Assembly (NCBI GenBank): GCA_017624735.1
Contig: JAGAMK010000039.1
Location: forward strand, 1 to 43,208
Direction of reading: 5' to 3'
DNA length: 43,208 nucleotides
From: Clostridia bacterium
GTDB lineage: Bacteria; Bacillota; Clostridia; Oscillospirales; Acutalibacteraceae
The number at the start of each line of letters is the position of its first letter. The first letter of the stretch is position 1. The notes under the pieces were generated by a model. The model was not told the DNA's origin. It was given only the letters and a program-made list of their open reading frames with translations, and did no database searches. This document shows positions 1-43,208 of the stretch, piece by piece. Position numbers and translations under genes: made by a program.

Positions 1-28
1 CAAAACGCAAAGTGCAAAGTGCAAAACG
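1..28. repeat. GCAAAA/GCAAAG-rich short tandem repeat
   Basis: The window opens with iterations of a 7-mer-like unit (GCAAAAC, GCAAAGT, GCAAAGT, GCAAAAC) followed by GTCGGAACTGCG. The same motif flanks the four-helix-bundle gene at 7616-7648 and, inverted, at 8043-8074. There the repeat is likewise followed by a GTCGGGTCTGCG-like string when read inward from the right end. This may be one edge of a related unit whose remainder lies outside the window. No gene is attached to it here. Confidence 0.6.
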
Positions 29-51
29 TCGGAACTGCGTTGCAATTATAA

Positions 52-222
52 TGCCTCCCTCTGACGAGGGAGGTGGATTTGCCGCAAGGCAAAGACGGAG
101 GGAGAGATAGTGAACAGACAAACTAACTACCCCTCAGTCAAATGCTACGCATTTGCCAGCTCCCCTTTCAGGGGAGCCGAGTATCGCCCCTACGGAGTAC
201 ATCCCGACAAACTCCAATTTAT
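52..222. repeat. Composite palindromic repeat, right part of a CCCGACAA-ended element
   Basis: Several hairpins lie head to tail. CCTCCCTC/GAGGGAGG has a TGAC loop, TTTGCC/GGCAAA follows, and CAAATG/CATTTG sits before a CTCCCCTTTCAGGGGAG palindrome. The element ends at 203-220 with CCCGACAAACTCCAATTT. That end recurs at 27753-27770 and, diverged, at 5110-5126, while its inverse recurs as the left end of similar elements. It looks like a non-coding MITE or REP-type composite. No open reading frame of note is present. Confidence 0.65.
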
Positions 223-276
223 CGAGATGAAAAATCTTTGATTTCGTAATATTTTCGTTATTTTGTAAAAAATATA

Positions 277-306
277 TTGACAAATATTGTTTATTTGTGA
301 TAAACT
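277..306 (+). promoter_or_regulatory. SigA-like promoter of the str operon
   Basis: TTGACA at 277-282 is a perfect -35 box. A TGTGATAAACT string provides a -10 region around 299-306 with 16-18 bp spacing. It precedes rpsL by about 70 bp. The leader between promoter and start codon contains a small GGAC..GTCC hairpin near 319-332. Confidence 0.65.
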
Positions 307-374
307 ATTCGAGCATGCGGACATGGGTCCGTGAATTTGTTATGCAATAAATATGTATGGGGGTGAATCAAAGA

Positions 375-797
375 ATGCCAACATTTAACCAGCTCGTTCG
401 TAACGGAAGAGAAACTCTCGTTAAAAAGTCTAAGGCTCCTGCTCTCGGTAAGGGTCTCAACTCAAAGAAGAATGTTATGACAGATAACAATTCTCCACAA
501 AAGAGAGGTGTTTGTACTGTTGTTAAGACAGATACACCTAAGAAACCTAACTCAGCTCTTAGAAAACTTGCCAGAGTTCGTCTTACAAATGGTATTGAAG
601 TTTCAGCTTACATTCCAGGCGTAGGTCACAATCTTCAGGAACACTCTGTTGTTCTTATCAGAGGCGGCCGTGTTAAGGACCTTCCTGGTGTGCGTTATCA
701 CATCATCCGTGGTACACTCGATACTCAGGGTGTTAACGGCAGAATGCAGAGCCGTTCAAAGTACGGTGCAAAGCGTCCTAAGGCAGCAAAAAAATAA
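375..797 (+). CDS. rpsL: 30S ribosomal protein S12
   Basis: This is ribosomal protein S12 of the small-subunit decoding centre, 140 residues, close to the usual length in Bacillota. The start is placed at the ATG at 375, which gives the canonical [14 protein letters not shown]-terminus, although the frame is open to 357. A GGGGGTG Shine-Dalgarno site lies 9-15 bases upstream of that ATG. The conserved [15 protein letters not shown] segment and the [12 protein letters not shown] segment are intact, and the C-terminus is basic as expected. Lysine positions linked to streptomycin resistance in other bacteria fall in the KKPNSA and PGVRYH blocks; I see the wild-type type of sequence there. It is the first gene of a classical str cluster (rpsL-rpsG-fusA-tuf) and is driven by the promoter at 277-306. 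Confidence 0.97.
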
Positions 798-957
798 TAG
801 GTTAATGTTAAAAGACAGAATCTTCTTGTAAGGCAGTATTCTTTTTGAATATTTGTCCAACGAGAGTTTATATATAATATATATGGCTTTTCGTTGGTGC
901 CACGGGGTTTTGTCACCGAGTACCTATGATATCATTAATATGAAGGAGGGAAGCGCA
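798..957 (+). promoter_or_regulatory. Structured rpsL-rpsG intergenic leader
   Basis: This 160-base gap contains a long-range CCAACGA (857-863) / TCGTTGG (891-897) pairing around a TATATATAATATATAT loop. It is followed at once by a GGTG..CACC pairing that runs to about 918. A weak AGAAT/ATTCT hairpin followed by a short T-run lies at 819-846. In Escherichia coli the S12-S7 intergenic region is the site of S7 autoregulation; a comparable role here is inference. The rpsG Shine-Dalgarno AAGGAGGG closes the region at 943-950. Confidence 0.35.
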
Positions 958-1428
958 GTGCCAAGAAGAGGCCAGATTGCAAAACGTGATGTTTTGCCAG
1001 ATCCGCTTTATAATTCAAAGCTTGTAACAAGACTTATCAACAGCGTTATGTTAGACGGTAAGAAGGGCGTTGCTCAGAAAATCGTTTACGGTGCATTCGA
1101 CATCATCGCTGAAAAAACAGGCAAGGAAGCTCTCGAAGTTTTCGATGCCGCTATGGAAAATGTAATGCCAGTTCTCGAGTGTAAAGCTCGTCGTATCGGT
1201 GGTGCAACATACCAGGTTCCAATGGATGTTCGTCCAGAAAGACGTCAGACACTCGGTCTTCGTTGGATTACTCTCTACGCTCGTCAGCGTTCAGAAAGAA
1301 CAATGAAGGAAAGACTTGCTAACGAAATTCTTGATGCTATCAACTCACAGGGCGGAGCATTCAAGAAGAAGGAAGAAATGCACAGAATGGCAGAAGCAAA
1401 CAAAGCTTTCGCACATTTCAGATGGTAA
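958..1428 (+). CDS. rpsG: 30S ribosomal protein S7
   Basis: S7 initiates assembly of the 30S head and contacts the E-site tRNA. The chosen start is the GTG at 958, because it gives the canonical [17 protein letters not shown]-terminus and exactly 156 residues, the standard length. It also sits 7 bases after a perfect AAGGAGGG site. The frame is open to 853, but that extension has no family counterpart. Recognisable blocks are [39 protein letters not shown] and the ETIL-like [19 protein letters not shown] near the end. The C-terminus AFAHFRW is typical. fusA follows after 27 bases. Confidence 0.97.
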
Positions 1429-1455
1429 TTTTTTAGAGACATTTAGGAGGATATT

Positions 1456-3534
1456 ATGCCAAGAAAAGTATCTCTTGAACAAACAAGAAATATTGGTATC
1501 ATGGCTCATATCGACGCTGGTAAAACAACTACTACAGAAAGAATTCTTTTCTATACTGGTGTTAACCATAAGCTCGGTGAGACTCATGACGGTTCAGCTA
1601 CAATGGACTGGATGGCTCAGGAGCAGGAACGTGGTATCACAATCACATCTGCTGCTACAACATGTTTCTGGAAAGACCATCGTATCAATATCATCGACAC
1701 TCCCGGACACGTTGACTTCACTGTTGAAGTTCAGCGTTCACTCCGCGTTCTTGACGGTTCTGTAACTGTTCTTTGCGCAAAGGGTGGTGTTGAGCCTCAG
1801 TCTGAAACTGTATGGCGTCAGGCTGACGAATACAAAGTTCCTAGAATGATTTACGTTAACAAAATGGACATTTTAGGTGCTAACTTCTACCGTGTTCTTG
1901 ACATGGTTAAAGAAAGATTTAACTGTAACGCAGTTCCAATTCAGCTCCCAATCGGTGAGGAAAGCTCATTCAAGGGAATCATCGACCTTATCAACAACAA
2001 TGCTATTATGTATTATGATGATATGGGTAAAGATGTTCGTATTGAAGAAATCCCTGCTGATATGGTTGACAAGGCTGCAGAGTATCGTAACAACCTTATC
2101 GAAGCAGTTGCTGAACTCGATGAGGAACTTATGATGAAATATTTTGACGGTGAAGAACTCACAGTTGAAGAAATCAAGAGCGTTATCCGTAAGGCTACTC
2201 TTACAAACGAAATCGTTCCAATTTGCTGTGGTACATCTTACCGTAACAAGGGTGTTCAGCCACTCCTAGACGCTATCGTAGACTTCATGCCTGCTCCAAC
2301 AGATATCGAAGCTATTAAGGGTATCAACCCAGATACAGAAGAGGAAGAAGTTAGACATTCTTCAGACGATGAGCCATTTGCAGCTCTCGCATTCAAGATT
2401 GCTAACGACCCATTCGTTGGTACACTTTGTTTCTTCCGTGTATATTCAGGTACAGTTAATGCTGGTACATCTGTTTATAACACAGTTAAAGACAACAAAG
2501 AAAGAATGGGACGTATTCTTCAGATGCACGCTAACCACCGTGAAGACCTTGATACAGTTTATGCTGGTGATATCGCTGCAGTTGTTGGTCTTAAGAACAC
2601 AACAACAGGTGATACTCTCTGTGATGAGAAACACCCAATTATCCTTGAATCAATGAACTTCCCAGAACCAGTTATCAGCGTTGCTATCGAACCAAAAACA
2701 AAAGCTGGTCAGGAAAAAATGGGTATCGCACTTTCAAAACTTGTTGCAGAAGACCCAACATTCCGTAGCTATACAGATGAAGAAACAGGTCAGACAATTA
2801 TCGCTGGTATGGGTGAACTTCACCTTGAAATCATCGTTGACAGACTTCTTCGTGAATTCAAAGTTGAAGCAAACGTAGGTAAACCACAGGTTGCTTACAG
2901 AGAAACAATCCGTACAGCTTCATCTTCTGACACAAAATATGCTCGTCAGTCAGGTGGTAAAGGTCAGTATGGTCACGTTAAGATTAATATTGAACCAAAC
3001 CCAGATGGCGGTTACGAGTTTGTAAACAACATCGTTGGTGGTGCTATTCCTAAGGAATACCACAAAGCTGTTGACGACGGTATTCAGGGTGCTATGCAGT
3101 CTGGTGTACTTGCAGGTTACAGCGTTGTTGACGTAAAGGTTACTCTTTACGATGGTTCATACCACGAAGTTGACTCTTCTGAAATGGCATTTAAGATTGC
3201 CGGTTCTATGGCATTCAAAGATGCTGCTAAGAAGGCAAATCCTGTTATCCTTGAACCAATCATGAAGGTTGTTGTTATCACTCCTGAAGAATATATGGGT
3301 GATGTTATCGGTGACCTTAACTCACGTCGTGGCGAAATCCAGGGCTTTGAGGACCGTTCAGGTGTTAAACAGATTAACGCAAGAGTTCCTCTTTCAGAAA
3401 TGTTCGGTTACGCAACTGACCTTCGTTCAAAGACACAGGGTCGTGGTCAGTATGTAATGGAACCAGACGGATACAAAGAGGTTCCAAAATCAATTTCAGA
3501 ATCAATTATTTCTGAAAGAAGCAAGAGAGACTAA
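1456..3534 (+). CDS. fusA: Elongation factor G
   Basis: This is the translocase GTPase that moves tRNA-mRNA on the ribosome and also works in ribosome recycling. It has 692 residues, full length for EF-G. The P-loop [19 protein letters not shown] is at about residues 17-35. Switch [22 protein letters not shown] and the NKMD guanine-specificity motif are intact. Domain II through domain V follow in normal order, with the conserved [11 protein letters not shown] in domain IV and [10 protein letters not shown] in domain V. The start has an AGGAGG site 8 bases upstream. It is co-transcribed with rpsL-rpsG. There is no sign of a truncated or paralogous (TetM-like) form: the N-terminal [14 protein letters not shown] and the overall length match housekeeping EF-G. 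Confidence 0.97.
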
Positions 3535-3552
3535 TTATTTCTCGTAAAAGAC

Positions 3553-3581
3553 TTGAAATTTCTCAAGTTTATTGATACAAT
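3553..3581 (+). promoter_or_regulatory. Promoter of tuf
   Basis: TTGAAA at 3553-3558, a 17-bp spacer and TACAAT at 3576-3581 form a good SigA-type promoter in the fusA-tuf gap. The -35 box is part of a CTTGA..TCAAG palindrome (3552-3567) and the -10 overlaps a GATAC..GTATC palindrome (3574-3588). tuf can therefore be expressed independently of the str operon. Confidence 0.6.
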
Positions 3582-3633
3582 AAGTATCGCAATAATTTGT
3601 AAATATTTTCAAAAATAAAGGGAGGAAATTCCA

Positions 3634-4830
3634 ATGGCAAAGGCAAAATTTGAAAGAACCAAACCACACGTTAATATTGGTACTATCGGTCACGTTGACC
3701 ACGGTAAGACAACATTAACAGCTGCTATCACAAAGACACTCGCTTCTAAGGGTCAGGCTGACTTCGTTGATTATGCAAACATCGATAAGGCTCCTGAAGA
3801 AAGAGAAAGAGGTATTACAATCAACACAGCTCACGTTGAGTACGAGACAGAATCACGTCACTATGCTCACGTTGACTGCCCAGGCCACGCTGACTATATC
3901 AAGAACATGATTACAGGTGCTGCTCAGATGGACGGTGCTATCCTTGTTATCGCTTCTACAGATGGTCCTATGGCTCAGACAAAAGAACACCTTCTTCTTG
4001 CTCGTCAGGTTGGCGTTCCTTACATCATCGTTTTCATGAACAAAGTTGACCAAGTTGACGACGAAGAACTTCTTGAACTCGTTGAAATGGAAATCCGTGA
4101 AACTCTTGATGAGTACGAATTCCCAGGCGATGATACACCAATCATCAAGGGTTCAGCTCTTAAAGCTCTTGAAGCATCATCAGCTGATGACCCAGCTTGC
4201 GCTTGCATTTGGGAACTCATGGCTGCAGTTGACAGCTACATCCCAACTCCAGACCGTAAAGCAGACCAGCCATTCCTTATGCCTGTTGAAGACGTTTTCA
4301 CAATCACAGGTCGTGGTACAGTTGCTACAGGTAGAGTTGAAAGAGGTCAGCTCAGAACTTCTGAAGAAGTTGAAATCGTTGGTCTTACAGACGAAAGAAG
4401 AAAGACAGTTGTTACTGGTATCGAAATGTTCAGAAAACTCCTTGACTACGCAGAAGCAGGCGATAACATCGGTGCTCTTCTTCGTGGTGTTCAGAGAAGT
4501 GAAATCGAACGTGGCCAGGTTCTTGCTAAACCAGGCACAATCAACCCACACACAAAGTTCTCAGGTCAGGTTTACGTTTTGACAAAGGATGAAGGCGGCC
4601 GTCATACTCCTTTCTTCAACAACTACAGACCTCAGTTCTATTTCAGAACAACAGACGTTACAGGTACAATTTCTCTTCCAGCAGGTACAGAAATGTGTAT
4701 GCCTGGTGACAACGTTGTTATGGACGTTGAACTCATCACTCCTATCGCTATCGAAGAAGGTCTTCGTTTCGCTATCCGTGAAGGCGGTAGAACAGTTGGT
4801 TCAGGTGTTGTTACAAAGATTAACGAATAA
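3634..4830 (+). CDS. tuf: Elongation factor Tu
   Basis: EF-Tu is the GTPase that delivers aminoacyl-tRNA to the ribosome, 398 residues, normal length. The P-loop [19 protein letters not shown] is near residues 18-36. The switch regions [17 protein letters not shown] and [26 protein letters not shown] are classical, and the NKVD specificity motif is intact. Domains 2 and 3 are complete and end with the usual [12 protein letters not shown] signature. The start ATG has a GGGAGG site 8 bases before it. Codon use is strongly biased, as for a highly expressed gene. It is followed by a strong intrinsic terminator at 4854-4881, so it ends the cluster. Confidence 0.97.
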
Positions 4831-4853
4831 TTCCTGATTATTCAACAATTTAT

Positions 4854-4881
4854 GCTCCATCCGAAAGGGTGGAGCTTTTTT
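4854..4881 (+). terminator. Intrinsic terminator after tuf
   Basis: A 9-bp stem GCTCCATCC / GGGTGGAGC closes a GAAA tetraloop and runs straight into TTTTTT. Confidence 0.9.
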
Positions 4882-4931
4882 CATTTTTATCAATATGGTA
4901 ACTTTTAATGAATAGACTTGCCTTGCAAAAT

Positions 4932-5126
4932 AAAATTTGTCGGGGTCTTTGACTTAATCTTTTTTCGGCTCCCTCTGACGAGGGAGCTGTCTGCGAAGCA
5001 GACTGAGGGAGAGATTTAATAAACGAACAAGTCTATCTCTCCCTCCGTCACTCGCTATGCTCGTGCCACCTCCCTCGTCAGAGGGAGGCAAGGTCACGTC
5101 ATTCAATCATCCCTATAAACTCCAAT
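4932..5126. repeat. Composite palindromic element with TTGTCGGG-type ends
   Basis: The left end AAAATTTGTCGGGG (4932-4945) and the degenerate right end CCCTATAAACTCCAATT (5110-5126) are imperfect inverted repeats of the family seen at 203-220 and 27622-27771. Inside are GCTCCCTC-TGAC-GAGGGAGC (4968-4987), GTCTGC-GAA-GCAGAC, and a mirrored CCTCCCTC-GTCA-GAGGGAGG near 5081-5100. It accounts for most of the 390-base gap between tuf and the DUF896 gene. It has no coding potential. Confidence 0.65.
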
Positions 5127-5161
5127 TCATCGATGAAATTAATGTGATAAGATATAAATTG

Positions 5162-5190
5162 TTGACTATATATTAAAAATGTTCTATACT
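5162..5190 (+). promoter_or_regulatory. Promoter of the DUF896 gene
   Basis: TTGACT (5162-5167), a 17-bp spacer and TATACT (5185-5190) lie 33 bases upstream of the start codon at 5223. Confidence 0.7.
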
Positions 5191-5222
5191 ATACAAGCAA
5201 TAAAAACAAAGGAACGTATAAA

Positions 5223-5435
5223 ATGGAACAGAAAAAAATCGACAGAATAAATGAACTTGCAAAGAAAATGAAAACAGTTGGACTTACCGAAGAAGAAAAG
5301 GCTGAGCAAGCAGTTTTACGTCGTGAATATATCGACAGTTTTAAACGTAGCCTTACAGGTCAACTGGATAATATGTATATTGTTGACGAAAAAGGTAATA
5401 AAACAAAAGTAGAACGTAAAGGCAATAAAAAATAA
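5223..5435 (+). CDS. DUF896 family small protein (YnzC-like)
   Basis: A 70-residue soluble protein, highly charged. The stretch [21 protein letters not shown], followed by [19 protein letters not shown], matches the conserved two-helix hairpin of the DUF896 family, whose Bacillus member is YnzC. The biochemical role of this family is not established. The tail [13 protein letters not shown] is very basic and could contact nucleic acid, which is inference only. It is a monocistronic gene with its own promoter (5162-5190) and a hairpin terminator at 5488-5526. The ribosome site (AAAGGAAC, about 12 bases before ATG) is only moderately good. Confidence 0.85.
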
Positions 5436-5480
5436 TTTGCAGGAAAATTGAATATCTTGGGGTATTGATAACTCAATAAC

Positions 5481-5526
5481 TTGACTAAACCGCTAAATGT
5501 AGTGTATAATATTTAGTGGTTTATTT
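5481..5526 (+). terminator. Hairpin terminator overlapping a promoter-like sequence
   Basis: An 11-bp stem AACCGCTAAAT (5488-5498) / ATTTAGTGGTT (5511-5521) runs into TATTTTTAT and would terminate the DUF896 transcript. The same bases also contain TTGACT (5481-5486) and TATAAT (5505-5510) at 18-bp spacing, which would be a promoter for the topoisomerase operon starting at 5624. Confidence 0.6.
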
Positions 5527-5534
5527 TTATACTT

Positions 5535-5580
5535 GGCTCTCCTGAAAGGGGAGCTGTCTGCGGAGCAGACTGAGGGGTTT
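5535..5580. repeat. Short palindromic repeat (CTCC..GGAG and GTCTGC..GCAGAC hairpins)
   Basis: GGCTCTCC-TGAA-AGGGGAGC is followed by GTCTGC-GGA-GCAGAC and TGAGGGG. It is the same palindromic core found in the larger composite elements at 52-222, 4932-5126 and 43069-43208, here without the TTGTCGGG ends. It lies in the 5' leader of the topoisomerase operon. Confidence 0.65.
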
Positions 5581-5623
5581 GTTCAACTGCTCACAATAAA
5601 TTCCTGTTAAGGAGTAAAATCTT

Positions 5624-7612
5624 ATGGCAAAAAAAGCATCTTACGGTAACGAAAGTATTTCACAATTAAAAGGCGCTGACAGAGTTCGTAAACGTCCTGC
5701 CGTTATTTTCGGTTCGGATGGTATTGAGGGTTGCGAACACGCAGTTTTTGAGATTCTTTCTAACTCTATCGACGAAGCAAGAGAGGGCTATGGCGACAAA
5801 ATCGTTGTAACTCGTTATCTTGACGGTTCAATCGAAATTCAGGACTTTGGTCGTGGTCTTCCCGTTGATTATAACAAGAAGGAAGACAGATACAACTGGG
5901 AACTTGTTTTCTGCGAACTTTACGCAGGTAGTAAGTATAATACAAATGATGCAAACGGAAGCTATGAGTATTCTTTGGGACTTAATGGCTTGGGCCTTTG
6001 TGCAACACAGTATTCATCTGAGTATATGGATGCAGAAGTGCATAAGGACGGATATAAATATAATCTTCACTTTGAAAAAGGTGAAATTGCAGGAGAAATG
6101 CAAAAAGAACCTTATAACAAGAAAGATACAGGTACTCGTATCCGTTGGAAGCCTGACCTTAAAGTTTTTACTGACATCAATATTCCGCTTGAATACTATC
6201 AAGAAACAATTAAACGTCAGTCAGTTGTCAATCAGGGCATTAAATTCATCCTTAAAAATCAGATTTCGGGCAATAGTTTTGAAACTTTTGAATATGTTTA
6301 TGAAAATGGTATTACTGACTATGTAAAGGAACTTGCTAACGGTACAGAAATGTCATCAGTTCAATTCTGGTCAAGCGAAAGAGTTGGTCGTGACCGTGCC
6401 GATATGAAGGATTATAAGGTTAAACTTACCGCATCAGTATGTTTTTCCAATAAAGTTCAGGCAAAGGAATATTACCACAATTCAAGTTTCCTTGAACACG
6501 GTGGTGCACCTGAAAAAGCATTCAGAAATGCCTTTGTGTATCAAATTGATAATTACCTTAAAACAAACGGAAAATATGTTAAGAGTGATGCTAAAATCAC
6601 TTATCAGGATGTTGAGGATTGCTTGATTTTGGTTGTTTCTTCATTCTCAACACAGACATCCTACGAAAATCAGACAAAAAAGGCTATTACAAATAAATTT
6701 ATTCAAGAGGCAATGACAGATTTCTTCCGTCAGCAACTTGAAATCTACTTCCTTGAAAACAAACTTGACGCAGATAAGATTACAAATCAGGTGCTTATCA
6801 ATATGCGTTCAAGAATTAAAGCAGAAAGCACAAGAATTAACATTAAAAAGACTTTACAGTCAAGTAACGATATGACTTCTCGTGTTGAAAAATTTGTTGA
6901 CTGTCGTAGCCGTGATGTTAATGAAAGAGAAATCTTCATAGTAGAGGGTGATTCTGCTCTTGGTGCTTGTAAGCAGGCTCGTGACTCATCTTTCCAGGCA
7001 ATTATTCCTGTCCGTGGTAAGATTCTCAACTGTTTAAAGAGTGAATACGATAAGATTTTCAAAAGTGATATCATCGTTGACCTTATAAAAGTTCTCGGCT
7101 GTGGCGTTGAGGTTAATTCTAAAAAGAGTAAAGATGTATCTTCATTCAATATTGACGATTTAAGATGGAATAAAGTTATTATCTGTACCGATGCCGATGT
7201 TGACGGTTTCCAAATTAGAACACTTATTCTCACAATGATTTACAGACTTATGCCAACTCTTATCAAGGAAGGCAAGGTTTATATTGCAGAATCACCACTT
7301 TATGAAGTCCGTTACAAGGACGAAACTTGGTTCTGCTATACAGAAAAAGAAAAGGCTGATGTTTTGGCTGAACTTGGTAATGTTAAATATACAATTCAGC
7401 GTTCAAAGGGTCTTGGTGAAAATGATGCCGATATGATGTGGCTTACAACTATGAACCCCAAAACACGTCGTTTGATTAAAATTGAGCCTGATTATAGTCC
7501 TGAAGCAGTTGCAGAGAAATTTGACCTGCTTTTAGGTGATAATCTTCAAGGAAGAAAAGACCATATTGCCGAAAATGGTTATATGTACATTGACTTGGCT
7601 GATATTTCATAA
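5624..7612 (+). CDS. Divergent type IIA DNA topoisomerase subunit B (GyrB/ParE family)
   Basis: This is an ATPase/TOPRIM subunit of a type IIA topoisomerase, 662 residues, the size of a ParE or Gram-positive GyrB. The GHKL ATPase is recognisable: N-box E43..N47 in FEILSNSIDEA, G1 box D74-FGRG, and a lid with SLGLNGLGLCATQYSS (about 117-132), where housekeeping enzymes have SGGLHGVG. The TOPRIM motifs are intact: EGDSA with E441, PVRGKILN, and the DADVD triad D523, D525, D527. The C-terminal QRSKGLGENDADMMWLTTMN is the usual tail motif. The lid and transducer regions are clearly unlike ordinary GyrB or ParE, so I regard it as a divergent paralogue rather than the main gyrase. Its partner A subunit starts at 8088. 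A strong AAGGAG site precedes the ATG. Confidence 0.85.
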   Translation: MAKKASYGNESISQLKGADRVRKRPAVIFGSDGIEGCEHAVFEILSNSIDEAREGYGDKIVVTRYLDGSIEIQDFGRGLPVDYNKKEDRYNWELVFCELYAGSKYNTNDANGSYEYSLGLNGLGLCATQYSSEYMDAEVHKDGYKYNLHFEKGEIAGEMQKEPYNKKDTGTRIRWKPDLKVFTDINIPLEYYQETIKRQSVVNQGIKFILKNQISGNSFETFEYVYENGITDYVKELANGTEMSSVQFWSSERVGRDRADMKDYKVKLTASVCFSNKVQAKEYYHNSSFLEHGGAPEKAFRNAFVYQIDNYLKTNGKYVKSDAKITYQDVEDCLILVVSSFSTQTSYENQTKKAITNKFIQEAMTDFFRQQLEIYFLENKLDADKITNQVLINMRSRIKAESTRINIKKTLQSSNDMTSRVEKFVDCRSRDVNEREIFIVEGDSALGACKQARDSSFQAIIPVRGKILNCLKSEYDKIFKSDIIVDLIKVLGCGVEVNSKKSKDVSSFNIDDLRWNKVIICTDADVDGFQIRTLILTMIYRLMPTLIKEGKVYIAESPLYEVRYKDETWFCYTEKEKADVLAELGNVKYTIQRSKGLGENDADMMWLTTMNPKTRRLIKIEPDYSPEAVAEKFDLLLGDNLQGRKDHIAENGYMYIDLADIS

Positions 7613-7615
7613 TAG

Positions 7616-8074
7616 AATGCAAAACTCAAAGTGCAAAGCGCAAAATGACGTAGGAGACCTAATATGAATGATAATATTATAGAAAATAAAAGTTTCCAAT
7701 TTGCAATTAGGATGGTTAATCTATATAAGCATTTAACACTTGAAAAGAAAGAATATGTAATGTCAAAACAGCTTTTAAGGTGCGGAACAAGTGTAGGTGC
7801 AAATGTTGCAGAAGGGGAACGAGGTCAGACTAAAGCAGATTTTTATTATAAAATGAGTATTGCATTAAAAGAAGCAAACGAAACATATTATTGGTTGCGA
7901 TTGTTACATGAAACTAACTATTTATCAGAAAAGGAATTTGTTTCTTTGGAAACAGATTTAAAAGAAATAATCGCATTGCTAATAGCAATATGCAAAACAA
8001 CGCAGGAAAATCAAGATTTATAAATAAGCGTCGCAGACCCGACACTTTGCGTTTTGCATTTTGCATTTTGCATT
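7616..8074. mobile_element. Candidate cassette: four-helix-bundle gene between inverted GCAAAA-rich repeats
   Basis: The left edge 7616-7648 reads AATGCAAAACTCAAAGTGC and continues with GCAAAGC and GCAAAAT units. The right edge 8043-8074, read inward on the minus strand, starts AATGCAAAATGCAAAATGC and continues with GCAAAAC and GCAAAGT. They are imperfect inverted repeats about 32 bp long around a single 119-codon gene. The unit sits exactly between the stop codon of the topoisomerase B gene and the AAGGAG ribosome site of the A gene. This looks like an insertion into an existing operon. No transposase or integrase is present, so how it would move is unknown. Confidence 0.5.
7664..8023 (+). 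CDS. Four-helix-bundle protein of the S23/IVP family
   Basis: A 119-residue all-helical protein. The conserved core is SKQLLRCGTSVGANVAEGER followed by FYYKMSIALKEANETYYWL and LLHETNYLS. This is the signature of the family first described as products of intervening sequences in 23S rRNA genes (four helix bundle, TIGR02436/PF05635 type), and structurally related to the Avd protein of diversity-generating retroelements. The molecular function of stand-alone members is not known. Here it is not in an rRNA gene: it lies between two topoisomerase genes, in the same orientation, flanked by inverted GCAAAA-rich repeats. A TAGGAGA site 6-12 bases upstream supports the start at 7664. Its base composition is more AT-rich than that of its neighbours, in keeping with acquisition. 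Confidence 0.88.
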   Translation: MNDNIIENKSFQFAIRMVNLYKHLTLEKKEYVMSKQLLRCGTSVGANVAEGERGQTKADFYYKMSIALKEANETYYWLRLLHETNYLSEKEFVSLETDLKEIIALLIAICKTTQENQDL

Positions 8075-8087
8075 AAGGAGATAAATT

Positions 8088-10328
8088 ATGGCACGAAAAA
8101 AGAAAATTGATGTTCCAAAAGTGGAAGAAGAAAATATAAACGCACATATTATCGGTGCCGGTGATGTTGTTGAACAGTTCATTACTGAAACACTTGAAAC
8201 CAACTATATGCCTTATGCTATGAGTGTTATTATGTCCCGTGCAATTCCTGAAATTGACGGTCTTAAACCATCTCACAGAAAACTCCTTTATACAATGTAT
8301 AAAATGGGACTTTTAAATGGTGCAAGAGTAAAATCTGCAAACATCGTTGGTCGTACAATGCAACTTAATCCCCACGGTGATATGGCAATTTACGAAACAA
8401 TGGTGCGACTCTCAAAGGGTAACGAAAGCTTGTTGCACGCTTATGTTGACTCAAAGGGTAACTTTGGTAAAGCGTATTCAAAGAATATGGCTTTTGCTGC
8501 ATCACGTTATACTGAGGCAAAGCTCGAAGCGATTTCAGCGGAATTATTCCGCGATATCGATAAGGACACAGTTGATTTTGTTGATAACTACGATGCTACA
8601 ATGAAGGAGCCAACACTTCTTCCTGTAACATTCCCGTCAATTCTTGTAAACTCAAATACAGGTATTGCAGTTGGTATGGCATCTTCAATCTGTTCATTCA
8701 ATCTACGTGAAATTTGCGAAACTACTATCGGTCTTATCAAAGATAAAGACTTTGACATTATGGAAACTCTTAAAGCACCTGACTTTATCGGTGGTGGCAA
8801 AATTGTTTATGACCGTGAGCAGATGGCAGAGATTTTCCGTACAGGTCGTGGCGGCTTTAAGGTAAGAGCAAAATATGAGTACGACAAGGCAAATAACTGC
8901 ATTGATATTACTGAAATCCCGCCAACAACAACTGCCGAAGCAATTATCGATAAGGTAATTGAAAAGGTTAAGGCAAATGCTATCCGTGAAATCAGCGACA
9001 TCCGTGACGAAACTGATAAAAAAGGTCTTAAAATCACTATCGACCTTAAACGTGGTACGGATGCTGAAAAACTCATGGCAAAACTCTATAAAATGACTCC
9101 TCTTGAGGACACATTCTCTTGCAATTTCAATGTGCTTATTGCAGGTGTGCCACAGGTGTTGGGTGTTGCCGATTTGCTTACAGAATGGATTGCATTCCGT
9201 ACAGAATGTGTAAATCGCAGAGTTTATTTTGACCTTACAAAGGCAAAAGATAAACTTCATCTCTTGTTAGGTCTTCAAAAAATTCTTCTTGATATTGACA
9301 AGGCAATTAAAATTGTCCGTGAAACTGAAGAGGAAGCAGAAGTTGTGCCTAACTTGATGATTGGCTTCGGAATTGACCAGATTCAGGCTGAATATGTTGC
9401 CGAAATCAAACTCCGTCACTTGAACCGTGAGTATATCCTTAAACGTCTTAATGATGTTGAAGACCTTAAAAAGCAGATTGAGGATATGGAAGATATTCTC
9501 TCAAGTAAAGCGAGAGTTAAGAAAATCATTGTTAATGAGCTTAACCAAGTTGTTGATAAATACGGCAAGGACAGACGCACAGAGATTATCTATGCCCAGG
9601 AAATCGAAGAAAATGAAGAAGAAATCGAGGCAGTGCCAGATTATCCCGTTACAGTTTTCTTCACAAAAGAGGGTTATTTCAAAAAGATTACTCCATTGTC
9701 ACTTCGTATGAGTGGTGAGCATAAACTCAAGGAAAATGACGAAATTGTAATGAGTGTGGAAACAACAAATAGTGTTGAACTTCTTTTCTTTACAAATAAA
9801 TGTCAGGTTTATAAATCTCGTGCTTGTGAGTTCGATGACACAAAGGCAAGTGTACTCGGTGACTATGTAGCAACAAAACTCCAAATGGAACCTGACGAAA
9901 CAGCATTATTTATGGCTGTTGTCAAGGAATATAAGGGCTATATGCTCTTCTTCTTCCAGAATGGTAAGGTTGCAAAGGTTGATATTTCTGCTTATGAAAC
10001 AAAGCAGAACCGTAAAAAACTTATAAAGGCTTATTCTGATAAGAGTCCTATTGTAAGTGCAGTTTATGTTCCCGAGGATAAGGAACTTGTGATGAAGTCA
10101 ACTGCAGGCAGATATTTGCTCTTTAATTCAGGCGCAATTTCTGCAAAGACTACAAAGGATAGTCAGGGTGTTGCCGTAATGAGCCTTAAAAAAGGTCACA
10201 GGGTAGAGTCTGTTTCTGATGTTAAAGAAGGTCAGTTTGTAAGACCAGGAAGATACAGAACAAAAACTCTCCCATCAGCAGGTGCGATACTTAGTGCAGA
10301 GGACCAAGGCGAACAGCTCACATTCTAA
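8088..10328 (+). CDS. Divergent type IIA DNA topoisomerase subunit A (GyrA/ParC family)
   Basis: This is the DNA-cleaving subunit, 746 residues. The N-terminal YMPYAMSVIMSRAIPEIDGL block is classical. The catalytic tyrosine is Y141 in AASRYTEAKLEAI, preceded by the invariant arginine. The quinolone-resistance region differs from ordinary enzymes: GRTMQLNPHGDMAIYETM carries Met99 where GyrA has Ser83, and Glu103 where it has Asp87. The segment before the active site is NFGKAYSKNMAFAASR instead of the usual GDSAAAMRYTE form. A coiled-coil tower with LKKQIEDMEDILSS lies near residues 460-480 and a beta-pinwheel-like C-terminal part fills about 510-740. I see no clear GyrA box (QRRGGKG), so decatenation rather than supercoiling is the likelier activity. 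It is co-transcribed with the B gene and the four-helix gene. Confidence 0.85.
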   Translation: MARKKKIDVPKVEEENINAHIIGAGDVVEQFITETLETNYMPYAMSVIMSRAIPEIDGLKPSHRKLLYTMYKMGLLNGARVKSANIVGRTMQLNPHGDMAIYETMVRLSKGNESLLHAYVDSKGNFGKAYSKNMAFAASRYTEAKLEAISAELFRDIDKDTVDFVDNYDATMKEPTLLPVTFPSILVNSNTGIAVGMASSICSFNLREICETTIGLIKDKDFDIMETLKAPDFIGGGKIVYDREQMAEIFRTGRGGFKVRAKYEYDKANNCIDITEIPPTTTAEAIIDKVIEKVKANAIREISDIRDETDKKGLKITIDLKRGTDAEKLMAKLYKMTPLEDTFSCNFNVLIAGVPQVLGVADLLTEWIAFRTECVNRRVYFDLTKAKDKLHLLLGLQKILLDIDKAIKIVRETEEEAEVVPNLMIGFGIDQIQAEYVAEIKLRHLNREYILKRLNDVEDLKKQIEDMEDILSSKARVKKIIVNELNQVVDKYGKDRRTEIIYAQEIEENEEEIEAVPDYPVTVFFTKEGYFKKITPLSLRMSGEHKLKENDEIVMSVETTNSVELLFFTNKCQVYKSRACEFDDTKASVLGDYVATKLQMEPDETALFMAVVKEYKGYMLFFFQNGKVAKVDISAYETKQNRKKLIKAYSDKSPIVSAVYVPEDKELVMKSTAGRYLLFNSGAISAKTTKDSQGVAVMSLKKGHRVESVSDVKEGQFVRPGRYRTKTLPSAGAILSAEDQGEQLTF

Positions 10329-10533
10329 ATTGATTATTTTTCCGTTTGACTGCCTTGCCTTCGACTCGTAGTATCTATATACGACTTCGTCTTGGCAAGA
10401 TTGTCAAAACAAAAAAATAATTCAATTTATTTAATTGTTTCTTTTTCCGTTATACGTCCTTGCTCTCAACTCGCGGTATCTACATACAGCTTCACCTCTG
10501 CCACATTGTCTTACGAAAAAATAATTCAATTTA
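10328..10533. repeat. Two tandem ~100-bp repeats with AAATTGAATTATTTTT-type ends
   Basis: Copy one (10328-10429) and copy two (10433-10533) align along their whole length at roughly 70 percent identity. Shared blocks are TTTTTCCGTT, CTCG(T/C)(A/G)GTATCTA(T/C)ATAC and ATAATTCAATTTA. Within each copy the two ends are inverted, AATTGATTATTTTT against AAAAATAATTCAATT. Each could therefore fold as one long hairpin or represent a tiny element of the MITE kind. They directly follow the topoisomerase A stop codon. Confidence 0.6.
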
Positions 10534-10563
10534 GTTTTTGGTATAATTAAATATAAAATGTAG

Positions 10564-10595
10564 GGGACGCTGACCACAGCGTCCCTTTGATTTTG
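10564..10595 (+). terminator. Hairpin terminator after the topoisomerase operon
   Basis: A perfect 9-bp stem GGGACGCTG / CAGCGTCCC closes an ACCA loop and is followed by TTTGATTTTG. The loop and outer TAGGGGACG resemble the hairpin at 14898-14921, so it may also be a dispersed repeat. Confidence 0.65.
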
Positions 10596-10624
10596 TTGAC
10601 AAAATAATATTAAAATGATATATT
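10596..10624 (+). promoter_or_regulatory. Promoter of the YfjL-like gene
   Basis: TTGACA (10596-10601), a 17-bp spacer and TATATT (10619-10624) lie 37 bases before the start at 10661. Confidence 0.75.
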
Positions 10625-10660
10625 TGATTTAAGATAACTTGGATAAAAGGGGAGTGCAAT

Positions 10661-11464
10661 ATGAAAAAAACTATTAAAATAAGCGTTATTGTTTTAATTG
10701 TTATTCTTATTGTGGCTTTTATTGCATTTTTTGCAAATTCATTATTTGGAAACCCTATCTCAAAAAAGCTTGCCGAAAATACTGCGATTGAGTATATTGA
10801 GGAGAATTATCCTGACGATAACTGTCAAATTAAAGCTATATATTATGATTTCAAATATGAGGATTATACTGTGCATATTATCTCCGCAACAAATGAAAAC
10901 ATTGATTTTTCTTTGAATATCACACCAAAAGGTGAAGTCGCAGGAATTGAATATTGGAAAAATCCAACTAACGAAGAAGAATCTGCAACCCCATTAACAG
11001 AGGACGAGCTAAAAGAACTTTGTATAAAAGCACATAATTTGTATGCTGAGTGGTTTAGTCCTGCAAATAATCTTGTTGTTGATTGGGATAATACTTTGAA
11101 AATAGATAAAAGAGAGTATTTTGAGGTGGATTCAACTGAAATAACATCAGTTGAAGCATTAAAAACAGAATTTGCAAAGTATTTCGACAGTGAAGAAATT
11201 GATGATAAAATTGATGGTTATTATGTAATGTACAATGGAAAAATGTATGGTGCTTCCGAGTTGGTTCAAGGTGGAGAGATTGAAGGAATGAAACACAAAA
11301 TGACCATAGAGAAGAATACAAACACAGAATGTCTTTTGAAAATAACATCATACTTAGATAGTTTTGAACAAGTTTTTTATTATAGATTAAGAGTAATTGA
11401 TGGCGAGTGGAAGTTCGCAGGTGTATTCCATTGGGTAACACAGTACGATTTAGTTTTGGAATAA
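10661..11464 (+). CDS. Membrane-anchored YfjL-like protein of unknown function
   Basis: A 267-residue protein with one N-terminal membrane segment (about residues 5-27, VIVLIVILIVAFIAFF) and no cleavage site that I can see, so the rest should face outward. The stretch just after the anchor, GNPISKKLAENTAIEYIEEN, resembles the N-terminal domain of Bacillus YfjL-type proteins. That domain (to about residue 100) looks like a PepSY-like fold. The C-terminal half (about 120-267) has a FAKYFDSEEIDDKIDGYYV motif, a conserved-looking GKMYGASELVQGG and a final REWKFAGV-like strand. This is reminiscent of IseA-type inhibitor or NTF2-like domains, but I cannot assign it. It is monocistronic with its own promoter at 10596-10624. 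The start has a GGGGAGTG site. Confidence 0.55.
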   Translation: MKKTIKISVIVLIVILIVAFIAFFANSLFGNPISKKLAENTAIEYIEENYPDDNCQIKAIYYDFKYEDYTVHIISATNENIDFSLNITPKGEVAGIEYWKNPTNEEESATPLTEDELKELCIKAHNLYAEWFSPANNLVVDWDNTLKIDKREYFEVDSTEITSVEALKTEFAKYFDSEEIDDKIDGYYVMYNGKMYGASELVQGGEIEGMKHKMTIEKNTNTECLLKITSYLDSFEQVFYYRLRVIDGEWKFAGVFHWVTQYDLVLE

Positions 11465-11482
11465 TATGTAACAAAAACAAAA

Positions 11483-11547
11483 ACCGACCGCATCAAAACG
11501 GTCGGTGCAGACAGTCTCGCAAACGCAAATTAGGTTTTGCTGTCTGC
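11483..11547 (+). terminator. Two abutting hairpins downstream of the YfjL-like gene
   Basis: ACCGACCG (11483-11490) pairs with CGGTCGGT (11499-11506). Immediately after it GCAGACAG (11507-11514) pairs with CTGTCTGC (11540-11547), enclosing a further GCAAAC/GTTTTGC pairing. There is no T-run after either stem, so a plain intrinsic terminator is not certain. A stable RNA 3' end or small RNA is possible. Confidence 0.4.
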
Positions 11548-11615
11548 AAAAGTATTATATGAAAACAATATATTAAAATTCATTGAAAAAAATGTCATTT
11601 TTTTTAAAAAAAGTC

Positions 11616-11644
11616 TTGCAATTTTTATACGACTGTGTTAGAAT
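11616..11644 (+). promoter_or_regulatory. Promoter of secG
   Basis: TTGCAA (11616-11621), a 17-bp spacer and TAGAAT (11639-11644) lie about 42 bases before secG. Confidence 0.65.
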
Positions 11645-11686
11645 ATCAAGGCTGTTAAAAATATATGGCTTGGAGGTGTACTCGAT

Positions 11687-11941
11687 ATGGCATGGTATCA
11701 CGTAGTATTTGGTGTAGCACTTATTGTGTTATCAATCGTTATTGTGGTTCTTATCCTTTTACAGGAAAGCAATCAGCAGGGTCTTTCAGGTGCCATTTCA
11801 GGTGGCTCTTCAGATTCCTTCTTCGGTAAGAATAAGGGTAGAACAGACGAAGCAAAGAAAGCATTCCTTACAAAGATTCTCGTTGCAGTATTTTCTGTAA
11901 TCGTTCTTGCTTCAGTTCTTGTAATGATTTTTGTTAAATAA
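11687..11941 (+). CDS. secG: Preprotein translocase subunit SecG
   Basis: SecG is the small accessory subunit of the SecYEG protein-export channel in the cytoplasmic membrane. At 84 residues it has two membrane helices (about 3-26 and 60-82). These flank the characteristic glycine/serine-rich loop ESNQQGLSGAISGGSSDSFF, where the QESNQQGL and the GG-S-D-FFG elements are diagnostic. A GGAGG site precedes the ATG by 8 bases. In many Bacillota secG is followed by rnr and smpB; that arrangement is absent here and a tRNA gene follows instead. A TCCCGAT-GAAA-ATCGGGA hairpin (11944-11961) sits between secG and the tRNA and may mark the 3' end or a processing point. Confidence 0.93.
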   Translation: MAWYHVVFGVALIVLSIVIVVLILLQESNQQGLSGAISGGSSDSFFGKNKGRTDEAKKAFLTKILVAVFSVIVLASVLVMIFVK

Positions 11942-11967
11942 TGTCCCGATGAAAATCGGGAATATAT

Positions 11968-12043
11968 GATCCACTAGCTCAGTTGGCAGAGCACTTGACT
12001 TTTAATCAAGGTGTCCGGAGTTCGAATCTCCGGTGGATCACCA
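11968..12043 (+). tRNA. tRNA-Lys (anticodon TTT)
   Basis: A complete 76-base cloverleaf with encoded CCA. The acceptor GATCCAC / GTGGATC is perfectly paired. The anticodon stem CTTGA/TCAAG encloses CTTTTAA, giving TTT. The T-arm contains GTTCGAATC. The D-loop AGTTGGCAGA is normal. A terminator follows 8 bases later. Confidence 0.97.
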
Positions 12044-12050
12044 AAAAGAG

Positions 12051-12086
12051 AAAAGTCGCACGATAGTGTGACTTTTCTTTTTTTCA
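12051..12086 (+). terminator. Intrinsic terminator after tRNA-Lys
   Basis: An 11-bp stem AAAAGTCGCAC / GTGTGACTTTT, with one G-U pair, is followed by CTTTTTTTC. Confidence 0.9.
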
Positions 12087-12102
12087 TTTTTACTTTTTCC
12101 AC

Positions 12103-12130
12103 TTGATATTCATACTATTTGTGTTACAAT
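12103..12130 (+). promoter_or_regulatory. Promoter of the GH4 alpha-galactosidase gene
   Basis: TTGATA (12103-12108), a 16-bp spacer and TACAAT (12125-12130) lie about 31 bases before the ATG at 12162. I see no clear operator or cre palindrome. Confidence 0.55.
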
Positions 12131-12161
12131 AAAACCATATTCAATGGGGAGGGATTTTGTT

Positions 12162-13481
12162 ATGAAAATTACATTTATGGGAGCAGGTAGTACTGTTTTT
12201 GCACGAAACGTTATAGGCGACTGTATGTGCACAGAAGCACTCCGTGACAGCGTGTTTGCTCTTTACGATATTGATGGTGAAAGACTTGAAGAAAGCCGAG
12301 TTATTCTCGAGGCTATGCGAAAAGCTAAGGGTGGTTATGGTAAAATCGAGTGCTATGTTGGTGTAGAAAACCGAAAAGATGCACTCCGTGGTGCTCATTT
12401 CGTTGTTAATGCTATTCAGGTTGGTCTTTATGACCCTTGCACAATCATCGACTTTGAAGTGCCAAAGAAATATGGTTTAAGACAGACAATTGGTGACACT
12501 CTCGGTATTGGCGGAATTATGCGTACACTCCGTACAATTCCGGTCATGAAGGATTTTGCAAATGATATGGAAGAGGTTTGTCCTGATGCCCTTTTCTTAA
12601 ACTATGTTAATCCAATGGCTATGCTCACAGGATATATGCTTCGTTACACAGGAGTTAAAACTGTCGGTCTTTGCCATAGTGTTCAGGGTTGTTCAGAGTG
12701 GTTACTCAAAAAACTCAATATGGAAGATAAATTAGAGGGAAGAAAAGAACTTATTGCAGGTATCAACCACATGGGTTGGTTGCTTGAAATTAGGGATAAA
12801 AATGGTGTTGATTTGTACCCTGAAATCAAATCAAGAGTTGATGCGTATATGGCTCAACCTGATGCAGATGATAAAGTCCGTATGGATTACATTAAAAACT
12901 TCGGCTATTACTGCACAGAGTCAAGTGAGCATAATGCCGAGTACAATATGTTCTATATTAAATCAAAATATCCTGAACTTATTGAGAGATATAATATTCC
13001 GTTGGACGAATATCCACGTCGTTGTGTAAACCAGATTGAAAAATGGAAAAAGGACTATGCTGAAATGCTCCAGAAAGGCGTCAGAGAGCATGAACGCTCA
13101 AATGAATATGCATCAAGAATTATGGAGTCAATGGTAACAGGTGACCCATATCAGATTGGTGGTAATGTGCTCAATACCGGTCATCTTATTACAAACTTAC
13201 CTGAAAATGCTTGTGTTGAGGTGCCTTGTCTTGTAAATGGCAGAGGGATTCATCCTTGCCACGTTGGTGCATTACCAGTTCAATGTGCTGCAATGAATAT
13301 GACAAATATCAATGTTCAACTCTTAACCATTGAAGCAGCAGTTACAGGTAAAAAAGAGCATATTTATCAGGCAGCAATGCTTGACCCACATACCGGTAGT
13401 GAACTTGATATCGACACAATCAAAAAGATGGTTGACGATTTGATTGTTGCTCACGGAAACTACTTACCAAAATTTAATTAG
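12162..13481 (+). CDS. melA: Glycoside hydrolase family 4, probable alpha-galactosidase
   Basis: GH4 enzymes cleave glycosides by an NAD- and Mn-dependent redox mechanism. The start is set at the ATG at 12162, which places the NAD motif FMGAGST at residues 5-11 and has a GGGGAGGG site 8 bases upstream; the open frame reaches 12144 but adds no family residues. The protein has 439 residues. NYVNPMA (148-153) and the metal ligands Cys171 and His203 (NHMGW) are present. The signature around the cysteine is CHSVQG, the form associated with alpha-galactosidases of the MelA type, as opposed to CHEV or CNVP subgroups. It should act in the cytoplasm on alpha-galactosides such as melibiose. No transporter gene is adjacent. 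A strong terminator at 13494-13523 makes it monocistronic. Confidence 0.88.
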   Translation: MKITFMGAGSTVFARNVIGDCMCTEALRDSVFALYDIDGERLEESRVILEAMRKAKGGYGKIECYVGVENRKDALRGAHFVVNAIQVGLYDPCTIIDFEVPKKYGLRQTIGDTLGIGGIMRTLRTIPVMKDFANDMEEVCPDALFLNYVNPMAMLTGYMLRYTGVKTVGLCHSVQGCSEWLLKKLNMEDKLEGRKELIAGINHMGWLLEIRDKNGVDLYPEIKSRVDAYMAQPDADDKVRMDYIKNFGYYCTESSEHNAEYNMFYIKSKYPELIERYNIPLDEYPRRCVNQIEKWKKDYAEMLQKGVREHERSNEYASRIMESMVTGDPYQIGGNVLNTGHLITNLPENACVEVPCLVNGRGIHPCHVGALPVQCAAMNMTNINVQLLTIEAAVTGKKEHIYQAAMLDPHTGSELDIDTIKKMVDDLIVAHGNYLPKFN

Positions 13482-13493
13482 ATTTAAAAATAT

Positions 13494-13523
13494 GACCATT
13501 CTTTAATTAGAATGGTCTTTTTT
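13494..13523 (+). terminator. Intrinsic terminator after the GH4 gene
   Basis: A 9-bp stem GACCATTCT / AGAATGGTC closes a TTAATT loop and runs into TTTTTTG. Confidence 0.9.
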
Positions 13524-13548
13524 GTTAATACTATTACAGGTGATTACT

Positions 13549-14844
13549 ATGTTATCTGTATGGACGGCAAATTCAGAATTTAAGAGTTTTCCAAAACTTA
13601 ACGAAGACATTAAAACGCAAGTTGCAATTATAGGTGGAGGTATAGCAGGTATTCTTTCTGCTTATATGCTGAAACAAAAAGGTATTGACTGTGTTGTGCT
13701 TGAAGCAGACAGAGTGTGTAAAGGTGTAACGCAGAATACAACAGCAAAAATAACCTCACAACATGGTCTTGTTTACGACAAGTTAATTAAACATTTCGGA
13801 ATCGAAAAAGCACAGATGTATCTTAAAGCCAATGAAAATGCTGTGAAAAAATATCGTGAAATGTGCAAGGAGATATCTTGCGATTTTGAGAATAAAAAAA
13901 ATGTTGTTTATTCCGTGAATAACACAAGAAAAATTGAAAAAGAGTTACATGCGTTGGTTCGCATTGGATATAACCCCGACTTTTGCGGTGAAATTCCTGT
14001 GCCTATTAATATTGCAGGAGCAGTCATATTCCAAAATCAGGCACAGTTTAATCCTTTGAAGTTTCTATCGTTTATATCAAAGGGATTGACTATTTATGAA
14101 AACACAAAGGTTATAGAAATCCGCGGCAAACATGCTTTTACACAAGATGCAAAAATAACTGCAGACTATTTTATTGTTACAACGCATTTTCCTTTTATGA
14201 ATAAATTCGGTATGTATTCCTTGAAACTTTTTCAGGAGAGGTCTTATGTGATAGCCATTGAGAATGGACCTAAAATTGACGGAATGTATGTTGATGAGGC
14301 AAAAAAGGGAATGTCTTTCCGCAATTACGAAAACTATCTTTTAATTGGTGGCGGTGACCATAGGACTGGTAAAGATGGGGGCAATTATCGAGAATTGCGT
14401 GCTTTTTCTGCCATACATTATCCTTCAAACCCCATAAAATACCAATGGGCAACACAGGACTGTATGAGCCTTGATTCTGTTCCATATATTGGAAGATATT
14501 CTGACAGAATTCCCAATGTCCTTGTTGCAACAGGTTTTAATAAATGGGGAATGACATCCTCTATGGTGTCGGCAGAATTGCTTTGTGACATCATTCTCGG
14601 CAAAAAGAATGATTACGAAGAACTTTTTAACCCTTCAAGGAGTGTCCTGACAACACAACTACCTATAAATATCTTTGAGTCGACAGTGGGACTTTTAACA
14701 CCATCAAGAAAACGCTGTCCACATTTAGGGTGTGCCTTGAAGTGGAATTCTGCAGAGCATAGTTGGGATTGTCCATGCCACGGTTCAAGATTTACAGAAA
14801 AAGGGGAATTGATTAACAACCCTGCAACAGATGATTTAAAATAG
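13549..14844 (+). CDS. FAD-dependent oxidoreductase with C-terminal Rieske domain
   Basis: A 431-residue two-domain redox protein. Residues 23-50 (QVAIIGGGIAGILSAYML) form the FAD-binding GxGxxG fold of the DAO superfamily. A C-terminal Rieske module carries CPHLGC and CPCHGS, which supply the two Cys and two His ligands of a [2Fe-2S] cluster. Related proteins (Bacillus YhfW type) have the same order; their substrates are not known. The start is placed at the ATG at 13549, with AGGTGA eight bases before it. The upstream in-frame codons from 13522 lie within the preceding terminator. The C-terminus ends at NNPATDDLK soon after the second cluster motif, slightly shorter than usual for this family. 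A bidirectional terminator follows. Confidence 0.85.
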   Translation: MLSVWTANSEFKSFPKLNEDIKTQVAIIGGGIAGILSAYMLKQKGIDCVVLEADRVCKGVTQNTTAKITSQHGLVYDKLIKHFGIEKAQMYLKANENAVKKYREMCKEISCDFENKKNVVYSVNNTRKIEKELHALVRIGYNPDFCGEIPVPINIAGAVIFQNQAQFNPLKFLSFISKGLTIYENTKVIEIRGKHAFTQDAKITADYFIVTTHFPFMNKFGMYSLKLFQERSYVIAIENGPKIDGMYVDEAKKGMSFRNYENYLLIGGGDHRTGKDGGNYRELRAFSAIHYPSNPIKYQWATQDCMSLDSVPYIGRYSDRIPNVLVATGFNKWGMTSSMVSAELLCDIILGKKNDYEELFNPSRSVLTTQLPINIFESTVGLLTPSRKRCPHLGCALKWNSAEHSWDCPCHGSRFTEKGELINNPATDDLK

Positions 14845-14897
14845 TTCAATTTCCCGCAATACTTCGTGCCATTCAACCTGCGGTATAATAAAAAGTA

Positions 14898-14931
14898 GGG
14901 GACGATGCACATATCGTCCCCATTTTCTTTT
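14898..14931. terminator. Bidirectional terminator between convergent genes
   Basis: A 9-bp stem GGGGACGAT / ATCGTCCCC with a GCACAT loop is followed by ATTTTCTTTT on the plus strand. On the minus strand it is followed by TACTTTTT. It serves the Rieske gene and the convergent SGNH gene. Confidence 0.8.
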
Positions 14932-14935
14932 ATAT

Positions 14936-15592
14936 TTATTTTAGTAATGGAATTACATTTTCTGTGATAATCTCATAAGCTTGTGCGTTTACATGCAATC
15001 CGTCGTAGGTGAGTTCTTTTTTGAGATTACCATCTTTGTCCTTGAGTTTATCAGTAAAATCAAGCCATATACAATTATGCTTTTCGCATAGCTTAATGAA
15101 TTCATTATTCATTTCTTTTATTTTCTTGTTACTGCGTTTTTCAAATTTGTCACGCATATTTTCGTTGATAGGATAAACTGCTTCAACGATAAAATTAACA
15201 TCAGGACAAGCCTTTTTTGTGTCAGTCATGATTTTTTCAACATTTTCAAGTGTCATTGAAAGGGGAAGACCACGACCAATATCATTTGTGCCAATAAGAA
15301 GCACAATGTTTTTTGGTTCAATAGAGAGTACGTTATCATAAAGCCTTTCTAAAAGTCTGTCAGTTGTGTCACCACTTATTCCCCGATTATAAACTGCCTG
15401 ACCACTTGATTTGCAAAAGTCAAAAAACAACTCATAATAATTGAAAAAATCAGTAATTGAGTCGCCTAAAAGCACAGTTTGGTTTTTCAAAGCATACTTT
15501 TTATTGAGTAAGGTATAATTATTCTTTTTTGTTGTCATTTCACCACTGTATTGAGTAAGTGCTGAGTAATTGACCTTGTTTTTAAATAACAT
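14936..15592 (-). CDS. SGNH/GDSL-family hydrolase
   Basis: A 218-residue cytoplasmic esterase/lipase-type hydrolase. All SGNH blocks are visible: GDSIT with the nucleophile Ser45, the oxyanion glycine in NRGISGDTT, GTND with the Asn, and the C-terminal DGLHVN with the Asp-x-x-His pair. The chain has no signal peptide. Members of this family deacylate sugars, lysophospholipids or acyl esters, and the substrate cannot be read from sequence. It starts 9 bases after the stop of the upstream alpha/beta hydrolase gene, so the two form a minus-strand operon and may act on the same esters. Confidence 0.88.
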   Translation of the reverse strand: MLFKNKVNYSALTQYSGEMTTKKNNYTLLNKKYALKNQTVLLGDSITDFFNYYELFFDFCKSSGQAVYNRGISGDTTDRLLERLYDNVLSIEPKNIVLLIGTNDIGRGLPLSMTLENVEKIMTDTKKACPDVNFIVEAVYPINENMRDKFEKRSNKKIKEMNNEFIKLCEKHNCIWLDFTDKLKDKDGNLKKELTYDGLHVNAQAYEIITENVIPLLK

Positions 15593-15601
15593 AAAATCAC
15601 C

Positions 15602-16645
15602 CTAATCTGTAAGGAAATCCCTTTTCATAACGCATTCTTCAAGGAATGTTGATACGGTTTCCATAACGGATAAATCTTCTTTTGTGATGAGAGAATAATC
15701 AATGTTCTGGTAAATCTCATATGCTTCAGGACTGTTTTTACCAAGAGACTCAATTTTTGCAAAAGTATCGTTAAGATATTGTTCAGCATCTTTTGCAAGG
15801 TAAACATTATGATATTTGCTCTCATAAAGCACGGTTCTTGCGTTGGGGTTATCCTGTATTTTATGTTTTTTACCAACAGGACTGTTTTTAAGTGTAACCT
15901 GCATATCATTTCCGCCGTGCATTACAAGGGTTGGAATTGAACTAGAGTTAATGGAGTTGCAAGAACGAAGGATACCTGCTTTACCAAAACGTATAAAGTT
16001 TATAATGTCAAAAAATGGGCTTAAAATTGAAAGATTAAGTTTAGTTTTTTGCTTTGCAATATCACGGATAAGCTTGTTCATTGAGTTGAATGGCGAAAAT
16101 GCAACAATACCTTTAATTTCTACATCTGGATTAAGTGCAGAAACGTTGGACACACTGTAAGCACCCCATGAATGACCAACTAAAAGAACTGGTAATTCAT
16201 TCAAATCTTCACGGGTTTTCACAAAACCAAGTGCATGTTTAAGGTCAATAATTCCTTGTGCAAAGCCTTTGATTTTCTTGCCTTCTGAAGTGCAGGTACC
16301 TGTGTTGTCATAAGCCAAAACCATATAACCTTTTTGAGCAAAGTAGTTGATTTCTGTGGTATATGCCAAGTGTCCTGCGCCCATACCGTGAGAGAAAACA
16401 ATAAGACCTTTGTAGGAATCAACTTTTGCACCACTGTACAAAAATCCGTTAAGAGTTTGTCCTTTGTCGGATTTGAAACTGATTGGTAAAGCGTTGAGAT
16501 TGTCAAAATTCTTTGCCTTTAAATATTTAAGGTTTTCGTCACCTTCACATCTTTTATTAACACCTGCACCGTTGAGAATTGCCAATGTAAGTACGAACAA
16601 CAAACCGATTAAAACTACAACAATTGCGAATATAATGTATATCAT
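15602..16645 (-). CDS. Membrane-anchored alpha/beta hydrolase
   Basis: A 347-residue protein with an N-terminal membrane segment (about 2-25, IYIIFAIVVVLIGLLFVL). The alpha/beta hydrolase fold has an oxyanion HGMG motif at 86-89, the nucleophile elbow GHSWG with Ser159, and a late MHGGND block before the acid. It is similar to serine aminopeptidase S33/BAAT-like esterases. The probable catalytic His is in SKYHNVYL. Its promoter on the minus strand is a TTGCAT / TAAAAT pair at 17-bp spacing (16703 to 16675), divergent to that of the XRE regulator. It is first in an operon with the SGNH hydrolase. Confidence 0.82.
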   Translation of the reverse strand: MIYIIFAIVVVLIGLLFVLTLAILNGAGVNKRCEGDENLKYLKAKNFDNLNALPISFKSDKGQTLNGFLYSGAKVDSYKGLIVFSHGMGAGHLAYTTEINYFAQKGYMVLAYDNTGTCTSEGKKIKGFAQGIIDLKHALGFVKTREDLNELPVLLVGHSWGAYSVSNVSALNPDVEIKGIVAFSPFNSMNKLIRDIAKQKTKLNLSILSPFFDIINFIRFGKAGILRSCNSINSSSIPTLVMHGGNDMQVTLKNSPVGKKHKIQDNPNARTVLYESKYHNVYLAKDAEQYLNDTFAKIESLGKNSPEAYEIYQNIDYSLITKEDLSVMETVSTFLEECVMKRDFLTD

Positions 16646-16674
16646 AAAATCACCTTCTGTTTGTTTGTGCCCTT

Positions 16675-16739
16675 ATTTTATCATATCAACGGGAATAATG
16701 CAAATTATTGTTGCGGAGTGCTTGTTTTTATAGTATAAT
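16675..16739. promoter_or_regulatory. Back-to-back divergent promoters
   Basis: On the minus strand TTGCAT (16703-16698) and TAAAAT (16680-16675), 17-bp spacer, drive the hydrolase operon. On the plus strand TTGCGG (16711-16716) and TATAAT (16734-16739), 17-bp spacer, drive the XRE gene. The two -35 boxes are only 7 bases apart, so a regulator bound here could affect both. Confidence 0.65.
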
Positions 16740-16767
16740 GATAAAAAAGGAAGGGGAGGAAAAAGCC

Positions 16768-17136
16768 TTGAAGTATTCTAATCAACTTAAAGTAATAAGA
16801 TTACAAAATAAGTTCACACAACAACAACTTGCAGATGCACTGGGAATTACTCGTTCAGCGTATTGTGGCTATGAAATCGGCAGACGCTCTCCTGACATTG
16901 ACACATTTGTTAAAATTTCAGAATTTTATAATATTTCCTTGGCGGATTTTTTTGCACAAGTGGATAATGACTTGGTAAGTGAGTCCTTTGACTTTGACTC
17001 AAAAGATGAAGATTGGTGGGTTTCAAAACTTACTAAAGAAGAAAGAGCATTGATTGCAAGCATTCGTTCAATGGAAGAAAAAGATAAAAAAGAAGTTTAC
17101 GATTTAGCAAAGAGCAAAGTTAGTAGCAAAAAGTAA
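16768..17136 (+). CDS. XRE-family transcriptional regulator
   Basis: A 122-residue DNA-binding protein. The helix-turn-helix occupies about residues 1-62, with FTQQQLADALGITRSAYCGY and EIGRRSPDIDTFVKISEFYN typical of the Cro/CI (XRE) family. The remaining acidic C-terminal part ends in a lysine-rich tail and has no ligand-binding domain I recognise. The start is the TTG at 16768 with GGGGAGGA seven bases upstream. The open frame extends to 16708, but its upstream ATG at 16738 overlaps the -10 box and cannot be in the mRNA. The gene is divergent from the hydrolase operon and is the obvious candidate to regulate it. Confidence 0.85.
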   Translation: MKYSNQLKVIRLQNKFTQQQLADALGITRSAYCGYEIGRRSPDIDTFVKISEFYNISLADFFAQVDNDLVSESFDFDSKDEDWWVSKLTKEERALIASIRSMEEKDKKEVYDLAKSKVSSKK

Positions 17137-17142
17137 ATGAGT

Positions 17143-17172
17143 TGTCCTACAGTCATTCTGTAGGACATTTTT
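17143..17172 (+). terminator. Intrinsic terminator after the XRE gene
   Basis: A 10-bp stem TGTCCTACAG / CTGTAGGACA closes a TCATT loop and runs into TTTTT. Confidence 0.92.
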
Positions 17173-17182
17173 GTTAGCCTTA

Positions 17183-17212
17183 TTGACTATTTGGCTAATT
17201 TTATGTTAAAAT
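17183..17212 (+). promoter_or_regulatory. Promoter of the DtxR/MntR-flavoprotein operon
   Basis: TTGACT (17183-17188) with TTAAAA/TAAAAT (17206-17212) at 17-18 bp spacing lies 38 bases upstream of the regulator gene. Confidence 0.55.
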
Positions 17213-17249
17213 AATACGATAAAATATTATTGTTAAGGAAAACGAAAAA

Positions 17250-17639
17250 ATGAGAAATGACAATTATAACATGACTTCTTCTCTTGAAGATTATCTTGAA
17301 GCAGTTTTTGTTATCTCAAAGCAAAAGAACAGTGTAAGACTTACAGATATTGCAGAGTATCTTGGCGTTTCAAAACCAAGTGTTAACCGTGCAATCAATA
17401 CACTTACACAAAACGGATATTTGGAGCATGTGACTTATGGTGATATTGTTATTACACCACAGGGGGAAACTTATGCTGCAAATGTGTTGAGAAGACATAA
17501 ACTTATTAAACATTTCCTTATAGATACTTTGGGTGTTGACGAAAAAATAGCCGAGAATGATGCTTGTCAGATGGAGCATGTTATGAGTGCAGACACAATT
17601 GAAAGACTTTACGATTACCTTGAAAGGCAGGGTGAGTGA
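17250..17639 (+). CDS. DtxR/MntR-family metal-dependent regulator
   Basis: A 129-residue metalloregulator with an N-terminal winged helix (about 8-70, LTDIAEYLGVSKPSVNRAIN) and a dimerisation/metal domain (75-125). The metal ligands mix two types. Asp14 and Glu17 in SLEDYLEAVF match the MntR manganese site. His83 is shared, while Cys106, Glu109 and His110 in ACQMEHVMS match the DtxR/IdeR primary site. Whether it senses iron or manganese is therefore open. It lacks the SH3-like third domain, as MntR does. Its stop codon overlaps the start of the following flavoprotein gene (TGATG), so it is translationally coupled to it. No metal transporter is adjacent, which is unusual for this family. Confidence 0.85.
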   Translation: MRNDNYNMTSSLEDYLEAVFVISKQKNSVRLTDIAEYLGVSKPSVNRAINTLTQNGYLEHVTYGDIVITPQGETYAANVLRRHKLIKHFLIDTLGVDEKIAENDACQMEHVMSADTIERLYDYLERQGE

Positions 17640-18886
17640 TGCAAAAAGTTGCTATAATTGGTGGTGGCGCTTCAGGACTTGCCTGTGCCATTGAGATTTT
17701 AAAAACTGTTAAGAATAAAGACGATGTAAAAGTTACTGTAATTGAAAAATTGCCGCGTGTTGGTAAGAAACTCCTCGTTACAGGTAACGGAAGATGCAAT
17801 CTTACAAATATGAATTCTGCTTCATCAGGGTTCAGGGGCGATACGGACTTCGCATATTCCGTTTTAAAAAAATACACTCCTGAAAGTAATATTGAGTTTT
17901 TCAATGGAATGGGACTTTATACTCGTGTTGAGGATGAAGGCAGAGTGTATCCTCTTTCAAATCAGGCTTCTTCTGTTTTGGATGCTCTTCGCTTTGAATG
18001 TGACAGATTAGGTGTAGAAGTAATTTGTGATTACAATGTTGTGCACGTGAAATCCGTCTTTAATGGTGTTGTGCAAAAACTTGTTATCAACAATAAGGAC
18101 CGTTTTGATTATGTGGTTGTTGCCGCTGGCGGAAAGGCTGCAAAAGTGCATGGTACTGACGGAGATTCTTACGACCTTCTTAAAATGGTGGGACATAGAA
18201 TTAATCCTATTGCCCCTGCTCTTGTTTCCCTTAACTGTGATAATTTTACAAAAGCACTTAAAGGAGTGCGTTCAATCTGCAAGATGGATTTAATTATTGA
18301 TGGGGAAAAAGTTCTTGAAAACCAGGGTGAAGTCCAGTTTACTGATTACGGACTTTCAGGAATTCCTATTATGCAGTTGTCACGCTTTGTGTCAATGTCA
18401 CCGTCGGAGGATATTTCTATAAATCTTGATATGACTCCTGATTTTTCACTTGACAACATCTCAAACTATCTTTTTGACCGTCGTGAATACGGTACAGGAC
18501 TTTGCGAGAATGTGCTTATTGGTGTTATGAACAAGCAGTTGTGCATAACATTATTAAAAGAGTGTGGTATTGCACCTAATGGCAAAATCGTTGAATTAAG
18601 TGATGATGAAATTCTGAAACTCGCAGAATTATGTAAGTGTTGGAGTATTAAGATTAAAACAGCTCGTGGCTTTGATTTCGCTCAGGTGACGGCAGGTGGT
18701 GCAGATTGCTCACAATTTAATAGTGAAACAATGGAATCAAAAATAATCGAAAATCTTTTCTGCTGTGGTGAAGCACTTGATGTTGACGGTGACTGTGGCG
18801 GATATAATTTGCAATGGGCGTGGAGTTCAGGCAGAACAGCAGGACGCACAATAGGTGAGAGGGTAAACAATGCTCAGAATCAGTGA
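17639..18886 (+). CDS. HI0933/BaiN-family FAD-dependent oxidoreductase
   Basis: A 415-residue flavoprotein. The N-terminal VAIIGGGASGLACAIEILK is the FAD-binding motif. VTVIEKLPRVGKKLLVTGNG, followed by RCNLTN, is the hallmark of the HI0933-like family, which includes BaiN of bile-acid-transforming clostridia. The C-terminal GEALDVDGDCGGYNLQWAW and TAGRTIGE blocks are typical. Most members have no established reaction. The start is the ATG at 17639, overlapping the TGA of the regulator gene by one base; a GTG at 17636 is less likely. Its own 3' end overlaps the next flavoprotein gene by 17 bases. Confidence 0.88.
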   Translation: MQKVAIIGGGASGLACAIEILKTVKNKDDVKVTVIEKLPRVGKKLLVTGNGRCNLTNMNSASSGFRGDTDFAYSVLKKYTPESNIEFFNGMGLYTRVEDEGRVYPLSNQASSVLDALRFECDRLGVEVICDYNVVHVKSVFNGVVQKLVINNKDRFDYVVVAAGGKAAKVHGTDGDSYDLLKMVGHRINPIAPALVSLNCDNFTKALKGVRSICKMDLIIDGEKVLENQGEVQFTDYGLSGIPIMQLSRFVSMSPSEDISINLDMTPDFSLDNISNYLFDRREYGTGLCENVLIGVMNKQLCITLLKECGIAPNGKIVELSDDEILKLAELCKCWSIKIKTARGFDFAQVTAGGADCSQFNSETMESKIIENLFCCGEALDVDGDCGGYNLQWAWSSGRTAGRTIGERVNNAQNQ

Positions 18887-20465
18887 AATTAAGCTTGACC
18901 TTGATTGTGATTTTCATGATATTGAAGATGCAGTTGCCAAGACTTTAAAAATAAGTAAAAACAGAATATTAAAAACAGAAATTTTTAAACAGAGTGTGGA
19001 TTGCCGTAAGGGTGAGGTACGTTTCGTTTTTACTGCTGATGTTACAGTTGATGGTGATGAGGATAAGATTTTAGAAAATCTTAACAATAATCGTGTAATT
19101 AAATGTCAGAAATACGAATACAAAATGCCGGAATCCAATAGAAAAAGCACTCTGCCACCTGTTGTTGCAGGGTTTGGACCTGCAGGAATGTTTGCTGGAT
19201 TGATTCTTGCACGTAGCGGACATTGTCCAATCATTGTTGAACGTGGCAGGGATATTGATTCAAGAACAGATGATGTAAATAATTTCTGGACTAATCGTAT
19301 TCTTGACGAAACATCAAATATTCAGTACGGTGAGGGTGGTGCAGGAACATTTTCTGACGGAAAACTCACAACGGGCATAAAAGATAGTCGTTGCCGTTTT
19401 GTGTTTCAGGAATTTGTTTTGCATGGTGCACCTGAAGATATACTTACAAATGCTAAACCTCATATTGGTACTGACAAACTAAAAGAAACTGTAAAAGCCA
19501 TCCGTGAAGAGATTGTTTCACTTGGTGGTACAATTCTTTTTGAAACTCAACTTACAAATATTATAGTTGCAAATAGTTTTATTCATGGCGTAACAGTTAG
19601 GGATAAATTTGGTAAAGAAAGAGATATTGAAACAGATGCTCTTATACTCTCAATCGGTCACTCTGCAAGGGATACTATTGAAATGCTTTATGGCAAGGGT
19701 ATCAATATGATGCAAAAACCATTTTCTGTGGGGGCACGAATTGAACATCCACAGGAATATATAAATTCAGTTCAATATGGTGAATTTAAAAATCATCCAA
19801 AACTGAAAGCAGCCGATTATAAACTCGCTTGTCATCCACCACACGGTAGGGGTGCATATACATTCTGTATGTGTCCCGGTGGTACTGTTGTTTGCGCTTC
19901 ATCTCAAAAAGGTGGCGTTGTAACAAACGGTATGAGTGAATATGCTCGTGATAAGGAAAATGCAAACTCTGCAATTCTTGTAGGTGTTGAGCCTGCTGAT
20001 TTCCCCACAGAGCACCCACTTTCAGGTTTTGAATTGCAAAGAGAAATTGAAGAAAAGGCATTCAAACTTGGCGGGAGTGATTATTCTGCTCCTGCAACTC
20101 TTGTTGGCGATTTCTTAAAGGGACAGAAATCCGCTAAATTAGGTAGTGTTAAGCCATCATTTACAACAGGTGTCACAATGGGTGATATCAGTGAAGTATT
20201 ACCACAAAAAGTTGTAAATACAATGCGTGATGCTTTGGTGCAGATGGATAAAAAACTTAAAGGCTTTGCTATGGATGAGGCAGTGCTTACTGCTCCTGAA
20301 ACACGTAGCTCATCACCTGTGAGAATTCTTCGTGATGAATTTTATCAGACAAATATCCGTGGACTTTATCCTTGTGGTGAAGGTGCAGGATATGCAGGTG
20401 GTATTGTTTCTGCTGCTGTTGACGGTGTAAAATGTGCAGAAGCAGTTTTATCCGATGAAACTTAA
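18870..20465 (+). CDS. FAD-dependent dehydrogenase, COG2509 type
   Basis: A 531-residue flavoprotein. An N-terminal ferredoxin-like domain of about 85 residues (ISEIKLDLDCDFHDIEDAVA) precedes the dinucleotide-binding VVAGFGPAGMFAGLILARSG near residue 97. It continues with QYGEGGAGTFSDGKLTTGIK, HPPHGRGAYTFCMCPGG and a C-terminal LYPCGEGAGYAGGIVSAAVDG. This combination defines the widespread uncharacterised FAD-dependent family called COG2509, common in Clostridia. The cysteines in FCMCPGG are conserved in the family. It overlaps the preceding flavoprotein gene by 17 bases, so the three genes form one coupled unit. Confidence 0.88.
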   Translation: MLRISEIKLDLDCDFHDIEDAVAKTLKISKNRILKTEIFKQSVDCRKGEVRFVFTADVTVDGDEDKILENLNNNRVIKCQKYEYKMPESNRKSTLPPVVAGFGPAGMFAGLILARSGHCPIIVERGRDIDSRTDDVNNFWTNRILDETSNIQYGEGGAGTFSDGKLTTGIKDSRCRFVFQEFVLHGAPEDILTNAKPHIGTDKLKETVKAIREEIVSLGGTILFETQLTNIIVANSFIHGVTVRDKFGKERDIETDALILSIGHSARDTIEMLYGKGINMMQKPFSVGARIEHPQEYINSVQYGEFKNHPKLKAADYKLACHPPHGRGAYTFCMCPGGTVVCASSQKGGVVTNGMSEYARDKENANSAILVGVEPADFPTEHPLSGFELQREIEEKAFKLGGSDYSAPATLVGDFLKGQKSAKLGSVKPSFTTGVTMGDISEVLPQKVVNTMRDALVQMDKKLKGFAMDEAVLTAPETRSSSPVRILRDEFYQTNIRGLYPCGEGAGYAGGIVSAAVDGVKCAEAVLSDET

Positions 20466-20496
20466 TATTTTTCAAATAATGTAATAAAACTGTCAT

Positions 20497-20525
20497 TTGA
20501 ACTTTATGGTAATATGTGGTATATT
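20497..20525 (+). promoter_or_regulatory. Promoter of the zinc-ribbon/PASTA pseudokinase gene
   Basis: TTGAAC (20497-20502), a 17-bp spacer and TATATT (20520-20525) lie 35 bases before the TTG start at 20561. Confidence 0.7.
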
Positions 20526-20560
20526 ATTTTTGATAAATCTGTAAAAGGAGGAAGAGCAGT

Positions 20561-22222
20561 TTGAATATCGATAATTTATGTATGAATTGTATGAGTGATA
20601 TGAATGGCGAAATGCAGTGTCCTAACTGTGGATATAACCTTGATTCACCACAATTTTCACCGGATTTGCCATTAAAAACTATTATTGGCAATAAATATAT
20701 TATCGGATGTGTGATTTCCTCAAACAGCGAAGGCTCTTTGTATATGTCCTATGACATTGAACGAGAGATTGCCGTCCTGGTAAGAGAGTTTTATCCTGAA
20801 AGATTCTGTGAACGGCATGAAGATGGAGTTCAGGTAGTTGTACCGGAAGAATTTAAGGATAAATATTATGCATATCTTGGTCAGTTTAAAGATTTGTGGA
20901 CGAATCTTGCAATGATACGTGGCTTCTCTGCTCATGTGCCTGTTCTTGATGTGTTGGAAGAAAACAATACAGTTTATGCAATAAGCGAACATGTTGAAAG
21001 CATATCTTTAAGGGACTTTTTGTTAAGAAGTAAAACAGGCTATCTTAATTGGGAAAAAGCAAATCAGTTGTTTATGCCTGTTCTTACCTTGCTTTCAACC
21101 TTGCATAAAAGAGGAATAGTACACTATGGAATCAGCCCTGAAACATTGATGATTGGGCGTGATGGTAAACTTCGCTTAACCGGATTCTCAATTTCCCAAT
21201 GCAGGTTTTCAGGAACAGATTTTAATCCTGAATTTTTTGATGGATATACACCAATCGAACAGTATGACCAAGCCCTTGATGTAGGAATCAGGTCGGATGT
21301 TTATGCTTTCTGTGCTGTGTTATACAGGGCATTGGTTGGTAGTGTCCCACAAGATGCTATTGCACGTTCAAAGAATGACCAGTTGATTATTCCTGCAAGA
21401 TACGCTGAAATGATTCCCGCTTATGTAATCAATGCTTTGATGAATGGTCTGCAGATAGACCCTATGGAACGTACAAATGATATTGAAACATTACGTGATG
21501 AACTTTCAGCAACTCCGTCAAGTGTTATTTCCTCAATTTCAGGTGTTAGCATTCATCCTGAAGAAGACAAAAAGCCCGAGGTGGTATATGTTGAAGAGGA
21601 TACACCGGGCAGTACAGCATTAAAAACATTTATTATTATTTTAATTGTTGGTCTTTTGGCTTTTGGCGGATGGATGGCTTATGAGTTTATTTCAGACCGT
21701 ATGAATGAAACGCCTGTGGAAGAACCCACAACGGTTTCAAATCCTGTTGAGGTGCCTGACTTTACTAATTGGCCATATAAGGAAATCGTTGCAAATCCGG
21801 TACAGAACAAACGGTTTACAATTAAAGTAACATACGATTATAGCAGTACAATCCAAAAAGACCACATTATATCTCAGAGTATAACTCCGGGAGAAATAGT
21901 GGAAGAAGGAACAGAACTTACTTTTGTGGTAAGTAAAGGTCCTGAGTATGTTGCTATTCCAAGTGTTGTTGGATTGGCAGAAGATATTGCTAAGGCACAA
22001 CTTGAGGGTGCAGGATTTGTAGTGGTAGTCGAGAAAAAAGCAAATCTCGGAAATAACGAGGCAGGAACAGTTGCTGGTATTGAACCGGGTGAAGGAACAT
22101 CCCACATAAAGGGAACAACGGTTACTTTGTATGTTTGGGACGAAACGGATTTTGATTTCCCAACAGACAATCTTTTGGGTGGAAGTTTCTTTGAAGACTT
22201 GTTTGGTGATTATTTCAGATAA
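20561..22222 (+). CDS. Zinc-ribbon, protein-kinase-like membrane protein with two PASTA domains; predicted pseudokinase
   Basis: A 553-residue membrane protein read from a TTG start with a perfect AAGGAGG site. In order it has a zinc ribbon (Cys7, Cys10, Cys20, Cys23), a protein-kinase-like domain (about 40-320), one membrane helix (about 354-374), and two extracytoplasmic PASTA domains (about 396-460 and 462-527). The tail is acidic and phenylalanine-rich. The kinase fold is recognisable from EFYPERF, LLSTLHKRGIVHYGISPET, and GYTPIEQYDQ..GIRSDVYAF. However, the ATP-anchoring Lys is Arg75 (VLVREFYP), the HRD motif is HYG (188-190) and DFG is TGF (207-209). All three catalytic residues are gone, so phosphotransfer is not expected. 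PASTA domains of IreK/PrkC-type kinases bind muropeptides or lipid II; a signalling or scaffold role at the cell wall is inference. Confidence 0.85.
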   Translation: MNIDNLCMNCMSDMNGEMQCPNCGYNLDSPQFSPDLPLKTIIGNKYIIGCVISSNSEGSLYMSYDIEREIAVLVREFYPERFCERHEDGVQVVVPEEFKDKYYAYLGQFKDLWTNLAMIRGFSAHVPVLDVLEENNTVYAISEHVESISLRDFLLRSKTGYLNWEKANQLFMPVLTLLSTLHKRGIVHYGISPETLMIGRDGKLRLTGFSISQCRFSGTDFNPEFFDGYTPIEQYDQALDVGIRSDVYAFCAVLYRALVGSVPQDAIARSKNDQLIIPARYAEMIPAYVINALMNGLQIDPMERTNDIETLRDELSATPSSVISSISGVSIHPEEDKKPEVVYVEEDTPGSTALKTFIIILIVGLLAFGGWMAYEFISDRMNETPVEEPTTVSNPVEVPDFTNWPYKEIVANPVQNKRFTIKVTYDYSSTIQKDHIISQSITPGEIVEEGTELTFVVSKGPEYVAIPSVVGLAEDIAKAQLEGAGFVVVVEKKANLGNNEAGTVAGIEPGEGTSHIKGTTVTLYVWDETDFDFPTDNLLGGSFFEDLFGDYFR

Positions 22223-22226
22223 AAGG

Positions 22227-22572
22227 AAAACGAGGTAGTTTTGCCGAGTGTTCGTAAGGACACTCGGCAGTTTTATTCGCCTTTTGGCGAGTTATATTGC
22301 TTCGCAGTGATATTATGCTGTGCATAGTGATATTGACCTTCGGTCAGTTTTTGCGAATAAAACATCACTGAAACTGAAAGTTTCAATAAAACTATTGCTA
22401 AAAGCAATAATATCACTCTGCCGTAGGCAGAATAACACTTATAATATCCGAAAAAGTAAGGTGCACTTGCTCACCACCTAAGGTGAAAGTGCAAAAAATG
22501 GGAGGCAACACGGTTTTATCCGCACTGCCTCTTTTTCTGTCCTTAGCAATCCTGAGCATTATACCTCGTTTT
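22227..22572. mobile_element. MITE-like element: hairpin array bounded by 11-bp inverted repeats
   Basis: The ends AAAACGAGGTA (22227-22237) and TACCTCGTTTT (22562-22572) are perfect inverted repeats. Between them are a 9-bp stem GCCGAGTGT/ACACTCGGC and an enclosing pair TTTTATTCGC (22271-22280) / GCGAATAAAA (22353-22362). These carry short hairpins with loops TTTT, TTCG-like and CTTCGG-like, then GAAAC/GTTTC, TATTGC/GCAATA and TCTGCC/GGCAGA hairpins. The small hairpins are spaced by AGTGATATT or its inverse AATATCACT. The right part has GCACTT/AAGTGC and GAGGCA/TGCCTC hairpins, the last followed by TTTTTCT, a terminator on the plus strand. No credible protein is encoded. It separates two convergent genes. 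Confidence 0.6.
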
Positions 22573-22588
22573 TTATTTGCATTAGTGA

Positions 22589-24778
22589 TTATGAAATTGT
22601 CACACAATCTTTTGCACCTATAACAACACCGTGAACAGTAATTTCATTATTAGTATAGTTAACATAGACCTTTATACTGTTGTCATATTCTGTGCAGTAA
22701 ACACCATCTTGAATCTGACGATGGGATGTCATTCTTGAATCACGTAAACCGGCAAGGGATTGATTAGCACGAGTATAATAATCCACCATATCATTGATAT
22801 TGCTATTATAATAATAAGTTTTATCAAGCTTTTCGTCAAAGGAAGTGCAGTACCAATATGCACTTGGAAGGCATCCGTATTCAACAGATTTCAGGAATAA
22901 GATTTGCGTATCTTCAGTTGTATTTAAGGAAGAAACACTATATTCTAATGCTCCGTGTAAGAGCATCTGTATGAATGGGATTCCAACATAAGCAGTTGTC
23001 TCTTTGTATGCAATTGGGGATGTTGGAATATTCAAAATAATGTCAGCACCTTTAAGTGCATAAAGGTTTCCATGCTCAACCATTAATTTTTTGTTTGTGG
23101 CGAGAACAGGGAGTTGTGAATAAAATTCAGTTTGTGTTTGAGTTTTTGAGTATGGATTACCGGAGTAATCTGAATAGAGAAATTTTCCAATGTCATTAAT
23201 GCAATATCCATCAAACAATACAGATTCAGATGTGCTGAGAATATTATTGATTCTGTCTTCAAAATCATTTACCTTTAAAAAGTTCTGTGTTGCAGTATTA
23301 TATGAAAAAGGATTTGTGGTATCGTATTTGATTGCTTTGCCATTGATAGACTTAGCAACGGAAGAAAAGTCATTAAATGAAATAACGCTTGTATCAATAA
23401 AGAGCGAGAATTTTTGGCTATTCAAGTAATTGTATAAGGCATCATAGCTTGCTTTGTTTCCAAGAGAGGATTTGAAATTGCTGAAGTCATTGTTGTCATT
23501 TTCATAAAGACCTTTGTATTGTAGATAAACGTTATTTACACCCTTGGCTTTTAAAAGTGTCATGAGTGACTGTGCTTGTTCATAGTCTGATAAAACCTTA
23601 TATTTACCCTTTTCATCATGGAAACTTGCTTGTAATGAAACAACCATTGGTATGTGGTCACCATTAACGGTAAGTTTTTCAGCAGGGAGAATGGAGTTTC
23701 TGATTAAGTTTTCACGGCAAGTAGTTGCCATACCTGAATAGGTTGCTGATTTTCCTGAAAGGAAACGATAGCACAATTGGATTTCGCTGTTGTATTGGTG
23801 TCCGTAATAACGAGTAGTTTTATTGTTTGACTCATCTGCAAGAATGTCCGTTGTTAAAAAACTTGCATACACACTGTTAAGAGTGTTTTCATTATTTCTG
23901 TAAGCATTAATTTGGGCAATAGCATCGCCTTTTTCTATGATACAAAGATATGCATTTTCCCCATTCTTTAACCCGAATGCACCTAAAAGGCAATCGGAGT
24001 CGGATGCTGTTTTTGATGTAGCAAGATTTTCACCATAGACCGACAATGAAACAGGAGAAAATTCATTGTCATTTTTTCCTGTCATAATGAGTGCACCACT
24101 ACCATCGGGCACAAAAATATAATCATCCGCACCACTTGTTTCATATGCACCAAAGTTATTAAGGACTGTAACCTTTTCAAGGTAAACATCTTTTGGAAGA
24201 ACAAGACTGTTCATATTGATATTTACTTGAAGAGAACCATCCTTTAAACGGTATGTAACTGTCATATCTGCACGAATCTCGTCATTTTCAACATTTGCAA
24301 TATCTTTTGCACCTGCTTCCTTAGTGAGACTGAATGCATATTTAACAGAAACCTCGTCCACACCAATTGTATATGAGAAATTACCGAAATTTACAGAGTT
24401 GTCTTGAGAATTAAGCGTGTATATTTTATTGTTACCATTTGATAAGGTGATTTCAACAGCAGAAGCAGAAATCTTTTTTGTTATGTCTTTTGATGGCAAA
24501 GTATTCCAAACTTTTTTTGTGTTGTTATCACGGATTGCAATTGTAGCAGTTAATTCATCAAAAAGTAATTCAATCATACCCGATGAGCAAACGGAAATAT
24601 AGGCATCCTCATTACTTTTGTGCATATTATCACCGGAATAACTTGCATTGATGTATTCAAGTGAGTCTAAATTTGTCTTGTCAACACTGAAAGGAACTGT
24701 ACAAGATGTGAGTAATATAGAAACAAGGCACAAACAAGCAAAAAACTTGATTATTGTGTCGTAGCGAGATTTCTTCAT
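22589..24778 (-). CDS. DUF5696-type lipoprotein
   Basis: A 729-residue predicted surface lipoprotein. The N-terminus has a basic start, a hydrophobic stretch FFACLCLVSILLTSC and a lipobox LTSC ending at Cys25 or nearby. The body resembles the large DUF5696 family of Clostridia and Paenibacillus: DYIFVPDGSGALIMTGKND is a recognisable block and the second half reads like a TIM-barrel glycosidase-like fold. The biochemical activity of this family is unknown to me. The start is taken at 24778 because GGGAGAAACACTATG gives a ribosome site at proper distance; an ATG at 24799 lacks one. The gene lies downstream of sigF on the same strand but has its own promoter overlapping the sigF terminator. Confidence 0.6.
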   Translation of the reverse strand: MKKSRYDTIIKFFACLCLVSILLTSCTVPFSVDKTNLDSLEYINASYSGDNMHKSNEDAYISVCSSGMIELLFDELTATIAIRDNNTKKVWNTLPSKDITKKISASAVEITLSNGNNKIYTLNSQDNSVNFGNFSYTIGVDEVSVKYAFSLTKEAGAKDIANVENDEIRADMTVTYRLKDGSLQVNINMNSLVLPKDVYLEKVTVLNNFGAYETSGADDYIFVPDGSGALIMTGKNDNEFSPVSLSVYGENLATSKTASDSDCLLGAFGLKNGENAYLCIIEKGDAIAQINAYRNNENTLNSVYASFLTTDILADESNNKTTRYYGHQYNSEIQLCYRFLSGKSATYSGMATTCRENLIRNSILPAEKLTVNGDHIPMVVSLQASFHDEKGKYKVLSDYEQAQSLMTLLKAKGVNNVYLQYKGLYENDNNDFSNFKSSLGNKASYDALYNYLNSQKFSLFIDTSVISFNDFSSVAKSINGKAIKYDTTNPFSYNTATQNFLKVNDFEDRINNILSTSESVLFDGYCINDIGKFLYSDYSGNPYSKTQTQTEFYSQLPVLATNKKLMVEHGNLYALKGADIILNIPTSPIAYKETTAYVGIPFIQMLLHGALEYSVSSLNTTEDTQILFLKSVEYGCLPSAYWYCTSFDEKLDKTYYYNSNINDMVDYYTRANQSLAGLRDSRMTSHRQIQDGVYCTEYDNSIKVYVNYTNNEITVHGVVIGAKDCVTIS

Positions 24779-24791
24779 AGTGTTTCTCCCT

Positions 24792-24853
24792 AAAAACAAA
24801 ATTATGATAGAAAGTGTTTTTTACATTCTACCATAATTTATAGAAAATATCAA
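24792..24853 (-). promoter_or_regulatory. Promoter of the lipoprotein gene, overlapping the sigF terminator hairpin
   Basis: On the minus strand TTGATA (24853-24848), a 17-bp spacer and TAGAAT (24830-24825) form a promoter. The -10 box is part of a long stem ATTATGGTAGAATG / CACTTTCTATCATAAT (24837-24801). It is followed on the same strand by TTTGTTTTT (24800-24792), so the same bases can also terminate the spoIIA-sigF transcript. Confidence 0.55.
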
Positions 24854-24858
24854 ATTTT

Positions 24859-25509
24859 TTAGCCGGTCAGTTTTTTTCGCATTTCAGTAAGTATCAGTTT
24901 TTCTTTACGCGACACTTGAACCTGTGAAATTCCAAGTATGTCCGCTGTTTTTGTTTGAGTTAATCCACGAAAGAATCTTAACGAAATAAGTTCTCTGTCT
25001 TTTTCGGATAACTGGTCTAATACTTGCTGAACAGATAACTTGTTATCTATGGGTGTATATTCATCTTCGGCAGGGATATCTATTTGGTTTTCGTCGTCAT
25101 TGTCGGCAGTTAGTGATTTTACAGGTTGCAAAACGCAAATTAATTGGGCAGTTTCCGGTATGCTTTTACCGATTAACTCTGCTAATTCGGAAACTGTTGG
25201 TTCAACACCGTTTTCCTTTTCGTATTTTTCCTTTATTATTGCAAGGTTTCGTGCCTCTTCTTTTAGTGAACGACTTATTTTTATTGTGCCATCATCACGG
25301 AAAATTCGTTTGATTTCACCCAAAATTGAGGGGACTGCATAGGTGGAAAATGCAAATCCCAAGTCCTCTCGAAATCCATCAGCAGCTTTTATTAACCCAA
25401 TGCACCCTGCAGAATATAAGTCTTCATAATCAATACCTTTGCCAATGAAACGAGAAGCACATTTGCCGACAAGACCTAAATTATTAAGTATAAGTTCGTC
25501 TCTTGTCAT
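24859..25509 (-). CDS. sigF: Forespore RNA polymerase sigma factor SigF
   Basis: A 216-residue sigma-70-family factor with regions 2, 3 and 4. Region 2 contains IDYEDLYSAGCIGLIKAADG and FAFSTYAVPSILGEIKRIFR. Region 4 contains LSEKDRELISLRFFRGLTQ followed by a helix-turn-helix ADILGISQVQVSRKEK. SigF is the first forespore-specific sigma factor, held inactive by SpoIIAB. The SigF rather than SigG or SigB assignment rests on the preceding spoIIAA and spoIIAB genes. The start ATG overlaps the SpoIIAB stop by four bases (ATGA), implying translational coupling. A hairpin terminator follows at 24801-24837. Confidence 0.92.
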   Translation of the reverse strand: MTRDELILNNLGLVGKCASRFIGKGIDYEDLYSAGCIGLIKAADGFREDLGFAFSTYAVPSILGEIKRIFRDDGTIKISRSLKEEARNLAIIKEKYEKENGVEPTVSELAELIGKSIPETAQLICVLQPVKSLTADNDDENQIDIPAEDEYTPIDNKLSVQQVLDQLSEKDRELISLRFFRGLTQTKTADILGISQVQVSRKEKLILTEMRKKLTG

Positions 25510-25937
25510 TTTGCACGGCCGGAAATTTTCTTGTAAAGGGTAATGGTTGTACCTTTGTTAATGGTTGAACGGACAGAAATCTTATCCATAAAGCTTTCCA
25601 TAACTGAAAATCCAAGTCCTGCACGGTCGCCACCCAAAGTTGTAAAAAGTGGTTCACGAGCCTTCTTTATGTCTGCAATTCCACAACCTCGGTCCCTTAT
25701 GGTTATAATAACCATTCCATCATTGTGTATTTTTACACCTATGTAAATTCTTCCTACACTATTTTTATAACCATGAACAATGCAGTTTGTAACTGCTTCG
25801 CTAACTGCAGTTTTAATATCGTTGATTTCTTCAACAGTTGGGTCAAGTTGCGATGCAAATGCTGATACGGTGGCACGAGTAAAGCTTTCGTTTACTGAAC
25901 GACTGTCAACAGTCATTTTAAATTCATTGATTACCAT
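25506..25937 (-). CDS. spoIIAB: Anti-sigma F factor SpoIIAB
   Basis: A 143-residue GHKL-fold serine kinase and anti-sigma factor that binds SigF and phosphorylates SpoIIAA. Motifs are the N-box AVSEAVTNCIVHGYKN, the G1 box IRDRGCGI, and the lid GGDRAGLGFSVMESFMD. The start is at 25937 (MVINEFKMTVDSRSV) with a GGAGGAAG site eight bases upstream. The longer open frame up to 26039 only reads through SpoIIAA. It overlaps spoIIAA by 14 bases and sigF by four, the classical spoIIA operon order. Confidence 0.95.
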   Translation of the reverse strand: MVINEFKMTVDSRSVNESFTRATVSAFASQLDPTVEEINDIKTAVSEAVTNCIVHGYKNSVGRIYIGVKIHNDGMVIITIRDRGCGIADIKKAREPLFTTLGGDRAGLGFSVMESFMDKISVRSTINKGTTITLYKKISGRAK

Positions 25938-26256
25938 TTTTACTTCCTCCTTTTTTGATGTTTGCAATTCTGTCAAGACCTGCAAGTCGCATAACCTTAT
26001 ATGAATTGTCTGAAAGTCCTGTAACCTCCAATGTGCCACCTAATTCATTTAGAACTTTATATCTACCCATAACAAGACCAATTCCGGAACTGTCCATAAA
26101 TGTTACATTTGAAAAATCTAAAACAACTGTTTGTGGACGACAGCTTTCAATTCGTTCATCAATGTCAAGTCGTATGGGTAGAGTTGTGTGGTGGTCAATT
26201 TCACCATTTAATTTGCATAATAGGGTTTCATCGTTAAATTCCAATTTTACACTCAT
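25924..26256 (-). CDS. spoIIAA: Anti-anti-sigma factor SpoIIAA
   Basis: A 110-residue STAS-domain protein that, when unphosphorylated, releases SigF from SpoIIAB. The phosphorylation site is in FMDSSGIGLVMGRY, with Ser57 aligned to Bacillus Ser58. The start at 26256 has an AAGGAGG site. It is the first gene of the operon. The 116-base divergent region shared with the asparaginase gene contains no sequence that I can confidently call a SigH promoter. Confidence 0.94.
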   Translation of the reverse strand: MSVKLEFNDETLLCKLNGEIDHHTTLPIRLDIDERIESCRPQTVVLDFSNVTFMDSSGIGLVMGRYKVLNELGGTLEVTGLSDNSYKVMRLAGLDRIANIKKGGSKNGNQ

Positions 26257-26321
26257 CTTTAAACCTCCTTTTTCTTTTTATTTTAAACTTATGCTTTTGA
26301 AAAAAATGTCATAATAGGTAA

Positions 26322-26350
26322 TTGAAATAAAAGAATATAATTTGTATAAT
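26322..26350 (+). promoter_or_regulatory. Promoter of the asparaginase gene
   Basis: TTGAAA (26322-26327), a 17-bp spacer and TATAAT (26345-26350) lie 23 bases before the start. Confidence 0.75.
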
Positions 26351-26372
26351 ATAAACTTAAGAGGTGCTGAAA

Positions 26373-27293
26373 ATGAAGATTCTTACAATTTTAACTGGTG
26401 GCACAATTGGTAGTGTGATTCGCGACGGATACATTTATACTGATGATAATGCCAAAAAAATTGTTATAAATAATTATTTGAAAGAGTATAACAACGATGT
26501 TGAGTTTCAAATTGTTGAGCCTTTTACCGTTCACAGCGAGTATCTTTCTCATAGAGAAATAAATACATTAGTGGATATTGTTTGTGATAGTGTTACAAAA
26601 GATTATGACGGAATTATAGTGACTCATGGTACGGATTCTCTTCAATTTACTGCGTCTGCACTCAGCTTTGCAGTAGGTAATTGCAATATGCCTGTGTTGC
26701 TGGTTTCAGCACAATACCCTATGGCGGATTTTCGTTCAAACGGACAAATCAATTTTAACGGTGCAGTTGATTTTATTAAGAATAAAAAGGGTGCCGGAGT
26801 TTACGTTGCATATTCAAATGATAATGAAAAAGTAGGTTTTCATCAGGGTAACAGAGTTATAATGTTTAACGAAGCAGATGATAAGGTTTACAGTCTGCCA
26901 CCTGTAAGTGTGAACTCGGCAATAGGCAAATACCAGTTAAAAGAGAATTCAGAAACACTCGTTATTACAGTATCTCCCGGTGCAGTTTACAACTATGACT
27001 TAGACGGAATAAAAGCAATAATTTTAAGACCATATCATTCAGGTACAGTTAATATTAAAAGTCATGAATTTCTCACATTTGTAAGCAAGGCAAAACAAAG
27101 AAACATTCCCGTTTATCTCGTTAATTTGCAAAAAGGCATAAATTATGAAAGTGTGAAAAGATACGCAAATTCTGGAATAGATGTTCTTCCATTTTGTTCT
27201 TTCCCGAGTATTTATATGAAAGCATGGATTGGAAATAGTATGGAATGTGATTTTGATGAGTTTATGAAAACTTCAATAGCAGGTGAGTTTTAG
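26373..27293 (+). CDS. L-asparaginase-family amidohydrolase
   Basis: A 306-residue cytoplasmic enzyme of the asparaginase/glutaminase fold. The first catalytic threonine is Thr11 in LTGGTIGS. The second motif VTHGTDSLQFTASAL contains Thr87-Asp88. It has no signal peptide, so it is of the cytoplasmic type, hydrolysing asparagine to aspartate and ammonia. The sequence is divergent after residue 120, so a related amidase activity cannot be excluded. Aspartate from this reaction could feed the nadB product pathway encoded downstream, which is inference. The start is the ATG at 26373 with GAGGTG before it; a GTG at 26364 is within the ribosome site. Confidence 0.82.
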   Translation: MKILTILTGGTIGSVIRDGYIYTDDNAKKIVINNYLKEYNNDVEFQIVEPFTVHSEYLSHREINTLVDIVCDSVTKDYDGIIVTHGTDSLQFTASALSFAVGNCNMPVLLVSAQYPMADFRSNGQINFNGAVDFIKNKKGAGVYVAYSNDNEKVGFHQGNRVIMFNEADDKVYSLPPVSVNSAIGKYQLKENSETLVITVSPGAVYNYDLDGIKAIILRPYHSGTVNIKSHEFLTFVSKAKQRNIPVYLVNLQKGINYESVKRYANSGIDVLPFCSFPSIYMKAWIGNSMECDFDEFMKTSIAGEF

Positions 27294-27331
27294 AAAAAAC
27301 AAGAATTCTTTTGTAAATCATAAAAAAACTG

Positions 27332-27360
27332 TTGACTTTTTCACTTGGTAATGGTATTAT
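27332..27360 (+). promoter_or_regulatory. Promoter of tRNA-Arg
   Basis: TTGACT (27332-27337), a 17-bp spacer and TATTAT (27355-27360) lie 23 bases upstream of the tRNA. Confidence 0.75.
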
Positions 27361-27383
27361 ATTCGGGCAGTAAAAACTGTTAT

Positions 27384-27460
27384 GCGCCGGTAGCTCAGCT
27401 GGATAGAGTGTTTGGCTACGAACCAAAAGGTCGGGGGTTCGAATCCCTTCCGGCGTGCCA
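27384..27460 (+). tRNA. tRNA-Arg (anticodon ACG)
   Basis: A 77-base cloverleaf with encoded CCA. The acceptor GCGCCGG pairs with CCGGCGT (one terminal G-U pair). The anticodon stem TTTGG/CCAAA encloses CTACGAA, giving ACG, which is read as inosine-CG after tRNA A-to-I editing. The T-loop TTCGAAT is standard. Confidence 0.97.
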
Positions 27461-27462
27461 AT

Positions 27463-27501
27463 AAAAGAGAGTACACTTTTTGTGTGCTCTCTTTTGTTTT
27501 T
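27463..27501 (+). terminator. Intrinsic terminator after tRNA-Arg
   Basis: A 14-bp stem AAAAGAGAGTACAC / GTGTGCTCTCTTTT, with one G-U pair, is followed by GTTTTT. Confidence 0.92.
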
Positions 27502-27510
27502 ATGTTTAAG

Positions 27511-27542
27511 AGTGGGGGATTCGAACCCCTTCTGGCGTGGCA
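27511..27542 (+). other. Degenerate second copy of the tRNA-Arg 3' end (possible att remnant)
   Basis: These 32 bases match the last 32 bases of the tRNA at 27429-27460 at 26 positions, including the T-loop TTCGAA and the CTTC.GGCGTG.CA acceptor end. The rest of the tRNA is missing. Mismatches break one T-stem pair and change the CCA tail to GCA. Such duplicated tRNA 3' ends are the usual mark of integration by tyrosine-recombinase elements at tRNA genes. Nothing but the terminator lies between the two copies. Confidence 0.6.
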
Positions 27543-27548
27543 TTAAAG

Positions 27549-27580
27549 ACGAAATGACCCTTACGGTTGTTTCGTTTTTA
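27549..27580 (+). terminator. Second hairpin terminator after the tRNA remnant
   Basis: An 11-bp stem ACGAAATGACC / GGTTGTTTCGT with two G-U pairs is followed by TTTTA. Confidence 0.65.
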
Positions 27581-27621
27581 CTTTTTTACTACAAGAGTAA
27601 GGAAATTGAACAGGGATTTTA

Positions 27622-27771
27622 CAAATTTGAAATTGTCGGGCTCTTTAAAGTTAGAGTCACCCTGAACGCAGTGAAGGGTCTCCTAATTTGATGAAGAGAT
27701 TCTTCGCTTCGCTCAGAATGACAATTAACCCATTTGCTGTAATGTAAATCATCCCGACAAACTCCAATTTG
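27622..27771. repeat. MITE-like element with CAAATTTGAAATTGTCGGG-type ends
   Basis: The left end (27622-27640) and right end CCCGACAAACTCCAATTTG (27753-27771) are imperfect 19-bp inverted repeats. The core contains CACCCTGAACGCAGTGAAGGGT and CTTCGCTTCGCTCAGAATGA. This core differs from the GGGAG palindromes inside the elements at 52-222 and 4932-5126, although the ends are the same family. It fills most of the space between the tRNA remnant and the nadB promoter. Confidence 0.65.
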
Positions 27772-27801
27772 TGGAGGTCGGTATTTTTAAACACTAAAAT
27801 G

Positions 27802-27882
27802 TTGACAAATAAAACGCGTTCGTTTTTTATTTTGCAAAAATTATAAAAAAATATATTGTTTTTTTAAAATATATGGTATTAT
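27802..27882 (+). promoter_or_regulatory. Promoter region and candidate operator of the nad operon
   Basis: TTGACA (27802-27807) is followed at 17 bp by a weak TTTTAT -10. Between them lies an AAATAAAACG-CGTT-CGTTTT(TT)ATTT palindrome (27809-27832) that could be an operator. A second, weaker promoter-like set is TTGTTT (27856) with TATTAT (27877-27882). I cannot tell which is used. Confidence 0.4.
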
Positions 27883-27933
27883 AGTATCTGTATAACTATA
27901 TTTATTTCGTTTTTGAAAGAAGATGGAGTTAAA

Positions 27934-29394
27934 ATGAGTAAAAAATGTGATGTGCTTATAGTCGGTTGTGGTGTTGCAGGTCTTAATACTGCTTTGTCAT
28001 TACCTGAAAATCTTAATGTTGTCATCCTTGCAAAAAAGAGCAATACGGATTCAAACTCTTCACTTGCACAGGGTGGTGTTGCTGCAGTTCTTGATTTGGA
28101 GAACGACAGCTATGACTTGCATATTAACGACACTATGATTGCAGGTAAACACGCTAATGATATTGATGCAGTTACAACTTTAGTTCACGAAGGTCCTGCA
28201 GAGATTTATAAAATCATTGAGTATGGTGTTGAGTTTGACAGACGTCCTGATGGTGAACTTAATATGACTCTTGAAGGTGGACACAGTCGCAGACGAATTG
28301 TTCATCATAAGGATACAACAGGCGCCGAAATGGTTCGTGCAATGGTAGCAGAAGCACAGACAAGGAAGAATATTACCATTATTGAAAATGCTCCTGTTTT
28401 CAAGTTGACAAGAGTAAAGAGTGGTATCTGTGCACATTATCTTACAGATGACGGACAGGATGAGATTTTTGCAAGTTATTGTGTTCTTGCAACAGGTGGT
28501 ATAGGTCGTGTTTATAAATACACAACAAACCCAAAAGTTGCAACGGGTGATGGAATTCGTCTTGCCTTTGAACTGGGTGCAAGAATAAAGAATTTAAGTT
28601 TTGTGCAGTTCCATCCTACAGCTTTTAATTCTGAGGATAACGAACAATTCTTGATTAGCGAAGCAGTACGTGGTGAAGGTGCATATCTTCTTAACTGTAA
28701 TAAGGAAAGATTTATGCATCGCTATGATGAAAGACTTGAACTTGCTCCTCGTGATGTTGTTTCAAAGTCAATTATCATTGAGTCACGTCGTACAGGTAGT
28801 AATGAGTTTTATCTTGATATTACTCATCGTGACCGTGAATATCTTCTCAATCGCTTCCCCGGAATTCATCAAGGGTGTCTCAAATACAATGTTGATATTA
28901 CAAAGGATTTAATCCCAATATTCCCTTGTCAGCACTACCTTATGGGTGGTATTGAGGTTGACCTTAATTCTCGTACAACAATTTCACGACTTTATGCAGT
29001 TGGTGAATGTGCAAATACAGGTGTTCACGGAAGAAACCGACTTGCAAGTAACTCATTACTCGAAGCACTTGTTTTCGGTAAACGTTGTGCTGATGATATT
29101 ATCCGTTGTATGGATATGAAATACCCTGAAGTTCAGGTTAGTGAGATTGAAAAGCAAGACCTTGACGGTGCACCACTTTTAAAGGGTGTGTGTGATGAAA
29201 TCCGAAATATCATGCAACGTTCATATTTCGTAATATCTGCTAATGAAGATGCAGTACGAAATGGTTACAAGCGAGTACGTGAAATCTTAACACGACTTAA
29301 AAATGGTAAGTTTAAAATCACACCTGACTATTGTGAGGCTTTAAGTATTGCAACGGTTGCATATATAATTCTCAAGGAGGTCAATGACCAATGA
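27934..29394 (+). CDS. nadB: L-aspartate oxidase
   Basis: A 486-residue FAD enzyme that oxidises L-aspartate to iminoaspartate, the first step of de novo NAD synthesis. The FAD motif LIVGCGVAGLNTALSL is at about residues 8-23. The SSLAQGGVAAV, LEGGHSRRRIVHHKDTTG, FVQFHPTAF and GVHGRNRLASNSLLEALVFG blocks are diagnostic of NadB within the succinate dehydrogenase flavoprotein superfamily. It is somewhat shorter than Bacillus and E. coli NadB, mostly in the C-terminal helical domain. The start is the ATG at 27934 with a GGAG site; an upstream TTG at 27913 has none. It overlaps nadC by four bases. No nadA (quinolinate synthase, the next step) is in the window. Confidence 0.93.
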   Translation: MSKKCDVLIVGCGVAGLNTALSLPENLNVVILAKKSNTDSNSSLAQGGVAAVLDLENDSYDLHINDTMIAGKHANDIDAVTTLVHEGPAEIYKIIEYGVEFDRRPDGELNMTLEGGHSRRRIVHHKDTTGAEMVRAMVAEAQTRKNITIIENAPVFKLTRVKSGICAHYLTDDGQDEIFASYCVLATGGIGRVYKYTTNPKVATGDGIRLAFELGARIKNLSFVQFHPTAFNSEDNEQFLISEAVRGEGAYLLNCNKERFMHRYDERLELAPRDVVSKSIIIESRRTGSNEFYLDITHRDREYLLNRFPGIHQGCLKYNVDITKDLIPIFPCQHYLMGGIEVDLNSRTTISRLYAVGECANTGVHGRNRLASNSLLEALVFGKRCADDIIRCMDMKYPEVQVSEIEKQDLDGAPLLKGVCDEIRNIMQRSYFVISANEDAVRNGYKRVREILTRLKNGKFKITPDYCEALSIATVAYIILKEVNDQ

Positions 29395-30227
29395 AATTAA
29401 ATCAGTTCTATGTGGATAATCTTATAAAAGAAGCAATCAGTGAAGACATTAACTATATCGACGTTTCTGCTGACTATCTTATCCCTGAAAATCAGAGAAA
29501 TGACTCATATTTCGTAGCAAAGGCAGACGGTGTGCTTTGTGGTTTGGATATAGCTATGAGAGTGTTTACACTCCTTGATGATACTTTCACATACACAGTT
29601 CACAAAAATGACGGTGACGAAGTTAAGGCAGGGGACTTAATCGTTGAATTCAATGGTAAAACTGCTTGTCTTTTAAAGGGCGAAAGAACAGCACTCAACA
29701 TCATTCAGCATATGTCAGGTATCGCAACCGCTACAAATAAGGCGGTTAAACTCTGTGAAGGCACAAACGCATCTGTTACAGATACAAGAAAAACACTCCC
29801 CGGACTTCGTGCATTACAGAAATATGCAGTAGTTTGTGGTGGTGGCAAAAACCACAGATACAATCTTTCTGATGGTGCAATGCTTAAGGATAACCATATT
29901 GATGCAGGTGGCGGAATTACAAATGCAGTTGCAATTCTTCGCTCAAAACTCGGTCATATGGTTAAAATTGAAGTTGAAACAAGAAACTTTGACGAAGTCA
30001 AAGAAGCAGTTGCAGCAGGTGCGGATATCATTATGCTTGACAATATGAATAACGACCAGATGAGAGAATGTGTTGCATTTATTGACGGCAGAGCAAAGAC
30101 AGAAGCATCAGGTAATATTACACTTGATAACATCGCAGATGTTGCAAAAACAGGTGTTGATATCATCTCTCTCGGTGCACTCACACACTCTGTAAAAGCA
30201 TTTGATATTTCAATGAAAATGAGATAA
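29391..30227 (+). CDS. nadC: Nicotinate-nucleotide diphosphorylase (quinolinate phosphoribosyltransferase)
   Basis: A 278-residue enzyme that turns quinolinate and PRPP into nicotinate mononucleotide. Blocks present are GERTALNIIQHMSGIAT, the DTRKTLPGLRALQKYAV motif with the catalytic lysine and arginine, GGGKNHRYNLSDGAMLKDNH, VEVETRNFDE, and the C-terminal VDIISLGALTH phosphate-binding site. Length and order are standard. The start codon overlaps the nadB stop (ATGA). Only two bases separate it from folC, so translation is likely coupled along the operon. Confidence 0.95.
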   Translation: MKLNQFYVDNLIKEAISEDINYIDVSADYLIPENQRNDSYFVAKADGVLCGLDIAMRVFTLLDDTFTYTVHKNDGDEVKAGDLIVEFNGKTACLLKGERTALNIIQHMSGIATATNKAVKLCEGTNASVTDTRKTLPGLRALQKYAVVCGGGKNHRYNLSDGAMLKDNHIDAGGGITNAVAILRSKLGHMVKIEVETRNFDEVKEAVAAGADIIMLDNMNNDQMRECVAFIDGRAKTEASGNITLDNIADVAKTGVDIISLGALTHSVKAFDISMKMR

Positions 30228-30229
30228 AT

Positions 30230-31477
30230 ATGAATTTTAACGAATCAGTAGAATACATCCATTCACTTTTAGCATTTGGAATCAAACCTGGTTTAGAGCG
30301 AATTTCAATGTTACTTGACCTGCTTGGTAATCCACAGGATAAGTTAAAAATTGTGCATATTGCAGGTACAAACGGAAAAGGTTCAACATCCACAATGATT
30401 TCCAATATGCTTATTGCAAGTGGTAAAAAAACAGGACTTTTTACATCACCTTACGTTATTGATTTCTGCGAAAGAATTCAAATTGATGGTGAAAATGTTG
30501 ACAAAACACTCTTTGCAGAATGTGTGACAAAAGTCCGTGAAAAGATTGAAGAATTAAATAAACAAGATGTTATTATCACCGAATTTGAGGCAATAACAGT
30601 TTCAGCATTTCTTTGTTTTGTGAAGGCAGAATGTGAATATGTTGTCCTTGAAGTTGGTCTTGGTGGCAGATTTGACGCAACAAATGTTGTTAAAAAGCCC
30701 GAGGCTGTTGTAATAACATCAATTTCCCTTGACCACATAGCAATTTTAGGTGATACAATCAGTAAAATTGCCTTTGAAAAATGTGGAATAATCAAAGAAA
30801 ATGTGCCTGTAATTACATCTTCAAACCAATGTGACGATGCACTAAAAGTAATAAGAGAAACTTGTGAAAGCAAAAATTGCGATTTGATTATCACAAAGCC
30901 AAAGGAAACAGAAATTCTTGACGATTCCATTTTTGGCACAGTTTTTGCATATAAAGATGATGTTTATAAAACAAGACTTACAGGTAATCATCAGATTGAA
31001 AATACAGTAAATGCTATTGAATGTGCAAAGGTGCTTGGAATAAAGCAAATTGCAATATCGAGTGGCATTGAAAAAACAAAAATGATTGCAAGAATGGAAA
31101 TTATCGGTGAAAAACCACTTATTATCCGTGATGGTGGACATAACGAGGGTTGCGCTGAGGCGCTTTATAGTTTCCTAAAAAAATATGATGTCAGAAATGT
31201 TAATATGCTAATCGGCTTAATGGCTGATAAGGATGTGGAAGGGTATGTTAAGAAGATTACACCACTTTGCAAGTCAGTTGTAACAGTAACCCCAAGTAAT
31301 CCAAGAGCATTAAACGGCGAAAGTTTAAAAGAAATCACAGAACAGTATTGTGATGATGTGAAATTCGTAAATAATCCTAAAGAGGGTTATAAATATATTC
31401 TTTCAAACACCAAAGAAGACGAAACGATACTTGTGTGTGGCTCATTCTATATGATGAGTGACATCTTTGGTAATTGA
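30230..31477 (+). CDS. folC: Folylpolyglutamate synthase / dihydrofolate synthase
   Basis: A 415-residue Mur-ligase-family enzyme adding glutamate to folates. The P-loop HIAGTNGKGSTSTMISNML contains residues 46-53. FTSPYVIDFCERIQIDG, followed by a VLEVGLGGRFDATNVV block and DHIAILGDTISKIAFEKCG, identifies FolC. The C-terminal domain has IIRDGGHNEGCAEAL, where the more usual sequence is DGAHN. That substitution of GGHN for GAHN is conservative. It is the third gene of the nadB-nadC-folC unit. Confidence 0.92.
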   Translation: MNFNESVEYIHSLLAFGIKPGLERISMLLDLLGNPQDKLKIVHIAGTNGKGSTSTMISNMLIASGKKTGLFTSPYVIDFCERIQIDGENVDKTLFAECVTKVREKIEELNKQDVIITEFEAITVSAFLCFVKAECEYVVLEVGLGGRFDATNVVKKPEAVVITSISLDHIAILGDTISKIAFEKCGIIKENVPVITSSNQCDDALKVIRETCESKNCDLIITKPKETEILDDSIFGTVFAYKDDVYKTRLTGNHQIENTVNAIECAKVLGIKQIAISSGIEKTKMIARMEIIGEKPLIIRDGGHNEGCAEALYSFLKKYDVRNVNMLIGLMADKDVEGYVKKITPLCKSVVTVTPSNPRALNGESLKEITEQYCDDVKFVNNPKEGYKYILSNTKEDETILVCGSFYMMSDIFGN

Positions 31478-31494
31478 GAAAGGCGGAATACCTT

Positions 31495-34400
31495 ATGTAC
31501 AAAGATTTTATTGAAGACAGAATAAATGTATTTCTTGAAGAATTTGAGAAACTTGTTATAAAGGAGAATATCCCTGTAACAGATTTTCTATATAAAGAGT
31601 GTGATTATAAACTCGATAACACTCTTCCCAAAATTGACGACGGTTTTACACTTTTCACTCCATATCTCAACCGTTGGGGTGGCAAAAAGGATAAACATGC
31701 TTGGTTTTATAATGAAATTCAAGTACCATCACATTGGGACGGTGAAATTCAGTTAGCAGTTGCTTCTGATGCTCGTCTTGGTTGGTGCGATATCAACCCA
31801 CAGTTTATTGCTTATGTTGACGGCAAACTTCAACAAGGTATCGACAAAAACCACCGTGAAGTATTTTTGACAAAAGGCACACATAAAGTTTATCTTTATG
31901 CTTATTCGGGCAGTATCCACGATGAATATGTTGATTTTGTGACAAATCTTCAACTTATTGACGCTAAAACAAAACAACTTTATTATGATATAAAAGTACC
32001 TTTTGAAATTCTCGAATACGAGGATGAGAATTCAAGAAATTACTTTGAAATTAAAAAGCATCTTAATAATGCACTTAATTTCATCGATATGCGTTCACCA
32101 TATTCAGAAGAGTATTACGCATCTCTTGACAAGGCTATTGACTATCTCAAAACAGAATTTTACGGAAAATATTGCCGTAAGGGTGATGTTTTCGCATTCT
32201 GTATCGGTCACACTCATATTGACGTTGCTTGGGAATGGACTCTTGCACAGACAAGAGAGAAAATTCTTCGTTCTTTCTCCACAGTGTTGGCACTTATGAA
32301 GAAATATCCTGAATACAAGTTTATGTCAAGCCAACCACAGCTTTACAAATACCTAAAAATGGATGCCCCTGAACTTTACGAAGAAGTTAAAGAAATGGTT
32401 CGCCTTGGCCGTTGGGAAGTTGAAGGCGGTATGTGGGTTGAGGCAGACTGTAACCTTTGTTCTGGTGAAAGTTTAGTTCGTCAATTCATCTACGGTAAAC
32501 GTTTTATGAAAGACGAATTTGGTGTTGACAGTAAAATTCTTTGGTTGCCTGACGTTTTCGGCTATTCTGCGGCTTTGCCACAGATTTTACAAAAGAGTGG
32601 TGTTGATAAATTCGTAACATCAAAAATCGGTTGGAACGAAATGAACAAAATGCCTTATGACACATTTATCTGGCATGGTATTGACAACACCCCTGTTTTT
32701 ACTCACTTTATGACTGCACAGGATAAAGTTCGTGGTCAGGAACCTGCAACAAATGTTACATATAATGCAAAACTCAATGCAAACCAACTTCGTGGTGCTT
32801 ATGACCGTTATCAGCAAAAAGACCTTTATGACAATGTGCTTATCACCTTCGGTTTTGGTGATGGTGGTGGCGGACCTTATGCCAAGGATTTAGAGTATTT
32901 TGACAGATTAAAGCATGGTATCCCCGGCACAAGCACACCAATAATGGCATATTCGGGTGAATTCTTTGATGACATTAAGTCAAAGACCGAGAATAACCCT
33001 AGAATTCCACATTGGAATGGTGAACTCTATCTTGAATTCCACCGTGGTACATATACATCTCAGGCAAAGAACAAGAGATATAATCGAAAGAGCGAATTTA
33101 TGTTCCAGAGGGCAGAAACTCTTTCACTTATTGACGAGCATCTTAACGGATATAAATATCGTAAAGAAGATATGATGAACGCTTGGGAAACAATTCTTCT
33201 CAACCAATTCCACGATATTATTCCGGGTTCATCAATTAAAGAGGTTTACGAGGTTTCTCATCAGCAGTATGAAGAAATCGGTGCAGTTGGTAACGAAATC
33301 ATCAGCGATACAACAACTGATATTGCAGAAAATGTTGAAGCAGTTGACGGTTATGTTGTATTTAACCCACATTCATTTGTGAACAGCGGTGCAGTAGAGG
33401 TTGACGGTAAATGGGTTTATGCCGAAAACATTCCTGCAAAGGGCTATAAGGTAATAAATCCATCAGTTGTTGAAAGTAAAGTTTCAGTTACAGAAAACTC
33501 ATTGGAAAATGATTTCTTCCGTCTTACTTTAGACTCAAAAGGAACATTCACAAGTATTTTTGATAAGAGAAATAACCGTGAAGTCCTTAAAACCGGTCAA
33601 CGTGGTAACGTGATTACTGCTTATGAGGACTACCCAAGAGAATATGATAACTGGGAAATGAGCAGTTATTATACTGAAAAGCATTGGGAAGCAGATAATG
33701 TAGAGAATATTGAAATTCTTAACGAAGGCGAACGTGCAGGACTTAGAATTACAAAGAGATTCAAGAACAGCACAATCGTTCAGAGCATCTATCTCTATAA
33801 TAATATTGATAAGATTGATTTTGAGAATTTCATTGATTGGAAAGAGTCACATTTAATTCTCAAAACTGCATTCCCTGTTGATGTAAATACAAACAAGGCA
33901 ACTTATGATATTCAGTTTGGTTCAGTTGAAAGACCAACTCACAAAAATACAAGCTGGGATGCAGCCCGTTTTGAGGTTTGTGCTCATAAATACTGTGACT
34001 TGTCAGAATATGGCTATGGTGTAAGCCTTATAAATGACTGTAAATACGGTCACGCAATTCACGATGGTGTAATGAGCCTTACTCTCCTTAAATGTGGCAC
34101 ATTCCCTGACCCTGATGCTGATAAGTGTGAGCATCATTTTACATATTCTCTTTTCCCACACGCAGGAGATTACAGAGAAGCTGGTACTATTCAAAAGGCT
34201 TATGACCTTAATATTCCAATGATTTGCAAGAAAGTAGGGGAAAACAAGGGTAATCTTGCAAACGAGTATTCATTCTTTACAGTTGACTGCGACAATGTAA
34301 TATTTGAAACTGCAAAGAAAGCAGAAACAGAAGAAACAATTATTCTTCGTGGTTGTGAATATTACAACAAACGTACAACTGCAAATGTTAAGTTTGGCTT

Positions 34401-34527
34401 TAATGTTAAAAAAGCATGCCTTTGCGATATGCTTGAGAATAACATCGAGGAACTCACAGTCAATGACAATACAATAGCAATTAGCTTTAAACCATTCGAA
34501 ATCAACACAATTAAAATCGTAAAATAA
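31495..34527 (+). CDS. Glycoside hydrolase family 38 alpha-mannosidase
   Basis: A 1010-residue enzyme cleaving alpha-mannosides. The GH38 zinc site is complete: His241 and Asp243 in GHTHIDVAWEWTLAQTREK, the nucleophile and zinc ligand Asp353 in WLPDVFGYSAALPQ, and His573 in NQFHDIIPGSS. An N-terminal beta-sandwich precedes the barrel, and C-terminal beta domains follow after about residue 620. It lacks a signal peptide, so it is cytoplasmic, as for bacterial enzymes acting on imported manno-oligosaccharides. The start is the ATG at 31495 with an AAGGCGG site; the open frame to 31474 overlaps folC. It follows folC by 17 bases. That places a glycosidase in an otherwise biosynthetic operon. Confidence 0.92.
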   Translation: MYKDFIEDRINVFLEEFEKLVIKENIPVTDFLYKECDYKLDNTLPKIDDGFTLFTPYLNRWGGKKDKHAWFYNEIQVPSHWDGEIQLAVASDARLGWCDINPQFIAYVDGKLQQGIDKNHREVFLTKGTHKVYLYAYSGSIHDEYVDFVTNLQLIDAKTKQLYYDIKVPFEILEYEDENSRNYFEIKKHLNNALNFIDMRSPYSEEYYASLDKAIDYLKTEFYGKYCRKGDVFAFCIGHTHIDVAWEWTLAQTREKILRSFSTVLALMKKYPEYKFMSSQPQLYKYLKMDAPELYEEVKEMVRLGRWEVEGGMWVEADCNLCSGESLVRQFIYGKRFMKDEFGVDSKILWLPDVFGYSAALPQILQKSGVDKFVTSKIGWNEMNKMPYDTFIWHGIDNTPVFTHFMTAQDKVRGQEPATNVTYNAKLNANQLRGAYDRYQQKDLYDNVLITFGFGDGGGGPYAKDLEYFDRLKHGIPGTSTPIMAYSGEFFDDIKSKTENNPRIPHWNGELYLEFHRGTYTSQAKNKRYNRKSEFMFQRAETLSLIDEHLNGYKYRKEDMMNAWETILLNQFHDIIPGSSIKEVYEVSHQQYEEIGAVGNEIISDTTTDIAENVEAVDGYVVFNPHSFVNSGAVEVDGKWVYAENIPAKGYKVINPSVVESKVSVTENSLENDFFRLTLDSKGTFTSIFDKRNNREVLKTGQRGNVITAYEDYPREYDNWEMSSYYTEKHWEADNVENIEILNEGERAGLRITKRFKNSTIVQSIYLYNNIDKIDFENFIDWKESHLILKTAFPVDVNTNKATYDIQFGSVERPTHKNTSWDAARFEVCAHKYCDLSEYGYGVSLINDCKYGHAIHDGVMSLTLLKCGTFPDPDADKCEHHFTYSLFPHAGDYREAGTIQKAYDLNIPMICKKVGENKGNLANEYSFFTVDCDNVIFETAKKAETEETIILRGCEYYNKRTTANVKFGFNVKKACLCDMLENNIEELTVNDNTIAISFKPFEINTIKIVK

Positions 34528-34549
34528 AAAGCCAAAGGGGATTGGAAAA

Positions 34550-36223
34550 ATGAAAAAGATTTTATCTGTTTGTTTAGTTATTTTAATGGCATTATCCGTA
34601 TTCAGTGTTACAGCATCGGCAGAAGCCGTTGTAGGTATCGGATACTATGATGCTGAAAGTGACGGTTTGTACTATTGTTTTTATGAGGACGAAAGCTTTA
34701 AAGAGGCTTATGTTGTGGGCTATGAAATGGACGTTGATAATATTGCACCGGCAGGGGCAATAACAATTCCTGAAACCGTTACCCATAATGGTTATGAATA
34801 TACTGTAACAGGGATTGAAAGTGATGCATTTTATATGTCCTTGTTCACAACTGTTACACTCCCGTCAACAATTACTTATATTGGTGACTATGCATTTTCA
34901 ACTTGTGACTATCTTGAAAACGTAATTATTCCCAATGATTGCAAGTTCGATTATTTTGGCTTGGATGTTTTCTTAACAACACCTTTTGAATCAGTAATTT
35001 ATTCAAAAGACGAAACAATTTTTGGCCAGAATGTGCTTTTCTCATACATAGGTAATGCGGATGAATATGTTATTCCTGCAAACATTGATATAATTGCAAA
35101 TCATTGTTTCTTTATGTCGAGTGTTAAAAATGTTGTTTTGAATGACAAGATTGAAGAAATTCCAGAATACGCATTTGCATCTTGCCGAAACATTAAGAGT
35201 ATTATAATTCCTGACAATGTTACAATAATCAGAACCGGTGCATTCAAGGACTGCACAAGCCTTGAAAATGTGACTCTTGGAAATGGTGTTCGACAGATAG
35301 GTGTTGAGGCTTTTGCAAATACTAAAATCAAGTCAATCCATTTGGGTGAGAATGTATATAATATCACAGGTGCATTTAAGGATTGTAATAATTTAGAAAG
35401 CGTTACTGTTGATGTGGCAAATACAGCCTTACTCACTGACGGAAGTGCGATTTATTTTAAATCAAGTTTCTTTATGTTTGATGATAATGGTGAAGAAGGT
35501 TTAATTCTCGAATACTATCTTCCAAATAAGGCACAGGGAAATATTACTGTTAAATCAACAGTTAAGGCTATCGGTGGATATGCATTCTATAACTGCAAGG
35601 ATTTAAAAGAGATTACAGCTAAAAATGTTCTGTATGTCGATGGAGAGGCATTTGCAGGTAGCGGTATTGAGAAATTCAGTGGTAATTCATTAGCGCTTAT
35701 TTACGAAAATGCATTCCGTAGCTGTAAAAATCTTTCAAATATTGATGTGTCTAATGTGCTTTATATTGGCAATGGTGCATTCCAGAATTGTACGTCACTT
35801 AAAGATGTTAAGTTTGCGGACAGTGTTTTCTATATTGGTGCACTCTCATTTGCAAATACCGGTGTTACTGAAGTTATAGTGAATGGTGATGAATGTGAAA
35901 TAGGTGAAGCAGCATTCAAAGACTGTGAAAATCTTAAGTCAGTAAGACTTGAAGATGGAGTAACAATTGTTGGCAAGAATGCCTTCCTTGAATGTCCCGA
36001 ACTTGAAACAATCTACATTTCAAAGAATGTTAAAGAATTTGACGACAATGCTTTCAATGGTTGCGAAAATGTTCTTTTCCAAGTTATTGACGGTTCAAGA
36101 GCACACAGATTTATTAAGAATTTGGGATTTGATTTTGAAATAGTTGGCAGACTATCATTTTTTGAAAGAATCGTAGCTTTCTTTGAAAATCTTTTCAGTA
36201 GTTTATTTGGTTGGATAATTTAA
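34550..36223 (+). CDS. Secreted BspA-type leucine-rich-repeat protein
   Basis: A 557-residue exported protein. Signal peptide about 1-25 (KKILSVCLVILMALSVFSVTASAEA, cleavage after ASA). From about residue 70 it is a run of LRR_5 (BspA, Treponema pallidum-type) repeats of the IPETVTHNGYEYTVTGIESDAF and YAFxxCxxLKxIxxxxV pattern, with about a dozen copies to residue 520. The C-terminus FFERIVAFFENLFSSLFGWII is amphipathic and may hold it to the membrane; there is no LPxTG sortase motif. BspA-type repeats mediate adhesion or protein binding in other bacteria, and the partner here is unknown. It starts 22 bases after the mannosidase stop with an AAAGGGG site and ends in a strong terminator. Confidence 0.85.
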   Translation: MKKILSVCLVILMALSVFSVTASAEAVVGIGYYDAESDGLYYCFYEDESFKEAYVVGYEMDVDNIAPAGAITIPETVTHNGYEYTVTGIESDAFYMSLFTTVTLPSTITYIGDYAFSTCDYLENVIIPNDCKFDYFGLDVFLTTPFESVIYSKDETIFGQNVLFSYIGNADEYVIPANIDIIANHCFFMSSVKNVVLNDKIEEIPEYAFASCRNIKSIIIPDNVTIIRTGAFKDCTSLENVTLGNGVRQIGVEAFANTKIKSIHLGENVYNITGAFKDCNNLESVTVDVANTALLTDGSAIYFKSSFFMFDDNGEEGLILEYYLPNKAQGNITVKSTVKAIGGYAFYNCKDLKEITAKNVLYVDGEAFAGSGIEKFSGNSLALIYENAFRSCKNLSNIDVSNVLYIGNGAFQNCTSLKDVKFADSVFYIGALSFANTGVTEVIVNGDECEIGEAAFKDCENLKSVRLEDGVTIVGKNAFLECPELETIYISKNVKEFDDNAFNGCENVLFQVIDGSRAHRFIKNLGFDFEIVGRLSFFERIVAFFENLFSSLFGWII

Positions 36224-36238
36224 TTCTAAAACAGTTAA

Positions 36239-36275
36239 AGCCTTGGTGGAACAAAATGCCACCAAGGCTTTTTTT
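36239..36275 (+). terminator. Intrinsic terminator after the LRR gene
   Basis: An 11-bp stem AGCCTTGGTGG / CCACCAAGGCT is followed by TTTTTTTAT. It also sits just beyond the 3' end of the convergent spoIID gene. Confidence 0.92.
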
Positions 36276-37254
36276 ATATTTCTTTTATTTCAATTCCTTT
36301 GTAGTAATGTTTTAGTATTTCCTCATAGGAGAAGCCTTGACTTGCCATATGATTTGCACCATATTGGCTCATTCCAACTCCGTGTCCGTATCCTTTAACA
36401 GTAAAAATAAATTTGTCATCCTTATATTCAAGAGTAAACGTACTGCTTTTCAGTTGGAAAATGGTGCGTATGTCCGTGCCTTTAAATTCTTTATCACCTA
36501 TTTTTACAGTTTTTACCATTCCCGTATTAGTGTTGGTGATTCCTTTTATCCATTTTTCCGGCTTGTCTTCAAGTTTTACCTTATGAGATTTAAGTTTGTC
36601 TTCAAAGTCTTTAACGCTGACAGTAACGGTTGAAACATGCGCAGGGGATAGGGTATCACCAACACTTGGTACAGATTTCAGATAAGGATAATCACCACCC
36701 CAGACATCTTTTGCATCTTCGGTGCGACCGTTGCTCATTGAATGGAAAACGGAGTTTATGTATTCACCCTTGTGTTGTATAGTAAGATTTATTACCTCGT
36801 CAACACATTTTGATATTTTAGAAACATAGATGTCGTAATTTTCGCCCCATTTTTCTTTTTGCTGCTCAGTTGTGAAAAATGCCTGATGTTGTGTACTATC
36901 ATCCGTTATATCAGCATTTTTTAATGTGTCGTCTTTGTGCTTTTTCACATATAGAAGCAGGGTGTGTGATGCAATAATCTGTGCCTTGATAGTTTCTTCG
37001 TGATAGGTTGGATTTATTTCGGCAGCAACAACACCTAACAGGTAGTCGTTAAGCGTCATTTCAGTAATATTCTTACTGTTTACGGACATAACTTTAACAG
37101 TAGAGACATCAACATTCTCAATAACTTCAACTGCTTCCGTGTTTTCTGTGCTCCCATTAGAAAAAACATTGCTTACATTCTCCATTGCACATAATGGACA
37201 GAGAATCATAGCGAGAGACAGAAAAAAACAAAGCATACTATAACTTTTCAGCAT
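36274..37254 (-). CDS. spoIID: Stage II sporulation protein D (SpoIID-type lytic transglycosylase)
   Basis: A 326-residue membrane-anchored peptidoglycan lytic transglycosylase needed for forespore engulfment. An N-terminal hydrophobic segment (about 5-23) acts as anchor. The catalytic Glu79 is in YLLGVVAAEINPTYH. Other conserved blocks are HSMSNGRTEDAKDVWGGDYPYL and the C-terminal GYGHGVGMSQYGANHMASQG. The block corresponding to AQAVAARTY is diverged (AQIIASHTLLLY). SpoIID and SpoIIM/SpoIIP partners are not nearby. The start has a GGGAGCG site 7 bases before the ATG. It is divergent from the citrate synthase gene. I could not assign its expected SigE-type promoter with confidence. Confidence 0.88.
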   Translation of the reverse strand: MLKSYSMLCFFLSLAMILCPLCAMENVSNVFSNGSTENTEAVEVIENVDVSTVKVMSVNSKNITEMTLNDYLLGVVAAEINPTYHEETIKAQIIASHTLLLYVKKHKDDTLKNADITDDSTQHQAFFTTEQQKEKWGENYDIYVSKISKCVDEVINLTIQHKGEYINSVFHSMSNGRTEDAKDVWGGDYPYLKSVPSVGDTLSPAHVSTVTVSVKDFEDKLKSHKVKLEDKPEKWIKGITNTNTGMVKTVKIGDKEFKGTDIRTIFQLKSSTFTLEYKDDKFIFTVKGYGHGVGMSQYGANHMASQGFSYEEILKHYYKGIEIKEI

Positions 37255-37272
37255 TTTATCGCTCCCTTTTTG

Positions 37273-37301
37273 TTGACTTTAAATATTCTTTGTATTAAAA
37301 T
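37273..37301 (+). promoter_or_regulatory. Promoter of the citrate synthase gene
   Basis: TTGACT (37273-37278), a 17-bp spacer and TAAAAT (37296-37301) lie 63 bases before the TTG start. Confidence 0.7.
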
Positions 37302-37364
37302 ATATGATGTATAATTGTTTATATTGGAAAACTATCGTAATTTTTTTATAAGGAGGTAATAGTT

Positions 37365-38780
37365 TTGTCAGAATATATTTCAAGTATCTCCAAAGATGCT
37401 CTTTCAACTTTATGCGAAGAGTTATCAAAAAATACCCACATTAATCCTGAGTATTACCAAAGATTTGATGTTAAGAGAGGACTTCGTAATGCGGACGCAA
37501 CAGGTGTCCTTGCCGGACTTACTCGTGTTTGTTCAGTTGAAGGTTATTATATTGATGACGGTGAAAAGGTACCAAAGCAGGGTCGCCTTATTTACCGCGG
37601 AATTAATATGAGCGATATCGTTGAAAACTGTGAAAAAGAAAATCGATTCGGTTATGAAGAGGTTGTATGGCTTCTTCTCTTTGGCTCACTTCCAACAAGG
37701 GAACAATTGGCATGGTTCCGTGCGTTGTTGGCAGAATGCCGTGACCTTCCTGACGAATTTATTGAAGATATGATTATGAAGGCACCGTCTCCGGATGTTA
37801 TGAATAAATGTGCTCGCAGTGTGTTGGCACTTTATTCATATGACCCTAATCCGGATGACATTTCACCTGAAAATGTGTTGAGACAGTCAATTCAACTTAT
37901 TGCACAGTTACCTACAATTATGACTGCCGCATATCAGGTTAAACGTCGCGCATATGATAAAAAAAGTATGTTTTTCCATCAAAATAAGAAAGAACTGGGC
38001 ACAGCTGAAAGTATCCTTCGTTCAATTCGTCCCGATAAATTCTTTACTGACGAAGAGGCAAAAATACTTGATATCTGTATGATTATTCATGCAGAACACG
38101 GTGGTGGTAATAACTCAACTTTTACAACACGTTGTATTTCATCAAGTGGAACAGATACATATTCTGCAATTGCAGCAGGCATTGGCTCCCTTAAAGGACC
38201 ACGTCACGGTGGTGCGAATATAAAGGTTCATACAATGGTTGAAGACATTAAGAAAAATGTTGCAAACATTACTGATGAAGGTCAGGTTGCAGATTATCTT
38301 ACAAAAATTATGCGCAAAGAAGCCGGCGACGGCTCAGGACTTATTTATGGTATGGGTCATGCAGTTTATACACTTTCAGACCCAAGAGCAGTTATTCTTC
38401 GCAAATATGCAGAGAGCTTTTCAAAAAAAGTCGGATGTGAGGATGAGTTTAAACTTCTTAGCCTTATTGAGTCACTTACACCAGAACTTTTTTCAAAAAA
38501 CAGAGGCAACAAAAAGAAGATTTGTGCTAATGTAGACCTTTATTCAGGACTTGTTTACGATATGTTGGGAATTCCAAGAGATTTGTTCACACCGTTGTTT
38601 GTAGCGGCACGTTCAGCAGGTTGGGCTGCACACAGAATTGAAGAGATAACAACAGGTGGAAGAATTATTCGCCCGGCATATAAGAATGTTACAATTCCAC
38701 GTGCATACGTTCCTATGTCTGAAAGAATCATTCGTACAGAGGCTGTTCAGAAAGAATATATTCCTATTGAGGAAAGGTAA
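37365..38780 (+). CDS. Citrate/2-methylcitrate synthase
   Basis: A 471-residue enzyme condensing acetyl-CoA with oxaloacetate. Catalytic residues are in place: His245 in MIIHAEHGGGNNSTFTTR, His332 in YGMGHAVYTLSDPRAV, and Asp391 in NVDLYSGLVYDMLG. The GPRHGGAN block is also intact. Start is a TTG with a perfect AAGGAGG site. The N-terminal part (about 1-90) matches the longer clostridial type of citrate synthase with a LIYRGINMSDIVE motif. In an anaerobe this feeds the oxidative branch toward 2-oxoglutarate. Aconitase and isocitrate dehydrogenase genes are not nearby. The next gene begins 8 bases later. Confidence 0.9.
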   Translation: MSEYISSISKDALSTLCEELSKNTHINPEYYQRFDVKRGLRNADATGVLAGLTRVCSVEGYYIDDGEKVPKQGRLIYRGINMSDIVENCEKENRFGYEEVVWLLLFGSLPTREQLAWFRALLAECRDLPDEFIEDMIMKAPSPDVMNKCARSVLALYSYDPNPDDISPENVLRQSIQLIAQLPTIMTAAYQVKRRAYDKKSMFFHQNKKELGTAESILRSIRPDKFFTDEEAKILDICMIIHAEHGGGNNSTFTTRCISSSGTDTYSAIAAGIGSLKGPRHGGANIKVHTMVEDIKKNVANITDEGQVADYLTKIMRKEAGDGSGLIYGMGHAVYTLSDPRAVILRKYAESFSKKVGCEDEFKLLSLIESLTPELFSKNRGNKKKICANVDLYSGLVYDMLGIPRDLFTPLFVAARSAGWAAHRIEEITTGGRIIRPAYKNVTIPRAYVPMSERIIRTEAVQKEYIPIEER

Positions 38781-38788
38781 TTATTGCT

Positions 38789-39685
38789 ATGAAGATAAGA
38801 GGCAGATTTCAAGGGGTCAACCCTATAATTCCACTTTATGTGTTAGTTGGATTTTTAGCAGTGGCTATACCACTCAGAACATATCAACTTCTCTTTATTA
38901 CAGAAAGTGATACGGGCTTTTACAAATCAGTAAACTGGACAGTTTATGCGTTATATTTATTGTCTGCTTTTGCTGTATTAGTTCCTTATGTTGTAGTTAA
39001 TCTTGCAAAGAGTGTTCCATCATCTAAAAATCCTCCAAGCAGAAAAAACAAGTTCTTGGCAGCTACTTCCTTAGCTTTTGGGTTAGGAATTACACTTGAT
39101 GTTATATCAACTTGTGCAAGAATCTTTTTAGATAAAAGTACAGTTGCCTTTGCAGAACGTGAGAATACTATTCCGTTGTTAATAGAAGCAGTTTTCGGTT
39201 TGCTTTCAGCTATTTATGTTTTGATTTTCGGAATTTCATTCCTTGATGGTAAAACAACATATTCTCAATATAAGTTTTTGGCATTATCTCCACTTGTATG
39301 GTCAATTGGTAGAGTAATTATAAGATTTTTGACAAGAATATCCTATGTGAATATTGCAGATTTGCTTTTTGAACTTTTGGCAATTGCATTTATGATGATT
39401 TTCTTCCTTGCTTTGGCAAGAATTTCATCAGGACTTGCAAACGAAACTTCTATGCGTAGCCTTTTTGCATCAGGATTTGCAAGTGTTTTCTTCTGCTTAC
39501 TCGCTAATATTCCAAGACTTATTATAACAATCATAGGAAGCGGAAATGTTATACCAAAAGCATATCCTCTTTCTCTTTGTGATTTGTTCTTTGCATTCTT
39601 TGCAGTGGCATATATTGTAAATGCAATGATTTATGCAAAAGAGAATGATAGTAAGGAACTTCAGGCAGATAATATAAAGGAATAA
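38789..39685 (+). CDS. Uncharacterised seven- or eight-helix membrane protein
   Basis: A 298-residue protein with about seven or eight predicted membrane helices, starting with PIIPLYVLVGFLAVAIPLRTY. It has no motif that I recognise as catalytic or transport-related. Recurrent hydrophilic points are KNPPSRKNK after helix 2, and an acidic, lysine-containing C-terminal tail. It begins 8 bases after the citrate synthase stop and is followed by an AEC transporter gene after 27 bases, so the three are probably co-transcribed. The ribosome site is poor (GGTAATTATTGCT), suggesting translational coupling. Confidence 0.6.
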   Translation: MKIRGRFQGVNPIIPLYVLVGFLAVAIPLRTYQLLFITESDTGFYKSVNWTVYALYLLSAFAVLVPYVVVNLAKSVPSSKNPPSRKNKFLAATSLAFGLGITLDVISTCARIFLDKSTVAFAERENTIPLLIEAVFGLLSAIYVLIFGISFLDGKTTYSQYKFLALSPLVWSIGRVIIRFLTRISYVNIADLLFELLAIAFMMIFFLALARISSGLANETSMRSLFASGFASVFFCLLANIPRLIITIIGSGNVIPKAYPLSLCDLFFAFFAVAYIVNAMIYAKENDSKELQADNIKE

Positions 39686-39712
39686 TACTAAAAAACAAAG
39701 GGAATTTCTTAA

Positions 39713-40657
39713 ATGGCAGAATTTTTAAGTAATGTTTATACATCTTTTACTCAGGTGGTTATTCTGTTTCTTGTGGCAGCAGTTGGTTTTATCTGTCACA
39801 AAACAGGTATATATACTGAAAAAGCATCACGTTTAACAACAAACTTGCTCTTTTATATTGTTGCACCTGCTATTATTATCCGTTCATTTTATGGAATGGA
39901 TTATAGCAAAGACTCTATAAAGGGCTTGTTAATGGCACTTTTAGGTGGTATTTTATTTCACGTTGTGGGAATGGTTTTTGCAACGGTTTTATTCAATAAA
40001 AAAGGACAGGAAACAGCAAGTATTTTTAAATATGCTTGTTGTTACGGAAATGTAGGATATATGGCTTTGCCTTTAGCACAAGCGATTTTGGGTGATGAGG
40101 GTGTATTCTATTGTTCAGTCATTCTCGTGCCATTCAACGTTCTTTCATTTACACACGGCGTTGGAATAATGCAGAAAAAAGAAGAAAAGAGCAAAATTAA
40201 TATAAAGAAATTGATTGTAAATCCGGGCGTAATTGGCGTTGCAATCGGATTACCGATTTTCTTGTTGCAAGTTGAATTGCCACAGATAATTTATTCACCG
40301 GTTTCTTATATTGCAGACCTTAACACACCACTTGCAATGGTTATGTTTGGTACTTACCTTGCATCCGCAGATTGGAAAACACTTTTTTCTGATAAGAGAA
40401 TTTTCGGGTCAGCAATTGTAAAATTGATTTTAGTGCCACTTATTACTATCGGATGCTTAAAATTGTTTGGATATGGCGGAACACTTATTGCAGCTTGTGC
40501 ATTAAGCGCGTCTGCACCAACAGCAAGTAATACAGTAATGTTTGCGGCAAAATATGACCGCGATACAGCAGTTGCTTCAAAGGTTACAGCATTTGTAAGC
40601 GTTTTATCAATCCTTACAATGCCTGTTATGATAGCAATTGCACAAATGCTTGGATAA
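39713..40657 (+). CDS. AEC-family (auxin efflux carrier-type) transporter
   Basis: A 314-residue membrane protein with ten predicted helices. The N-terminal ILFLVAAVGFICHKTGIYTEK, the LLFYIVAPAIIIRSF segment, and the ALSASAPTASNTVMFAAKYD signature near residue 270 are characteristic of the AEC family. Members carry malate, malonate or other small organic acids; which one is not determined by sequence. Its position after citrate synthase is consistent with an organic-acid substrate, which is inference. Start has an AAAGGGAA site 10 bases upstream. Confidence 0.88.
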   Translation: MAEFLSNVYTSFTQVVILFLVAAVGFICHKTGIYTEKASRLTTNLLFYIVAPAIIIRSFYGMDYSKDSIKGLLMALLGGILFHVVGMVFATVLFNKKGQETASIFKYACCYGNVGYMALPLAQAILGDEGVFYCSVILVPFNVLSFTHGVGIMQKKEEKSKINIKKLIVNPGVIGVAIGLPIFLLQVELPQIIYSPVSYIADLNTPLAMVMFGTYLASADWKTLFSDKRIFGSAIVKLILVPLITIGCLKLFGYGGTLIAACALSASAPTASNTVMFAAKYDRDTAVASKVTAFVSVLSILTMPVMIAIAQMLG

Positions 40658-40683
40658 GAGTATTTTAACAAAGGAGTGATTTT

Positions 40684-41010
40684 ATGAAGTTGGTTGTTGC
40701 AATTATTAATAGTGATGATGTTAATGCAGTTATGTCAAATCTTACAAAAGAGGGATACTCAGCAACAAAACTTAATACATCAGGTGGATTTCTTCGTGCA
40801 GGAAATATTACACTTTTAATTGGCGTAGAAGCAAAGAAAGTTGATGATGTTGTTAACATAATTGGTAAGCACAGCAGTCAGCGAAAGAAAATCATGCCTG
40901 TTAATTCTACATATATTGGGGAGACAATGCTTACATCAATGCCCGTTGAGGTTACAGTGGGTGGAGCAACAATTTTTGTTCTTGATGTTGAGCAGTTTTA
41001 TAAGATATGA
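40684..41010 (+). CDS. darA: Cyclic di-AMP receptor (DarA/PstA)
   Basis: A 108-residue PII-like protein that binds c-di-AMP. The N-terminal MKLVVAIINSDDVNAVMSNL and the TKLNTSGGFLRAGNITLLIG segment (Thr/Ser/Gly residues of the ligand pocket) are diagnostic. It differs from nitrogen PII proteins by a swapped loop organisation known for the family. The downstream effect of DarA is still poorly defined. Its start has an AAAGGAGTG site. It overlaps holB by four bases, a gene neighbourhood also seen in Bacillus (darA-yaaR-holB-ricT); yaaR is missing here. Confidence 0.95.
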   Translation: MKLVVAIINSDDVNAVMSNLTKEGYSATKLNTSGGFLRAGNITLLIGVEAKKVDDVVNIIGKHSSQRKKIMPVNSTYIGETMLTSMPVEVTVGGATIFVLDVEQFYKI

Positions 41011-41876
41011 CAAACGAAGTACAGACAAAAGTTGATAAACTCTACAATGAGGTTTGTTCATCAGTAGAGCAAGGTGCATTTCCCCATGGTGTTTTGGTTG
41101 AGTGCCAGAATGAGCGTGATGGTGAACTCTTTGCGCGATTTATTGCCAATTGCCTTGTTTGTCGTGGGCATAATAAACCATGTGGTGTTTGTCAAGATTG
41201 CATAAAGGCACAGGGTAAGGGTCACCCTGATATTTTTGAGACTGATGGCAAAAAAGGAAAGAGTAACACTTTTTCAGTAGATGCAGTCCGTGATGTTCGT
41301 GATGATGCTTTTATTGTTCCGAATGAAAGTGACAAAAAAATATATATTCTGAAAAATGGTCAGAATATGAACGAACAGGCACAGAATGCTATTCTTAAAA
41401 TTCTTGAAGAACCACCATCTTATGTGTTCTTCGTTATAGTTACAACATCAAAAAGCACAATGCTGGAAACGGTTTTGTCCCGTGTTCAGGTTTTCTCTCT
41501 TTTAAGTGATGAGGAACAAATTACAGATAAAGAATTGGCAATTGTAAAGAATATGGTCACAGCCATTCTTAATGTAAACGAAATTGACTTGATGGAGCAA
41601 ACAGCAGTATTTTTGAAAAACAATCAACTTGCAAAAACAATACTTGGATTACTTACAGAAGTTTTCAGAGATGCACTTGTTAAGAAAAGCGGATTTGAAA
41701 GAGATTTCCGTTTTATGCAGGAAAGTGAAAAGGTGAGTAACAGTTTAACTGCGAAATCGCTGATGCAGTTGATAACAGTGTGTGATGATTTGATTAAATC
41801 AATTGACAGAAATTGTAATAATAATTTGCTTGTTGTTCGTATGTGTTACGAATTTAAAAGAGCAATGGGAAGATAA
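41007..41876 (+). CDS. holB: DNA polymerase III subunit delta'
   Basis: A 289-residue clamp-loader subunit. The zinc module is CLVCRGHNKPCGVCQDC (Cys49, Cys52, Cys59, Cys62, Cys65). The ATPase core lacks a working P-loop, as delta' usually does, and contains KIYILKNGQNMNEQAQNAIL followed by KILEEPP and TTSKSTMLETVLSRVQVF, where the arginine finger region is SRVQ. The C-terminal part is the helical collar. The start codon is coupled to the darA stop (ATGA). RicT follows 16 bases after the stop. Confidence 0.9.
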   Translation: MTNEVQTKVDKLYNEVCSSVEQGAFPHGVLVECQNERDGELFARFIANCLVCRGHNKPCGVCQDCIKAQGKGHPDIFETDGKKGKSNTFSVDAVRDVRDDAFIVPNESDKKIYILKNGQNMNEQAQNAILKILEEPPSYVFFVIVTTSKSTMLETVLSRVQVFSLLSDEEQITDKELAIVKNMVTAILNVNEIDLMEQTAVFLKNNQLAKTILGLLTEVFRDALVKKSGFERDFRFMQESEKVSNSLTAKSLMQLITVCDDLIKSIDRNCNNNLLVVRMCYEFKRAMGR

Positions 41877-41892
41877 TAGGGTGACAAAAATA

Positions 41893-42756
41893 ATGGTCGA
41901 GACAGTAGGAATTAGATTTAAAGATGCAGGAAAAATCTACGATTTTGATGCTGATGGTAAAAAATTCAATAAAGGCGATTATGCCATTGTAGAAACTGTT
42001 CGTGGAATGGAATGCGGCATAGTTGCAAAGCCTAATCACGGCACAAACGAGGATGATATCAACAAACCATTAAAAAAGGTAATCCGTGTTGCGACGGAGG
42101 AAGATATTAAAACCTTGCACGAGAATAAGGAAAAAGAAAAAGAGGCATTTAAAATCTGCGAAGGCAAGATTGAAGCACATGGACTCCAGATGAGCCTTGT
42201 TGATGTTGAATATACTTTTGACCGTAGCAAACTTCTTTTCTATTTTACTGCAGATGGTCGTGTGGATTTCCGTGAATTGGTTAAGGATTTGGCATCTGCA
42301 TTCAGAACAAGAATTGAGCTTCGTCAGATTGGTGTACGTGATGAATCCCGTATGGTTGGTGGATTTGGTATCTGTGGCAGACCATTCTGTTGTAATACAT
42401 TTTTAAACGATTTCCAGCCTGTTTCAATTAAAATGGCAAAGGAACAAGGTCTTTCACTTAACCCGACAAAAATCAGCGGTACTTGCGGAAGACTTATGTG
42501 TTGCTTAAAGTACGAGCAGGATACTTATGAGCATCTTTTAAGAGTAACACCAAAAGTTGGTGCTATTGTTGATACACCAGACGGAAAGGGCAGAGTAATT
42601 GAAAATAACCTTATTACAGGAATGCTTAAAGTCACTCTTGACCGTCGTCCTGATGCTGCACCTGCAGTATTCCACCGTCATTCTGTAAAACTTCTCAAAG
42701 ATGCAAAAATAAAAGTTGAAAAAGAAGAATTTGAGGCATTAAAAGGAATTGAATAA
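41893..42756 (+). CDS. ricT: RicT/YaaT PSP1-domain protein
   Basis: A 287-residue protein of the PSP1 superfamily. In Bacillus RicT acts with RicA and RicF as an iron-sulfur complex that affects RNase Y-dependent RNA processing, competence and sporulation. The core shows GVRDESRMVGGFGICGRPFC, KISGTCGRLMCCLKYEQDTYE and a C-terminal VGAIVDTPDGKGRVIENN SH3-like part. Cys161, Cys166, Cys167 and Cys198, Cys203, Cys204 are the conserved cysteines. The start is the ATG at 41893 (MVETVGIRFKDAG) with AGGGTG nine bases upstream. The frame open from 41803 overlaps holB, and a GTG at 41881 is inside the ribosome site. Confidence 0.93.
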   Translation: MVETVGIRFKDAGKIYDFDADGKKFNKGDYAIVETVRGMECGIVAKPNHGTNEDDINKPLKKVIRVATEEDIKTLHENKEKEKEAFKICEGKIEAHGLQMSLVDVEYTFDRSKLLFYFTADGRVDFRELVKDLASAFRTRIELRQIGVRDESRMVGGFGICGRPFCCNTFLNDFQPVSIKMAKEQGLSLNPTKISGTCGRLMCCLKYEQDTYEHLLRVTPKVGAIVDTPDGKGRVIENNLITGMLKVTLDRRPDAAPAVFHRHSVKLLKDAKIKVEKEEFEALKGIE

Positions 42757-42764
42757 ATTAGTAC

Positions 42765-42792
42765 TTGATTTTTCATTTTTATATGCTAAAAT
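42765..42792 (+). promoter_or_regulatory. Promoter of the ferredoxin gene
   Basis: TTGATT (42765-42770), a 16-bp spacer and TAAAAT (42787-42792) lie 32 bases before the ATG. Confidence 0.6.
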
Positions 42793-42824
42793 GATAATAT
42801 ACCAATAAAGGGAGGGTACATAAC

Positions 42825-42995
42825 ATGGCATACAAAATTACTGAAGACTGCATTTCATGCGGCGCTTGCGCAGCAGATTGCCCAGTTGAAGCTATTTCTG
42901 AAGGCGACGGCATCTATGTAATCGACGCTGATACATGCATCGATTGTGGTGCTTGTGCTGATAGCTGCCCTGTTTCAGCACCAGTTGCAGACTAA
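42825..42995 (+). CDS. 2[4Fe-4S] ferredoxin, clostridial type
   Basis: A 56-residue electron carrier. Two CxxCxxCxxxC motifs provide the cluster ligands: Cys9, Cys12, Cys15, Cys19 and Cys38, Cys41, Cys44, Cys48. Each is followed by the usual proline (CP). The chain starts MAYKITEDCISCGACAADCP and is acidic, as for the low-potential ferredoxin that serves pyruvate:ferredoxin oxidoreductase and hydrogenase in anaerobes. The start has a GGGAGGG site 8 bases upstream. It has its own promoter and terminator, so it is monocistronic. Its codon use is biased like that of highly expressed genes. Confidence 0.96.
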   Translation: MAYKITEDCISCGACAADCPVEAISEGDGIYVIDADTCIDCGACADSCPVSAPVAD

Positions 42996-43012
42996 TTAAC
43001 AATAAAAAGAAC

Positions 43013-43044
43013 CGCCGAAGCAATTCCGCTTCGGCGATTTTTTT
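43013..43044 (+). terminator. Intrinsic terminator after the ferredoxin gene
   Basis: A 9-bp stem CGCCGAAGC / GCTTCGGCG closes an AATTCC loop and is followed by ATTTTTTT. Confidence 0.95.
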
Positions 43045-43068
43045 ATTATTGCAAATATAATGAACAGA

Positions 43069-43208
43069 CAAATTTGAATTTGTCGGGCTCATCTGATTTC
43101 TTGTCTCCCCTGAAAGGGGAGATGTCACGAAGTGACAGAGGGGTTATAATAATGTGCAAATAAACCCCTCAGTCTTGCCTTCGGCAATCCAGCTCCCCTT
43201 TCAGGGGA
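43069..43208. repeat. Composite palindromic element, left part (cut by window end)
   Basis: It begins with the terminal repeat CAAATTTGAATTTGTCGGG (43069-43087), of the same family as the ends at 27622-27640 and 203-220. It continues with CTCCCC-TGAAA-GGGGAG, GTCAC-GAA-GTGAC and the mirrored CTTGCC-TTC-GGCAA, then CTCCCCTTTCAGGGGA at the edge. The right end is outside the window. Confidence 0.65.

Follow-up and report, generated by a model that had tools for sequence, protein, structure and literature searches.

The 459-bp unit at positions 7616-8074 of a contig from a gut-dwelling Clostridia bacterium of the family Acutalibacteraceae (JAGAMK010000039.1 of assembly GCA_017624735.1, analyzed at its full length of 43,208 nucleotides and hereafter called the window) is probably a minimal, REPIN-like mobile element, with a protein of the S23/IVP family as the proposed end-binding protein. 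The unit comprises a single S23/IVP gene of 119 codons that is enclosed by two inverted arms of 32 bp each and sits between a GyrB/ParE-like gene (upstream) and a GyrA/ParC-like gene (downstream) (Table 1). This layout is found again in several bacterial phyla and points to a type of very small mobile element that has not been described before.

Both arms consist of five tetranucleotide boxes of the form A-R-Y-K that are joined by four CAA triplets, and 27 of the 32 positions are identical between them. The element starts 3 nt past the TAA stop codon of the upstream gene, and its end abuts the AAGGAG ribosome site of the downstream gene. The start codon of the S23/IVP gene lies 16 nt after the left arm, and this gene is the sole ORF of at least 80 aa inside the unit. 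In the predicted RNA, the arms pair with each other (z = -3.9; none of 100 shuffles was equally stable). An earlier, sequence-only reading of this DNA had described a four-helix gene of this family, framed by imperfect inverted repeats of about 32 bp and fitted precisely between the stop codon of the B-subunit gene and the ribosome site of the A-subunit gene, all of which was borne out. The isolated repeat that it noted at the start of the window is real as well, an array of four boxes; given that the window is the whole contig (C29), the array may have lost part of its length where the contig ends. By eye, the motif GCGTCGCAGACCC that adjoins the right arm on its inner side recurs just inside an arm in L010, in L041 and, in reversed form, in L069, with triplets that differ among the elements; a variant of it, GCAACGCAGTTCCGAC, occurs at many solo arrays.

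Table 1. Features of the element and its surroundings in the window
Feature	Position	Strand	Description
Whole element	7616..8074	+	459 bp
Left arm	7616..7647	+	AATG CAA AACT CAA AGTG CAA AGCG CAA AATG; 5 boxes, 4 CAA spacers, 32 nt
Likely SD of the S23/IVP gene	~7649-7657		
S23 / 23S_rRNA_IVP four-helix-bundle gene	7664..8023	+	119 codons; profile matches and structure model
Inner motif GCGTCGCAGACCC(GA)	8027..8042	+	adjoins the right arm; by eye
Right arm	8043..8074	-	minus-strand reading (inward): AATG CAA AATG CAA AATG CAA AACG CAA AGTG
AAGGAG	8075..8080	+	ribosome site for the downstream gene; abuts the right arm
Solo CAA array	4..28	+	four boxes, at the contig start
Host gene, GyrB/ParE-like	5624..7612	+	
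Host gene, GyrA/ParC-like	8088..10328	+	

The window protein matches the family profiles PF05635 (101.9 bits, cut-off 33.8) and TIGR02436 (110.3 bits, cut-off 24). According to the structure model (mean pLDDT 91.1), for which the best solved match is 2RLD, the fold is a four-helix bundle. The family crystals 2RLD and 2GSC contain five chains each, and the work of Lin et al. (2006), to judge by its title, reportedly bears on pentameric assembly in the S23/IVP family; we infer a putative pentameric ring. Stand-alone S23/IVP genes are common and, to our knowledge, have no assigned function.

Among the 39 genomes of the genus, a search with the ParC-like N-terminus identified the orthologue in 35, including the window genome; in the other four, a paralogue was the only match and the site was unreadable. 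The S23/IVP gene is absent from the ParE-ParC spacer in all 34 readable relatives and is present in the window genome only. In the closest relative, whose ParC-like N-terminus is 95% identical across 200 aa, the spacer is 17 nt long and holds its own GA-rich ribosome site. The spacers of several relatives hold other small repeats and, therefore, tolerate insertions: in L083, L085, L087, L091, L095 and L096, from other species, it contains other dispersed repeats that are up to ~620 nt long and seemingly supply a ribosome site of their own. The distribution of the S23/IVP family in the genus is patchy, with 23 of the 39 genomes positive and 0-8 copies in each (52 matches, of which 49 were analyzed, leaving out the fragments G011:C332 and G011:C169 and the half match L054).

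The repeat itself is dispersed. A search for three GCAAARY units followed by GC, allowing at most one mismatch, gave 32 matches in the window genome and 0 in the backward-read control, and GCAAA arrays were found in six other genomes of the 39. Such arrays were detected in all four genomes that encode near relatives of the window protein vs 2 of the other 35 (p=1.8e-4, with G033, which has a single match, counted as none; 35/82251 = 4e-4, by hand, if it is included), with the caveat that these species are close kin and hence not independent. The sequence-only reading had called for a search for further arrays of this kind next to other four-helix genes. Inverted heptamer arrays do flank other S23/IVP genes, each with a unit of its own, but the GCAAA unit accompanies only a single copy in the window genome; the one other S23/IVP gene in that genome, L002, which lies between smpB and tmRNA, is framed by inverted arms of another sequence, in which the triplet is CGT. 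In G009, there are 81 GCAAA matches, yet that unit flanks none of the three S23/IVP genes, which, like the single copy in the window genome, counts against the reading as a cassette. We also noticed a longer composite repeat, a CAA array combined with CTCCCTCTGACGAGGGAGG-type hairpins, that is dispersed in the window genome and located at many contig ends (positions 1-200 of the window; L021, L024, L026, L029, L031, L158, L160 and L163).

A point against mobility is that elements can persist at one site, as is the case in the smpB-ssrA (tmRNA) spacer, where S23/IVP elements with CGT/CGG-type arms are present in four species of the genus. This spacer appears as a hot spot (loci L002, L127, L128, L130 and L138; L129 and L133; L300): in G013, it is occupied by a solo array with five boxes of a different unit, in G015, by eye, a similar solo array, and in G042, an element (L300) apparently at the same place. 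The comparison covers matches in 37 of the 39 genomes, with 30 spacers read and L175 alone viewed among seven further loci. A candidate insertion in smpB of G003 was rejected because it is a run of N.

To assess how general these flanks are, genome contigs were scanned widely with nine proteins from the genus, which yielded 80 loci, 75 of them with an assigned phylum (ten phyla) and 78 testable. Inverted flanks were present in 65 of the 78 S23/IVP genes vs 3 of 227 neighboring ORFs and 182 of 1500 cross-pairs; a lag of 7 was the best repeat period in 137 of the 156 S23/IVP flanks vs 52 of the 454 control flanks. For the 90 genes of the wide and genus sets (80 and 10, respectively), the best run upstream was five boxes in 40 (three boxes in 16, four in 11, six in 6, none in 11), and downstream it was five in 45 (three in 11, four in 15, six in 4, none in 9), whereas only 24 of 519 control flanks of neighbors had at least four boxes. 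Without use of the box model, medians of 32 and 33 nt were obtained for the length of the lag-7 segments. When the same 90 genes were read on the opposite strand, five boxes were still found in 25 and 32 flanks, because AATT boxes read alike both ways; for such boxes, the grammar is not strand-specific.

A census of the family genes in 24 genomes, in which 90 of the 98 matches were read (8 fragments were left out, including one in G043 that is apparently identical to L206), peaked at five boxes once more. Upstream arrays had five boxes in 30 genes (four in 9, six in 2) and downstream arrays in 35 (four in 2, six in 2). Arrays of at least four boxes were present on both sides of 36 of the 90 genes and on at least one side of 51, leaving 39 genes without such arrays. 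Of these 90 genes, 23 had served to select the genomes; among the other 67, 28 have an array of at least four boxes (hand count). Thus, the plan is common in the S23/IVP family but not universal.

The arms favor five boxes, and the joining triplet is specific to the element. Two elements share the same triplet in 84% of the pairs when their proteins are at least 75% identical, in 21% at 65-75% identity and in ~3% at 45-60%. The triplet tracks the protein only among closely similar sequences, which fits a gene and arms that are inherited together as one unit; recognition is not thereby proven, given that covariation of spacer and protein is also expected from plain co-inheritance.

Arrays without the gene show the same count. 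A count of exactly five was obtained for 42 of the 53 dispersed CAA arrays in the genus loci (three boxes in 4, four in 4, six in 3; four arrays cut by an edge are left out of this count) and, in the wide loci, for 35 of the 55 arrays of at least four boxes located away from the gene (four boxes in 16). Loci read backwards proved a poor control because the grammar also accepts heptamer arrays in reverse, including those of S23/IVP genes (four boxes in 112, five in 70 and more); therefore, dinucleotide shuffles were used instead, and in 1.16 Mb of these, no array exceeded four boxes and only four arrays reached that size. Because the gene-less arrays also peak at five, this number belongs to the array rather than to the flank of the gene. 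Among the 253 listed arrays, 24 of the 28 close pairs point inward (three pairs are ++, one is -- and none is outward). An S23/IVP gene is contained in 7 of the 24 inward pairs; the pair in L010 encloses only ~30 bp. Other ORFs also lie between inverted five-box CAA arms (L157 was left out here): an 86-aa CxxC ORF, zinc-ribbon-like below the cut-off, in L111 (665-1128) and a 115-aa ORF, with no Pfam match above the cut-off, in L112 (584-1339).

Across genomes, arrays and genes with matching units tend to occur together. Exact four-box CAA/CAG (CAR) arrays were found in 7 of 7 genomes with matching S23/IVP arms vs 5 of 17 others (Fisher p=0.0023), and exact four-box GAT/GAC (GAY) arrays in 6 of 6 vs 3 of 18 (Fisher p=0.0006), both counts including the arms of the S23/IVP gene itself. 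CAR arrays without a matching gene among those read are present in G046, G048 and G051 (18, 27 and 13 matches, respectively). Apart from S23/IVP cassettes, there was one five-box array in 135 kb from genomes with the family and none in 98 kb from genomes without it, counts too low to be informative.

Many family genes of the genus have a second architecture, in which boxes of ~7 bases are separated by small hairpins of unrelated sequence. With the same filter, such arrays were found in 25 of 39 genus loci of class B vs 1 of 10 heptamer loci and, in the census, in 17 of the 39 genes without heptamer arms vs 1 of 51 heptamer loci. The spacer stems have a mean of 5.0 vs 2.0 in shuffled sequences, an excess that is partly selected because arrays were kept only with a mean stem of at least 3. 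Mostly, these arrays consist of four boxes, under permissive counting that includes chance chains, so that the five-box count is no simple carry-over. In L033-L080 (class B), they are located ahead of many S23/IVP genes, often following tRNA genes; the upstream array of L331 has five boxes and four hairpins. Hairpin spacers make most sense on a single strand, and this is the main reason for favoring RNA or single-stranded DNA as the bound form.

The context of insertion was analyzed in 38 elements whose left and right arms are both exact five-box arrays; their median length is 472 bp, and the arms agree at a median of 28 of 32 positions. Target duplications, which the sequence-only reading proposed to look for, do not exceed expectation in this set: 33 of the 38 elements have none, and the expectation derived from shuffled pairs is 33.5. 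In 25 of the 38 elements, the end of an ORF on the same strand is at most 60 nt from the left arm, and in 12 of these 25, the arm begins 1-2 nt inside the stop codon of that ORF. In 26, the start of an ORF is at most 60 nt from the right arm, and both neighbors are this close in 20. In 12 of the 38, the final two bases of the S23/IVP stop codon also belong to the inner box, and in most, the left arm lies 0-31 nt ahead of the start codon.

Under the proposed mechanism, the S23/IVP protein would form a five-membered ring, each subunit of which would bind a single box of the arm, either as RNA or as single-stranded DNA. The five chains in the family crystals and the five boxes in each arm are the grounds for proposing one ring per arm. 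TRAP, a ring that binds one RNA motif per subunit, offers a precedent. Ring binding would mark and join the two ends, which could also pair as a hairpin, and strand transfer is assigned to another enzyme because the protein is only a four-helix bundle. Arm pairs that lack the gene would be non-autonomous derivatives, in the same way as REPINs depend on RAYT proteins. The surviving elements would be those located where they are least harmful, that is, between the genes of operons, often overlapping a stop codon, and near tmRNA or tRNA genes. Given that the left arm is located just before the start of the element's own gene, the same binding could also repress translation, with autoregulation as a natural by-product.

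That last point could be turned into an explanation of its own, in which S23/IVP is an RNA-binding, TRAP-like ring that regulates gene expression post-transcriptionally, with five-box arrays in 5' and 3' UTRs as its targets, its own site serving autoregulation, the inverted copy forming a transcript-stabilizing hairpin, and the dispersed arrays constituting a regulon. The position of the left arms relative to the start codon, the ring stoichiometry suggested by the five chains, and the solo arrays that, by eye, often directly follow stop codons are all compatible with such a regulator, and a 2015 paper, in the portion available, proposed TAACTGA heptamers as sites of a translational regulator (PMC4679880). 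We nevertheless consider it unlikely because it leaves unexplained why inverted pairs can enclose unrelated ORFs or nothing at all, why relatives lack the gene at the same site, and why the triplet differs among near relatives. The arms also pair in the predicted RNA, as would be expected of an RNA-level insert comparable to the intervening sequences (IVS) of 23S rRNA, removed from the transcript by RNase III, with selection acting on the splitting of the parE-parC message rather than on mobility. RNase III indeed cuts IVS stems, according to passages of PMC4990558, and the IVS of L360 has arms of similar geometry (see below). This scenario does not account for the solo arrays and mini pairs, and it is compatible with mobility rather than opposed to it; as a replacement for a mobile element, it seems highly improbable.

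Mobility might, alternatively, belong to the arrays alone, which would be the ends of a repeat moved by another protein, such as RAYT, or by repeat recombination, with S23/IVP genes as frequent cargo. The unrelated ORFs of L111 and L112 between five-box arms and the wealth of arrays in G009 without a matching gene point in this direction, and the window genome does contain one Y1-transposase match (59.9 bits). Against it, S23/IVP genes are flanked far more often than neighboring ORFs, and arrays with the gene's own spacer accompany it. Y1 matches, present in 23 of the 39 genus genomes, do not track the arrays: they do not single out the genomes with GCAAA arrays and are lacking in the array-bearing G012 and G015. 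A reverse transcriptase is not supported as the mover either, being found in 9 of the 23 family-positive genomes vs 4 of the 16 others (p=0.49), with no PF00078 match in the window genome (G000, 97.5% complete). Purely passive transport of the gene is, accordingly, a rather improbable explanation, and the reading of the unit as a minimal mobile element, already put forward from the sequence alone, is supported by the comparison of sequences across genomes, including the presence of inverted heptamer repeats at other copies of the family; neither of the two outcomes that the sequence-only reading had named as grounds for rejection was observed.

Several known systems resemble the element in part. 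REPINs are short inverted doublets dispersed in genomes that form hairpins in single-stranded DNA or mRNA and have a cognate protein, as described in sections of PMC3116915. The element shares the inverted doublets of a dispersed short repeat, but combines a five-box heptamer array with a four-helix bundle in place of the REP palindrome and the Y1 transposase. Insertion sequences and MITEs have terminal inverted repeats, as does the element with its 32-bp arms, but target-site duplications above expectation and, for insertion sequences, an inner transposase gene were not found. Avd of diversity-generating retroelements is also among the closest known systems; these would call for the reverse transcriptase that was not found in the window genome. 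The IVS of 23S rRNA with an S23 ORF encode the same protein family and, like the element, have complementary ends, but are located inside an rRNA gene, whereas the element lies between protein genes, with no Rfam match at positions 5000-11000 of the window. For the Coxiella IVS, PMC4990558 gives a 28-bp terminal stem and reports an earlier proposal of mobility, in which the ORF would have had a part. In a Leptospiraceae-family genome (L360), an S23/IVP match lies inside the 23S rRNA gene, with period 7 in both flanks and arms of 32 nt and five boxes, the left one reading ACAG-ACAG-ACTG-ACAG-ATAG with the triplets ATG, AAG, AGG and ATA. Because these boxes are mostly ACAG/ACTG, vs ARYK in the element, and the ORF match carries a stop, this one IVS is best taken as a lead from a single case.

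Heptamer arrays have been described before. In Geobacter metallireducens, five tandem heptamers were termed 'global regulator sites', with site classes mostly in pairs (PMC2700814); no protein was assigned to them, and the terms 'four helix' and '23S' are absent from the main text of that paper. The TAACTGA heptamers of Beggiatoaceae form dispersed intergenic arrays, patchy across phyla, that were considered possible regulatory sites (PMC4679880); these are direct arrays ahead of start codons, and the text of that paper contains none of the terms 'S23', 'intervening' and 'helix bundle'. In open-access PMC literature, we found no link between the S23/IVP family and five-box arrays.

A broader generalization can be offered only tentatively. 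There might exist a widespread class of mobile elements, of DNA or RNA, that lack a catalytic domain and carry as many boxes at each end as the ring of their own protein has subunits (five and five), with the triplet serving as the address; the IVS of 23S rRNA would then be those members that inserted into rRNA, and many unexplained heptanucleotide arrays in bacterial genomes would be footprints of such elements. The origin of these IVS has been described as unclear (PMC4990558, in part), and the abundance of seven-base repeats in bacteria has no agreed cause (PMC4679880, in part). One anatomy would tie together stand-alone S23/IVP genes, the origin of the 23S rRNA IVS and the seven-base repeats of bacteria.
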